From Euborellia annulipes (taxonomy: Eukaryota; Arthropoda; Insecta; Dermaptera; Anisolabididae), in assembly GCA_023213315.1 (NCBI GenBank), contig JAKCPI010014905.1:1-64000 (forward strand): a stretch of DNA of 64,000 nucleotides, given 5' to 3'. Below the pieces are notes generated by a model that was not told where the DNA came from, ran no database searches, and worked only from the letters and a program-made list of their open reading frames with translations. Made by a program: the position numbers and the translations under genes. Each line of letters begins with the position of its first letter. The first letter of the stretch is position 1. This document shows positions 1-64,000 of the stretch, one piece after another.

Positions 1-321
1 ACAGACAAAAATTCAAAAGTTTTATTTAATATTTTAAAACTAAACAAAAAAATTATAAATTTTTCACGTCTCAGGGTATCTAAAAACGCAAATTTCAATG
101 CCTCATTTTCAGAAAATTTTTTCCTTACCCCTCAAAATTTTTAAAAATTTTAAATTCGTCAAAAATCGATTTTTTTTTTCTCGTTATGGTAAAATTTTAG
201 ACGAGAAAAAAAATACGTTTCTCAAATTTTCAACCCTTAAAAAATTTTTTTTGAGCTCATCTTTGGAGAGGTCTCTTAAAACATGAGAAACTAAAATATT
301 GTCATATAGTAAGGGATCCGA
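1..321. other. AT-rich sequence, nothing recognised
   Basis: This is low-complexity A/T-rich DNA with long T runs. I see no exon-like borders, no inverted repeat and no tRNA-like boxes. Confidence 0.6.
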
Positions 322-1298
322 AGAGAGAGGTCGATTTGCACCCAGCTGTTTATTGGATGAAACGTATTTTACATGAAATTTAATATGTTAAATAATATAT
401 CTTGAATAGGTTGCCTGAAAAATTCCTGTGCAAACTATAATTAATTACAAATTTAAAAACTATTTTTTTTTCAAACTTACACAATAAAGATAATTTTATC
501 ACGAATCCAATGATGTACGGTTGCCTGCGGAAAACCTGTGCTGAATCCCGGTTGCTGCGGTTACTTTACAGATGCACTTTTTCGTTATTTTTTTTAGATT
601 TTTCTCAAAATTCCCTCTTACGATTTTGATTAAAATTCAAAAAACAATTCTTTTTTAGACTCTCTTTAAAATAAATGTATATTCTCATTATCGGGTTGAA
701 AACTTTTGAAGAACACTTTAATTTACTCTTGTACTTCATAGGAAAGATAGGAGAAATGGTTGCCATGGTACACAAGTTTCGATTACCTAAGAAGAATCGA
801 AAATTATGTACTGTGCTTGTCACACCAGATTTGTTTGTGTCGACATATTTTTAATTTCTGACAGTACGGTACATTCGAATTCAAGATGTAAAATTTATAA
901 GTATAGGAAAATATTAATATTTTGTTACCATGCCAACCATTTCTTCTCTTTCCTATGAAGTACAAGAGTAAAATGGTCTTCAAAAGTTTTCAACCCGATA
1001 ATGAGAATATACATTTATTTTAAAGAGAGTCTAAAAAATAATTGTTTTTGAATTTTAATCAAAATCATGAGGGAATTTTGAAAATTCTAAAAAAAACGAA
1101 AAAAGTGCATCTGAATAAGCAGCAACCGGGGATTCAGCACAGGTTTTCCGCAGGCCTTCGTACATCATTGGATTCGTGATAAAATTATCTTTATTGTGCA
1201 ATTTTGAGAAAAAAAAATTAGTTTTTAAATATTCTATTCACGATATATTATTTAACATATTAGATTTCATGTAAAATACGTGCAAATCGACCTCTCTT
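322..1298. mobile_element. Large palindrome of two head-to-head hairpin-ended repeats
   Basis: The left arm begins AGAGAGGTCGATTTGCA and the right arm ends with its reverse complement (about 1281-1298). The arms stay similar to a centre near 830-845. Internal blocks such as GGAAAGATAGGAGAAATGGT and CACACCAGATTT are shared with the hairpin-ended repeats at 19.2, 28.5, 35.2 and 50.3 kb, so this is an inverted pair of parts of that family. Arms differ by small indels and substitutions, so it is not brand new. A short reading frame on the minus strand across the left arm is incidental. Confidence 0.75.
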
Positions 1299-2580
1299 CT
1301 GATTTAGACTAACACGAGGTCGAAAAAAAATTAGTCGGATTTTTGCGCCACCCTATTCTTTACCTTCCCTACATCATAAATTTTGGGCCATTGGCTACCA
1401 AACCAGGTGAAATAAATATATAAAATAGATCTAAATGGCCTTCGCTGCCAAAAAAAGAGCTTAAATTAATAAAAAAAAAAAAAAAAAAAAAAAGTTTGGG
1501 CCCCCCTTGACAAAATCCTGGGACCGCCACTGTTTATATTCATCGTAGATGGCAGCACTGTATCTTATTTTACTAAAGATGGCACAACTTATTTTACTAA
1601 AGATGGCAGCACTGTATCTTATTTTATTAAAGATAGCAGCACTGTTCCTCTACTCGTTATATTCTGTATAATTAAATAAAAACCTATTGAAACTTAACCT
1701 AGTCTTATTTATTTATCTATAATTAGATTTAATTAAATATAAAAAAAAAAGAATAAATATATTTATGAAAAATATTACTATATCTATTGACTTTTTCTTG
1801 ACAATATTAACCCCCCTAAAGGGGGTTTGGGAATTTCAATCGTTAAGCGGGTCACTAAAATCCAATTTGTCTAGGAGGTATTAAATTATTAATGGAGAGA
1901 ATACTCAAAAAAAGTTAGCATAATTTTTTTAAATTTATCATATTTTGAGGTTGACATCTCGTAATAGGGTCATCTCCCAAACTTATGTCTTATTTATTTT
2001 AAGTTATTAAATTATACTATTCATAAATGATGACATATCCGGCTCTAAAGATGACCCTAATCTAAACGGCAGCCTGAATACATAAATAAATAAGGAAATA
2101 TTAGCGGCGCTTGATTTTTCATAACATTTCCCCCTCTCCACATTTGAATTAACTCCTTCCAATAACTGAAATACTTTTGATTTGAATGCGAATTTTTATG
2201 TAATCTCTTTAGGTATGAAAAAAAGAGCAGAGTCATGAAAACTTTTATTTTTCTACTTTCTACACTTTAATACTATTTAATTTTTTTTTTTTTTTTTTTT
2301 CAAAAAAGGAAAAAAAAATATTTTTGTAACGCTTGAAAAAATTTCTTCACAGAAATTATCTGGTGGAATATTAATGAATATAAATTGTTTTGTCGATACT
2401 ATTAGAACTTCAATTTTTTTTTTAGAATTGTGCTGAAAAAAACATTCAAATTTTTTTTTTACTTTTAAAAAATATAAAAAGTGAGAAAAATTTCAAAAAA
2501 TAATTTTTCTACAATTTCTGTCAATATTTTTACTAAACCCTTTTGGCAATAATGTTCTTAGATATATATCTTTAAAATAT
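1299..2580. other. AT-rich sequence with a short tandem repeat
   Basis: Mostly A/T-rich with poly-A (about 1468-1493) and poly-T (about 2280-2300) tracts. Between about 1540 and 1650 a roughly 30-bp unit built on AAGATGGCAGCACTGTATCT occurs about three times with variation. No gene signal is seen. Confidence 0.55.
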
Positions 2581-2599
2581 ATTAAGTTATAAGACAGGG

Positions 2600-2700
2600 G
2601 GAAGTTTGCAACTAGGTGTAAATTAAGAATTTTAATTTCTATCTCTGACGTTTCGTTCGCTCGTCGTACACTTCCTCAGGGCTAAAAGACGTCATATTTT
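2600..2700 (-). repeat. Half of a foldback-type element with CTGANGA/GAAA motif
   Basis: On the minus strand CTGAGGA (about 2680-2674) is followed some 17 nt later by CGAAACGTCAGAG (about 2655-2643), the motif found in the foldback arms elsewhere in the window. The mirrored second arm is not evident here, so this looks like a half element. The last 40 bases of the window (GACGTTTCGGTCGCC) start a similar sequence. Confidence 0.4.
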
Positions 2701-2810
2701 ACACATTTCAGAATCAATCAATTGCACTAATTTTACATTTAGAATCTTAAGTGGTGCTTTCACTTAATGACAATAAAAATTTGTTTTTATTATAAAATCT
2801 GTAAAATTTT

Positions 2811-3553
2811 ATTACTTCTCTGTTCTGAGTACAAAACGTAGGGGACAGAAAATTAAATTTTTTATTTACACGTGACTACATACATTCTTCCTTATCTTAT
2901 ATACTATAGTAAATAACCTAAGTCATTATACAAACCCCTCAGGACAAAAATCTTTGTAAATTTTAATGACTGTCGAAGGCATCAAAATGTTTGACCTAGA
3001 GATTGTTATCTCCGACTGTAGACGGAGGCTTAATTGAAAGTTTTGAAACTATCATTCCCCAAATAAATTTTTCTTATTTATGTCGATTTCTAATATAGAC
3101 ACTTTATTTCTTTTTTCACTTTTCAAAAGGTGTGCGTTATCCATATTACCGTATACATCAAATTCGTTAATTATTTTCTACCGCAATTTTTTTTATAATT
3201 ACCATGAGATTTTTTTATGACATAATTATTATTCATACATGAATCATCCATTAATAATCAAATTGCGAATTTTTAATACTGTTTTGTTATTATTAAAATG
3301 TAATAAATAAAACATGATATGAAAATTTTAATTGAATTTAAATATTATTTATATATGAATAAACATAATAATTATTTTTATTCACTTTTGACCAACTGCC
3401 ACCCACAGTGGTATAAATAATATAATAATAATAAATGAGAGGTTAAATTTTACTCCATTTTTTTTCTTTCTCGTATTTAGTTATAAGAATATCTTGGCAC
3501 TCGTCATCATTACGCAAATTTAATTTTTCTTATTAGATATTTATATATATAAG
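2811..3553. other. AT-rich sequence, no gene seen
   Basis: A/T-rich DNA with short TAA runs around 3420-3435. No exon borders, tRNA boxes or long repeats were recognised. Confidence 0.5.
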
Positions 3554-3554
3554 T

Positions 3555-3583
3555 GGGGGGGGGGGGGGGGGGGGGGCCCCCCC
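3555..3583. repeat. G homopolymer run followed by C run
   Basis: About 22 or more consecutive G bases directly followed by seven C bases. Such a run can fold as a G-quadruplex or hairpin, and its exact length is unreliable in most sequencing data. Confidence 0.85.
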
Positions 3584-3589
3584 AGATTA

Positions 3590-4604
3590 AGGCTCTACAG
3601 GAGTCAAGCTGTTCGCATGTTTTTGCGGCTAAGATGGCGTTAGGGGTCTTTAAAATTTAGCCAAAAAGCCCAACTATTACAAAAATTTGCCAACAGATGG
3701 CAGGATGGTAGTTAGACCAGGGATGGTATATACAATTTCATGTATTTTTTTGATTTTCGTTAATAATGAATAGTTTATAAATATTATATATCATTTATAA
3801 CAGCATAAAAATATATAAAGACTTATAAGTGATCTGATAATACCGGCTGTTAGAGTTTTTCTCAATAAAAAGTGTATTATATTTTATCGTATTTGATTGT
3901 CATAAAATTTTTCTTTTTTTTTCTCACTCCCAGATTTTTATTACAACATCAAAAACAACGTGATAAAAAACTAACAAATTGAAAAAGCATTTTTTTTAAT
4001 ACGGTTTGTGGTTTACGCCAAATGATTTTAACCAAGGTCAAATTTGAATAGCTAATTTAAAAATAGCTATTTTTTGTAATTAAACAATTTTACTTAACAA
4101 AAAATCTGGAGGCATAAAGAATTTGATCACCGCCATTCTTGGAATTCTCTATTTGAAAAAAAAATCATACTATACTCTAGAGAAGTGAAACTTCAAAGCT
4201 CTGTTTCCCTATCATTATAATAAATAATTATTTTAGACTATAATAGGCCTATGATTATTTTTGACTTTTTATTTCTGATTGTTTCAAAGAATTTTCCCAG
4301 ATGTTATCAAAAAAAAAATTTTGTTTATCCTTTCCAAAAAGAAATTATAACAATAATTTAAATTTAGATGGATAATTACGAATATTAGAAAACGAAAAAA
4401 AAAAAAAAAAAAACAACTAATGTTTATAATGATGTATCACTTTCTAGAGCTAACGGTTAAATTATTTTGCACGCAGGCAACCAACTTCCGAAACGGGTCA
4501 CTGAATTCTTTTTTTTTTTTCAATATCATTATTAAATATTTATAATAATATTCAATCCGAACAGAACAAATCTTTTCTCTAGGAAGGAAACAAAAACGAT
4601 TTTT
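3590..4604. other. AT-rich sequence, no gene seen
   Basis: Includes a GATGGC-containing stretch near 3630-3710 that resembles the repeat at 1.55 kb, then A/T-rich DNA with homopolymers. No coding signal. Confidence 0.5.
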
Positions 4605-4704
4605 CCAAATGGCTTAAATAAAATCATTGGACTGCCTGGGATCCGAACCCACGACCCTTGGTATAAAATGCCAGCACGCTAGCAACTAAACCAAGGCCCG
4701 AGGG
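4605..4704 (-). mobile_element. tRNA-derived SINE (family A), 5' part
   Basis: On the minus strand this reads CCCTCGGGCCTTGGTTTAG, then CCAAGGGTCGTGGGTTCGGA and AGTCCAATGATTTTATTTAA. The first block sits where a tRNA A box lies and GGGTTCGGATCCC is a B box. Only the head and start of the body are present. It lies 85 bp from a plus-strand copy of the same family, giving an inverted SINE pair. Confidence 0.75.
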
Positions 4705-4788
4705 TTTTTCTTAATTATGAAAAGAAAAATCATTACTATTCCAATCCAGTGCCTGCCTTCGTTAGGATTTGTTTACATTCAGAGAATG

Positions 4789-5028
4789 CCCTCGGGCTTG
4801 GTGTATGGGTGAGCTGGCCTTCAATACCAAGGGTAGTGGGTTCGGATCCCAGTCAGTCCTATGATTTTATTTAAACCATTTGGATACCAAATGGCTTAAA
4901 TTAAAATTCCTGAACCCCCAATATATATATTCATAAAAAACGGTTATCCTAAAATATCTTATATGGCCTAAGTTGCCAAAAAGACTGTGTATGTGTGTGC
5001 GAGTGTTTTTTTTTATAAAAAAAAAAAA
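4789..5028 (+). mobile_element. tRNA-derived SINE (family A), near full length
   Basis: Begins CCCTCGGGCTTGGTGTA, has B box GGGTTCGGATCCC, the diagnostic body palindrome CCATTTGGATACCAAATGG, the block GGCCTAAGTTGCC, and ends in a T-rich then A-rich tail. The tRNA-related head supplies an internal Pol III promoter. It probably relies on a LINE for retroposition. Family A has at least nine recognisable copies in this window. Confidence 0.85.
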
Positions 5029-5609
5029 TCATAGAATACAATACATAAATGCAAAGAATACTGAATATTTCTCTAAAAATGATAGGAAATATCAGAGAAA
5101 TCGTAAATTTAGGAATTAATAACTCAAAAAGTTATAAAAATTTCGGGACGAAAATAATTTTCCTGTAGTCCCTAGAAGGCCCTCTTTAAGCATATAAAAT
5201 TTCGTTTCAAAATTTCAACGGGAAGTTGCCTAAATAGAGCGTGACAGACAGACAGACATTAGGGAATTATATATTTAGAAGAAGATTTATTTTCCCATTC
5301 TTGATATTTGTTTTTACTTATTTCTGTCTTGTTTGGGGGAACCTGTTAATTTTAGTAATTTATTTTACTAAAGATAATTAACTAAAAGAGTGGAGAGATT
5401 ATTTATTATTTATTAAAATTAAAAAAAAAAAAAAAAAAAAAAAACTATGATTTATTTTACATTTCCAGAACATCTTTATTATAATTTATTGTTAATAAAT
5501 ATAATTTAATATAAAATGTTTTTTAGATTATAAAATTTATATTTATAATATAAAGAGCGGAATGAATAGCTAATTAAAAAAAAGAAGAAAAAAAAAAAAA
5601 AAAAGAGGA
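5029..5609. other. AT-rich sequence with a decayed repeat
   Basis: Around 5150-5270 text such as AAAATTTCAACGGGAAG and GACAGACAGACA loosely resembles the middle of the hairpin-ended repeats (TATAAAATTTCA then a microsatellite then CAGACAGACC). The rest is A/T-rich with poly-A tracts. Confidence 0.35.
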
Positions 5610-5960
5610 AAAAGGAAAGAGAACGAACGAGAAGAGAGGTTGTTATTTATTAAACGCCCCTCGTCACAAGTCCAAGCATGCATACAAAGAGAGAGAGAGA
5701 GAGAGAGAGTTGGCTGAGTTGGCAAATATCAAAGCAAAAGAGAGAGAGAGAGAGGTCCCTCCCAAAAACTCTCTATCTGAATGAGGGCCACGCTGCCATG
5801 CTGCCAGTTGGTGGGCGGCTGCTGTCTATCGGCTTTAAAAAAAAAATAAAAGGAAAGAAAAAAAAACATGAGGAAAAATGCAACAGCGCATTCCTCCCCT
5901 CCCCTCTTCAGCAGATGTTCTTGGATGCTTGGGGGTGGAGACTCATTTAAACATTCTGAC
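5610..5960. other. GC-richer island with GA microsatellites
   Basis: This block is visibly richer in G/C than its flanks. It holds two (GA)n runs (about 5689-5708 and 5741-5753) and non-repetitive text such as CACGCTGCCATGCTGCCAG. Two overlapping short plus-strand reading frames exist but are full of GA-encoded Arg/Glu and have no support. A candidate regulatory or conserved noncoding island, inferred from composition alone. Confidence 0.35.
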
Positions 5961-6159
5961 TCTTCTCTAGATTTTGATTACATCAACGATCACCTTAAAT
6001 TTAATTATCAAAAAAATCTTATCTATTTGATTACTTTGACCTTATTTTTTATTTAGTCTTTTTCGACACTCTGCCTATTTCTTTAACTGGTGCGGTGTCG
6101 GTATTGAGATATGTGAATTAGTCAATTGATTTTGCGGGATTCTCCGTCATACCTAAGGT

Positions 6160-6385
6160 TGCCACCTTTTTTTTTGCAAGTGCAGTGATTGACAATATTA
6201 AGTCCCACCCATGCGTGATTATTTCATTGTTATTATAAAAGAAATTTTCTAGGTTTTAACTATGAAAGTTTCCATTAAAAAATATATATTTTTTTTAAAA
6301 ACAATGAAATAATCACAAGTTGAAAACGCATATGTGTGGGGCTTAATTTTTTTTTTTTTTGCAATGGTTGCTTAAGGCCTGAAGA
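6160..6385. repeat. Imperfect foldback repeat, second copy at 50.1 kb
   Basis: The left side contains AAGTCCCACCCATGCGTGAT and ATTTCATTGTT; the right side has the inverse, AATGAAATAATCACAAG followed by GTGGGGCTTAAT. The same blocks (AACAATGAAATCATCAC, GCATGGGTGGGACTTAAT) recur at about 50130-50210. Confidence 0.6.
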
Positions 6386-7262
6386 CCTATAATGACTTGT
6401 AGTCCACATCCAGCTAGGAAAAATATATTTAAAAAAGAAAAAAGGGGAACTCAACTGCGGGAACTGAGAAGATGCCTGTTGAGATTAGACTTGAAAGCCT
6501 GAAGATTGTAGGTTTTGTGGAAGATATACGCAAGGAGATTGTGGGGGACAAAGGAAGATTGGAATTGACTAGTTCTATTAGTCGTGAGTTGGACAAACTT
6601 TATATTGTCCCTCATTGTATCAATACATTGGTGATTAAAGATAAGAAAAAAAGTGTCCAAATAAAATTTCATTATGAATATCTTTGGAATGGAAGATTTA
6701 TTGCAAAAATAAATAAAATTAAAATTAAAATAAAATTTCATTTATTTTTCTTTAGCATGTTTAAAAACATATTTTTTATTGTTTTCGTAAGTTTTATCAA
6801 ATTAATATCATTACCAAACAATTGCCCAGCATCTTTACAGTCTATATTTAAATTAAAGTAAATAAGTAATGCATTTTAATAAGGTTCAGAGACGCTTTGT
6901 TTCTTTCATCTCTTCATTTGCTATTCATCACAAAAAAAAACTCTCTCTGTGAATGCTGATGTGGCAGGAATAGACATTAAAAATGAAATTACTTTATACA
7001 AGTTTGAAAAATTAGCATCAATCTTATTAACGACTTGCTGCCTAACTTGTTCCGTTTTACGCAAAAATGCTTAGGACCAAACATTTTGGAGCCCCAGAAA
7101 AATCAAATTTTCGTGCCTTATTATTCTTGTAAAGTATAGAGTAAAGTAAATAGGTACAATACTTTATTATAAAGTACGGGTGGCAATCCAAGTCATATGG
7201 TGCGGTTCACTGTCGGTCCCAATATCTTTTTCAAACAAATTTTTAATCAAAGTAAATAGATT
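6386..7262. other. Intergenic or intronic DNA with overlapping short frames
   Basis: A plus-strand frame of 129 codons (6472-6861) and an antisense frame of 96 codons overlap here. The plus-strand frame starts with a mixed-composition peptide (residues 1-65), then becomes Lys/Ile/Phe-rich as the DNA turns A/T-rich, which suggests chance opening or the remnant of a repeat. I recognise no domain. Confidence 0.35.
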
Positions 7263-7405
7263 AAAGCCCTTGGACCATACTACAGTAGTAGAGTATCCGC
7301 CTCTTGGGCTATCAAGGGTTCGGTTCGTATCCCAAAATTTTTTTCAATTTAATTGGCTACCAATAAATTGAAATAGAGACGGGGTCTATGTCGAAAAAAC
7401 CCCTT
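7263..7405 (+). mobile_element. tRNA-derived SINE (second family)
   Basis: A tRNA-like head (CCCTTGGACCATACTACAGT, then AGAGTATCCGCC) is followed by B box GGTTCGTATCCC and an A-rich body with a short inverted pair (CAATTTAATTGGC). The body differs from family A. The end is not sharply defined. It could also be a tRNA pseudogene with unrelated downstream DNA. Confidence 0.5.
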
Positions 7406-8015
7406 GAATAAATTAAAAAATATAGATAAATAAAATTATTCCTTGGAAAAAAATATCCCCTCCCAAGCTGAGTTTCCGTCATAAAATAAACATAAATTGA
7501 GTTCAAGGACGGAAATAAAATTCAACACATTTGAATTTGTAGTTATTTGATTAGGTTTTTTTTTTTTTTTTATTTTAAATTTATATACAGTATTTATTAA
7601 AAATTCACTTTACTCTATTGAAAACTAATACACCATAGAAAAAAAAAAAACCTTAAAACTAGGACACGAAAAAGAAAGTCCCAAAAATTTAATTAACAAA
7701 AAAAAAAATCGAATCTATTCACTACTCTCTAGAGTTGTACAAAAATAGAACATAGAGAATAAATAAAATTTAATTATCAAAAAAAAGTAATATTTTTAAA
7801 CGATCTATTCGAAGTCAGACTGCGAGATATGGTTTCACTTTTATGCCAATTGTTTCTTTATCTTCTTTCATCCAAAAATTCAATCTCGAACATTCCCAAA
7901 AGTTCTCTATTTAGGAAATAAAATGTGTGATATCCGGCACATCTTGTAAATAAATAGATATTTCTATAACTTTTTGGGCTTAAGAGGATATTACATAGTG
8001 GGTATTTTATAGATA
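7406..8015. other. AT-rich sequence, no gene seen
   Basis: Homopolymer-rich A/T DNA; no boundaries or motifs recognised. Confidence 0.5.
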
Positions 8016-8190
8016 TTTGAAATTCCTACCAGGATCCCCCGGTATTTACTCGAGATCCTTTCGTGCACGAAGACACACACCTCAAACCCAACCGACCTCT
8101 GATCCTAGCCATCTTCCGGCACTCAATGAAGTGACATCATTCCCTATCTCCTCCTGAGTTCATATTTCTAGCCAATTCTGTCTAAAGCTT
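8016..8190 (-). mobile_element. LINE-like 3' end, 5'-truncated
   Basis: On the minus strand this contains GGTTGGGTTTGAGGTGTGTG, TCTTCGTGCACGAA and AATACCGGGGGATCC, ending GGTAGGAATTTCAA. The same order of blocks is found on the plus strand at about 23815-23955, where it ends in an (AAAT)n tail. Conserved 3' ends with an A-rich simple tail are typical of 5'-truncated non-LTR retrotransposons, so I infer that type; no protein domain is present. Confidence 0.5.
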
Positions 8191-8204
8191 AATCAGTGAT
8201 GCCG

Positions 8205-8622
8205 AGAGAAATATAGACCGAAACTCCTCAGGACGCTGATTTTTCGGCAAGAGTGCAGGAAGGGAAAAAACAAAAACAAAGGCACAACGTCTCTTCTTCT
8301 TCAGAGGAAGCTGAAAACAATCACGATGTTTACAAAAGTATTTTGTATAATAGTTTAACATAAAGGGCATTGTTGTACCTCATTTTACACTCCGCCAACA
8401 ATACAATAACAGCCAAGATTTTTTGCATCAAGAAAGCCATTTGTCCTCGGTAACTTGTGAGCATTCTAAAATTATGATTGTTTTCAGCTTCCGCTGAAGA
8501 AGAAGAGCGTTATGCCTTCGAAATATTAGGAATTAAACTCATTTGGAAAAATAAAAAACTTTGTTTTTGTTTTTTCCCTTCCTGCACTCTAGCCGAAAAA
8601 TCCCATCCGGTTCCTTTTTACT
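8205..8622. mobile_element. Foldback element with CTGAAGA/GAAA motif
   Basis: Ends are inverted: ATTTTTCGGCAAGAGTGCAG with GGAAGGGAAAAAACA on the left, TGTTTTTTCCCTTCCTGCAC with AGCCGAAAAAT on the right. Inside, CTTCTTCAGAGGAAGCTGAAA on the left mirrors TTTTCAGCTTCCGCTGAAGA on the right. On the plus strand CTGAAGA (8493) is followed by CGAAATATTAGG (8519). A partial relative lies at 53690-53790. Confidence 0.65.
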
Positions 8623-9738
8623 TTTTTGGGTATATATTCCAGACTTGATTTTTTAAATACCGGTAGTTAACAAATTAGTAGCTGTATTTTTGATTTGGCT
8701 TAAGAGCTTATAAGTAGGCAATCTCGATAAGCCTATTACGTTCGAAGTTTTTGTCTCGGATTTTTCATCTTTTCCTATGAGTAGCGAGCCAGAGAGTTCT
8801 TACCAGATAAACATCTGATTTAAATTATTCAACTTGGTATTCTATTCTTTTGTTTACGACTTAAATTTTATACTTTTTTTTTTTGTCAATCAGATAAAAT
8901 TAGCATGAATATAATTCACTCAAATTCTTTCATTTAAAATATCATAATAATTAATTACTTAATTCATTCCGTTACTATTTTCACATGTCTTGAATTCAGA
9001 TTCAATGACCTTGAATAAAAAAAAAAAAAAAAGCAACAGGATTGATTAAATAATTTGAGAGAATATCTCTGTTTATAATCTCTTATTCAACGGTTGAGAA
9101 CGAAAGAGAGAGAGAGAGAGAGAGACAAAGAGAGGCCCTGTCCCGAGGGACAGGTGTTTTCTTGGCGAGAGCAGGAAATTCCTTCCTTCCCCCTCAAAAG
9201 GAAAAAAAAAGAATACAAAAGACTGACTATCTTTTGTATTCACTTTATTTACAATTGAATGAACGAATTCAACTCAAATATCCGACAATTAAAAAAAAAA
9301 AGAAAAAAAATCCTCTCTTGATTAAATTATCAAAGAAATAAAACGTTTTTATTTTATCATAAATGTATTACAATGGCCTCCCATTGAATTAGTATCAAAG
9401 AGTAGTCTTTGTTGAAATTTAGGTTACAAATAATAAATATTCTTTTTTTACTTTTAGGTTTGTCTTCTCTTTGAACTGAACAATAATTAAATGTATTATA
9501 GAGGATTCCCAGCTGACTATTTTTCCACTAATTAATTCAAAAGAACCGATTAGTGGACATGAAGCCTTATTGTTTTATTTGTAATTCTTTGAAAACCAAC
9601 TTAAAAAAAAAAAAAAACTTTCTATATTTACATCTTGAATTCTAATGTATACAGCCGGAAAGTAAATATATGTAGACACAAAATATCTGCTGCGACCATT
9701 TTATATTGCAAAACAAATTAATATAATAACCCCTAGAG
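8623..9738. other. AT-rich sequence with a small GC island
   Basis: Mostly A/T-rich. At about 9105-9190 there is a (GA)n run followed by the perfect hairpin CCTGTCCCGAGGGACAGG and a GC-richer patch, which may be regulatory DNA in a long intergenic region. No coding signal. Confidence 0.4.
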
Positions 9739-9813
9739 CAGTGATTCTCAACCTTTTAATAATATTCAAACTTTCAATAGTTGGTTCTCGTTGAAACATT
9801 TTAAATTTAAATT

Positions 9814-10766
9814 AAATATACAAATTGAACAGTAGGTACAAAGGTTTTATTAATTAAAAATTAACACTTAATACGTATTTTGATAATTATTGTTATTTGT
9901 CATACCTGAAAGTAGCAACATTATACAATACATATAGTGTATAATTCTGCTACTTTCATGTATTTGAATGTAAGTTGAAAGTAGCAACATTATACACTAT
10001 ATGTATTGTGGTGATATGTAATTGTATTTTGTATCAGGTAGGAAAAAGAAGGTCATAATGGGGAGAAAAAATGGGAAAAAAAAAAATAGATAATATTATT
10101 AAAAAAAAAATATATCATTCTTAAAGTGAAGAAAAAGAAATAATGATAAGAATAATTAGATTTGTATTTAATTATGGGGTGAAAGGAGAAAAGAAAAAGG
10201 GATGGTGAAAGAATAGGAAATGGTGCAGGAGAGAGGGGGGGGGGAGTGGGGTGAGAGAAGGAAAGAGAGGGGAAGAAAATGATGGGAGGAATAAAGGAAG
10301 ATTTGTAGGGAGTTCAGGAAGGAGAAAAGTTGTCGAGTCAGGAGGTGTAAATAAAAATTTTGTTCATCGTGGGGTTTTATAATTGTGAGGAATCGGTGTT
10401 GTAATTAATTTCTCCTAGGCTAAAATTAAAAAAAATCAATTATTATATACATTTTTCTCATCTAAAAAAAATGAAAAAATTTTTTTTAAAAATAAGTATC
10501 GATTTACTTTGAAATATTTTTTTTATAAATTAATTAAAAAAATAAAAATATATGTAATGTGAATTGAAAAATCGGAAAAGAAAGAGGAAAGGGATCTTGT
10601 AGAATGAGTGTCAAAAAGAAAGGGAAAGAAAAAGAGAAGGGGGGGGGTGGGGAAGCGGGAGAAGTGGTAATGATGTCAAGAATTGTCGAAATACCTATCA
10701 AGTGTTAATTTTTAGTTAATAAAACCTTCCGAAACCAAAAACCTGCTGTTTAATTTGTATATTTTC
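9814..10766. mobile_element. Foldback element nested in the hAT element
   Basis: Left arm AAATATACAAATTGAACAG through AGGTTTTATTAATTAAAAAT; the right arm holds its inverse (ATTTTTAGTTAATAAAACCT, CTGTTTAATTTGTATATTT). The same family recurs at 48424-49131. Near 10669-10692 the plus strand carries TGATGTCAAGAATTGTCGAA, the hairpin-plus-GAA motif described in the findings. An inner inverted pair AAAGTAGCAACATTATACA lies at about 9910-10005. Confidence 0.65.
10050..10350. repeat. Purine-rich tract
   Basis: About 300 bp of almost pure A/G on the plus strand, resuming at about 10570-10670. Such strand-asymmetric tracts can form triplex DNA. A pyrimidine-rich mirror tract occurs at 29300-29560; whether the two are related is unresolved. 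Confidence 0.6.
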
Positions 10767-11007
10767 TTTTAATTCTCAACATTTTTTTTTTTTTTGTCCG
10801 CGGCATACTTTTGACGATATCAAAATTTGGCTGCACACAAAGAAAAATATAAGTTTAAAAGTTATTTACTTACCTATAATACACTGTGCAAAATAGTTTT
10901 AATATTATAACTCATAATAAAAAAAAAACATTACAATTTTTACTAATTACATTTCTAAAATTTGGCGGCACACAAAAGTTCCGCGGCACCCTGGTTGAGA
11001 ATCACTG

Positions 11008-11711
11008 CTCTAGAGTATACCATCTTTATGCGATCTTTTTTTTTAGGTTGTCACATAAATCAAAGTATGATAATGATTATATTAGAAATTTATAATATAG
11101 ATTTTAATTGGCATAGATAATAGATTTGACTCAAACAAAATTTAACCAAACTCCAACTTTAATTTTCATTATTTTCTCTTCTTTTCTCTCTCTCTTTATA
11201 ACAAAACTTCACAAGTTTTAATTACAATTTAACTAAATTAAATTAAAACTTTTGATTAATGAACTTAATTAAAAAAAAAAAAGTTCGGTTATAAAACTAA
11301 TTTAAATTCTTATATATTGATAAAAATAAACACGGTAAAAAAAGGGGGATGAAGTAAAAAAAACACTGAAAAAAAATGAATTTTCAATATATTGTAGTGC
11401 TTGAATTTTAATATATCCAGTTTATTTAAGTAAAAAAAATATGAATCAAATTTAAGTAGCTTAAAAAAGTATGATATTCTTAACTAAGTAAGTAGTCGAT
11501 ATGGTAAAGGCGTCGTACAAATATCTATCTATACTTGTTTATGAATATCCCTTAAAAATTTTTAACAGTGAGGTGCTGTAAAGTTGTCGAGGTCCTTGGA
11601 ATTTGGAAATATCCTGATGTAAAAGATTTAACTATTTTGTTTTTATTTTGCTTGTTTAGCCCGAGAGATTTGGGCCAAAAAAAAGTTAAAAAGACAAATA
11701 TACGTAAATAT
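11008..11711. other. AT-rich sequence, no gene seen
   Basis: A short frame at 11568-11753 runs into the hairpin that follows and has no recognisable domain. No other structure was found. Confidence 0.45.
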
Positions 11712-11880
11712 ATGGGTCGTTTTGATAACTTACCTACCCCAACATTAAAATAGCCTCCCTATGGGGAAATTCATGGTGTTTGTCCTTCAGCTATTTTAAT
11801 GCTGAAGGACAAACACCATGTATTTCCCGATAGGGAGGCTATTTTAATGTTGGGGTAGGTAAGTTATCAAAACGACCCAT
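11712..11880. repeat. Long near-perfect hairpin, 79-bp arms, 11-nt loop
   Basis: The left arm (11712-11790) starts ATGGGTCGTTTTGATAACTT; the right arm (11802-11880) is its reverse complement with about two mismatches. The loop is CTATTTTAATG. There is no flanking TSD obvious to me. The structure is equally what a short foldback MITE or an inverted-repeat hairpin RNA precursor would look like. Both arms also carry an internal repeat, CTATTTTAATG, which equals the loop. Confidence 0.85.
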
Positions 11881-12835
11881 CAAAATAAAATTTATATAAA
11901 CAAAATCTCCAACTTGTTTTTTAAATTCTCCATTTAAATCAAAATAAAATTTCTGTCTGCGTCTTGAGGCCCTTGAAAATTTATTTTGATTGAAAAAAAA
12001 AAATACGAATTGAAATAAAACTTATTAAAATGAATGAATAATTATCAAATAGATAATTAAAAAAATAAAATTTATCAGTAGATAAACAAATAATATAATC
12101 CAAAAAAGACTAGGATTACTATAAAATAACATTCTAATTTTTTTGATTACTAATCACTTCCTAGAATATTTTATCTGTTCATTGTAAAATAAAAGCACTA
12201 TTTACATATTTTATGCAGAAATTTAGATTATTATAATTTTAATAAATAATTAACCTAAATAAATAATGATCACGTGGGAGAGACAAGTAATTTAATCCCT
12301 TTTTGTCTACATAATTAGGCAAATTTTAATCGGATCCCATTAGAAACATTAATAAATCCTCCCCCACCCCTAAATATGATGGGAGGGTGGATGGGTTTAT
12401 AGAAAGATTGATTTTGCTTTTAGTGCTTATCGAATTAATTTTACCAAAATATTTGATTTACTTTAAAAATTATTTCCGCATTGCGTCATTGAAGTTTTGC
12501 CTTCATAATGAATTTTTTTCTCTTGTTTGATATTTAATCTTTAAGATACGCTTAAATAGCCTATAGCGAGGTTTTCTCTGAGCCTTCGGATTATGGTATT
12601 TGATGAAAATAGAAATAGGATTAGAATTAGTAAGCATAAATAATCGGAGATGTGAGTGGGAATGAGTGAAATGAAAACATAATTTTTAATCCTCTTTCTT
12701 GGGCTGTTTTCCAATAAATTCTATATTCACTCTTGCTTACTCAATATGCAATTCTAATTTGTATATATTTGTTTTTTTCTTTATACATAAAATTCCGGAA
12801 TATCTTAATGAGCCAGATATGTTTATTTATATCAA
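11881..12835. other. AT-rich sequence, no gene seen
   Basis: Includes a short C-rich/G-rich pair near 12358-12390. No exon, SINE or TIR recognised. Confidence 0.45.
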
Positions 12836-12920
12836 TTGTCAGCTGGGGGCTTCCTCAGACGGGCCCGAGCCAGCTGGAGGGGGAATCCAGGGGGAAGGGA
12901 AATGCTCGCGAGCAAAGTGC
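12836..12920. other. Small GC-rich island
   Basis: An 85-bp patch (for example GACGGGCCCGAGCCAGCTGG, then GCTCGCGAGC) stands out sharply from A/T-rich flanks and is not part of a repeat seen elsewhere here. It could be a conserved noncoding element or a small exon. AG and GT dinucleotides exist nearby but no frame is convincing. Confidence 0.35.
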
Positions 12921-13158
12921 TATTGTCAGTTTTCTTGGCTGAAGTGAGCAACAATATATAAAGGAAAATATAATTGCATAATAATTTATCAAACCAAATT
13001 TATATTCTTTTTGTTTTCGTGTAATTTTAAATAAATATTTTTTTCGTAAATGAAAATGCCTTGGATTCTAAAAATAGTTTATTTTTAGTAAAAACTTGTT
13101 TTTTAATCATTTAAATTTTGACGTTTGCTTTATACGTGGATGCAATTTTGCAAGCCGA

Positions 13159-13421
13159 TTTTTTTTTAACACTCACACTTTTTTCCCATTCACAATCACA
13201 CTCACACACACATTCACACAGTCTTTTCGGCAAATTAGGCCATATAAGACTTTACGATAATCTTCGTTATATATGATAATATCTATTAGGGGTCCGGGCA
13301 TTTCTATTTAAGCCATCTGGTATCCAAATGGCTTAAATAAAATCATCGGACTGCCTGGGTCCGAACCCGCGACGTTTGGTATAGGAGGTAGGCACGCTAC
13401 CTACTATACCAAGCCCGGGGC
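13159..13421 (-). mobile_element. tRNA-derived SINE (family A)
   Basis: Minus-strand copy with head GCCCCGGGCTTGGTATAGT, B box GGGTTCGGACCC, body CCATTTGGATACCAGATGG, GGCCTAATTTGCCG, and a GT-rich then T/A-rich tail on its 3' side (left on the plus strand). Confidence 0.8.
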
Positions 13422-14181
13422 ATTTTGCAGTCTTATAAAGGACATTATGGAGAGTCAGGAAAAATACTCAAGTCCCGAAATTCCTAACTTTACATATTAT
13501 AAGTTCCCTTATATTCCTAAAGGCAGCATCCATTTTCAATTAAATGAATATAGAAATGGCCATTTTATATTATTTTCTATTTAGTCTAACAATAACAAAT
13601 AAATAAATAAAAAATGTTTAAAATACTAATGGCCTTCGACTAAAAGACCAAAATAAAAAAAAAAAATTATTTCCAAATTAAAGAATTAAGCTATTTTTAA
13701 TTTTTTTGATTAAAAAATGTTTTATCGAATAATCCCTTACGACTTATTAGAACAAATAACTTAAATATGTAGCGCCACCAAATTGTTTATCTAAATAATT
13801 AGTTGAAGTACAGTATTTTTAGGAATATTTAATTTAATAATTAAGTCAGCTGATTTCGTAGCTCTGCTTACCGAGTTTTATTCAAGGGAACCAATTATAT
13901 TTTCCTCGAATTAAAAAAAGGGCTCTAAAAGAATCGTTTTATGACTACTTATAAAAATTTTTAGTGTTGTAATAAAATATCTGAGAATTATTAACATTTT
14001 TTTTTCTTTATTCAAAGTAAAAATAAATTCCCACCAAAAATAACTTCCGATTGAACTTATATAAATGAGAATAAAAAATTTTGATAAACAAATTTCATTA
14101 TATTATCAAGAATTTCCTGATTTGAAAAACTTCTTCTTGTGATTGTGACGTAATAATACTTTCTTTAATTTTCAATTGGTT
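13422..14181. other. AT-rich sequence, no gene seen
   Basis: No exon borders or repeats recognised in this stretch. Confidence 0.45.
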
Positions 14182-14446
14182 CTCGGGCTTGGTGTAGTTT
14201 GTACCGCACCTACCTTGTATACCAAGGGTCGAGGGTTCGGATTCCAGGCAGTTCGATGATGAGCCATTTGGATACCAAATGGCTTAAATAAGAATGTCTG
14301 GACCCCAATTTATATACCTGTTATATTCATAATAACGGTTATCGTATAAAGTCTTAAATGGCCTAAGTTGCCGAAAAGACTGTGTGTATGCGTGTGTGAA
14401 TGAGAGTGTGCGTGGAAAAAAATTGTTTTTTAATAAAAAAAAAAAT
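14182..14446 (+). mobile_element. tRNA-derived SINE (family A) with TSD
   Basis: Head CTCGGGCTTGGTGTAGTTTG, B box GGGTTCGGATTCC, body CCATTTGGATACCAAATGG, then GGCCTAAGTTGCCG, GT-rich block and A tail. The repeat TTTCAATTG directly precedes the head and follows the tail, as expected of a target-site duplication from LINE-mediated insertion. Confidence 0.85.
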
Positions 14447-14629
14447 TTCAATTGATTTGTAAATGAAAAGTAGACCATTAAAATTTGATATTTTCTTTTG
14501 GGCTGAAAAAATTTATGTCCCTAAATGACGAAATAACCATTTAGTCACCTGAGATTTATTCTTAACTAAAAGATGACATCTTTCTTTTCGTTTATTCAAA
14601 TAGCACTTGATTTTCTTCCCTTTTCGATT

Positions 14630-14755
14630 TCCGAGAATGGAAGGGGAGTGAGCTGAGCCCTTCCCCCTGATGACGAGGCTTCCCCCACTCCGCTGCCCGT
14701 GCCCTTTCCATTACCCCACTTGTCTTTGCCACCTGTTTGGTACCCGCAATTTATT
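14630..14755. other. GC-rich island
   Basis: A patch with CCCCCTGATGACGAGGC, CTCCGCTGCCCGTGCCC and CACCTGTTTGG in an A/T-rich context. CACCTG is an E box. Candidate regulatory island; no frame supported. Confidence 0.3.
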
Positions 14756-15192
14756 TAATATTAAATTTTATTGGAATATAAAGTAATATGAAAATATTCA
14801 TAATAAACGACGGTGGATTTAATGTGTCCTTTTTTATATTTTATAATGGCTATAAACACAGTTGCCAAATTTCCTATATTTGAATAAAAATTATAAAATA
14901 TAGTTAAATGATTTTTATAGAATAATAATAAATTTAAAAAAAAAAATATAGCAATAAAAATAATTTATAATTTCATATTTTACCTATTAATTTTAAACCA
15001 TAATATAAACAAAATGGAGGGAATATAATCTAAATAACTATTCGATTTTTATCAAGGAATAATAACACCCTAATCATTTCTATTCACTTTTATCTAAATA
15101 GCTCTTTATTTTCTCTATATAATATAATGACATTTTATTTAATATACAAATGTGAATTATTAATAACAATTTAAATAATTAACCAAATAGGT

Positions 15193-15424
15193 CAGGGACG
15201 TATATAGAAATTTTTTTTGGGGGGGGCTGAACTCAAAAATTTTTCTGCGGAAAATTTTTTTTTAAGAAACTAAATTTTTTTTCACACGAAATTCTTTGCG
15301 GAACATTTTTTCCTTTGCGGAACCAAAGTTTTCCATCCTGTGGGAAAATTTGTTGCGCTGATATCTGTATATACCAATATAGGTGTTGGGGGGGGGGCCT
15401 CGACCCCCCTTATATACGCCCCTG
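15193..15424. mobile_element. Short hAT-type MITE with perfect 8-bp TSD
   Basis: The element starts CAGGGACGTATATAG and ends TATATACGCCCCTG. It is flanked on both sides by AAATAGGT (15185-15192 and 15425-15432), an exact 8-bp duplication. A second copy of the family is at 46524-46784. A short plus-strand frame across its right half is incidental. Confidence 0.9.
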
Positions 15425-15432
15425 AAATAGGT

Positions 15433-16270
15433 TCACTGGAGGGTTCGTATTCGGGGAGGACAATAATATATGCTGTCTTTATTTTTTACTTTTTTAAATT
15501 TAAACAATCAGATCATTCCAAAAAAAAACTTCTTTATTTAACAAGCTTAATACTACTCACTTTTGTTATTCGGCACGGGCCCCCTTTGTTAATTTAAAAA
15601 TTGGCCGAGGTATAAAAATAAAATCCAATTTCAATCCTAATTGGAATTTTTCTCGGAACTTCCTCCCTAAGGAATCAACTATATACAGACTTTAATTTAC
15701 CTTCGGAAAACAAACAATTTTCCAAAACGCCATCCAATCTATTAAAATTTTTATAGCAATAATACTACTAAACTTTAAAATGGTCATCTATATTAATAAA
15801 TAAATGAATTTATGCTTTAGAAACTCTTGCCAATTTTTTTCATAATTAATTTCAAGGTTGATTAATTTATTTTTTATTCAGTCATAAGTCTTTCTAACTC
15901 TTTGCTAAAAAGACTCCACAAAAATTCATAATTATGAAATTCCAATTTCCTTAAAGGAATGTAATTATACTCATTTTTACATATATACAATCATTATTTA
16001 TAAAATATTTATATATCTATTTAAAGTTCAAAATTGTATCGGGTTTTAACGAGGAAAAAATTAAATCTGACAGGAATTTTTTAAAAGATGAGGTATTTTT
16101 AATTTTTTTTTACGTGAATTTACCTTATTATTATTGATATTGTTGCTTTTGCCAGTGGAGTACTGTCCTTGTATACGCTACTCCAGTTTGATATACAATA
16201 GCCTTGCTAATGCCACTTTTTCAGGATATTGTAGCAAAAAAAGGGATAAATTAAGAAAACAAAGTGGGTC
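15433..16270. other. AT-rich sequence, no gene seen
   Basis: A block at about 16145-16235 has moderate complexity, but no motif or boundary was recognised. Confidence 0.4.
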
Positions 16271-16506
16271 GTCGGGCTTGGTGTAGTTGGTAGCGTGCTT
16301 ATATACCAAGGGTCGCGGGTTCGGATCCCAGCCAGTCCGATGATTTTATTTAAACTATTTGGATACCAAATCATATCAATTAAAATGCCTGGACCCCCAA
16401 TAGATACTGTATATTCATAAATAACGGTTCTCGTAAAAAATCTTATATATAATTAAATATTAATTCATCTTATATGGCCTAAGTTGCCGAAAAGACTGGG
16501 TATGGG
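16271..16506 (+). mobile_element. tRNA-derived SINE (family A)
   Basis: Head GTCGGGCTTGGTGTAGTTGG with A box, B box GGGTTCGGATCCC, body TTTGGATACCAAAT, and block GGCCTAAGTTGCCG. The 3' GT-rich tail is shortened. Confidence 0.85.
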
Positions 16507-17029
16507 CTATATTAAATTTTTCGGGTAACCCGGCATAGGGTCCGTTTAGTCTGGATTAGCAAGACTCTAATGTATTTAAATATTTCACTTTTTGTACACA
16601 ATATAAAACATAAAAGTTAAGTTGCTGACATTTTTTAGTTTTTCTTGAATATTTATTAATTATTGAATTTAGAGAAAAACTTTTCAAATAAAAATGTGTA
16701 AACTTTTATTAAAGAAGTTTTTTAATAAATTTTTAATAAATTCTTTAGTTTTCATTAAAAAAAAAAAATGCTAAGTTTTTTTTTTAGTTATTCACTGCGT
16801 TATATACTGGAGTTATTAATAAAACATCTACCTAATTGTAATTTAAATGCAACGTTTATACATACGTATAATGTATGTAAAGTTAAGAACATCTGCTCAA
16901 CAAACATTTCTATTTTAATAAGTCAGGATAATTGGTAAAAGTGTTTTATATTTTTAATTAATTATTTAAATAATCTCATCAAGTAGCTAAGTCCTTCTTA
17001 ATCCGCTATTAGTCTAGGTCGATAATGAA

Positions 17030-17420
17030 TCGCGTCTGAGTTGTTATCTAAGATGCTGGGAACACGCTCGTATTTGTTGTCGTCGTGTACGCCGAAAGAG
17101 GGGGAGGAAAACGAAGCGACGTGGCAACACTGCCACCGTCGGCCATCTTGGCTAACGATCGGCTCGCGGCCCAATCAGCGTCCACGCCAGCGTAATGGTG
17201 GGAGGGATAAAAAAAAACGTGGAGGGAGGGAAGTGCGCTATGTTGTTGCATTAGCGGCGACCGCTGTCTCAGTTGACTCGCGAATGCCAAAAGTGTAACA
17301 TATATTAAAGAGAATTGAATTAAAAAAAAAAAAAACCAAACCACGATAAGAAGATTTTGATGGTGTACTGGAGTGTCATCGTTGTGGTGTGGTGATGTGT
17401 GTGTGTTCGGCATTGGCATC
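17030..17420 (+). promoter_or_regulatory. CpG-rich promoter and 5' UTR region
   Basis: The window's clearest CpG-rich segment, with many CG dinucleotides between 17060 and 17290. It holds a CCAAT box (17171-17175, in CCCAATCAGCG) and GGCCATCTTGG (about 17141), which fits the YY1/Pleiohomeotic GCCATNTT site. No TATA box is obvious, as is common for CpG-rich promoters. It directly precedes the first-exon candidate ending in a consensus donor. A small upstream ORF (17360-17395, 11 codons) lies in the presumed 5' UTR. Short frames on both strands here are a by-product of the GC content. Confidence 0.6.
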
Positions 17421-17461
17421 ATGCTCTACCCAAACGAATATCTACAGTTCGCTCTGATACC
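17421..17461 (+). CDS. First coding exon candidate of an unidentified gene
   Basis: ATG at 17421 opens a frame reading MLYPNEYLQFALI followed by the first two bases of a codon (CC), ending at consensus splice donor GTGAGTG (17462). An in-frame stop, TGA at 17358, lies 21 codons upstream, so this ATG is the natural start. The context (ATC before ATG) is not a strong Kozak. If spliced to the exon beginning at 42569, the split codon becomes CCG (Pro) and the frame continues straight into the Arg/Glu-rich peptide. This phase match is the main support. The intron would be about 25 kb. The protein family is not recognised from this short peptide. Alternatives are a chance ORF in a CpG island or a first exon of a different gene. 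Confidence 0.45.
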
Positions 17462-17922
17462 GTGAGTGTTTATCTCTTTATCCCCCTATAGGTGAAAGCC
17501 TTTGTTCCAGGTGAAAGGCATTTACAAGAGAGCCACGTATGTGTGGGTGGGCCCCCGATTTAGCCTCAGACCGACTTCCTGCTAACGAGATTATTCCCAA
17601 AGATAACTGTTCTCTATTTTCAATTCCCATAAAACCAGACTTTACCTTGAACTTTACTTAAATAACTTCTAAAACTCATTAATTTAACATAACAAATACT
17701 AGGCTATATAAAAAAAAAAATTCCAATTATAAATAGGGGCATCTCATATCCAATTTTAAATTTTATTGCTTACAATTAGAAACTCAAATATAATAATACT
17801 TTTAATGCCTTCCACTTGTCCTAAACATGACCGTACGTCATTCTTTCCCAACTTGGTTTATATAAATAATAAATATGTTATGTGATTTGAAATATTTTCC
17901 AAAAATAAAATTAGCAATTTGG

Positions 17923-18115
17923 GCCCTCGGGTAGTTGCTATCGTGCTGGCCTTCTATACCAAGGGTCGCGGGTTCGAATCCCAGGCAGTCCGATGATTTT
18001 ATTTAAGCTATTTGGATACCAAATTATCGTTAGTCTTATATGGCCTGAGTGCCGAAAAAATTGTTGATATGAGTGTGTATGGGAAAAAAGTGTGAGGTGT
18101 GATGTTAGAAAAAAA
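17923..18115 (+). mobile_element. tRNA-derived SINE (family A), internally deleted
   Basis: B box GGGTTCGAATCCC is intact and AGGCAGTCCGATGATTTTAT follows. The segment after the first half of the body palindrome is missing up to TTATATGGCCTGAGTGCCG. It lies in the first presumed intron, about 460 bp after the first-exon donor. Confidence 0.8.
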
Positions 18116-19166
18116 TTAGCATTGTTGCTTTTTAAATTTAATTTGTCTAATTCATTAAAATGACATTATAAAAATTTTCCTTTATTCATGGGTATTAAAG
18201 GAAAAACATATTAATTTTTGGATCAAAACATTTTTTATAAATAACCTATATAGGCCTATTATATATATTTATTATATAATGGCACTAGATTACACTAAAA
18301 AACTGAAAAACATTTTATTTTCTAACCTTTAGACGAAACTTTTATAAATAATCACAAAGCCATAAGCAATTTAGTACAAACTAAAAAATTAAAACTATTG
18401 AAAATGAAAACCAGCCCCCACCACCTGATGAGCTGTACCCTATTTTTTGTTTTTTCATCTCTTGAAGGACATTTAAAATTTAATTTAAATCTAGTTTAAT
18501 CTCATTGTTAATAAATAATGATGATAATTTGACATACAGTAATTATAATTACTCAAAATTTCTTTCCTTATCTAGATTAAAAATACTCTAATGCTTTGAA
18601 ATATAAAATTTTTAATGCATAAGAAATTTTTTATTTTGAATATATAATCAACATTTGTTAAGTACTAACCGTCGTTGGTTAGAATTACTATTTACATTTC
18701 TGTCTAAATATTTCAAGGCATGATGAATTAATTTAATGGAAATTTTTAATTATATTTGGGTTATTCTGAAGGAAAAATAAATTAACCAATAAATTACTTT
18801 AATTTAGAATTTCCAAATAACTTATCGTTATTATTATTATTACTATTTACCGCTTATTGTCCTATTTTTTTTTTCTTTTGTTCTTATCAAGGTTAGATTA
18901 TTCATTTATATATTTAAAAAAAAAAATTTGGAAACTACTTTTCGACGATATATTTAAATTTAGAAGCTGCTATGAATTATTAAAATTCCTCTATATTCTA
19001 AAATATGATTGGGTTAAAAATTATTATTTACACATTTTATAATTAATGCTTTGATAAATTGATCACAAAAAACTTTTAGGGGAAAAAGTTTTTGAGATTT
19101 GTAAAAAAATAAAATAGTGAAAATATTTTCATTTTTCCAATTAATCACATCCCTTGTTCCTTCGTT
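18116..19166. other. AT-rich sequence, no gene seen
   Basis: Very A/T-rich with a short (TTA)n run near 18829-18842. A 61-codon frame at 18857-19042 is Phe/Lys/Tyr-rich and looks like chance. Confidence 0.5.
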
Positions 19167-19849
19167 TTTTACTTTCTCTTACCTATGTATATATGTAATA
19201 TATATATAGAGAGAAAGTATTGGATTCATGTCAAAAATTCGATGTCGAGATTTTGATGGATCTTCACGTTTTGAGGTCCCCTGAATCCAAAAAAGTGGTT
19301 TTCGCGACATGGTCTGTCTGTGTGTGGGTGGGTGGGTGGGTGGGTGGGTGGGTGGGTGTCAAATTTTAAGCATGAAGGAATTGAGCTATGAGGCTGAAAT
19401 TTTATATTTAAGTTAAACACCCCCCGGGACCGGAAAAATAAGCTTTTAATCAAAATCGGCCAAAGAGTACTAGTACTTTACTGATGTACTTTTTCAGTTT
19501 TTTTCGATTTTCTCAAAATTCGCTCTAACGATTTTGATTAAAATTCAAAAATCAATTATTTTTTAGATGCTCTTTCAAATGTATATTCTCGTTTTGCCCA
19601 CAAAATTGTTTGAAGCACACTTTACTCTTGTGCTTCATAGGAAAGATAGGAGAAATGGTTGCCATGGTAACAAAATATAAATATTTTCCCATACTTATAA
19701 ATTTTACATCTGAATTCAAATATTCCCTACTGCCGGGAACTAAATACATGTCGACACAAAAAATCTGGTGTGACAAGCACAGTGCACAACTTTCGATTAC
19801 CGAAGGTAAGAGAAAGTTGTGTGCTGTGCGCCAGTCACACCAGATTTTT
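19167..19849 (-). mobile_element. Hairpin-ended repeat, copy 1
   Basis: Minus orientation. One end is TACTTTCTCTTACC...AGAGAGAAAGTA, a self-complementary hairpin; the other end folds as AATCTGGTGTGAC...GTCACACCAGATT around CTTTCGATTACCGAAGG. Between them lie TCTGTCTG followed by a (GGGT)n microsatellite (19322-19357), GGACCTCAAAACGTGAAGAT (minus strand) and GGAAAGATAGGAGAAATGGT. At least five longer copies occur in this window; none carries a protein. The class is unclear. Confidence 0.75.
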
Positions 19850-20041
19850 TTCTTTATTTTTACGACAATAAAAAACAAATACAAAAAATAATATACATAA
19901 AAACATTAACACCTAGATTAGATATAAAAAACATTATACAAAAAACACTTTAAAACAAAATGGTTGCAATTTTTGCTTTCTCTTACCTACTGTATATAGT
20001 GTATATATTTGAAGAAATAAAGTGGCTGTTATATTGAAACA

Positions 20042-20328
20042 ATAATAGGCGGAAGGAGCGGGCAGCCAGGTAGTTAGTCTCCACGAAATTAAACTCTATT
20101 TAGGAAACAGTTTCGGTTTTAATCAAATGTAACCATCATCAGTCTATTTATCGAGAGTGTGAACTCAAATGACAAAGCAATGCAATCAGCTTATACGATG
20201 TGACAAGTTTGAGATACAAAATTGTTTTGGTTGATAGACTGATGATGGTTATCTATCATTAAAACCAAATAAAGTTTCATTTCGTGGAGACCAACTTACC
20301 TGGCTGCCCGCTATTTCCGCCTCATATT
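20042..20328. mobile_element. Foldback element with CTGATGA motif
   Basis: Left end AATAGGCGGAAGGAGCGGGC, AGCCAGGTAGTTAGTCTCCA; right end is the inverse (TGGAGACCAACTTACCTGGC, TGCCCGCTATTTCCGCC). Inner arms carry CATCATCAGTC and GACTGATGATGGTTA. On the minus strand CTGATGA, GGTT...AACC and GAAAC follow in order (about 20141-20105). Confidence 0.75.
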
Positions 20329-20341
20329 GTTAGTGTATATA

Positions 20342-22246
20342 TGGGTGATTCTTTTACAAACCGAACACTTTCTGACCGACATGTTTTTGATTTGACTGAA
20401 AATTTTTTTTACGGGTTCTATATCGAAAAAAAAGATAGCCATCCGCGAGGATTTTCTTTTTCTTAAATATTTTGGGAATTAGAGAGGGTCGAAAATGCGA
20501 AAATTGATGATTTTCTGCTTAAACGCTCACTTTTAAAAATTCATATCTCTGGTTCTATTTAAGCTAGAAAAAAACTTTTTTTACCATTTTAAAGCTAAAA
20601 GAGTGAACTTTAAGAAAAAAATTGTTCCACCAAAATTTATTAAAGGTTTCACATTGTTATCAACAATTGAAATCTTTAAATCGATTTTTAACAATGGGGC
20701 CCCAAATGTATTACTTTTTTATTATAACCATCGCATTCTACGTAAAATTCTATACCGATAACGGTTTTTTAATCGATGGAGAATCAATTAGTACTATTGA
20801 AAAAAACTCCCGCCAAGTACTCTCATGCGGTAAAATGACGTCATATCAAAAAAAAGAAAAGAAATTTCGGGGGTATTGAACCACTCTTTCTAAAACAATA
20901 TTTAGATTTAATGGAGCTTTTATGGTCAAGTAGCTATGCGTTGCACAAGTAGGGCTATTTTTCGATTTTTTTTTGCCTAAAAAATGAGGTTTTTCGAGAA
21001 AAAAACTAATTTTCGAGTTAATTACTCGGGATTTTTTTATTCATTCTATTAGAGTTTTTCTTCCTGCACAAATCGACATCTCATTTAGTCTGATCTGATT
21101 AGCCGTTCAGAATCTACAGGGGTTTAAACTTTCAAATTAGAATTTACCGCAGCGCGGTAAAATAAAATGATAGGAAAAAAATAAATGGTGAAATCTTTTG
21201 CTGAAAACTCAATCTTTCTAACCGTATATTCATCATAATTATACCTCTTAAGACAGAGGAGTTATTCAAGCCGATAAACTTTTTGCGCTAGGACATGCAC
21301 GAAAAAGTTTATCGGCTTGAATAACTCCTCTGTCTTAAGAGGTATAATTATGATGAATATACGGTTAGAAAGATTGAGTTTTCAGCAAAAGATTTCACCA
21401 TTTATTTTTTTCCTATCATTTTATTTTACCGCGCTGCGGTAAATTCTAATTTGAAAGTTTAAACCCCTGTAGATTCTGAACGGCTAATCAGATCAGACTA
21501 AATGAGATGTCGATTTGTGCAGGAAGAAAAACTCTAATAGAATGAATAAAAAAATCCCGAGTAATTAACTCGAAAATTAGTTTTTTTCTCGAAAAACCTC
21601 ATTTTTTAGGCAAAAAAAAATCGAAAAATAGCCCTACTTGTGCAACGCATAGCTACTTGACCATAAAAGCTCCATTAAATCTAAATATTGTTTTAGAAAG
21701 AGTGGTTCAATACCCCCCGAAATTTCTTTTCTTTTTTTTGATATGACGTCATTTTACCGCATGAGAGTACTTGGCGGGAGTTTTTTTCAATAGTACTAAT
21801 TGATTCTCCATCGATTAAAAAACCGTTATCGGTATAGAATTTTACGTAGAATGCGATGGTTATAATAAAAAAGTAATACATTTGGGGCCCCATTGTTAAA
21901 AATCGATTTAAAGATTTCAATTGTTGATAACAATGTGAAACCTTTAATAAATTTTGGTGGAACAATTTTTTTCTTAAAGTTCACTCTTTTAGCTTTAAAA
22001 TGGTAAAAAAAAGTTTTTTTCTAGCTTAAATAGAACCAGAGATATGAATTTTTAAAAGTGAGCGTTTAAGCAGAAAATCATCAATTTTCGCATTTTCGAC
22101 CCTCTCTATTTCCCAAAATATTTAAGAAAAAAAGAAAATCCTCGCGGATGGCTATCTTTTTTTCGATATAGAACCCGTAAAAAAATTTTCAGTCAAATCA
22201 AAAACATGTCGGTCAGAAAGTGTTCGGTTTGTAAAAGAATCACCCA
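20342..22246. mobile_element. 1.9-kb near-perfect palindrome (foldback element)
   Basis: The left arm (20342-21284) begins TGGGTGATTCTTTTACAAAC and the right arm (about 21302-22246) is its reverse complement, ending in TGTAAAAGAATCACCCA. The arms are about 943 bp each with only a few indels or mismatches, and the loop is about 17 nt. TATATA flanks both ends and may be the target duplication. Each arm has the same 84-codon reading frame (20622-20879 and, inverted, 21693-21965), most simply because the arms are copies. No transposase motif is visible. Confidence 0.9.
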
Positions 22247-22774
22247 TATATATTTATTGAAAGTATCGGATTCATGTTAAAAATTCGATGTCAAAATCTT
22301 GATGTTTTGAGGTTGACCCACAAAATGATCTGTGTTTTTGTGAACAAAATATCTCAAGAACCAAAAGAACTAGGAGGTTGAAATTTTATATTTAGGTTAC
22401 GTATCCTCTTGAGACGTAGCACTAAGCTTTTGATCAAATTCGACCAAAAAGTACTAGTTCTTTACTGATGTATTTTTTCAGTTTTTCTTTTCGATTTTCT
22501 CAAAATTCGCTCCAACGATTTTGATTAAATTTCAAAAATCAATTATTTTTTAGATGATCTTTAAAATGTATATTCTCATTTTGACATTGAAACCTTGTGA
22601 AGCATACTTTATTCTTGTACTTCATAGGAAAGATAGGACAAATGGTTGCCATGGTAACAAAATATAAATATTTTCTCATATAAATTTTACATCTTGAAAA
22701 TCGAATGTACTACTGTCGGAAACTAAATATATGTCGATACAAAAAATCTGGTGCTACCAATCACACCAGATTTT

Positions 22775-23734
22775 GAATAAAGTATTTTTATCTAAATTTT
22801 CTTTGTGATTTCATCAGTTGCGTAGTCAGAAATTTATGAATGGGTAGGAAGGGTTGGTTATCTATGGCCAGACGTTCCGTTCGGTCGATGCACCCCTTTC
22901 ACAATAATCATGATATCAGATCCCATTGGGAGGGGATGGAATTGTAACGTCGGGCCCCCATAAAACATGTCAGCTATTGCCATAAACATTTCATTTCTTA
23001 CGTAATTCAAACTATTTTAAGTCAACTACTTTTGAGACCCCCCCCCCAATAATTCTTAAATTGAATTTTATTTTAATAAAACTTGAGGAGCAAACAAAAC
23101 AAAGTTTTCTTCTCAAGTTTATTTATAGTTCTCTAATGCTTTATATTAAGTCGGAAATAACTAAATAATGAGTTCTTTCTTGCTGTTGGTTAACAAAATA
23201 AAGGAATTTTTTTTATTTTCGTCATTCCACCATCTGGATCGACATAATATAGCCTACACATGTGAACTCCGATTTTTTAACTCGTTAAATAAAATGCTGA
23301 CAACCGGAAAACATTTCATTTATAATTTCTTCGAATATTTTTTTGTCTTTAAATCATTTCAATTAGTAATATCAAAATCATTTACAAAGAATTAGATAAC
23401 AAAAAAGATTATAAACAATAAACATTTTTTTTTTTTTTTATTTATTACTATGCGATCTAAGAAAAATGTTTTGCATAATTTTTTTGTGAAGGTTATCCGG
23501 TTACAGACACAAACAAATTCCTATAAAAGTGTTTATATACATTTTTTGCATATTTATATCAAAATTTATAATACGTTCCAAGAATTTTGGTTACCTTAGG
23601 GCTATTCAAATGTTATTTTTTTGAAAGATAATTTCTGATTGGTCTAAGAAACAAAATAAAAATCTGTACTGGGTTCAAACACGCATTTGTTTGCTTAGAG
23701 TTTTATAATATACTGTAGTATAAAAACTCTTTAC
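22775..23734. other. AT-rich sequence with short G/C runs
   Basis: A C run near 23039-23047 and a moderately complex patch at 22830-22960. A 75-codon frame at 23168-23395 has no recognisable domain. No gene supported. Confidence 0.4.
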
Positions 23735-23970
23735 CATAGAAGAGGTTGGATAAAAGGAACCGGTTGGAACCAGAAATAAGGATTAGTTCACTAGCAAGAA
23801 ACAGACTAGAGGAGGAGTTAGAGATAGGAAATAAAGTAACTTCACGGGGTGCCCGGTAGATGGCTGCGGCCAGGGGCCGGTTGGGTTTGAGGTGTATGTC
23901 TTCGTTCACGAACGCACCTCGGGTAAATAAACAGGGATCCCGATAGGAATTTCAAATAAATAAATAAATA
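23735..23970 (+). mobile_element. LINE-like 3' end with (AAAT)n tail
   Basis: Contains GGCCGGTTGGGTTTGAGGTG, TCTTCGTTCACGAA, GGTAAATAAACAGGGATCC and ends AGGAATTTCAAATAAATAA. Matches the minus-strand copy at 8016-8190. A related inverted portion lies at 24310-24480, so the interval 23735-24480 is an imperfect inverted pair. Confidence 0.55.
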
Positions 23971-24309
23971 ATTGTACAAAAAACATTTTTTTTTTTTTGT
24001 AATTTTATATAGGCTCTATAAATTCAATAAAACTCATTAACATGCTTCGTTGAAATAAATTTCATTTCTTCTAAACCACATACAGGGGCTCACATCTTAT
24101 GAGTACCTAGATAGCGACCACGAGTTACCCGAGCCAAGATTTGTATTCATACCAGCCTTGTCTCTTTCTTTCTATTCTCCGATATTTTAATTTTTCCATA
24201 TTAAATTTTAAAAAATAAAATACTTTATAAATTTATAAATGAATGTAAAGTCTAATTCAACTTTAATTACAAAAGTTTTAAATTATCTCAATTTGAATTC
24301 TAAATTAAG

Positions 24310-24480
24310 AGTCGAGGCTGTGCCATCTACCGACACCCTGTGAATTTATTGTACATTATTTTCTATCACTAACTCCTCCTCCTGAGTTCATTTCTAATAT
24401 AATTCAAAGAATTCATCGTTCTAGTTAATGAACTAATCTTTTTTCTAATTCCACCCGATTCCTTTTATCCAATCGCTTTT
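24310..24480 (-). mobile_element. Partial inverted copy of the 23.7-kb repeat
   Basis: GCCATCTACCGACACCCTGT, ACTCCTCCTCCTGAG and GATTCCTTTTATCCAA correspond, inverted, to blocks at 23755-23870 (TAGATGGC, GAGGAGGAGTTAG, TGGATAAAAGGAA). Confidence 0.5.
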
Positions 24481-25268
24481 ATTTTAGGGGGGATGTCCTA
24501 GTTTGCGGAGGGATTCCTCCCGCACCCTCAAAGAATGCATAAATTCTTTTAATGATACTCTTTCATTCATGTCAACTAAATAAATATTCATATTTTTATT
24601 ATCACAATTTAGATTTCAAATAAAGATTATTTAAATCTTTTTCGTAATTAAATATGAATTAGCCTTTATATTTAATTTATAATTTTATATAATCTCTTCC
24701 CTTATATAATTTTTTTTTGATATTTATATAGAAATATTAAAATATCTAAGAATAGAAAAACAAATGCAAATGATAAGGAAATTCAAGTTGCTGATAAAGA
24801 TGATGATGTCTTTTGTTCAACAACTTTGTGGAATTAAAATATTTTTCTTTTATTATTGCACAATCTTATCAAATATTTCTTTGATAAGTATCACATGAGA
24901 AAATTTCACAGCTAATAAATATGGATCAATAAAAAAAAAAATTTTAATTCTAAATAGCAATAAGGAAGAATGAATGGGAAAAAAATCTAATTAAATTAAT
25001 GTTTATCTTTAAAAAGTGATTTTTTTATTTATAATTTTACGCAAAAAGGGAGGGAGATAAATGACAAAGAAAGGCGGTTTTTTTTTTTTTTTTTTTTTTT
25101 TTGTAATAACTGAGTTCTTCTTTAAATAAGCTGCAATTTTTTAGCAATAAATCATAACAATTATTTTTCCTTAATACCACGCCCACGAAGACTTATAGCC
25201 TACTTTTTAATATAATCCAAAGAATTCATCGTTGAAAAATTTTAATTGTCATCTAATTATAGTTAAAT
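24481..25268. other. AT-rich sequence, no gene seen
   Basis: A poly-T tract of more than 20 bases at about 25079-25102. Nothing else recognised. Confidence 0.5.
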
Positions 25269-25517
25269 AAATAACACTAGGTTAATTTTCAAAAGGTTTT
25301 TATTTTTAGCTTACGCTCATTTCGGCGTTAACACATCATCTCCAGAGCTATGACACTTATTAACAATCTAATTTAGATAAATTGAATTGTTAATAAATTT
25401 AGATAGATTGTTAATAAATATAATAGTTTGTGTCATAGCTCTGAATATGTGCTAACGCCGAAATGCGCATAAGCTAAAAATAAAAACTTTTTGAAACTTA
25501 ACCTTGTGTTATTTATC
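25269..25517. mobile_element. Foldback element with GCCGAAA motif
   Basis: Left arm AATAACACTAGGTTAATTTT, AAAGGTTTTTATTTTTAGCT, CATTTCGGCGTTAACACAT; right arm is the inverse (GTGCTAACGCCGAAATG, AGCTAAAAATAAAAACTTT, TTAACCTTGTGTTATTTAT). The centre repeats AATTTAGATAGATTG-like text. AGCTATGACAC and GTGTCATAGCT form a further inner pair. Confidence 0.75.
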
Positions 25518-25998
25518 TACTATATATAAAGCGCTAGCCTCTGACTTCCTGTCTTTGTGTGTATGTGCTTGTTCTCTGATTGCCAAGAGTTACAGGAAGT
25601 GGAGTCAGTGAGGGAAATTTAAAACAAGTGTTTTTCGTACAGAGTAATTGCTACACTACAAGACGAATTTCTTTTAAATTACATCAGTTATCCGAATTGT
25701 TCGATAATCTTTCTCCTAATAAATTTTTCATAGAGCATTTTATTTATTATCTGGTGTTTTTAAACAAAAAATATAAGTTTGTTTTCTTAGTAAACCCAAA
25801 CGATCACATTTTGTAATTCATTCACCTTTTTAGAGGGTTTGGAGGTTAGTCTAGTCATGAGTAAAAATTAATTCTGTATTATTCTTGCTTTATTTTCTCT
25901 GTTCAATGTCAAAATATAATAAAATTTCAATGGAAAATATTGACATTTTCCTATCATAGTATTATTTTTGAATTTAAATAAAATATACGTTTGGATTT

Positions 25999-26032
<34 letters not shown>

Positions 26033-26199
26033 TATTGAGAGGGCTAGAAATACTAAATTTAGTATCAAATGATAAAATTTTGACTATTATCTAGGTAGAG
26101 ATGAAAAAAAAGATGAAATTTTTTTTAAATAGACTTAAATAAGTCAAGTATCAGGTCAATATATCAGATGGAAATTTGCGAGATGAGTTTGTGTTTGAT
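25518..26199. other. AT-rich sequence, no gene seen
   Basis: A poly-A tract of about 30 at 26000-26029. A 78-codon frame (25580-25816) has no recognised domain. Confidence 0.45.
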
Positions 26200-26204
26200 T
26201 TAGA

Positions 26205-26280
26205 TTTGAGCCCCCTGGACTCGAACAATAACCCGCTTTCGGCGGACGGTGTTGCCAATATTAACCAACCGTCAGAGGTA
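26205..26280 (-). tRNA. tRNA-like sequence, likely pseudogene or SINE head
   Basis: On the minus strand: TCTGACGGTTGGTTAATATT and GGCAACACCGTCCGCCGAAA, then GTTCGAGTCCAGGGGGCTC. GTTCGAGTCC matches a T-arm/B box and GGTTGGTTAATATTGGC resembles a D-arm/A box. I cannot fold a complete cloverleaf with confidence, and flanking DNA shows no conserved SINE body. Confidence 0.35.
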
Positions 26281-26285
26281 GTTTA

Positions 26286-27334
26286 GACAACCAAAACGGA
26301 TTTGAAAAATAAATAATAATCTTTTTCAATAGAATTTTATTTGTACAGAAAAAATAAATAACTGCAATTGAACTCGACCATGTTCTTTGGATCAACACTC
26401 TAATTTCATTCAGAGTTCATTGGAGAGTAAATACGAAAAACCAAAGTTCAATTTCCGGACGGGAAATGATATTTTTTCCGCTTCTAAGCTTTTTTTTAAA
26501 ACTAATTATTTGTGAAAAAAATTGATTTTTAAAGTTCCTTTAGTTATATCAGAGTATAAATGACCTTTTGACATGTGTGGAAATTTAGTTGGCACGCGAA
26601 TGGATGGGAAAAAATTCCTCCCAACTTGAGAGCAAAAAAAGAGATTAAAACAACAATCCTCATTTATTAAATTATTATCTTTTTTTTACCTGACCTTTTG
26701 TTGACCTCCATTCTTTAGGTTTTTTATTTAAATTGAATAAAATTTAATTGACTTTGAAATTGAAATAAATTTCATCATCATCAGCAGCAGTATAAAAATT
26801 AAAATTGAAATTAAATAATAATTAAATTTTAATATTACTTTTTTGTAAACATTTTTTCATTTAGCTCAAAATTTGTAACTCAAATAACTGAAGCAATTTA
26901 AGGCATTTTTTTTTTTTATATATATTCTTTACTTTCTCTTATATATACAGTAAAACCCCCCTCTTAAAATTAATTTTCATTCTATTCATTTTCATCAAAT
27001 GTTTTCGTTTTTCTAAATTTTTGTTTAAGAGATCTCAAGCCTGGTAGTAGAAAAATAGACTGGGAAGCAAGCGAGTAAACAAACTCGGGTACTCCTTCCA
27101 TCATCTGAACGAACATATTGCACAATGTTATACCACACAGTTTAATTAAAATACAAAAGTAATTTATATATATCTAATAATAAAATTAATATATGATAAA
27201 TAGATGCCTATATATAATTTATAATAAGCTTACTAATGAAATAGGCCAGTTAATCCGGATGGAAATACAGGGGTGCTCTGATTCTATAAATTGTCTCTCT
27301 GTGCAAAATATCTGAAGAACGAAAAGAGCTAATC
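26286..27334. other. AT-rich sequence, no gene seen
   Basis: Contains a terminal fragment of the hairpin-ended repeat near 26928-26950 (TTTACTTTCTCTTATATATA). Otherwise unremarkable. Confidence 0.45.
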
Positions 27335-27757
27335 AGGTCTATTCTCTAAAAACAGACGTTAAAATTTAAAATAAACAAATGGGTGTTAAAAAGTAATGTA
27401 AAAACAATCAGCGTTAAAAAATGCAATTCTCTAAACAAAGTTTTAACAGCGACGTTAACATGTTGCTTATATTTCAAAGCTATCAAAATCATAACCTTAC
27501 TTTTTAGGTTAAGGAAGCCATTTTTATTTTAAACACGACGTTAAAATATTAAAGGCACCCCGTAGACATGGCATTAATTTTAACACTATTTACTAAATGT
27601 TAACGCTTTGGCTTTAAATTTTTATTTACAGAATAACTATTTGAGACAAGGAAGTGATTTTGAATAGCATTTTTTAACACTGATTATTTTTACATTATTT
27701 TTTTAACACACATTTGTTTATTTTAAGTTTTAACGTCTGTTTTTAGAGAATAGACCT
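27335..27757. mobile_element. TIR element (MITE), family with three copies
   Basis: The left end AGGTCTATTCTCTAAAAACA is the inverse of the right end TGTTTTTAGAGAATAGACCT. Inverted similarity continues inwards (GACGTTAAAAT versus TTTTAACGTC), about 30 bp in all. Internal marks include AACATGTTGCTT and CATAACCTTACTTTTT. Other copies lie at 34688-34997 (inverted orientation) and 48491-48899. No coding capacity. A TSD is not certain. Confidence 0.85.
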
Positions 27758-28119
27758 GTATAGATTGTAATTTGATATTTGAGTCAAATACTCCCGGTCA
27801 ATCAACACTTTTGAATAAAATCGGCCAAAGAATACTAGTAGGCTATATTACTTTTTGTTTTTTTCTCAATCTTAAAACGATTTTGATTTATATACATAAA
27901 TCATGTTTATCACAGCATATATTTTAACATCTTGATGATTTTATTTCCTGCCACAATTATTAAAAGTGATTATAACAAAAGACTAAGAATTAAATTTTTT
28001 TCACTTTATATTATTCTTTGTTTAATTAAAGAGAGAAGAATTTAAGAACAAATAATGAACGTTATCATTTTTATTTTTTTATTTTGTAATTTCATTAAAG
28101 GTAAAGCCAACAAAGTATT

Positions 28120-28246
28120 TATTAACTTTCTGTGGAGTTGCTCTTGTGACCTCTAAAAACTTGGACCAGACCGAGCAGAAGAGTAGCAGGCTTCACGCCG
28201 CTCTGACCTCTAACGGTGCTGCTTTCAGGCCAATTTATTTATAGGC

Positions 28247-28286
<40 letters not shown>

Positions 28287-28400
28287 GCCATTTCACTCTG
28301 CAACGGGACTCTCTTCAGTAAAAGTTAATTACTCCTCGGGGGCGTTGTCTGACTGCTGCCGAGTTGCGCTTATAATTATAATGATGACCGTCAGAATGAT
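28120..28400. other. GC-richer island with CT microsatellite
   Basis: Contains a (CT)n run of about 34 bases (28249-28282) and G/C-richer flanks (GGACCAGACCGAGCAGAAG, CTTCACGCCGCTCTGACC). A 66-codon frame across the CT run encodes Leu/Ser repeats and is not convincing. Candidate regulatory island; composition only. Confidence 0.3.
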
Positions 28401-28457
28401 AAAATTATTAATTTAATGATGTATGATGACTTATAAAATTGTCTTGAAATATAAAAA

Positions 28458-29170
28458 AATCTTGTGTGGATGGTCGCAAAGCACACAACTTTCTCTTACC
28501 TTCGGTAATCTAGAGTTTTGTTCTGGGCTTGACACACCAGATTTTTTGTGTCGGTATATATTTAGTTTCCCATAGCACCTTAGTTGCAAACTTGCGTTTT
28601 AAATGTTGACTGTTTGAAATTTTGAAAAATTTCCATTACTACAACAGTAAAGTATAATTCAAACAATTTTCAGGACAAAATGAGAATATACATTTTAAAG
28701 AGGAACTAAAAAATAATTAATATATGAGTTTTAATCAAAATTGTTAGCGCCAATTTTGAGAAAATCGAAAAAAACTGAAAAAGTTCATCAGTAAAGTGTA
28801 CTTCAAACAATTTTCACGAAAAATTTTACTGATATACTTTTTAAACCATGTAAAAATAATTGATTTTTGAATTTTAATTAATATTGTTAAAGTCAATTTT
28901 GAGAAATTCGAAAAAAACTGAAAAAGTACTTTAGTAAAGTACTAGTATTTTTTGGTCGATTTTGTTCAAAAACTTATTTTGACTGCCCCGGAGGGTACCT
29001 ATCTTAAATATAAAATTTCAATCAAGTAGCTCAATTCCTTTATGCTTAAAATCGTTACCCACAGACAGGGGCCTCAAAACATGTATTTCCATCAAAATCT
29101 AGACAACACATTTTTTACATGATCGCAATACTTTCTATATATTACAATATATTAGATAAGAGAAAGTAAA
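28458..29170 (+). mobile_element. Hairpin-ended repeat, copy 3 (diverged)
   Basis: Starts AATCTTGTGTGG and includes GCACACAACTTTCTCTTACC, then GACACACCAGATTTTTTGTG, and ends TAAGAGAAAGTAAA. An internal segment around ACTGAAAAAGTACTTTAGTA is present twice, giving a partial internal duplication. Sequence decay is higher than in the copies at 35.2 and 50.3 kb. Confidence 0.65.
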
Positions 29171-29175
29171 ATCAA

Positions 29176-30840
29176 TACAAATACATAGAGTCCAATCGTA
29201 AAAAATTTCTTTATTAAAATTTTTTGAAATATATTAAATAGGCTAATAAAAAAAAAAAAAAAACGTTTGTTCCATATTGTGAATTATTTTTAAATTTATG
29301 TTTCTAAATCTTTTTTTTTTTTTATCTCCACCCTTATTCAATTTTTTCTCCCCCTCTTCCTTTTCCTATTGCATCTGCTTCCACCTCCTCATAAAAATCC
29401 CTTCCTTTTTTTTTGTTATACTTCCTTCTTCCCTATCCTTTAATTTTCTCCCTTTAGTTCGTACTTTCCTTCCCTTTTGACCCCCTAACAATTCCAGATA
29501 TGTATCACTTTCTCCCTCTCATCACTACAAACAACTTTACCCTCCCGCTCTCATTATTTTTATTTATAATTCCTAAAGTGTCATTTCCCTATATATATAT
29601 AAGCTAATGAAGCAATTAGGAAATTTTAAATTTCCTCTTCCCCTTTAATTAATAATAAAAAATACTTTGTTAATTTTCATTACTGGCAAATTTCTTTTTT
29701 CTCTTTATCTACTCTCCTTTCATGACATTTTTTCGTTCCACATACATATTTAAATGCAAATAATAATCTTTTTTTTTTCATATTTCCACATTTGAAATAA
29801 ATTATTTAGTTTTTAGTTGAATATTAAAATTACGGGATTTATGAGTAATAAAAGCGAGGGAAATAGGACGTGACGTCATCATTCAATTGGTTTCTATCAT
29901 TTTAAATATTAAAATTGGAATTCCAGATAGTTAGTGAAGTCTTTAAGAAAAGAATCTATCCTTATTCTATTTTAGTTTAACGGTATCCTGCACGAAAATT
30001 TCTATCGCATCGCGGAGAGGCAGGCAACGGCCTTCGCAATTATTAACCAAAATAGGACACCATTTAACTAATATAGCATACCTATAATTTATAATTGTAT
30101 GACTTTTTTCTCCTAAATATTTTTCTCCATAACGACAATTTATTCCCACCTTCATGATAAACGGATTTAATTTTTTTTTTAATTATAATACTTGTCATTA
30201 AATCTATTTTTTTTTTCTTACTTGATGACTGTTGCGTAAAATCGTCGAGTGCTTGATAATAATAATAATAATAATAATAATCTAATGATGCTCTGTCAGC
30301 CTGTTTGTGTGTCCGTCTGTCTCTGTTCAAACGAAACAAACCACGCAGCAAAGTTCGTTTCTTCACACAATCAATATTTGTTTAGTCATTCCTATTTTCA
30401 GGAATTGAATGATATTTGCTATCTGAACAAAAAGAATGAAGGGGTGAGGCGAAGCCTACAAAATTACAAATAATAATTGAAATTTATTTATAGATGAAAT
30501 CATTAAAAAAAAAAAATATCATTAATTATATTTGTTGTTTATAATAATTGTTCTAGATTGGAAAATGTATTTAAATAAACATTGTAGGCGTCATTGAATT
30601 CATTTAAATGTCTATTGATTTCATTTATGAAAATTACATTTGTAATAAATTGATTTTTTTCTTGTTTCCATTTTTGTGGTGGTTCTAATTTTGATACACT
30701 AATTATTCGTTCATCAGTTCATCATTTGTCGTATATTAATTTATATTTCATTCTATAAAAACATTTTTGTTCCAAAATAGCGTTAAAATTCATTTATTTA
30801 TAAATTCTCATTTTCATACAAAAGGCACCTTTTTTTAATA
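29176..30840. other. AT-rich sequence with pyrimidine tract and (AAT)n
   Basis: About 29300-29560 is pyrimidine-rich on the plus strand; 30257-30282 is an (AAT)n microsatellite. Short frames overlapping these encode low-complexity peptides. No gene supported. Confidence 0.45.
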
Positions 30841-31704
30841 CAGGGTCCGCCATCTAACTTTTTTTTTAACTAGCGGTTATTTCAACACTGGTAACCTTAA
30901 TGTCACTTCTGATTTGACAGAAAGTCAGTTTTATCCTTCCGCTGAACGAAAATGGTTGTGTATACGCTTGAGGAACGCGTGAAAATAGTGCAGTTTTACT
31001 TTGAAAATCATGGTAATGTTGCGACAATTACGTACGGAAATGGGAAGAAAAGAGGCGCCATCAGCTCCGTATGTGGGTTTTCTTTTGAAGAAATTGAGAG
31101 AAACTGGCACTATTATTGACAAACCAACACGTGATAAGCCAAAAACAGTGCGCACAACCGAGAATATCGCAGGAGCCGCCGTTACGGTTAATGGCGACCG
31201 CCATGATTTCTGATTGTTTGTTCCCGAAACTTGAAGAGGAAGACTTGGACAACAATTGGTTCCAACAAGACGGCTCTCCGTGTCACACAGCTAAACTTAC
31301 AACCGATCTTTTGCGCACTGTTTTCGGAGACCGAATTATCAGCAGAAATTCTGATGTCGTTTGGCCGCCTCGGAGCTGCGATTTGACACCGTTAGACTAT
31401 TATTTGTGGGGAGCCGTCAAAGACAAATGTTATGCAGACAAACCAGAGACAATTCAAGCTTTGAAGGACAACATTGGTGCAGCCATAGCTAAAATAGAGC
31501 CGTATACTATCACAAATGTACTCAAAAATTGGACCGACCGTATGGCGTACTGCAAGGCCAGCCGAGGCAGCCATTTGAATGAAATAGTATTTCATAAATA
31601 ATCGGAAGGTGTATACTTCACTATGAAAAAATAAATTTGAAAATTCATCCAACCGTTTTTGTTTTATTGCATTTTTAAAAAAAAATGTTAAATGGCGGAC
31701 CCTG
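30841..31704 (+). mobile_element. Mariner-like DNA transposon, internally deleted
   Basis: Bounded by TA dinucleotides (30839-30840 and 31705-31706), as expected for Tc1/mariner insertion. TIRs begin CAGGGTCCGCCATCTAAC on the left and match the inverse of the right end GTTAAATGGCGGACCCTG, followed on each side by T/A runs. The 864-bp element contains the two ends of a transposase gene with the middle missing, so it cannot supply its own transposase. It lies in a presumed intron. Confidence 0.9.
30952..31600 (+). pseudogene. Broken mariner-type transposase
   Basis: ATG at 30952 opens MVVYTLEERVKIVQFYFENH, the start of the N-terminal helix-turn-helix DNA-binding region. A frameshift near 31010-31020 moves the reading to the frame carrying LRTEMGRKEAPSAPYVGFLL (from 31001). 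After TRDKPKTVRTTENIA the central catalytic region is deleted, then VNGDR resumes and a further frameshift leads to NNWFQQDGSPCHTA and WPPRSCDLTPLDYYLWG (frame 31116-31601). The Asp of FQQDG and the Asp of SCDLTP are the second and third members of the DDE/D triad of this superfamily, with 36 residues between them. The sequence ends at TAA near 31601. It is unlikely to make active enzyme. Confidence 0.85.
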
Positions 31705-31706
31705 TA

Positions 31707-32490
31707 TATAGTACGAGATCTATCATTGAAAATAACTTTTATTCTTTCGGCATGAGAGGCCATGGAGAATCGGTTCTAATTTAAATAAATCATAATCACC
31801 TTTTTAGGTGAAACTTTTATTGAAAAATAAAAATACAGTAGGCTATTATTCCCGATTAAGATATTTTTTTTTAAATATTTTTATGTTAACATAAGCATGA
31901 AATCTCCTTTATATTTTTCTTATTTATTTTGACTTGCAGTGATTGTGCACTTTGGAATTTTTATAACAGTACAGTTCAGTGGTTTAAGAGCTGCTCAGCA
32001 GAAGCCGGTTCATTGTTAAATTGAATTTTTTTTTTAATAGTCATTCTTACATGGTTTATTTGATTGATCCAGATTTTATTATTGATTACAATCAACTTTA
32101 AAACTTCTAAGAAACGTTACGAGTTTTAACTTAGTTGATCATACTTCCGACAAGAGAATTGAGTCAAATTCTAGTTGACATTTTTCTTTGAGAGCTGTTT
32201 GCATAATTCAAAGAGATAAAAGGATCAGCGTAGGGGGAAGGAAATTATTATAATTTGTTCTTTGATATTCAACTTGAAACAACTTTGGAGTAAATAACGG
32301 ACATAGAATAGGCTATAAGGACCGTTTATTTTGAAAGTGGTGTAAGTCCATTTAAAAAAAAAAATGAGATATCGCATAATTTATGCTTAAATTAATGTAC
32401 ATTTTCTATTTATAACTAGCTAGTGGTAAATTTCTTAAAAAATTCCCATGTTTTATACAATTGAAAATTGGTTAGTAAATAGATTTTTTA
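31707..32490. other. AT-rich sequence, no gene seen
   Basis: No repeats or exon borders recognised. Confidence 0.45.
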
Positions 32491-32500
32491 ATAAACAGAT

Positions 32501-32755
32501 TTTTTTTTTTTTTTAATCATTCACACTTTTTTCTCATTCACACTCACACTGACACACACAGTCTTTTCGGCAACTTAGGCCATTTAAGACTTTGACGATA
32601 ACCGTTATGAATATATATTATTTAGGGTCCAGGCATTCTTATTTAAGCCATTTGGTATCCAAATGGCTTAAATAAAATCATTGCCAGGGGTCCGAACCCG
32701 CGACGTTTGGTATACGAAGTTAGCATGCTACCATCTACACCAAGCCCCGAGGGCC
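32501..32755 (-). mobile_element. tRNA-derived SINE (family A) with TSD
   Basis: Minus-strand full-length copy: head GGCCCTCGGGGCTTGGTGTA, B box GGGTTCGGACCCC, body CCATTTGGATACCAAATGG, block GGCCTAAGTTGCCG, GT-rich region and tail. TAAACAGAT flanks both sides (32492-32500 and 32758-32766), a 9-bp target-site duplication. Confidence 0.9.
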
Positions 32756-32890
32756 ATTAAACAGATATGTTAACCTTTCATTTTCTCGAAACAATAGAAA
32801 ATGGACTTACACCACTTTCAAAATAAACGATCCATATATTGCAAAAAAAATTTATAATTTCTTTTTTTAGAGAATTTAAATTATACACTA

Positions 32891-33031
32891 GGTAATTTGT
32901 TTCTAATTGTTTTATTAATTTTATACAATGTGTCATCTTCAAAGATCTGAGTCTTGTATAACTTCTAAAAATGACACATCTAGTGTCGAAATACAGATAA
33001 AGTTAATAAAACAATTAGAAACAAATTGTCA
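32891..33031. mobile_element. Short foldback element with CATCTAGTGTCGAAA motif
   Basis: Left arm GGTAATTTGTTTCTAATTGT then GTGTCATCTTC; right arm ATGACACATCTAGTGTCGAA then ACAATTAGAAACAAATTGTC. GACAC-ATCTA-GTGTC followed by GAAATAC is the cleanest small hairpin-plus-GAAA motif in the window. The AATTGTTTTATTAA end resembles the ends of the foldbacks at 9.8 and 48.4 kb. Confidence 0.7.
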
Positions 33032-34104
33032 TCATTTTAACAACAGTGTATATTTTTTTTAATCAATAAAAAGGTTTTAATTATTTTCAACGGTTGATTA
33101 TGAGGAGGGGGATGCAGTGATTTCAAGATATAAATTAAAAATTTATCCTCCATTGCTATACATTTTTGATAAAAGACAAAAATTGGGTCATTTGTCTTTC
33201 TAATAATTTAAAATTTTATTATTAGCTATCTTAGATTTTCTGGATTAAATTTTTAATAACACTGGAGATAGATAATGTTATTTATTTTTTTTTTTTTATA
33301 TTTATCATGACATGCAATCTCAAAAAGCTTCGTTTGTTATTCAGAATTTCTAATTGTATTTAATACTCTTATTACTAATACTACTAATTTCGCAGGAATT
33401 CGCTTGTAGAATTAAACTTAACGATAAGTTAATGAGGAAATGACGGATTCAATTGGACAATCTTTCAGGTCATTGAGTTCTAAAACGTTTTGGATTGAAA
33501 TTCGATGGGATTAGAAGCGGGCGACGTTATAAATTTGACAAGGAAATTTGAGAAGGCTTTCTTTTTTTATATATATATTATCCATTTCATACATGAATTA
33601 ACACGCTTTAAAGCTCTTTAAATTAGAAACGGTGAAGTGGGATTTAAGAAAACAAATGTCAAATCAGAAGATAAAAAAAATAATAATTTCTATTGACACT
33701 TGCTCTGTTAAAAAAATATTATTCTTGTGTGGTTCAAGAGGAATGATTTAAAAACGGCTTTAGGGTGAGGAGAAACAATTTGATGACTTTAAATTAACGT
33801 AACATACATTCCATTATCATTTTAAAATTTTCTTTAATTCATCCATTAATTTATAATTTTTTTTATCAATGACAATTTTTTTTTTTTTTAACACGAAAAT
33901 AAACTTAGCCATATCAACTTTCTCTTTAATTCAAAATTTTTCTATTTGTTTTTCGATTCATTGCATCATAAAATGAGAGGCAGCGGGGTCAGGGGCACGG
34001 TCAAGCATGAAGAAACCCAAAATCCTTTTTTTTTCGTCAATGACATCCCATCAAATATTCCATTGACTCTAAAAATGTTTTAATAAATTATAATATAATA
34101 AAAC
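33032..34104. other. AT-rich sequence, no gene seen
   Basis: A slightly G/C-richer patch at about 33970-34010 (GAGAGGCAGCGGGGTCAGGG). No other structure recognised. Confidence 0.4.
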
Positions 34105-34355
34105 ATAGACGCCTTCGGGGGGGGGGGGGGGGGGTGGGTGTCCCCTCTCCTCCCACCCGTGGGGGGGCGGGCCCCCCGCTAGGTCGTTTTTTTTTTTTTT
34201 TTTACTTAATTACTTAATTACTTAAATACATATCCTCATCCTTTTTTTTTTTTTTATTTTTTATTGTTTATTGTTTAATCTCTATGGGTTGGGGGGGGGG
34301 GAGTGTGTGGGTGTGTGGGTGGGGGGGGGGGGGGGGGGGGAGGGGGGGGAAAGTT
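34105..34355. repeat. G-rich low-complexity block
   Basis: Runs of about 20 or more G bases near 34117-34133 and near 34320-34350, with GTGTGGGTGTGTGGGTG between 34300 and 34322 and a GGGGGGGCGGGCCCCCC stretch near 34161. Strong G-quadruplex potential on the plus strand; run lengths are doubtful. Confidence 0.8.
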
Positions 34356-34687
34356 TTAAAAAAAAAAAAAAAAAAAAAAAACATAGACCGTCTATGCAGG
34401 CCTTAAATTATAAATTAATTACATCATTGGGAATAATTTTAAAATTAGATAATTAAATCGGAATGATACAAGAAATTAATCATCCATTCCATATGTCTCA
34501 TTTATTATACTTTTGAATTTTAAATAAGTATTTCATGTCGTCTTATTGACATAATCAAACATATTTTCCAATTAAAATATGGAAACTATAGAATAATTAA
34601 ATGTATACATGAACGATTTTTGTTTAGTTTTTATTCAGGTCCATTCTATAAGCAATTAACAGTATTTAATTAATTTAGTTAATTAAT

Positions 34688-34997
34688 TTTAACACCTCTT
34701 TGCCTCAAATGTGTGTGTAAGCAAGAACTTTAACCCCAAAGCGTTAACATTTAGTCAATACTGTTAAAGTCAGGGATCCTTTTAATATTTTAACGCCGTA
34801 TTTAATACATCAAAATGGCGTCTTTAACCAAAAAGTAAGGTTATGATTTTGACAGCTTTGAGATTCAAAGCAACATGTTAACGTCGCTGCCAAACTTCGT
34901 TTAGAGAATAGTATTTTTTAACGCTGTTTTTACTTTACATTTTAACACCCAATCTATGATGTTAAATTTTAATGTCTGTTTTTAGGTAATAGACCCC
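34688..34997. mobile_element. TIR element (MITE), second copy, truncated
   Basis: Same family as 27335-27757 in the opposite orientation: AGTAAGGTTATGATTTTGAC, AACATGTTAACGTCGCTG and terminal TGTTTTTAGGTAATAGACC. The left terminus is incomplete. Confidence 0.7.
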
Positions 34998-35243
34998 TGA
35001 TTATACGTTATAATTTTTTTGGCCTCCGACCTGAATGAATGGCAAAACTTCAGGGGTTCGAAATTCAATAAATTGCTCTTTAAGAACTCTTAGCGATACC
35101 AATCAAGGGGCGTTTCACACGCTGGCCAACCACCCGTGGTTTTGTTGTGTTTGGTATTGTTTGGCCGCATCGATCTTGGTGGCTGTTGCTCTATTCTCTA
35201 GCCAGATCCCCGGCCTTTTATGGTTTTATTTATAATAAAAAAA

Positions 35244-36160
35244 AATCTGGTGTGACTGGCGCACAGCACACAACTTTCTCTTACCTTCGGTAATCGAAAG
35301 TTGTGTTCTGTGCTTGTCACACCAGATTTTTTGTGTCGACATGTATTTAGTTTCCGACAGTACAGTATATTCGATTTTCAAGATGTAAAATACGAGTATC
35401 GTTTAAAGTCTTAAATGGCCTAAGTTGCCGAAAAGACTGTGTGTATGTGTGTGTGAGTGTGAGTGTGAATGAGAAAAAAGTGTGAATGTTTTTTTGTAAA
35501 AAAAAAAAAAAAAAAAAAAAAGTTGTGTACTGTGCTTGTCACACCAGATTTTTTGTGTCGACATATATTTAGTTCCCGACAGTACGGAACATATGAATTC
35601 AAGATGTAAAATTTATAAGTATGGGAAAATATTTATATTTTGTTACCATGGCAACCATTTCTCCTATCTTCCCTATGAAATACAAGAGTAAAGTGGTCTT
35701 CAGAAGATTTCAATTGCAAAATGAGAATATACATTTTAAAGAGCATCTAAAAAATAATTGATTTTTGAATTTAAAAAAAAATCGTTGGAGCAAATTTTGA
35801 GAAAATCGAAAAAAACTGAAAAAGTGAATCAGTAAAGTACTAGTACTCTTTGGTCGATTTTGATTAAAAGCTTATTTTTCCGGTCCCGGTGGGTGTTTAT
35901 CTTAAATATAAAATTTCAGCCTCATAGCTCTATTCCTTCATGCTTAAAATTGAACACACACCCACACACCCACCCACCCACACACCCACCCACCCACCCA
36001 CCCACCCACAGACAGACCATGTCGCGAAAACCACTTTTTTGGATTCAGGGGACCTCAAAACGTGAAGATCCATCAAAATCTCGACATCGAATTTTTGACA
36101 TGAAACCAATACTTTCTCTCTATATATATATTACATATATACATAGGTAAGAGAAAGTAA
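35244..36160 (+). mobile_element. Hairpin-ended repeat, copy 4, with SINE fragment inside
   Basis: The 5' hairpin AATCTGGTGTGACTGGCG...TTGTCACACCAGATT spans about 35244-35329. After AAGATGTAAAATAC the element is interrupted by a SINE 3' fragment (about 35392-35518), then restarts at the second half of the 5' hairpin (AGTTGTGTACTGTGC). It proceeds through GTTACCATGGCAACCATTTC, a (CCCA)n microsatellite (about 35950-36008), CAGACAGACCATGTCGCGAA, and the 3' hairpin ending GGTAAGAGAAAGTAA. The duplicated 5' part points to template switching or recombination. Confidence 0.75.
35392..35518 (+). mobile_element. tRNA-derived SINE (family A), 3' fragment
   Basis: Contains TCTTAAATGGCCTAAGTTGC, GAAAAGACTGTGTGTATG, the GT-rich region and T then A tail. 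The tRNA-like head is missing, typical of 5' truncation. Confidence 0.75.
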
Positions 36161-36228
36161 AAAGAATTTCGACTGCTAATTCAATGATCAATAGAGTTAT
36201 TCAATTTGGGTAGGACAAGAAAAAAATA

Positions 36229-36357
36229 CTTTGCTGCTTCTTAAGATCATTAAGAAGCAGTGACGACGCCGTAACAGAGAAACAAAAAAAAATTGGGAGC
36301 ACAAGGGGCAGATGTCATTATCGATGGGGGGGGTTGCCCCTCTAGCGCCGTCACTAT
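36229..36357. repeat. Short perfect hairpin and adjacent small inverted-end element
   Basis: CTGCTTCTTAAGATCATTAAGAAGCAG-type arms of 11 bp around GATCA (36230-36261) abut a 100-bp stretch bounded by AGTGACGACGCCG and TAGCGCCGTCACT, which are inverted. No 8-bp TSD is visible, so the element class is uncertain. Confidence 0.5.
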
Positions 36358-37402
36358 AAAAAAGAAAGAGGATTCTGTTTTTGTGTGTAAAATCCAAATA
36401 AAGGTTTTTTCTTGTATATTCAGTACTTGGGACTTTCAATAACATCATTGATTATTAATATAGATTTAAATATCGTGATATATAAATGACGTTTCTATTT
36501 TAAAGTTCAAAAGGAAATAAACAATAATAAAAATAACAAAATTTCTGTTATTTATATAATATATGCATCGTTGTTTTATGAGAATGTAATGTATTATACT
36601 TTTTTAAATTCTTCCATTTATATGTTAATTATATGAACGAATACATAAATCTATTTTATTTTTCCAAGTAGAAATAGAAAATTTCTCGTTCTTAATTGAA
36701 AAAGTATTTTATTTTTCCATTAAAAATGATCTCTACTAAAAATATTTTTTTTTCCCTTTGGAAATTTAAAACTTACAAATATAAAGAATTTCATTCATGA
36801 TGGTATGTCCTTGAAAGATAATACCTTTTTTATAATTTTAAAGAATAAAAAAAAAAAAAAAAATGAAAGAGTATTAAATTCCTTACATATCCAAATCTGA
36901 AACATCTGCCTCGTTTAGGTTTCAATTACACAAGTATTTTTTATCACATTATTTTTTTGAGCTAGAAAAATAAATAAAACTTATTTGTTAATAAGATAAA
37001 TTTATTAAATGGATACAGTATTTATTTAATTCAAATAATCTCGAGAACACACAAGTTCTTGGGTTATCTTATCAAGAAACTTTTGTAGAGATTAAATAAT
37101 TTTATTTAAAGTAATTAAGTTAAAATAATTAATCTTTATTTTATAAGAATATAATCAGAGATAATAAAGTCATTGTTGATTGCAGTTGCTTAATTACTAC
37201 AAAATAAATTGGTTTAAATAAAGCATTTCTTTATATATTTTTCATCATTCAAGTAGTTATCTGCTTCTAAAGAAATAAACTTTGTGCTATATTGATAAAA
37301 CTATCACATGCTTCTATTTTACTACATATAAACAAAGGAAAACAAATTCTTAGTAACACATGCATATTTTCTTTGAAAAATGTTCTAATTTTTATTTAGA
37401 CG
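36358..37402. other. AT-rich sequence, no gene seen
   Basis: Nothing recognised beyond homopolymers. Confidence 0.45.
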
Positions 37403-38453
37403 TTTTTAGGCTTTGCATTAATTTTGACTAGTTAACAGTGTGAATGCATGTCGCAACAATGTAACATGTAGATACGTCCACCACTTAACCTAACCCTCAC
37501 TCTCAGTGTTAATTAACTTTACTAAATCACCTGGTGATGGCCAGGGGGGGGTCAAACTCGGTTTGTTTACATTTTTCCCACTCCAAGAGAGTGACGTCAT
37601 GGAGCTCCTCTTTTTGTAAAAGATCTTGCGGAACAACCCATTATAAATATTTATATACGGCATATTATTAATAAAGCAAAATAAATACCAGGGTCTAAAT
37701 TAGTTTAGTCTGAAACTATTCAATTTACAAACAAAACAAAATGAATGTGAACTAGGGTTATAGGCAGTCAACAATGCTGCCACATAGAAAAATACAAGCA
37801 AGGAGGAGCTTCATGACGTGGACCAATCAAAAACTGTGACCGGAAAATTGTTTATTTACTAGTTTCTGGCCAACCTGTGTATTTAAAGACCTTGGTGATG
37901 GCTAGAAAAATTGAGGTTATAGTTTGTAAAATATTTTATATTTATTAATTACAAATAAAAATGTCACCTAAAGATTGTCTCAAGTATTTGAAAGAAGTAG
38001 TTTTTATTGATTTAAATTCAATAATAATGACAAGGCACGTTGTTAATTTGACTTGGATTGCTAAATAGCCGTAAATTCTCTTCATATTAATGATGGTCGC
38101 GTGTTTATGTTGTTCTGCTGCCATAAAAAGCAATTAGATAGAAAGTTTTCCCAGTTCAAGAGTGGGAGGAAAGGAGAATGAGAAGGAGAGGAATTTCAAT
38201 CGATTTTCACTTGAAATGAATCAGCCAAGTTAAAAATTTTTGTATAATATGAGAAAGGGAAAAAAAAAGGTCATCCTGATGCAATCAAATGAATGATACA
38301 AGGAATATTTTTATCACTTTTTATTTATTAAAAATTTCCATTTGTTTTTTTAGCCGTTGTGCATTAACTTTGACTAATAAACACTGTGAAGTTAGCTACG
38401 CATGTCTCAATAATGTAACATGTGGCTACGTCCACCACCTAACCCTCACTCTA
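37403..38453 (+). repeat. Direct repeat pair of about 105 bp, 945 bp apart
   Basis: Copies at about 37403-37506 and 38347-38453 share GCATTAA.TTTGACTA, AACA.TGTGAA, CAATGTAACATGT, TACGTCCACCAC and TAACCCTCACTCT. The intervening DNA (including a moderately G/C-rich stretch at 37530-37620 and CATGACGTGGACCAATCAAA at 37812) has no coding signal. They could be remnants of short LTRs or a segmental duplication. Confidence 0.6.
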
Positions 38454-39674
38454 AACAAATTTTTGTTTTTGTACTATTGATATATACTAGTATATACATT
38501 ACTAATATAATTAAAGTTAAAAAAAAAATATTCACATAATTCAATTACTGATTAAATAATTATTCAATAATGGAATATTTTTAAGTGTTTAATTTTCGTT
38601 TATTTTGTCCTTGAATTTTCCGAATGAATCACTTCAGAGATTCATTGAATATAAGAGCAAACAGAGAAAAAAATTAGAATAGAGAGGAAAATTATCTAAT
38701 GAAGATAAAAAATATAATTTATAAATAAGAAGAAAATTAGATATGAGTGTATAAATTGAAAGGAAGAAAAAAAAATTGTAAACGGTTCAACTCACTGACG
38801 TCATAGGAACTGTTTTCTTTTTTAAGGACGGTAGAAAAAAAATAGGAAAACCCCTCGAATCATCAATTGGGTGTATACTAAATGGTTTATTTATTCTCCT
38901 AGTTAATTTTAGAAAATAAGATAGAATAAACAAATAGCGAATTAAATTTGAAACATCCGGAATCTTAGAAGTGTCTGAATCTAAAAAAAAAAATCAAGAT
39001 ATTTTTCACAGAGAAGATAAACATTTATTTATTAATTGGCTGTTTTCCATTCCAATTTGTTATGCCCTATTTTTTTATTTATCGAGTATCAGATGATTTT
39101 CTTTTATAACACCTCGACCAATACTGAAGTTAGGTTAAATGAACTATAAATTATAAAAATTATTTATACATTTTGTCTTTAGTCAGAGGTTTATCAACTT
39201 ATTTATTTAAGAAATTGTCAAAAAAAAAAAACACAAGTTGTGTTCCCCTTCTTATTCTATTATATTAGATGATTATTAAATTATTTTAATCGCCTAAAAA
39301 AAAAAGCTTTTAAAAATTGACAGATGAATTTTCATCAAAAGCACACTGGAATTGACAAATAAATTTCGCATTTCACTACCAATTTGGTTGGACCTCTAAA
39401 TTTGGATATCTTAATGACATTGCAAAACATTCAAAGTCAAGTGCATTATTATGCTTTAGGTGAAGGCTCTTCAAGCATTTAACTTGCTATTATTTTTTCT
39501 TTGTCCCAATTTAATGATGACTAAAATCTAGACAATTTTTCCCCTAAAAGATAGAAAATTTCTGACAACCATTAATTGAAACATAAACACCATTGTGTCC
39601 AAAAAAATCAAGTACTTTTTGTTTGTTAATAACAATTTAGGTATATATTAAATTTCATTTTCCCTGGAATTAAT
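38454..39674. other. AT-rich sequence, no gene seen
   Basis: Nothing recognised; this is the 5' flank of the LTR element. Confidence 0.5.
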
Positions 39675-39679
39675 ATTAC

Positions 39680-40253
39680 TGTTCAGTCCCTGAATGAAAC
39701 GCCACCCGCAAAACGCCAACTAGCACAAATTGACCGTTAGAAGGCAAACTCCCAAGACCAGCGCGCATGCTCTGTGAGTAAGCCTTCACCCCTCTATAAA
39801 AGGAGCCTCGCTGGCTCTCTGCTCTCATTCGCCGTTCTGCCTTCATTCGACACACAACTACGCAAGTCGCAATCGGGAATCAACACTAAATCAACAACTC
39901 TCTTTCTCTCTCCTGCCTTGAGTAACTTACAATTACGTCAAGTCGAAAGCGGGAATCATCATTCTAAACATTCAACTCTCATTCTCCCTCGCCTCGAGCA
40001 CACTTACAACGGCGTCGTCGCAAGCGGAAATCAACACTCTCAAGAGCCAAGCAAACTTGCTTCTCTATCAACCGTCAACTCTCATCAAGCATTCAATCAT
40101 CAACTAACATCAAGAAGTCATCAAGCATTTTATTTATTTTTGTATTTAAATTCGTGTTATAATTATTTCAACCTTTCATCGTTATTAAAATTATTATTTT
40201 AAATCAACTCTTTTTTTTTGAGAATCACCCGGTATCCTTTCCTGGATCCAACA
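39680..40253 (+). repeat. 5' LTR
   Basis: TG...CA ends. A TATA box, TATAAAAGG, at 39795-39803 predicts a start near 39825, dividing U3 from R. Downstream of it, three loosely repeated blocks contain AGTCGCAATCGGGAATCAAC, AGTCGAAAGCGGGAATCATC and GTCGCAAGCGGAAATCAAC at roughly 70-90 bp spacing. The long open frame across the LTR starts at a GTG codon and covers the TATA box, so it is not a credible gene. Confidence 0.95.
39795..39803 (+). promoter_or_regulatory. TATA box of 5' LTR
   Basis: CTCTATAAAAGGAGCC is a strong TATA element; the same site occurs in the 3' LTR at 41974-41982, which could drive transcription into the neighbouring exon at 42569. Confidence 0.8.
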
Positions 40254-40337
40254 TTTGATCCTCTCGAGCCAGATAACCATCGCCTAAAAAATCCACTACT
40301 CTCTCAACGGTCCTTCGAAGTCGGTGATTCTCAAAAA
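40215..40337 (+). ncRNA. Long-range 15-bp pairing between LTR end and leader
   Basis: TTTTTGAGAATCACC (40215-40229, in U5) is perfectly complementary to GGTGATTCTCAAAAA (40323-40337, in the leader). In the genomic RNA this would form a closed domain holding the LTR end, the region where the primer-binding site should be, and the sequence up to the stem-loop array. The function is inferred by analogy with U5-leader pairings of other retroelements. Confidence 0.6.
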
Positions 40338-40342
40338 CAACA

Positions 40343-40640
40343 AGCCCTTTTCAGGGCTACATCAAACAAAAGTATGCTAAAAACAACAAGCCCTTTTCAG
40401 GGCTACATCAAACAAAAGTAAGCTAAAAACAACAAGCCCTTTTCAGGGCTACATCATACAAAAAGTAACCTAAAAACAAAACAAGCCCTTTTCAGGACTA
40501 CATCATACAAAAGTAACGGCTAAAAAACAAAACAAGCCCTTTTCAGGGCTACATCAAACAAAAAGTAAGCTAAAAACAAAACAAGTCCTTTTCAGGGCTA
40601 TATGCAAAAGCTAATTACAAAACAAGTCCTTTTCAGGGCT
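40343..40640 (+). repeat. Array of seven histone-mRNA-like stem-loops
   Basis: The 16-mer AGCCCTTTTCAGGGCT (or close variants) occurs at 40343, 40389, 40435, 40484, 40535, 40584 and 40625, spaced 41-51 bp, in a unit also containing AACA before it and ACATCAAACAAAAGTAAGC after it. Each folds into a 6-bp stem with a UUUC loop. Relative to the canonical metazoan histone 3' stem-loop GGCTCTTTTCAGAGCC the four changed bases form two compensated pairs. Copies 6 and 7 have AGTCCT, giving a U-G pair; copy 4 has one mismatch (AGGACT). It is noncoding leader RNA upstream of the gag ATG at 40866. Confidence 0.9.
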
Positions 40641-40665
40641 GAGGCGATTTTGGTGCACATTCGGA

Positions 40666-40782
40666 TTAGCGGGGGTCTCTAGGCATTCCGCCTGCCCGCT
40701 AAAACGAAAAATCAATAAGTCCCTGGTCAGTCGGACTCTTTCCGGCATAGAGGGGGTCTCTAGGCAGTCCGCCTGCCCTCTA
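40666..40782 (+). ncRNA. Two related leader hairpins with a shared apex
   Basis: Hairpin 1 (40666-40702) has outer stem TTAGCGGG/CCCGCTAA; hairpin 2 (40748-40782) has TAGAGGG/CCCTCTA. Both enclose GGTCTCTAGGCA, T or G, then TCCGCCTGC, in which AGGC and GCCT form an inner stem. One outer pair changes C-G to A-T between the two, a compensatory change that supports RNA structure. They precede the start codon by about 80-200 nt. Dimerisation or packaging is a guess. Confidence 0.7.
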
Positions 40783-40865
40783 AGTCGTAAAGGTTTGGCC
40801 TCTTCGGGATAAAAAAATCCACATATATTTCTTTCCTTCCTTGGTCTCGATCCATATCCTAAATC

Positions 40866-41702
40866 ATGGAAAAATATCAAGAAGAAAGAAATTATATACA
40901 AGCTCGCCTGAACCGCACCAAGAAAAACATCAACAAATACAAAGACATAGAAGATACAGAAACCACCATCCGCTGGGAAAAATATCTTCAAAATCTACAA
41001 GAGATAGAAAAAGAATTCTACGTTCTTGACAAGCAGCTACAAAAGCTTGTCAAAAACGCGGAATTTAAAAAGCTATCACAAGAAACGGATGACCTCTATG
41101 AAGAAATAGAAAATGTCATCATATCCACTCAGTGCCACATCAAAAAAATGCAAACTCCAGTTGCCGAAACACAAGACAACACCCCAACCGCTAAATGGGG
41201 ACACATCAAAAGCGCAGAAGAAAATCCTGCTGATTGTGTGTCACGAGCATTACTGCCTCAAGAACTCCAAAATCATCCTCTTTGGTGGCATGGACCGGAT
41301 GTTGAACTCCTAGCTGATCAACAACCTCACAATCCAAAAGAAGACGCAATTGGCCAACTGAAAAGCCAACCTGAATTTGTGTCTTCCCAAAGCGCCATCT
41401 CCAGTCTATGTCCCTTCATAGATGAACAAGGCCTTCTAAGAGCCTCAGGGCTTCTAACAAACTCTGAGCTGCTCTTAGAACAGAGGCAACCAATTCTGCT
41501 ACCAAAAAATTGTCATCTAACAATTCTTATCATCAACCTCGAAGAACACGAACGAAATCAACACGCTGGACTTCAAGCCAATCTCGACTCAACTCTCATG
41601 GAAAAATCCAATCCTGAAAACAAATCCTCTTCTCCAATCTACAATATTCATCATCATGCTCTTTCCAAGAATTACGATCCATCCATGAAAATCCACTTAT
41701 AA
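40866..41702 (+). CDS. BEL/Pao gag-pol remnant, fused in frame (278 aa)
   Basis: The ATG at 40866 begins MEKYQEERNYIQ. Residues 1 to about 100 are charged and helical (heptad-like E/K/L pattern), as in the N-terminal gag region of BEL/Pao elements. Near residue 118 the sequence switches to SAEENPADCVSR and HPLWWHGPD, typical of the RNase H-to-integrase linker of BEL/Pao pol. LCPFIDEQGLLRASG and RQPILLP then follow, the part just before the integrase zinc finger, with HLT and EEHERNQHAG as the start of the HHCC motif. The catalytic regions are absent. A second deletion follows, and the frame ends at TAA (41700-41702). It probably encodes no enzyme but could make a gag-like protein. Confidence 0.85.
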   Translation: MEKYQEERNYIQARLNRTKKNINKYKDIEDTETTIRWEKYLQNLQEIEKEFYVLDKQLQKLVKNAEFKKLSQETDDLYEEIENVIISTQCHIKKMQTPVAETQDNTPTAKWGHIKSAEENPADCVSRALLPQELQNHPLWWHGPDVELLADQQPHNPKEDAIGQLKSQPEFVSSQSAISSLCPFIDEQGLLRASGLLTNSELLLEQRQPILLPKNCHLTILIINLEEHERNQHAGLQANLDSTLMEKSNPENKSSSPIYNIHHHALSKNYDPSMKIHL

Positions 41703-41858
41703 CCAACAGCGCAAAAAAAAATCCCAGTTTGCGTTGCTCCGATCCTAAATCCTTCAACGTCAAACTCTCTCCCGAAGATCTGCAAGCAACTCTACAATCG
41801 CTATCAAAATTTCACCACTACCTTCTGGTGAAAGACAAGCCTTTCACGCCGGGGGGTA
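41703..41858 (+). pseudogene. Residual pol C-terminus and polypurine tract
   Basis: From about 41757 an open frame reads FNVKLSPEDLQATLQ and PFTPGGMFS, the style of the C-terminal end of a BEL/Pao pol running into the 3' LTR. GGGGGG at 41851-41856 just before the LTR is the likely polypurine tract for plus-strand priming. Confidence 0.55.
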
Positions 41859-42432
41859 TGTTCAGTCCCTGAATGAAACGCCACCCGCAAAACGCCAACT
41901 AGCACAAATTGACCGTTAGAAGGCAAACTCCCAAGACCAGCGCGCATGCTCTGTGAGTAAGCCTTCACCCCTCTATAAAAGGAGCCTCGCTGGCTCTCTG
42001 CTCTCATTCGCCGTTCTGCCTTCATTCGACACACAACTACGCAAGTCGCAATCGGGAATCAACACTAAATCAACAACTCTCTTTCTCTCTCCTGCCTTGA
42101 GTAACTTACAATTACGTCAAGTCGAAAGCGGGAATCATCATTCTAAACATTCAACTCTCATTCTCCCTCGCCTCGAGCACACTTACAACGGCGTCGTCGC
42201 AAGCGGAAATCAACACTCTCAAGAGCCAAGCAAACTTGCTTCTCTATCAACCGTCAACTCTCATCAAGCATTCAATCATCAACTAACATCAAGAAGTCAT
42301 CAAGCATTTTATTTATTTTTGTATTTAAATTCGTGTTATAATTATTTCAACCCTTTCATCGTTATTAAAATTATTATTTTAAATCAACTCTTTTTTTTGA
42401 GAATCACCCGGTATCCTTTCCTGGATCCAACA
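41859..42432 (+). repeat. 3' LTR
   Basis: Virtually identical to the 5' LTR; its TATA box is at 41974-41982. A sense-oriented LTR promoter this close to an exon could give chimeric transcripts. Confidence 0.95.
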
Positions 42433-42568
42433 ATTACATTCGATATTTTTTAATTTTATTCTAATCTTTTCTGGTATAAAAGTTAAATATTGAATGATGA
42501 TATATTGATATTATTTTCAATATATTTTTTATGTTGACATCCAATTAATTGCAAACTTTTTATTACAG

Positions 42569-42832
42569 GGAACGCCGGGAGCAGGAGGCCCGGGAGGCGG
42601 AAAAACAGCGGGAAAAAAGAAAGAGAACGAGAGCGAGAGAAGGAGCGGGAACGTGAGCGGGAGAGGGAAGGGAACGAGAACGAGAACGAGAGCAGAGCGT
42701 GAGCGCATGGAGCGAGAGCGAGATCGAGATCGAGCCGAACGCATCGAACGGGAACGCCTCGAAAATCAACGAGCTGCCGAACAAGCTGTTCATAAACATT
42801 TCGAGGAGTCATTGCGGCTCGCACAGCAAAAG
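42569..42832 (+). CDS. Arg/Glu-rich internal exon candidate with frame slips
   Basis: A polypyrimidine-like stretch and acceptor TTATTACAG precede 42569; the donor GTAATT follows 42832. The composition is Arg/Glu repeats far from the local A/T background. Reading from 42570 gives ERREQEAREAEKQREK, then a slip at AAAAAA (42613-42618) into ERERERE. Further slips occur near 42670 and 42692. The last part reads AERERMERERDRDRAER and ends QAVHKHFEESLRLAQQK. One frame stays open throughout but gives an implausible N-terminal half. The final HFEESL resembles both the Tondu motif (VxxHFxxSL) of vestigial-like proteins and a segment of GSE1-type proteins; Atrophin/RERE proteins also have RE repeats. 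The identity is unresolved. Confidence 0.6.
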
Positions 42833-44507
42833 GTAATTGTCGACAAATTTTTATATATATTTATTTTTTAATGCCCATTTGCACCATAACATCTTACATC
42901 TTGAGCTCGCCTTGAGGCTATTCAACTATTGATATATAGAATATATATTTTTTGGAATATATAGTTTGATTGTTATTACTTATGTGATAGAGGCACAAAT
43001 AGAGTATCTTCCAAGACCTGATTTCCTGATTTCCAATTCAATTGTAAGATGTAAGACGAGCTTAAGATCTAAGGTATGTTGATGCAACCGCTCATAACTC
43101 TGATATGATAAGAAAAAGTATCTTCTTGAAATGGACCAAAAGTCAAATATTCGATGTGCTTAGTGTTTTATTTATTGCCGTCTTATTCTCGTGCTATATT
43201 GCACGCCTACAGACTGAAGATTGTGATCTAATCACATTTAAATTCTTCAAATTAAATGTTAATTTTTTTTCAACCTTTGACGTCTAAAATATTTATAAAA
43301 TTTGATGTTTTAATAAGTTCTGATAACTTTAAAACCCAACCAAAATTTTTCTAACCTCTTTGCCTAGTAATTAATGTTACCAAATTCACTCTGTTCTATT
43401 AGGGATTAATTCATGCCATTGTTGGAACGAATCTTATTGTTGTGTTTTTATTGAAGAATTGGAATTTCTGAAATTAAAATTTTTTAAGAGCCACTCGCTC
43501 TTACTATATTTCCTTGTAATCTTAATTAAAAAAAATAATGCATTATATTTGTGAAACTTCCTCACAGAGTTTTTTGGTTATAACAACGACCTACAAAAGA
43601 AACATGCCATTGTCTAGAAAAGACAAGCTGGCTAATTATTTTTATATGAAATAGTACTTTTCCTTATCGTAAAGATAAAAGAAAATATCTTATCGGATAC
43701 TCAACATATTCAGCTACTACTATTAAGTATTCATATATTTTGAAGCCTAAAAAATAGGTTATCATGGTTAAGACTATAACTCATTTTTAATTTCCCAATA
43801 TAGAGAAGGAATAGGTGATTGAATCTTATATATTTATTGTAATTCATGTTGCTAATGTATTTATTTAGCCGGTTTCGTCATAATTATAGAAAATAATTCA
43901 GGTTAAATTCTTAGTCGTAAATGCACTCTATTTACTTAAATAGATAATTAAATAAACCAATTCCAAAGCATTTTTAAATCAAGTTTTAATAGACAAGGAT
44001 AAAATAACTTTAAATAAAATATTATCTTTCTTACGCAAAATTTCAATATCTCATTTTTCCCATGAGAATTCCAGTAGGTCTTTTAAAACGTCATTAGACA
44101 AATGATAAGTAAAATATTTGAATTTATTTTATCGTCTCTAGGGTCTAATTATCATAAGACAAAGGAAACAAAAAAAAAATATTTACTTATTTTTAAAATA
44201 AATATTCTTATCCAAATTTGATCGTTCTAAATATCAATAATGAAAACAGCTAGTTTTCTCTCTCTATCACTCACTATTTTATATTTTAACTCTAACATCC
44301 AGGTAAACTTTTTTTTTTTTTGGAAAGAACCTGCTTGCTATAAAATTTTATTATAGAATCTTTTTATGGTAATGATTTATTAATAAAGTAATTTTTCCAT
44401 TTAGTCACAGAACATGACATTTGAAAGTTGAATTGTCACCGCGAAGTAATAACTGCAAATTTTTCACTTGGTTTCATCATTTGAAACAATTGAATAATAA
44501 AAAAAAA
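42833..44507. other. Presumed intron, no feature recognised
   Basis: Moderately complex A/T-rich DNA. A 60-codon frame (43105-43287) contains a hydrophobic stretch but no splice borders or known motif. Nothing else supported. Confidence 0.4.
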
Positions 44508-45060
44508 CGTGGTGGGGCTGACTGCACAGCACACAACCTTTTCTTACCTTCGGTAATCATAAATTGTGTTCTCCGATTTTTTGTGTCAAGATATATTTAG
44601 TTCAAAACTCAATTAAAAGACAAATAATTTTGTTATCCTGGCAACGATTTTTACAAGATCTTTTTTTGGAAAATTAACTTATAATTACAAGCTTTCTTTC
44701 GTGAAATAATTATTAAGAACTACTCATATATTACTCTGAGAAATCCTCTTATCATATTCATTAGACCATAGAACGCAAGGTTATTCGAATAACCTTGATC
44801 AAACGCACAAATACTTGTTTGTTAATATTTCTAATTTTGGTCAGGATTGAACTATTGATAGATAGAAAAAAAAAATATTTTCACAAAAAAGCCCAACGTT
44901 TGAATAAAATCTCCCAAAGAGTACTTAAAAACTTACTATATAATACTTTATTGTTGAACTGCGGTATTTAGTTTTTTATTTTCTCAAAATTCGCTCCAAC
45001 GAACTTTAATCTGTTTTCATTGAAAAGGTAGGGGAAATTGTTACCATGATTAATAAATAT
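44508..45060 (+). mobile_element. Hairpin-ended repeat, degraded copy
   Basis: GCACAGCACACAACCTTTTC and TTACCTTCGGTAATC mark the 5' hairpin; later blocks (CTCAAAATTCGCTCCAACGA) appear in the opposite orientation, so the copy is rearranged. Confidence 0.5.
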
Positions 45061-45065
45061 AAATA

Positions 45066-45478
45066 ACCGATTTTAATCTGGAAGTTTACTCATACATCCT
45101 ATTGGTCTTGTTCAGAAGTATTAAAACAAATAATTGTTGTATATTTAGAAATGTATTGCTTAGTGACAGGATTATGTACAGAAATTAACAGTTTCGGAGT
45201 TCTGGATTTTATATAGAAATTGAGTTTCGGTGTTCTAATTCTCTCCTTCTTCAGGCTGTAAATAAATAAATCTAAATTTATGTTACAGACTGGAGACAGT
45301 TAGAACTCCGAAACTGTAAATTTCTGTACAGTATTCAGAACTCTGAAATTGCCACTTTCTGAAAGAGTATACAGTCACTAAATAATATACAATATTTCAA
45401 AATTTAAAACATTTGTTTTAATAATCCTGAACAAGACCAATAGGATCTACGAGTCAACTTCCAGATTAAAATCGATTA
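45066..45478. mobile_element. Foldback element with CTGAAGA/GAAAC motif
   Basis: Left arm CCGATTTTAATCTGGAAGTT, CCTATTGGTCTTGTTCAG; right arm is the inverse (CTGAACAAGACCAATAGGAT, AACTTCCAGATTAAAATCG). Inner marks are TTCGGTGTTCTAATTCTC with CCTTCTTCAGGCTG on the left and GACTGGAGACAGTTAGAACT with CCGAAACTG on the right. Confidence 0.75.
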
Positions 45479-45546
45479 ATCAATTTCTCCTAAAAATCCA
45501 GTTTTCAAATAAATATAAATATTTTTTTTTATTCGTTTTAAGATCT

Positions 45547-45572
45547 TTTTCGGCAACTTAGGCCATTTAGAC
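45547..45572 (-). mobile_element. SINE family A fragment
   Basis: TTTCGGCAACTTAGGCCATTT is the family A block GGCCTAAGTTGCCGAAA in reverse; no head or tail is present. Confidence 0.5.
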
Positions 45573-46515
45573 CCCACCCCTATTTAATAAATATTTTTCT
45601 AAGTCTACATCTTATCTTGCGTAAGACTGGCCTATGAAATACTATATTTAAGAGCAGAATCCTAATTTATACATACTAAAATTAATTATGTAATTTTTTA
45701 AAATTTATTTTTATTAAAGATTATCTACTTTAATATTAAGTTAACCTATATAAACACAAATTTACCTTCATAATAATAACGATTTCATTTCGAAATTATT
45801 TCCTAATTTTTTTTTACGCTATTATTATTGTCCTTTTTCATCCGCCAAGGTCAAAAATAATAAAGACCGGCGAGGAGACCCACCGACCGAGTCAATGGCC
45901 CCTCCGCACTAATTCCTTTCATTTTTTTTTTTTTTTTTTTTTCGTCTTCTGTTGTCACGCAAGCATATTTTATTCGTTATCGCGACAAAAATGCATTGCA
46001 TAATTATTTTTTTTCCTATCTATATTTAGTTAATTTGATCTTTACGTATTTTGCATGCGTGTTCGTTGACAATAGGAAAAGGAAAAACGTCAAAAATTGG
46101 TAATTTGCTAAAAAAAAAAATCAGTTCTATGAAAGGTTTAGTTGAAAATAAAAATAGTCACTTTTTTAACTGTTTTTAAAATTTTAAATTAAGCCTCCAT
46201 TCTTCTGGCGATTTTTCTATCTGTGTCTGGCACGGATAATAAATAGAAATCTAGATATATTACGTTAAAAGGTGAGCGTGTAAGAATTTAAAGCTCAAAC
46301 GAGTCCCTGGGAGGCAGGCAACATTGCTTTAGCGTCACAAGCGGTAGAGCTTAGAGCATAGTAATTTTAACTGAGACGATGATGGTAGGGAGTAGAGCTA
46401 TTCTCCAACTTAATCTCTATTTATCTCGTATCCAAAGTACACAGTTTAACTAATATACCTATCCTTGGTTAATCGTCTTGGTTTTGTAATGGAGATGCTC
46501 ATTCATTACTAAATC
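45573..46515. other. AT-rich sequence with one GC-richer patch
   Basis: Around 45840-45915 (AAGACCGGCGAGGAGACCCA) composition rises sharply, a possible regulatory island. A poly-T tract lies at about 45921-45942. Confidence 0.35.
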
Positions 46516-46523
46516 TTATAAAA

Positions 46524-46784
46524 CAGGGGCGTATATAGAAATTTTTTTCGGGGGGGGGGCCCGAACTCAAAAATTTTTCTGAGGAAAACTTTTTTTTTTA
46601 AGAAACTCTACTTTTTTTCACACGAAATTTTTTGAGGAACATTTTTTCTATTGCGGAATCAAAGTTGTCCATCCTGCGGAAAAAATTTGTTGCGCTGATG
46701 TCTGTATATCCCTATATATGTATATGTGTTTGGGAAATTTCGGGGGGGGGACCCGGGCCCCCTCGCCCCTTAAATACGCCCCTG
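46524..46784. mobile_element. Short hAT-type MITE with perfect 8-bp TSD
   Basis: Starts CAGGGGCGTATATAG, ends TAAATACGCCCCTG, flanked by TTATAAAA on both sides (46516-46523 and 46785-46792). Same family as 15193-15424, sharing GAACTCAAAAATTTTTCTG and G-rich and C-rich blocks near the ends. Confidence 0.92.
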
Positions 46785-47052
46785 TTATAAAATATACCAC
46801 CTCTCACCATTTTATTATTAAAAAAATGTAGAATCAAAAGCAAATTATTTTTATTTCCCGTCTCTATCTATTTGTTAGCCAATTCAATTGAAATAAATTG
46901 GAAAAATCTTTTAAAAAGGATTAGCGATCCGTTAAGCAGATCCGATCCGATTTGGAAAAAGGATCGCTGTTTCGATCCAGATCCGAAAATTCGATCAGGA
47001 CTTGATCTTTAGGCGTTTGGATGAATCAATTTGAATATGATTGTAAATAAAA

Positions 47053-47335
47053 AAACTTAAAAAAAAATACTTTTATTTAAATTGAACTAAGAAGAGAGAA
47101 ATAATTTAATTGTTCTTTTTAAAATTGTTGAATATTTATTACTTAAAATAAAAGCGTGGGGCGCACATTGATAGCTTAAGGAATTGTATATTCTTAGAGC
47201 CTCGGAATCACTTTGAAGCGCCCAACGTTTTTATTTCAAGTCATAAATATTCAGAACAATTCAATTATTTCTCTATTTTTAGTTCAATTTAAATAAAAGC
47301 ATTTTTTTTTTAAGTTTATTTTAAGCTTTTTAGTC
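47053..47335. mobile_element. Foldback element, sister of the one at 62.1 kb
   Basis: Left arm ACTTTTATTTAAATTGAACT, AAAATAAAAGCGTGGGGCGC; right arm GAAGCGCCCAACG, TCAAGTCATAAATATTC and AGTTCAATTTAAATAAAAGC. The loop contains GAGCCTCGGAATCACTT, inverted relative to the copy at 62058-62369. Confidence 0.8.
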
Positions 47336-47363
47336 TTTTTTTATTATAGATAGAGTATTACAA

Positions 47364-47500
47364 AATCTGGTGTGACTGGTCGCACAGCACACTATCTCTT
47401 ACCATCGGTATTCCAAAGTTGTGTTCTGTGCTTGTCACGCCAAATTTTTTTATATCAAGATATATTTAGTTTCCGACAGTACGGACATTTGAATTTATAA
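47364..47500 (+). mobile_element. Hairpin-ended repeat, 5' fragment
   Basis: AATCTGGTGTGACTGGTCGC and GTGCTTGTCACGCCAAATTT form the 5' hairpin; then TTTCCGACAGTACGG. The remainder is absent. Confidence 0.65.
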
Positions 47501-48423
47501 ACCATTTGTTTATTCATATTTTGTTTTTATTTGGGGCCGTAGTGTGCGAGTTCTACGCAATTCAATATGTAAAGTTTTTATTTTTTATAACGATATTAAT
47601 TCCTGCCTAAGAAATGGCGAGACGAGGGGAAGTGGCACATGCACCTCCCTCCAAGCATTGTCGCCTGCGAGAAATGGTTCTATTTTTGGAAATAACTATT
47701 AAACTCGTTTTCATTTATAAAAACATTCTAATATCTCGATCGCAAATCTATCTTCTAAATAAAGTGATTCATTAGATCCAGAGAGAATGATTTCACTTGT
47801 TGTTAAGGAAACATTCAATTCAATCCAGCCAAAAAAAAATATAATACAAAAATCAATATTTTAATTAATTAAATATAATTTGAATATTTTTTTCCCGAGG
47901 TCATTTGTTACTGCATTTCTAGAAAGATCTTATCTCTATTGTTTTTTTTTTTTTATTTCAATAATAACTTAATCACATTTTTATCTTATCTCCGATTATT
48001 TAGATGATTTTTCTTCTTTAATAGTTAAATAACTTAAAGAAAAATGTTAAATTATTAAATATCTTCCTACACATTTACATTTCACTTCTTTTTTTTCCTT
48101 TTTGAAAAATGTTTAAACATTTATAATATGTGTGCGTGCGTGTGCGTGAAGTTGAAATATCGAGCAGGGAGAGGGAGAGAAGTAAACAAGTTTGTTCTCG
48201 TTGGGGCTGCTGTTGCAGTTGCGGGGGTGGAAAAGGGCTTTTAAATTAAAGGGAGATGGAGGACGATATATCTTAGCTCTAAGATCCTCCCTTTATCGTA
48301 TAATTTTAAGGATATCGAAGATTTATAGCATGAGAGTAATATTAATTTACTTTTACCCTCTCGCTGATGAAAATTTTTATCCAAATAAATAAAATAGTGT
48401 TTTTCAAAAGGATATATAAAATT
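47501..48423. other. AT-rich sequence with one GC-richer patch
   Basis: A patch at 48115-48265 (GTGTGCGTGCGTGTGCGTG, then GAGCAGGGAGAGGGAGAG, GCTGCTGTTGCAGTTGCGGG) stands out. The 66-codon frame overlapping it lacks a recognisable domain. It might be conserved regulatory DNA. Confidence 0.35.
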
Positions 48424-49131
48424 AAATATATAAATAAAACACTGGGTTATTTGTTTAAAGGTTTTATTAATTAAACATTAATACTTAATCAGGTCTATTC
48501 TCTAAAAACAGACCTTAAAATCATAAATTAGAGGTTAAAACCTCAATAATCTCTCGCGCATGCGCATTACTAACTTGATTTGTTATTCCCAATCTAGTAG
48601 GACTATCTGACACACCAGCTTTAAAAATCGCTATTCTCTAAACCAAGTTTTAACAGCGACGTTATCATGTTGCTTTAATCTCAAAACTGTCAAAATCATA
48701 ACCTTACTTTTTGGTTAAAACGCTATTTAGATGCATTAAAAACGGCTAAAATATTAAAGGCATCCCCTAGACATAACATTAATTTTTAACACTATTGACT
48801 AAATGTTAACGCTTTAGGCGTTAAAGTTTTTGCTTACAGAATAGCAATTTAAGACAAGGAGGTGTTAAAATTTAACGTTTTTGCTTAGAGAATAGCCCTG
48901 ACTATGTATTTCGACATGTCATCATCAGATGTGATTACATTCTAATACATGAAAGTAGAATTACACTAGTAGAAGTGGTAGCATTGTTGTGTTAATGTTG
49001 CTACTTTCATGTATTAGAATGTAATTACTTCTGATGATGACAAGTAATTGTCGTAATACGTATTAAGTGTTAATTTTTAATTAATAAAACCTTTGAAACA
49101 AATTACCTAGTGTTTTATTTGTATATTTAAT
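48424..49131. mobile_element. Foldback element carrying a nested MITE
   Basis: Outer arms: AATAAAACACTGGGTTATTT with AAGGTTTTATTAATTAAACA, and the inverse TTAATTAATAAAACCTTTGA with AAATTACCTAGTGTTTTATT. Same family as 9814-10766. The left arm is interrupted by the TIR element 48491-48899. On either side of the loop lie CATCATCAGATGTGATTAC and GTAATTACTTCTGATGATGA. Confidence 0.75.
48491..48899. mobile_element. TIR element (MITE), third copy, nested
   Basis: AGGTCTATTCTCTAAAAACA at the left and a decayed right end (TTTTTGCTTAGAGAATAGCC); internal AAGTTTTAACAGCGACGTTA, CATAACCTTACTTTTTGG as at 27.3 kb. It is younger than the foldback it interrupts. Confidence 0.8.
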
Positions 49132-50326
49132 TTGAATTTACGAAATGTTTCAACGAGAACCGGTCGAAAGTTTAAATGGATATGTTTCCTATAAAAATAA
49201 AAGTTATTTCAACTATTTCGTTGACTTGGATTTGAAATTTTTATAACTGGACTTTGTGGCCATTTTCTGTCGATTGCTGATAAGAAATTTCCTTTAATAA
49301 AATCTCTCTTTAAGAAATAAAATAAATATTTCAAATTTATTTATTTTTCAATAAAAATAAGTTTTTTTTTTTTTTTTGCAATAAACAATAAATACTAAAT
49401 CGGAAATTACCACATGAATTTTTCCACGAATGATTTTTTTTAATTTATTTTCTTCAACTTTATCTTATTAAATTAAGTAAATATATTCGATTTTTTTTTC
49501 TTCTAAGAGCATACGTGTATATTTTTTTTTCATTAATAGATAATGCGACAATCTTAATTATTTTATTTATATTTTATTGATACAAAAACAAAAAAATGAT
49601 TAGAACTAAGTAAGATTTATTATTCATGTCAAACAAACAACTCTATCTGCCAAGTTTTTTTTTTTTTTTAGCATTCCAAGTCGGATTATCTCTCAGCGAA
49701 CGTGTTATCTCTCCCCCTTAATTTCCGGTGGAATGATTATCGTTGTAATTTCCTTTTTTCCTTCATTCATCCATCCTCTTTTTTTTTTACTTTTTACGCT
49801 TAATCATTATTCATAGCATATATAAAACTTTCATTCATCAGGAGGAGTGGGGGAGGGGAGTCGTTTATTTAATCAATATTTAAATAAAACTAGGTTAAAG
49901 GACTTTTATTTACTCTTCTCATCACCGATTTAATTACTAATGATAAAATAGATTTGCATGCAAAAGAAATAAAATAAATTTAACTTTAAAATTAACTCAT
50001 ATTCACGGACTTGTATATATTAATGAATTAAAAGATATTTAGTATATAAGCGTTTTATATTTATCCTAATTTTGTTAGGATAACAAACTTAGGAACCTAG
50101 AAAATTTCAAATAAAAATTTTTATTTTCTATTATAAGAACAATGAAATCATCACTAGGAGAAAACGCATGGGTGGGACTTAATATTGTCCCTCACTGTAC
50201 AAAAAAATATTCCAACTCATAACATCCCTTGAATACTTTCTCTCATTTCAGATTACAAAATCCGCACATATTTAGTTTGATTTTTAAAAATTTCTTGATT
50301 AAAATCTCAAAGAAATTATGGAGAAA
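49132..50326. other. AT-rich sequence, partial repeat at 50.1 kb
   Basis: Only 50130-50210 is recognisable (copy of the 6.2-kb repeat: GCATGGGTGGGACTTAATAT). The rest has no supported feature. Confidence 0.45.
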
Positions 50327-51300
50327 AATCTGGTGTGACTGGCGCACAGCACACAACTTTCTTTACCTTCGGTAATCGAAAGTTGTGTACTGTGCTTGTC
50401 ACACCAGATTTTTTGTGTCGACATGTATATAGTTTCCGACAGTAGGGTACAATTGAATTCAAGATGTAAAATTGCCCTCGGGGCATGGCGTAGAGGTTAG
50501 CGTGCTAACCTCATATACCAAACGTCGCGGGTTCGGACCCCAGGCAGTCCGATGATTTTATTTAAGCCATTTGGATACCAAATGGCTTAAATAAGAATGC
50601 CTGGACCCCATATATGTATATTAAAATCAATAACGGTTATCGTAAATGTCTTAAATGGCCTGAGTTGCCGAAAAGACAGTGTGAATGTGTGTGTGAGTGT
50701 GAGTATGAATGAGAAAAAAGTGTGAATGTTTTTTTAAAAAAAAAAAAAAAAAAAAAATGTAAAATTTATAAGTATGGCAAAATATTTATATTTCGAAATC
50801 GAAATATACCATGGCAACCATTTCTTCTATCTTTCCTGTGAAGCACAAGAGTAAAGTGTGCTTCAAACAATTTTGAGGGCAAAACGAGAATATACATTTG
50901 AAAGAGCATCTAAAAAATAATTGATTTTTGAATTTTAATCAAAATCGTTAGAGCGAATTTTGAGAAAATCGAAATAAACTGAAAAAGTACATCAGTAAAG
51001 TACTAGTACTCTTTGGCCGATTTTGATTAAAAGCTTATTTTCACGCTCCCGGGGGGTGTTTAACTTAAATATAAAATTTCAACCTCATAGCTCAATTTCT
51101 TCATGCTTAAAATTGAACACACACACACACACATGCATACACACACACACAGACAGACCATGTCGCGAAAACCACTTTTTTGGATTCAGGGGACCTCAAA
51201 ACGTGAAGATCCATCAAAATCTCGACATCGAATTTTTGACATGAATCCAATACTTTCTCTCTCTATATATTAACATATATATAGAGGTAAGAGAAAGTAA
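50327..51300 (+). mobile_element. Hairpin-ended repeat, copy 5, with a SINE inside
   Basis: The best-preserved copy. The 5' hairpin spans about 50327-50411 (AATCTGGTGTGACTGGCG ... CTTGTCACACCAGATT). The element is split by a family A SINE with duplicated ATGTAAAATT. It continues through CCATGGCAACCATTTCTTC, AAAGTACATCAGTAAAGTAC, a (CA)n microsatellite (about 51117-51151), CAGACAGACCATGTCGCGAA and GACCTCAAAACGTGAAGATC. It ends in the 3' hairpin TACTTTCTCTC...GGTAAGAGAAAGTA. No protein is encoded. Confidence 0.8.
50474..50756 (+). mobile_element. tRNA-derived SINE (family A) with 10-bp TSD
   Basis: Head GCCCTCGGGGCATGGCGTAG, B box GGGTTCGGACCCC, body CCATTTGGATACCAAATGG, GGCCTGAGTTGCCG, GT-rich block and A tail. 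ATGTAAAATT before (50464-50473) and after (from 50757) is the target-site duplication. Confidence 0.9.
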
Positions 51301-52531
51301 AAATATGAATTGTCTGTGTTCAAATACAAATTTTTTCCGCCTTTTAGTTGATGAAAGGCGGGAAAATTTTATTTCGCTATGCACTTGATGTGTCACTACT
51401 CTGGCAACAAAATATATATTTGTCATTATATAAAAAACAAAAAACAAATGAAATTTGAAACAACTGAAGCAAAGCCGGCTTTCTATTTATACATACCCGA
51501 GAGTAATTTATTCGTTTTTAATGTTACCCTCGAAAAAAATTACAATGATAAATGTATTAAACATGATAATTTATTTCGAAAGAGTCCAAAAAAAAAAAAC
51601 TTAAGGTTCATTATTTATTATTATAAAAGAATATTTAAAAAAGCGCGTTGTTTAACAAGTTATCAAATTAAATTTTATTAAAAAAATTGATTATTTTAAT
51701 TAAACAACTGACCTAGTCAATTTAGATAACAAAAAATAAAAAATCTTTAAAAATATTCTGAGAAATTTTAATATCTACAGTAAATGATTAATATCATCTT
51801 TACATTTTTAATTAAGATTTTTTTAAATCTAAAAGTTAGGCTTTTATTTTTTATAAAATAATTATTTTCCTTTCTATTTCTATATTTCTTTTATAAAGAT
51901 TTAATTCAAAACATGAATATGCTTTCACATTAAAAAACAAAAAAAAAAACAGATACAAAAGAATTTTTTTTTCATATTTTCAAATTAAAGAATTCATAAA
52001 GCACAATTATTTTTTTAATACTCTTTTTTTTATTTTATTTGTAAAAATAAAATAAAAATATAGAGCTTTTATGTATCTGCTTTCAAAGGAAACAATTCTA
52101 TTTTATTTTCAATAGATTATAAAAACAATAATGTTTGGTCATCAAAAATAAAAATATTACATTACCTATTAAAACCAATCATAATTTTTTTTTTTTTTAA
52201 ATATTATTAATAATAAATTTATTTAATATTTTATCGAGTAATATTAAAATTAATCTCTTTGCTCTTTTTTTTTTTGTTTTTTATATTTGACGTTTTTATA
52301 ATAAATTGAATAAAATCAATAAAACAATTGAAAATAATTTTACATTTTACCTTTTATATTTTTAAATTAAATAAAATATAAATTTATTTATAGAGTCTAT
52401 ATACTGTTTCAAAATAAAAGTTCAAACATTTCACTTATTATATTTTAAAAAAATTAACGTCTGACAAGTAAAAAAAATAATTACAACAATAAAGAAAAAG
52501 AATATTAATTTTTGGCTAGGTTTAAAAGAGG
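51301..52531. other. Very AT-rich sequence, no gene seen
   Basis: A 100-codon frame (51379-51681) is Lys/Asn/Tyr-rich with no recognisable domain, matching the A/T bias. No repeat boundaries found. Confidence 0.5.
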
Positions 52532-52539
52532 CCCTAAAT

Positions 52540-53018
52540 CAGTGGTTCCCAACCGGTGTACCCCGGCACCCAAGGGTGCTGTGAGATATTGAGATAAACA
52601 AAAATAAATCAGCCTAACAAAACTATTGATCTATTTTTACTCACATTGTCAGTAAAGTTGACTATATTATGTTATGGTGTTATATCGACGCTCTAATTAG
52701 CAAAGTGCCTAACTCCACTTTTTTCGAATTTTCTGTTGAAAAATATTCTCCTTATGCCCTGAACTGGGTAAGAGCGTAATTCAAATTTTTCAGTTCGAAA
52801 AGTTGCCGCACGAAAAGTGTTTAACAGTGGCTCTAACAATGACAATGAAATGTTTTTTTGGCTCTCCTGAAAAATAAACAAAAATGTAGTTAGGCACTTT
52901 GCTAATTATTAGAACGTCGATATTAAACTTATTTTTTCTTTAGTTCAAGGAATGGTCCCCCTAGTGTTTAATGTTATTCCCATGAGTGTCGTGAACTTCA
53001 AAAGGTTGGGAAACTCTG
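52540..53018. mobile_element. hAT-like element with nested foldback
   Basis: The left end CAGTGGTTCCCAACC and right end GGTTGGGAAACTCTG are inverted, like hAT termini. The right TIR has one change in the CACTG end. The right flank begins CCCTAGAC, against CCCTAAAT on the left (6 of 8), but this also equals the start of the adjacent MITE, so the TSD is ambiguous. Inside, TCGACGCTCTAATTAGCAAA and TTTGCTAATTATTAGAACGT are inverted (about 52686-52921). Confidence 0.65.
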
Positions 53019-53553
53019 CCCTAGACAGTCAATTATTTTGATCAAAAGATTGAATCAATCGATTGAATCAAGCCAGATTGACCGTCTAGGAACCTATTTG
53101 ACGCTTGAGCCAATCGCTGAAGGTGATTGATAGAAAATTTGAATGACTCAATCATTTGTCTCAATCGATTGATCAATCATTACGTCAGTCACACGCCGGG
53201 CAACCATTGAGTTTACCCCGCTCTCCCAAAAAAAGATATAAAACGAAGACAAAATTGGAGAAAAAACCCACAAAGTTCAGAACATGAGTTTGTAGGCCTC
53301 ATAATAGAATTGTAAATTGAGCTCATGAGTGAAGCGATTTAATAATTTGTACCATTCCTTGGACCAACGTCGATTCCGCTTTTTGTTTTTCTCTTTTACG
53401 GCAACCAACGTCAATGCAAGGAAGTTCGAAGCGTCCCTCCGACAACTCAAATGTGACTGAGTTTTGATAAAAATATTGAAGGTTTGGTTGAAGTTGATTG
53501 AAGCGAACGTCAATTGACTGAACCGTTTGATCAAAATGATTGACCGTCTAGGG
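53019..53553. mobile_element. TIR element (MITE), 25-bp ends
   Basis: Begins CCCTAGACAGTCAATTATTT and ends with its inverse AAATGATTGACCGTCTAGGG, with two mismatches. Sub-terminal blocks (GATTGAATCAATCGATTG, CAATCGATTGATCAATCAT) are internally repetitive. A minus-strand 85-codon frame inside is not convincing. Confidence 0.8.
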
Positions 53554-54285
53554 CCTCCTTAATACATTTGAACCAAAACATTTATTTTAACGTTATTTAA
53601 CCTCAACTTGGATGAGGTATCATATTTGAATTTTTCTTTTTAACATCTCGCATAACTAGCTAAATCTTATTGCTTTTAGACCGAAACTCCTCAAACGCTA
53701 ATTTTTCGGCAAGGGTGCAGGATGGGGAAAAACAAAATAAAATTATTTATAATTTTCCCCAAATGAGTTTATTATCCTGATATTTCGATTATTGCTTTTA
53801 TCCCATATTAGAAATATATTTTTGTCTTTATAAGCATGTATAATAATATATTATACCTTTTAATTTTTCAAGTGCGTTTATGGAAGGATAAACCATAAAA
53901 GGGAACTCTGAGATGACAAGCTTGAAAACTCTTCTGTTAAATCTAACATATTTAAATTATTATTATTATTTTTTTTTAATTCATAATTTTGCAATTTAAC
54001 CATTTTTGTTCAAGTTGAATTATCATTGGGTGAAAGTAAAAAATATATATATTATATGTCTAATTAAGGCTTATTCCCAACTTGTTATTTCTTTTAATTA
54101 ATATCATTTAATTTTATAATATCAAATTCTCATGGAAAAGTTTTTAATAATTGTGTGAGAGAGAATTGGAATTTATTTTAACTGACTATCAGTTCGTTTC
54201 TATGAAACGCCATAATTGTTTGTTTATAAAATATTCAAAGTGAGTTGGAGAGGAGGTGTTTCCTGGAACGAACAGCTATTTAAAA
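53554..54285. other. AT-rich sequence with a foldback fragment
   Basis: 53690-53790 (GACCGAAACTCCTCAAACGC, ATTTTTCGGCAAGGGTGCAG) is a partial copy of the 8.2-kb foldback. The rest is unremarkable. Confidence 0.5.
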
Positions 54286-54345
54286 CCGCCCCTCTCCTTT
54301 TCTTCCCCTCCCTCGCCCAGACGACGCCGTCGACGACGACGTAAA
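54286..54345. other. Small GC-rich, CpG-rich patch
   Basis: CCCTCCCTCGCCCAGACGAC followed by GCCGTCGACGACGACGTAAA. The CpG density and an AG/GT pair might suggest a micro-exon, but a 20-bp exon would be very short. I treat it as a possible regulatory patch. Confidence 0.25.
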
Positions 54346-54669
54346 CATTTCATTCATTAAAGAGGATAGACAGTTGGAATTTAGATTTAGAAATGACGCC
54401 TCTTAACAATCGATACTTGAGAATCAAAAAGGATGACTTCACTATTATTACGTAATAATCGCTAACAATAAAATATTTAATTAATCATTATTATTAGGTC
54501 ACAGCTCTCGAAAGTTGATTGTTGTTCTTCTTTTATAAGATAAAATAAAAATTTCAATCATCCTTTTAGTAGAGTTTATATTTATAATCTTTTCTACCTA
54601 TTTGTAGAAATTTAAAGTTAAACATCTCAGACCATATAGGCCTATTTACTTACAATACAGTGATCCAGG

Positions 54670-54737
54670 CATATACCAATTAATTTAAATAAACGTTCAT
54701 CGGACTGCCTGGGATCCGAACCCCGCCCTTTGACGTT
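54670..54737 (-). mobile_element. SINE family A fragment
   Basis: ATCGGACTGCCTGGGATCCG and AACCCC are the B box region and following body of family A in reverse. Confidence 0.55.
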
Positions 54738-54957
54738 TAAGGTTCATTGACACTTTGTCTAATGGTGTTAAAATTCGTATGGGAAGCCAGGGACAAATAA
54801 ATCTTTGTGCCCAATGTTATTATCTTCTCTATATTAAAATTTACACTTTGAATTAACTTATATAATTAAAACGAAGGAAACAAATTACATTTATTAACAA
54901 CAAACTTGTTTCTATGATTATTATATAAATATCATTTATTTCCTCCCACTTATTCGG

Positions 54958-55081
54958 CCGGCGGGCCTGGCAAGAAGAAAGAACAACAGCCACCAAGATC
55001 ATCATTGTTAAGCAACGCCAAGTGGTGCTGAAAATCGGGATAGGTGGCCCCCGAAAAACAAGACCATTGAACGCCCGCCGG
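54958..55081 (+). rRNA. 5S rRNA-like sequence (pseudogene or 5S-derived element)
   Basis: The 124-nt segment is closed by CCGGCGGGC (54958-54966) and its exact complement GCCCGCCGG (55073-55081), placed like helix I of 5S rRNA. GTTAAGCAACG begins at position 50 of this segment, near its place in 5S. GGGATAGGTGGCCCCC begins near position 80 and corresponds to the GGATGGGTGACC region. Internal-promoter box regions are partly kept. The termini and much of the 5' third do not match typical animal 5S, and no T-run terminator follows directly, so a functional gene is unlikely. Confidence 0.5.
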
Positions 55082-56430
55082 AAGCCATCGATACATGTAT
55101 TTAAATATATATAATTTGAAAATGTATGTATAGGCCTAAATATGTTCTATACAAATTCACAATATTCATTTAATCTAATTATTTCAAATTATGTTAACAT
55201 ATAGTATTTGAAACAGGATGTAATGTAGAAACAATTGAATCTCTTAAATATTTTAGGAAATTAATTATAATCAAATTTCTTCAACATGTGAACACAAATC
55301 TACGATTTGGTTTCCTTTTATTTTACCTCGCGCTTTTTGCTCTCTGCGCCAGCTTTCCTGACATACTACACTAGAGGCTATGCACTCAGAAGTATTCGAG
55401 ATGAAAACGAGAATAAATATATTTTTCATTTTGAAACATTCTTTTTTCATACTTCCCTTCTGCTTAATAATATTTTCCTCTTTCTTAAAAAAAAAAAAAA
55501 AAAAAAAACATTTAGAGGAGTTAGATCATGGCTATTTTTAATGGCAATAAATGGATCCTAGCAAGTTAGAACAAGTTGGCTGTTAGTCAAAATTTTTTCA
55601 TTAAAAAGAGTTTTCTATTTATTTTCACAAGCATTGACCTAAGTCTGAAATTATTTTTACTTTCTTTACAATTTCTTCCAAGCTTATTGTACACTTAAAA
55701 TCAATTAAAGTTTACAATATTTTTTTTTCAATTAAAATTAGTCTTCATAATTTCATATATAAATTTTTCATGGAAATTGAACATATAAACAACTCAAATT
55801 TTCTAATTTATAAGGAAAAACAAAAAAAAAATGTTTTGACATTAAAATGAAAGAGGATATAATGAATATTAGAAAAAAATTCATCAAGGTTATATTATTA
55901 AGATGAATAAAAAAATTTTATATTTAGAAAATAAAATATTAATTGATGAAAAAATTGAGTTTACTAAATTTACAGATGGTATTTTTATATTCACTATCAA
56001 ACAATTTCAAATATTTTTGCTTCTGCTTTAAAGCAGGACGCATATGACGCGCGTGAGGTGACACGGCACGCTCTTGTGCAACCAGTAGGGATTAAAACAA
56101 CAACTCGTAAATTGGTCATACTTCTCTATACTGCGTAGCTCCATTGGCTACTAAAGATCGTGTCTTCTGACACGCGTCCCAATGGGAGACGTGCTTGAAT
56201 AGCATAAAATAGATAATACACCTTGATAGCGATCATGAGTTCTCTTCTTGCTCTTGCACTAACAAGAATTAAGTCTAACAAGTTCGCCCGATCTGAGAAT
56301 ACATCTTCTAAATGCTGTTCTTTTTTCTCCCATATTTTAATAGGAATCAAGGCATGATTTGGGCTGGTTTAACTGTGAAAATTGGTCTAGTATGGAAAGC
56401 GGAATTATCTTTTAATTTGTGTTGTGACGG
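55082..56430. other. AT-rich sequence, no gene seen
   Basis: A moderately complex patch at 56030-56350 includes CATATGACGCGCGTGAGGTG and a 74-codon minus-strand frame with no recognised domain. Not annotated further. Confidence 0.4.
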
Positions 56431-56781
56431 GAGAAATAAAACAGCTTAAATTTCTCAGGAATCAGGAATTATACCATATATTTGTAAATATTTCGGCCGG
56501 CCTAACGTCTGGCCATCTTCAGTATTGGATATAGTTCTTATCCTTAGTCACAAACTTTTGCATCTTCTCCTCCTCTCTTTATGCAAAAGTTCGAGACACC
56601 AGACGAAGGATTGCCAAAGAACTATATCCTAGTGAAGATGAAGAGAAGAGGGGAAGATGCAAAAGTTTGTGACTAAGGATCACCAAAGAACTATATCCAA
56701 AACTAAAAAAATGGCCGGCCGAAATATTTACAAATATATGGTATAAGGCGATTCTTAAAAAATTTACTGTTTTATTTCTCC
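56431..56781. mobile_element. Foldback element with CTGAAGATGGCC/GGCCGAAA motif
   Basis: Outer arms AGAAATAAAACAG and CTGTTTTATTTCTCC. Inner arms ACCATATATTTGTAAATATT with TCGGCCGGCC, and their inverse GGCCGGCCGAAATATTTACA with AATATATGGT. On the minus strand ACTGAAGATGGCC (about 56524), AGACGTTA and GGCCGGCCGAAAT follow in order. The centre holds a further inverted pair around AACTATATCC and CACAAACTTTTGCATCTTC. Confidence 0.8.
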
Positions 56782-58055
56782 AGAAGAAATTCTCCCTTTA
56801 CAACATCCTGTGATTCTAGCAACAATTCACATTGTACCATCTTTTAAGGTTGTTCGGATAGTACATCGTAAGTCATAATAGAATCTAAATTTTTTTTTAA
56901 ATAAAATTAAAAATTTGAATGCCAAAATTCCTTATTATAATTTAGTCGTGACCTATCATAGTTTATAATTGGATTAAGTTAATAATTTAATTACCAAAAA
57001 TAATAAATGAATGACTTTCGACTTGAGTAGTTTTTCACGTAATATAGAACTGGCAACATTGCATTCATCAACTATCTATTTTAAATCTTAAACGCCTTAA
57101 ATTTTATTTTATTTAATATATTACAATGTTTAATGCAAATCAGTTTAAACACAATGGACGATTTGCGAGAAAAAATATTGTAAAATTGAAAAAAAAAATG
57201 TAACTGACATAGAGATAAGACACTTATGCTATGCGACGTTGCCAGGCTGGTCTGACTCTCGAGAATTCATTATTTTTAAATATTAGCGACTGTCATTTTG
57301 GAGAATTTTTTGACTTTCTTGTTAAAATATCTTTAAAAGCGGTCGGCAGAAACTTTGGTTTTATTTTTAACATATTCCTCGGAAGTGAATTAATAAAATG
57401 TAAGTTTTTTGTTTTTGTATCATTTGCACAGATGCCTATATAATTCGATATGTGTGCGTTTCGTCGTTATTCCCCATAGGCTACATGTTAAATTTCAATT
57501 TTTTAAAAATTAATTACACGATAACCCTGTGTCAGATCTGCTTCAAAATTTTATTTTATACGTATTTGATAGTGATTAATAACATATTAAAAAATTAGCT
57601 TTTAATCTACCAAAGTGCTTTAATGTCCGAACAACCTTAATTTATTTTGGAAAATTTTTTAATAATACGAGTAAATATCAATAAATTATGATATCACTAA
57701 AGATGTTCCGATGTTGAATGCTAAAAAGAAAAGCTGACTTTTTTATTATTTAAATGAATTCTTGGCATTACAAATTTAGATTAGAAAATTTGTTTCAAGA
57801 TGAATTAATGAATATTCCTAGATATTTATCCTATTTGGTTTAAATATTTGATTATTACACATTGTTATCTGAATAAACTATTTCATCATACCAAGTTATT
57901 TAATTTACTTATTTTTTATATAAATTTTGATATAGATATATTTTGAAATTGAATATTTAATTTTTTTTTAATTAAGCCAACTTTATTGTTCGCAATATGT
58001 CCAAGTGTCTGTGTGTATATCAATTTAGATTGTTCTTTTCTGTTATATCCAACAA
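56782..58055. other. AT-rich sequence, no gene seen
   Basis: A 70-codon plus-strand frame (57231-57443) has a Phe-rich hydrophobic composition and no splice support. Nothing else recognised. Confidence 0.4.
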
Positions 58056-58275
58056 GTTCGTGAGAAAGAACAGCTGCTTCTGATAGCTGGGGGAAAATAG
58101 GGAGGAGGCGTGCGTGCGCCTGACACACACCTGCCACATACACACACACACACACACACACAAACACAACACGCACACAATCCTACAAAAACCTTATCTT
58201 GCCAGACCTCGAGTTGGAAACTGTTGACACTCCGCACTCCCCACTTCTCTCTTTTCGCGCGATGAATCTGCAAAC
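58056..58275. other. GC-richer island with (CA)n
   Basis: (CA)n at about 58138-58162 lies inside GC-richer, CpG-containing DNA (GGCGTGCGTGCGCCTGAC). Opposing short frames here are microsatellite-driven. A candidate regulatory island. Confidence 0.35.
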
Positions 58276-58959
58276 GTGAAGGTCACCTTGAAACGAAAGA
58301 GGGAATAAAAAAAAAATAATAATAATACTTGTTTCGGGAATAAATGCCAGCAAGATATTCAGGCCAACGAGTGTTTAAATATATCTATTCTATACTATCT
58401 CCACTAAAGTCGTGACCAAAGAATTTTTCAACTAATAAAAAAGGTGATTAAGAATTCTTTTTCAACTTGGAAAATTTTTTTTCCGGTTAACATTAAATTA
58501 TTTACATTTTTCCTTGTTCATTATTCATTATTCAATGGTATTGCATTTTCTAGAATATGAAATAGAGAAAGTATTTTAATCGTCGAAAAAAGTTTTGATT
58601 CTCGATATCCTTGAGTCCAAAAAGTAATTTCCGAATTATATTAAATAATTTTTTCCACAGAAGGGAATTAATCATTAATAATGTTATATAAGATTAATGC
58701 CCCTACTCAGAAACTCTCTTAAGGAAAATGTACCATTTTTTTTGTAAAGTTACCTTTTATTCAATTCGATTTTTTTCTTGAAATATTTTTCATTTAGATT
58801 AAAATTTTCCTTCCTTCCTCATCAAGGACTTTAGATCTTCAAGTTTCTTGCTAAATATTTTTCGAGATCTATATATTTGAATAAGATAATAGTATTCAAA
58901 ATACCTCGATTCGGACTTAACTAGTCATAGATATATTTAACAAGACATGTGAGTGTTTT
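58276..58959. other. AT-rich sequence, no gene seen
   Basis: A short stretch at 58566-58640 (GAGAAAGTATTTTAATCGTC, TTGAGTCCAAAAAGTAATTT) resembles a decayed end of the hairpin-ended repeat. Confidence 0.35.
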
Positions 58960-58962
58960 TTA

Positions 58963-59050
58963 TTGGTGAGGCCAAACATCACATGGAACCCAGGATCTCC
59001 GCCTTTCCGGGGCATAGGCGTGCTATCCATTGCACCATGCCACCGGACCC
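58963..59050 (-). tRNA. tRNA-like sequence, pseudogene or SINE head
   Basis: On the minus strand GGTCCGGTGGCATGGTGCAA, TGGATAGCACGCCTATGCCC and GGAGATCCTGGGTTCCATGT resemble D-arm, anticodon-arm and T-arm regions. Relatives at 60.63 and 60.80 kb share GCTGGAGATTCTGGGTTCGA, so this is a repeated tRNA-derived sequence. The T-loop here reads GGTTCCATG, weaker than the consensus. Confidence 0.45.
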
Positions 59051-59225
59051 TTCAAGTTTCTTGTTTCGATTATTTAATTATCTTCAAGAAGGAAATAAAA
59101 CTAAAGTAGAACCCTCTTTCTTCAGTTATTTATATCAAAACTTACACCTTGTGGTTACACTTGGGAGTAACTTTGATGGAAATAATACAGAGGTGGGTTT
59201 CCGTTTCCTGAAGTTGGATAATTTT

Positions 59226-59302
59226 TTACCATGAGGTGGATTTGAACTCGAGTTAAAGCTAAGCTGCTTAATTCAGTCGGCTAATCGCTCCCTCAAGACC
59301 AA
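59226..59302 (-). tRNA. tRNA-like sequence, probable pseudogene
   Basis: The minus strand contains TGAGGGAGCGATTAGCCGAC and GAGTTCAAATCCACCTCA. TGAGG/CCTCA can pair as an acceptor stem and GAGTTCAAATCC matches a T-arm/B box. A convincing anticodon arm is not evident. Confidence 0.4.
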
Positions 59303-60627
59303 TAATAAAAAATAACAAAAACAATGTTGCTGTATGAAAGGAAATAAGATTCATTTGACATCTATTAGGAAGGACTCTTAGGTCGTTTCGAGATGTCTTA
59401 TGTCATGTTTGGTATTGGCTTTTGAGAGAGGTTCAAAGTTTGTTTTGAAGTCCCCCCTCACTTTCAGGAAAGCGAATTGAAAGGAGAAGAGCTGACTTTT
59501 AAGACCAGCTATTTAAAGTGTAAAAGATTGTATAATTTAAAGTGTATAACCTTGTATACTATTCAGACAAGAGTGAATCATTCTGTTTTTTTAATAGTAA
59601 CTAATCAATTAATAAAAATAAAACACCCTACATTTGATGGGACTCATTTATTTACCTTGTTTAAAATATAAATTTCTATTTTTAAAATCGTGTTATTTTG
59701 AAATCTGTAATTTTTTATTTTTTTCTTTACCCTTCTACTAAAAAAAAAAAAAAAACCCTTTTAACATTTTTTCTCTCAATTCTATTTATAAAATAAAATC
59801 TATCACACAAAGAACAAGTTAGCTCTTTAGGAAAATATATAAATCATCAAGACATGACTTATTTTGATTTATCACTTAGAAAAGAATTTGACGCTAAGCC
59901 TATTTATTTAACTAACCAACTTTCATTTGATTAGGCTATAGAGATAAATGCATTACTTTTATTGTTGATATTTTAAAATTAAGTAGAATAACTATTAATA
60001 AAAGTTTTAACATAAATGCTCGTTGTTTTATCACAATCAAATTTCTTGCATTGTCTACCAAGTGTTTTCTCTTGAGTTTTCGGGCAAATGAATGCCTGAC
60101 GCCACCGAGATGGAGCTTTTATAGGCTGGAAAATGCCAATACCGCCTTTTCTTAAAATAACCGGCTTCACTCTGATTGGCTCAAATCGACACTAAAACAA
60201 ATTAAATAAAAAAAAAAAAAAATATTTTGATATATTACCCTATTAAATTTATTATAGTGTCGTTGATCAAAATTTTTATCACTAGTAATATACTAATATT
60301 TCGAAGGCTCCGGAGGCTCTTGAGAAATTTTACTACAAAAACAATAAGATAACATTCAAGGAATAACCGGATAAAAATACACCAACTTTGATGGGCTCCA
60401 AGCACATGATTTTGCAAATATTTCGATTGGCAGCAAGCCAGATCATAAGTCTAAAAAATATTATTTATTATTCGAGGGCAATATTTTCATAAAATTTTTC
60501 TCTCTGAAGGGACTATTATTTAAAATATTTCATTTTTTGTCCCCTAAGTTAGGGTCCGGGGCTCACACAGAAAAAATAATTTAACAATGTGTCTATTTAT
60601 TAGTTTATAAATTTATTTTTTGGCGTC
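59303..60627. other. AT-rich sequence, no gene seen
   Basis: No features recognised apart from homopolymer tracts (about 59741-59755 and 60209-60223). Confidence 0.45.
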
Positions 60628-60715
60628 TCAAGCCTCCTGGGAATCGAACCCAGAATCTCCAGTTTTTCCGGAGTCGGCGACTGGTGCAAAGGGTAGCACA
60701 CCGATGCCACGAAAA
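60628..60715 (-). tRNA. tRNA-like sequence, pseudogene or SINE head
   Basis: On the minus strand CGTGGCATCGGTGTGCTACC and GGAGATTCTGGGTTCGATTC, then CCAGGAGGCTTGA. The T-arm/B box GGGTTCGATTCCC is intact. It has the same general plan as 58963-59050. Confidence 0.5.
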
Positions 60716-60830
60716 CATGGGTGTATCTAGGGGATTTGGCTGGGGGAGCTTGGAAGGCGGGTAGCCTTCTGGGGGGGGACCCCGCTAGTTACGCCCATGA
60801 CCGGAAAGGCTGGAGATTCTGGGTTCGAGG
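60716..60830. mobile_element. Small inverted-end insert and tRNA-like fragment
   Basis: CATGGGTGTATCTAG (60716) and CTAGTTACGCCCATG (ending 60799) are inverted ends, similar in style to the CAGGGGCGTATA hAT MITEs, but I see no TSD. Directly after it, CCGGAAAGGCTGGAGATTCT and GGGTTCGAGG repeat part of the neighbouring tRNA-like unit in the opposite orientation. The interior has a run of eight G bases. Confidence 0.45.
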
Positions 60831-61048
60831 GAGCCATGTTTGATCTGCCAACAAAATAACATACATACAAAAACAAAATATATAAAAGAAAATGATAGAT
60901 CCAACTCGTGGAAACTATTTTGTGAGTAATAAAACTACCTAAAACACTCCAAAGATGAAGGATAAAAAATAAAAATAAAAAAAAACTAGTGGCAAATTTT
61001 TTTCTCATTATTTTTATCTATAAAAATTGATTTCCTTCAAAATATTGC

Positions 61049-61252
61049 TTCTTCTTCTGTCCTTGCTTTATTCCCGCGATGCGGGGTCGGCGGTCCTCAC
61101 TTTTTCCCGCCAACCCTATTATGCGTTTTTGTGACCGAAAGAAATAGGACAGGCTGGCCCTTCGCACGGTCTGACGCCTGTTGAAAAGAGGAAGACCTGA
61201 AGGACTGACTGCCTGTCCCAGCTCGGGAAGCTCGTGGTCGCCATCCACGTCC
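61049..61252 (-). mobile_element. Short retroposon with 15-bp TSD
   Basis: CCTTCAAAATATTGC occurs at 61034-61048 and again at 61253-61267, enclosing a 204-bp GC-rich insert. On the minus strand the insert ends ATCGCGGGAATAAAGC then a short GAAGAA tail, the layout of a 5'-truncated LINE or a SINE. The minus-strand frame across it (83 codons) extends into both TSD copies, so it is not a gene. Confidence 0.8.
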
Positions 61253-61388
61253 CCTTCAAAATATTGCATTTTTTAAAAATTTATTTCATTTCCCCTTTTA
61301 TCGTCCCTGTAATAGATCTATTATAATAATATTTATTTTATTTTATTTTAAAACCTTTTGTTTCAAATAAATTTCTCTTTTTTTCCAG

Positions 61389-61475
61389 GTGAGGAATTGC
61401 GCAACTTATTATTCCGCTCAACCGTATATGAAGGGTGGGGATTCATTCGAGTCAGCCTTAAGGAATTCACTTCAG
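61389..61475 (+). CDS. Possible third exon, 29 codons
   Basis: CTCTTTTTTTCCAG (ending 61388) is a good polypyrimidine-tract acceptor and CAG/GTCAGG a plausible donor. The 87-bp segment is open in phase 0, exactly the phase left by the exon ending at 42832. It reads VRNCATYYSAQPYMKG and then GDSFESALRNSLQ. G/C content is above the local level. No domain is recognised; DSFESAL faintly echoes HFEESL of the preceding exon. An alternative frame across the same interval is also open, so the exon call is tentative. Confidence 0.35.
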
Positions 61476-62057
61476 GTCAGGTTAATCAATGCTTGTTGTC
61501 AAGCACATCCTTTCTTTTTAAGTTTATTCACAGCTTGACTGTCGGATGAATATTTCTTCTTTTGTTATTGTTGTTGTTGTTAGTCTTTTGTTATTTTTAG
61601 CCAAACAGTTCTTGAATGCGTAGGCATAAAAGCAATTTAAATTCGCTATTTTATCAAAAGGCGCACGCAAATGAAAAAAAAAAAGCACATAATTATATAA
61701 GCAATAAACATTTGACAATGAATTACTCTAAGGAGAGAAGAAATTGAGGTCAAAGTGGAGTGGAATAAATTCCCCCCCCCCCCGACAATTTATTTCCTTT
61801 TTCAATGAATCATACTTTTCCTTTCAAAAGAGAAAGAGATAAACGGCTTGAGTAAAATTTATTGATTACGATTTCATTTTTATCCACTTAAAAGAAAAAA
61901 AAAAAAGATATTTATAAAAAATTTCAAGGTTCTTAGAGAATATCAGTTATCAAATATTAGTATTATCGACTCCTAAATAATGTTGCATATTAATATCAAA
62001 GTAATTATTTAACTAAGCTACTCTGGTATATAATTAGTATTATTTTTTGTGTAAAGA
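61476..62057. other. AT-rich sequence with a C run
   Basis: A run of 11 or so C bases at about 61772-61783. Nothing else recognised. Confidence 0.45.
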
Positions 62058-62369
62058 ATAAAAATAAAATAAAAAAAAGATTTTTAAAAAAATGCTTTTA
62101 TTTAAATTGAACTAAAAAGAGAGAAATAAGAAAGAAATAATTTAATTGTTCTTGTTAAAATTTTTTAATATTTATGACTTAAAATAAAAGCGTGGGGCGC
62201 TTCGAAGTGATTCCGAGGCTCGCGCCCCACGCTTTTATTTTAAGTCATAAATATTAAAAAATTTTAACAAGAACAATTAAATTATTTCTTTCTTATTTCT
62301 CTCTTTTTAGTTCAATTTAAATAAAAGCATTTTTTTAAAAATCTTTTTTTTTATTTTATTTTTATTTTA
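62058..62369. mobile_element. Foldback element beside the satellite array
   Basis: Near-perfect arms (62058-62200 and 62222-62369) meet at GCGTGGGGCGC / GCGCCCCACGC with a 21-nt loop. Arms include TGCTTTTATTTAAATTGAAC and TTTATGACTTAAAATAAAAG. The sister copy is at 47053-47335. Arm identity here is clearly higher than in the sister copy. Confidence 0.9.
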
Positions 62370-62404
62370 AGCTTTTTAGTCTTTTAGTCTTATCAAAAAT
62401 CATC

Positions 62405-63420
62405 AATATGATAAAGTACCACATTAGTTTGGCCTGTATTGATTTGGTTCAATTGAAAAATTATTCATTATCATAAAAAATGACTCGTAAATATCAAAAT
62501 TCAAAACTATAGTTAATAGGGCCTTATTTGCGTGAGGCTTCAAATAAAGTACCACATTAGTTTGGTCTATTTTGATCAAAACCACCATATAGTGACGTCA
62601 TCAAAAATGACTCTTTAAGTATTACATTTCACACCTCTAGCCCATCGGGAAGTCTTTTGAAATTACATTAATTCGCGAAGGGTTTCAAATAAAGTACCAC
62701 ATTAGTTTGGTCTATTTTGATCAAAACCACCATATAGTGGCGTCATCAAAAATGACTCTTAAGTATTACATTTCACACCTCTAGCCCATCGGGAAGTCTT
62801 TTGAAATTACATTAATTCGCGAAGGGTTTCAAATAAAGTACCACATTAATTTGGTCTATTTTGATCAAAACCACCATATAGTGGCGTCATCAAAAATGAC
62901 TCTTAAGTATTACATTTCACACCTCTAGCCCATCGGGAAGTCTTTTGAAATTACATTAATTCGCGAAGGGTTTCAAATAAAGTACCACATTAATTTGGTC
63001 TATTTTGATCAAAACCACCATATAGTGGCGTCATCAAAAATGACTCTTAAGTATTACATTTCACACCTCTAGCCCATCGGGAAGTCTTTTGAAATTACAT
63101 TAATTCGCGAAGGGTTTCAAATAAAGTACCACATTAGTTTGGTCTATTTTGATCAAAACCACCATATAGTGGCGTCATCAAAAATGACTCTTAAGTATTA
63201 CATTTCACACCTCTAGCCCATCGGGAAGTCTTTTGAAATTACATTAATTCACGAAGGGTTTCAAATAAAGTACCACATTAGTTTGGTCCATTTTGGTAAA
63301 ACCAAACTCACAATTTGCGTCATCAAAAATGACTCTTAAATATCAAATTTCACACCTCTAGCTCATCGGGAAGTGTCCTTAACAAAGCCATAAAGTTGGT
63401 GACCTTGAAAGAGTAAGTTA
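62405..63420. repeat. 144-bp satellite array, about seven units
   Basis: The anchor CAAATAAAGTACCACATTA recurs at 62541, 62686, 62830, 62974, 63118 and 63262, a period of 144-145 bp; a diverged start unit begins near 62408. Central units are almost identical, with G/A variation in CACATTAGTTTGG versus CACATTAATTTGG. The first (62408-62540) and last (63262-63405) are clearly diverged. Each unit carries CACCATATAGTGGCGTCATC and CTAGCCCATCGGGAAG. TAAATAAAAGCATTT, an end motif of the adjacent foldback, reappears just after the array (63419). Confidence 0.92.
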
Positions 63421-63797
63421 AATAAAAGCATTTAAAAAAAAAAACATTTTTAGAAAATTGATTTTTAAAATTAGTCATGATCTAACTCCTAATTTTTTTT
63501 TTTTAAAGAATAAAATTTAAATTTTAATAAATCAGACATCGGCGTAATTAGAGAATTTGTGGGGGGGGGGGGGGGCATGGGACCAGCTATCCTCCGGAGG
63601 GCCTGGAAAACCCCATATTTTCTCTATTTTTCTTGGGGCAGGGAGCTTTCTGGGGGGGGGGGTGGCACGAGTAGGGATGAAACGATACCACTGAGGTATC
63701 GATACTTTTACTCGATACTGGTATCGGTCGCAAAGTATCGAATACCTACTCGGTATCGATTGAAAAGTATCGATACTTACTCGTATCGGTCAATTTT
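63421..63797. other. G-rich and CGATAC-rich low-complexity DNA
   Basis: A run of about 16 G bases near 63561-63576 and another near 63651-63662 flank a GC-rich stretch. At 63685-63790 the words GTATCGATAC, CGGTATCGA and AAGTATCGA recur in both orientations, a short cryptic repeat. Confidence 0.5.
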
Positions 63798-63860
63798 ACT
63801 TTCTCTTACCTCTATATATATGTTAATATATAGAGAGAGAAAGTATTGGATTCATTTTCG
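63798..63860 (-). mobile_element. Terminal hairpin of the hairpin-ended repeat, solo
   Basis: TACTTTCTCTTACC ... AGAGAGAAAGTATTGGATTC is the 3' terminal hairpin of the family with no body attached. Confidence 0.65.
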
Positions 63861-64000
63861 TACAATTAAAGATAAGCAAAAACAGCAATAAGTACTTACT
63901 GTATATTATCAAGATTCGCAGAAACTTTGCAGCCAGGAGATTAAATAAAAATCTTTTATTTAATTTCTATTTGCTGACGTTTCGGTCGCCAATCACAACC

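Follow-up and report, generated by a model that had tools for sequence, protein, structure and literature searches.

The closest described counterpart of the sequence analyzed here is the histone 3' stem-loop (RF00032), which is bound by SLBP. Passages of PMC2781718 describe SLBP as needed by mammalian cells to export histone mRNA and to translate it. They also state that the histone downstream element (HDE), the target of U7 snRNA, is removed and degraded during histone mRNA maturation, and that in 2009 no role of SLBP was known beyond histone production. According to extracts of PMC10388802, Arg181 of SLBP contacts G7, the second G of the stem, and full binding requires no more than a 20-nt hairpin preceded by two adenines and followed by one. 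The human histone stem-loop list excerpted from PMC7807067 includes the sequence GGCCCTTTTCAGGGCC.

We analyzed a stretch of 64,000 nucleotides from Euborellia annulipes (hereafter the window), in which seven hairpins stand in tandem at 40343..40640, where the original prediction had placed them. Dinucleotide-shuffled windows yielded a mean of 0.26 pattern matches and never reached seven (0/100). All copies lie on the plus strand with a spacing of 41 to 51 nt; four are exact copies of AGCCCTTTTCAGGGCT and the other three carry one mismatch. Copies 1 (40343..40358), 2 (40389..40404), 3 (40435..40450), 4 (40484..40499) and 5 (40535..40550) were recognized by the pattern and, below the gathering score, by the Rfam Histone3 model. 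Copies 6 (40584..40599) and 7 (40625..40640) are the two in which U-G was said to replace C-G, and both do contain the U-G pair. RNA folding renders six of the seven copies as 6 bp with a UUUC loop, the exception being copy 4. The stem of this copy, AGCCCTTTTCAGGACT, contains a C-A mismatch that had been overlooked, and the copy folds poorly (-1.4 vs -8.2 kcal/mol). The leader as a whole forms a more stable fold than its shuffles do (z -4.71, 0/100 as good). Directly past the array are twin bulged, longer hairpins (40662-40710 and 40743-40791) that both contain GGGGGTCTCTAGGCAKTCCGCCTGCCC; one pair of the outer stem differs between them, with compensation. They are retained in the relatives L013-L018, and a related one is found at 1141-1185 of L023, upstream of the array that we call family D below.

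The element that carries the array (39680-42432, plus strand) is complete, young and internally shortened. Its 574-bp LTRs, aligned as a pair on the plus strand (5' LTR, TG..CA, 39680..40253; 3' LTR, 41859..42432), differ by two one-base gaps, and the target-site duplication ATTAC is read on the left at 39675..39679 and on the right at 42433..42437. A TATA box is read from the sequence inside the 5' LTR at 39795-39801. The hairpin array starts 89 nt past the 5' LTR, behind a plus-strand leader segment (40254..40342) in which no primer-binding site was identified. Six relatives, L013-L018, share the first 77 nt of the leader at 94.8-98.7% identity. A 278-aa ORF was called in the shortened internal region (40866..41702, plus strand). 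It gave three weak Pfam matches, every one under the cut-off, and no relatives among the proteins of its size range or in the viral and genome contigs searched. Pao-type pol went undetected by Pfam in the shortened window copy and was seen in the relative L018, which encodes a Pao peptidase (PF05380, E 2.3e-48) and DUF1759. Because L018 matches the window LTR and leader, we assign the window element to BEL/Pao; the paired LTRs and the flanking 5-bp ATTAC duplication are those of a BEL/Pao member. The proposed location of the array in the leader of such a retrotransposon is thus borne out, the identity coming by way of L018.

Three other features of the window were noted. An open stretch at 42509-42868, rich in Arg and Glu and less than 100 nt past the element, looks exon-like by eye, and an open frame at 31098-31598 is, also by eye, a candidate mariner-type transposase. 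At 62539-63374 there is a 144-nt tandem repeat of 5.8 copies with 97% matches.

The hairpins were compared with those of the host's own histone genes. Searching for histones with Pfam, we obtained 58 matches and fetched 30 loci. GGCCCTTTTCAGGGCC is present in all 30 of the loci fetched from these 58 matches, with 60 occurrences in 56 distinct contexts, and is mostly preceded by the flank AACAAC. Of its 16 letters, 14 are equal in the window hairpin AGCCCTTTTCAGGGCT; the remaining two form the bottom pair, which is A-U in the element against G-C in the host genes. As every fetched locus carries GGCCCTTTTCAGGGCC, the window hairpin differs from that of its host by the bottom pair alone, and the predicted resemblance to the histone 3' stem-loop is stronger than the letters of the window could show by themselves. 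Over 32 nt, the window leader also aligns with the 3' region of a host histone gene (90.6% identity, E 2.7e-5). None of 200 leader shuffles scored as high, with the best shuffle near (41.0 vs 41.9 bits).

The suggested check against Rfam gave a divided answer. At the gathering score nothing was found in the window, the best copy scoring 28.8 bits against the 34 required by Histone3. Copies 6 and 7 remained unmatched even when 721 bases were scanned at a relaxed threshold, under which the other five of the seven scored 28.8, 26.9, 26.4, 25.0 and 16.8 bits (E 4.8e-6 to 0.14). As a positive control, Histone3 was run on two of the 30 host loci, where the true stem-loops scored 36.9, 36.4, 33.1 and 33.1 bits, so that two of these four are themselves below 34.

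A second component of histone 3' ends, the HDE, was scored with a matrix built from 54 host histone contexts, in which it lies 16-19 nt past the stem with a median of 22.7 bits (range 5.4 to 25.3). HDE-like stretches on the plus strand follow window copies 1 (40364..40379; 7.7 bits, 5 nt past the stem; equalled by 0.02 of 300 shuffles), 2 (40410..40425; 4.6 bits; 0.013 of 300), 3 (40457..40472; 7.4 bits; 0.007 of 300), 4 (40506..40521; 9.3 bits; 0.003 of 300) and 5 (40557..40572; 11.6 bits; 0 of 300). Past copy 6 no HDE is clear (1.4 bits), and past copy 7 there is none (-16.4 bits). The five stretches begin 5-6 nt from the stem, outside the 16-19 nt of the host, and are weaker than the host's. 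Since the leader with its hairpins masked no longer stands out (20/200 shuffles match the histone loci as well), the evidence for an HDE in the window rests on this positional test, in which the copies are not independent. We regard it as suggestive.

Relatives of the window element were used to ask how the array had been kept. The comparison covers seven family-A arrays (family A being the window's BEL/Pao family), namely the window and six relatives, at loci chosen by an exact hairpin match, which favours intact hairpins. They hold 7, 9, 8, 9, 8, 3 and 8 hairpins, with the window given first. The array is kept in all six relatives compared (3 to 9 hairpins each), for loci that were fetched through the hairpin itself. 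Across 23 distinct family-A units, variation touches 2 of the 16 columns of the hairpin and 36 of the 44 columns of the spacer (Fisher 1.5e-6). There is no departure in the core CCTTTTCAGG, and the HDE-like stretch has the same AAAAG throughout. No doubled spacing, the trace of a hidden decayed hairpin, was seen when the family-A arrays were scanned for it.

The original prediction further held that the differing stem pairs are compensated and named covariation as a check. In a set of 19 distinct hairpins, drawn from the host and every family, two of the six pairs change on both sides and 96.5% of cells pair. The support from covariation is modest, as 17 of 500 shuffles equal the score, a count in which kinship among the sequences is uncontrolled.

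The hairpin occurs well beyond the window. There are 364 exact matches to AAGYCCTTTTCAGGRCT in the 903-Mb genome and none to the reversed control pattern. Among the matches listed, which fall in 31 contigs whose surroundings were all fetched, 29 contigs belong to three repeat families (18 in family B, 7 in A and 4 in C), one is an unclassed array (family D), and one, L071, is placed in none. The count for family B includes L028 and L067, which were placed by short or weak matches, and that for family A includes L020, a more distant relative. With Histone3, the family-A arrays scored 24.8 to 28.4 bits and two family-B loci 27.9 and 25.1 bits (E up to 0.01). At E up to 1, L022, L023 and L024 scored 22.9, 20.3 and 19.7 bits, and L020 and L025 were unmatched.

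Family B consists of a repeat that bears a promoter and is joined to a LINE; the latter has a zinc-knuckle ORF1 and an endonuclease-RT ORF2. TATA and CCAAT boxes in family B first led us to read it as a histone-like gene, a reading that we abandoned; no histone ORF was seen there. Its matches to histone loci are confined to the stretches around its hairpins. Because L012 joins family-B 5' sequence to the end of the LINE ORF2 (133 nt at 97%), the data favour a single element over a LINE that merely inserted into family B in L027, though the point is not fully settled. Repeated promoter-hairpin blocks ahead of the LINE sequence, as well as tandem units of about 235 nt, were observed in L011, L012, L027, L059 and L073, and in L027 a second such block stands immediately behind the LINE tail. 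Family C resembles an LTR, some 1.0 kb long and running from TGTAGGGAA to TTCCTACA, with ATAT on both flanks in two copies. In its member L024, three hairpins lie downstream of a TATA box. In family D the units of the unclassed array measure about 31 nt.

The HDE differs among these families. In family B, L025 has an HDE of 24.6 bits at 19 nt, of authentic strength and spacing. In other family-B loci the score is 5.4 bits past the first hairpin, at 19 nt, and 16.4 bits past the second, at 29-32 nt; in L003 the matrix found nothing past the second hairpin. Two of four family-C copies score 14.3 (L024) and 9.4 bits at 12 nt, with scores of about zero in the other two. In family D the scores are negative past all 13 hairpins scored. 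When hairpins were masked, only 2 and 3 of 200 shuffles matched the histone loci as highly as the family-C copies did, and 9 of 200 as highly as L025. The corresponding counts are 72/200 for L012, the main family-B copy, and 157/200 for family D, whose unmasked match is equalled by 8/200 shuffles. A putative HDE is thus well supported, at the level of sequence, in some family-C copies and in one family-B copy, and it is absent from family D. Family C (L024, 1697-1797) and family B (L025, 1665-1772) were also observed to have a common hairpin-HDE-hairpin block, 74% over 112 nt, which suggests an exchange of the module between them. As the HDE is lost from mature histone mRNA, a captured HDE would indicate genomic DNA or an uncut precursor as the source.

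The explanation that we hold to be probable, though far from certain, is that the array is a set of histone 3' stem-loops of the host's type, which would bind SLBP. The element would have gained the hairpin from the replication-dependent histone genes of its host, or converged on them, and the hairpin would subsequently have been multiplied into an array. The window copies possess the G contacted by SLBP and the UUUC loop, and an adenine follows the stem in six of seven; the bases before the stem are CA, against AC in host histone genes. Each hairpin in the element RNA may bind host SLBP, and the bound RNA might be exported, stabilized or translated when SLBP is abundant, that is, in S phase and possibly in oocytes and early embryos. 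In view of the part played by SLBP in histone mRNA export and translation, we favour its recruitment minus cleavage for the window leader. With the HDE-like stretch 5-6 nt rather than 16-19 nt from the stem, cutting by U7 snRNP would be inefficient, and binding might occur without cleavage. More tentatively, and as a possibility to which we would not commit ourselves, several kinds of retrotransposon may each have taken the histone 3' module (stem-loop and HDE) into their 5' regions, recent-looking copies keeping the SLBP site with the U7 site shifted or lost, so that the RNA would be tied to S phase uncut.

Other origins and uses of the array have to be weighed against SLBP recruitment. Tandem arrays form easily in leaders, and a histone 3' fragment captured once could have been expanded by slippage during reverse transcription as a functionless passenger. 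The variable copy number of the family-A arrays (3 to 9) and the single base that separates units 1 and 2 of the window array are consistent with this. However, hairpins far less variable than their spacers, albeit at loci sampled by hairpin, and the presence of the hairpin in three repeat families of different classes speak against it, and we consider it unlikely. A position between LTR and gag, where packaging signals usually sit, would suit an array bound by Gag or used in packaging, with a likeness to histone hairpins that is accidental or a mere starting point; the two longer twin hairpins that follow at 40662-40710 and 40743-40791 would fit such a role. Yet the match to the host histone hairpin is near letter for letter, and the same hairpin turns up in a LINE-linked repeat. 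As a LINE lacks Gag, the latter finding makes a Gag array less likely, and we rate a packaging role as rather improbable.

A further reading takes the hairpins as a working histone-type 3' end, at which U7 snRNP would cut the leader in S phase to leave a short capped RNA, only uncut RNA being full length, so that the array would serve as a cell-cycle attenuator. HDE-like stretches behind hairpins in families A, B and C agree with it, as does the HDE of L025 with its host-like spacing and score. In the window, however, the stretch is too near the stem, and in the other family-B copies tested the HDE lies too far out at 29-32 nt, is weak at 19 nt or, past the second hairpin of L003, is absent. 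A cut leader would also mean a destroyed genomic RNA, and we find cleavage improbable. It is highly improbable that the hairpin conceals a 3' splice site (UUUUCAG/G): the loop strand does read UUUUCAGG, but in compensated relatives the CAG is replaced by AAG or GAG and the hairpin persists.

Searches outside the host were made with a two-hairpin pattern, which had no match in genome contigs and a single one in the viral collection (L001). L001 is, from its reading frames by eye, a bacterial replicon-like contig with 22-nt repeats at 1610-1697 that contain almost the same 16-mer, and it gave no Histone3 match at E up to 1. We therefore reject it as a chance likeness, which also means that the motif by itself proves little. 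L002 was dropped as well; its ORF list is phage-like by eye. Among the matches listed in the open-access literature, we found no report of a histone stem-loop or SLBP in connection with a retrotransposon, nor of a BEL/Pao leader bearing hairpins. A retroelement array of near-copies of a host hairpin offers a simple, testable route by which transposition could be coupled to S phase. That repeats of different classes carry the same module suggests that it was exchanged or that they converged on one host pathway, and the occurrence of several retroelements with repeated host-type histone hairpins suggests that they may borrow the machinery of cells that are copying their DNA.

When compared with the known systems, the window hairpins have in common with the histone 3' stem-loop (RF00032) the 6-bp stem, the UUUC loop, the G-C second pair and the U-A closing pair, together with a pyrimidine 5' strand and an A-rich 5' flank. 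They differ in the A-U bottom pair and a score below the Rfam gathering score, in their repetition, up to nine in the copies seen, and in their location, which is a 5' leader after a 5' LTR and not the 3' end of a message behind a histone coding sequence. The CAAAAGT..GCT-like stretch past five of the seven hairpins is similar to the HDE targeted by U7 snRNA, whereas its distance from the stem, 5-6 nt, is unlike the 16-19 nt of host histone genes. The frameshift RNA of SARS-CoV-2 (PMC12166091) is a viral RNA bound by SLBP, comparable to the SLBP site predicted here; unlike the window leader, it is described in the abstract without an array, a leader or a near-copy of the histone hairpin. BEL/Pao retrotransposons share the TG..CA LTRs, the 5-bp duplication and, in a relative of the window element, the Pao peptidase and DUF1759, while the window's family is set apart by a leader that bears histone-type hairpins.
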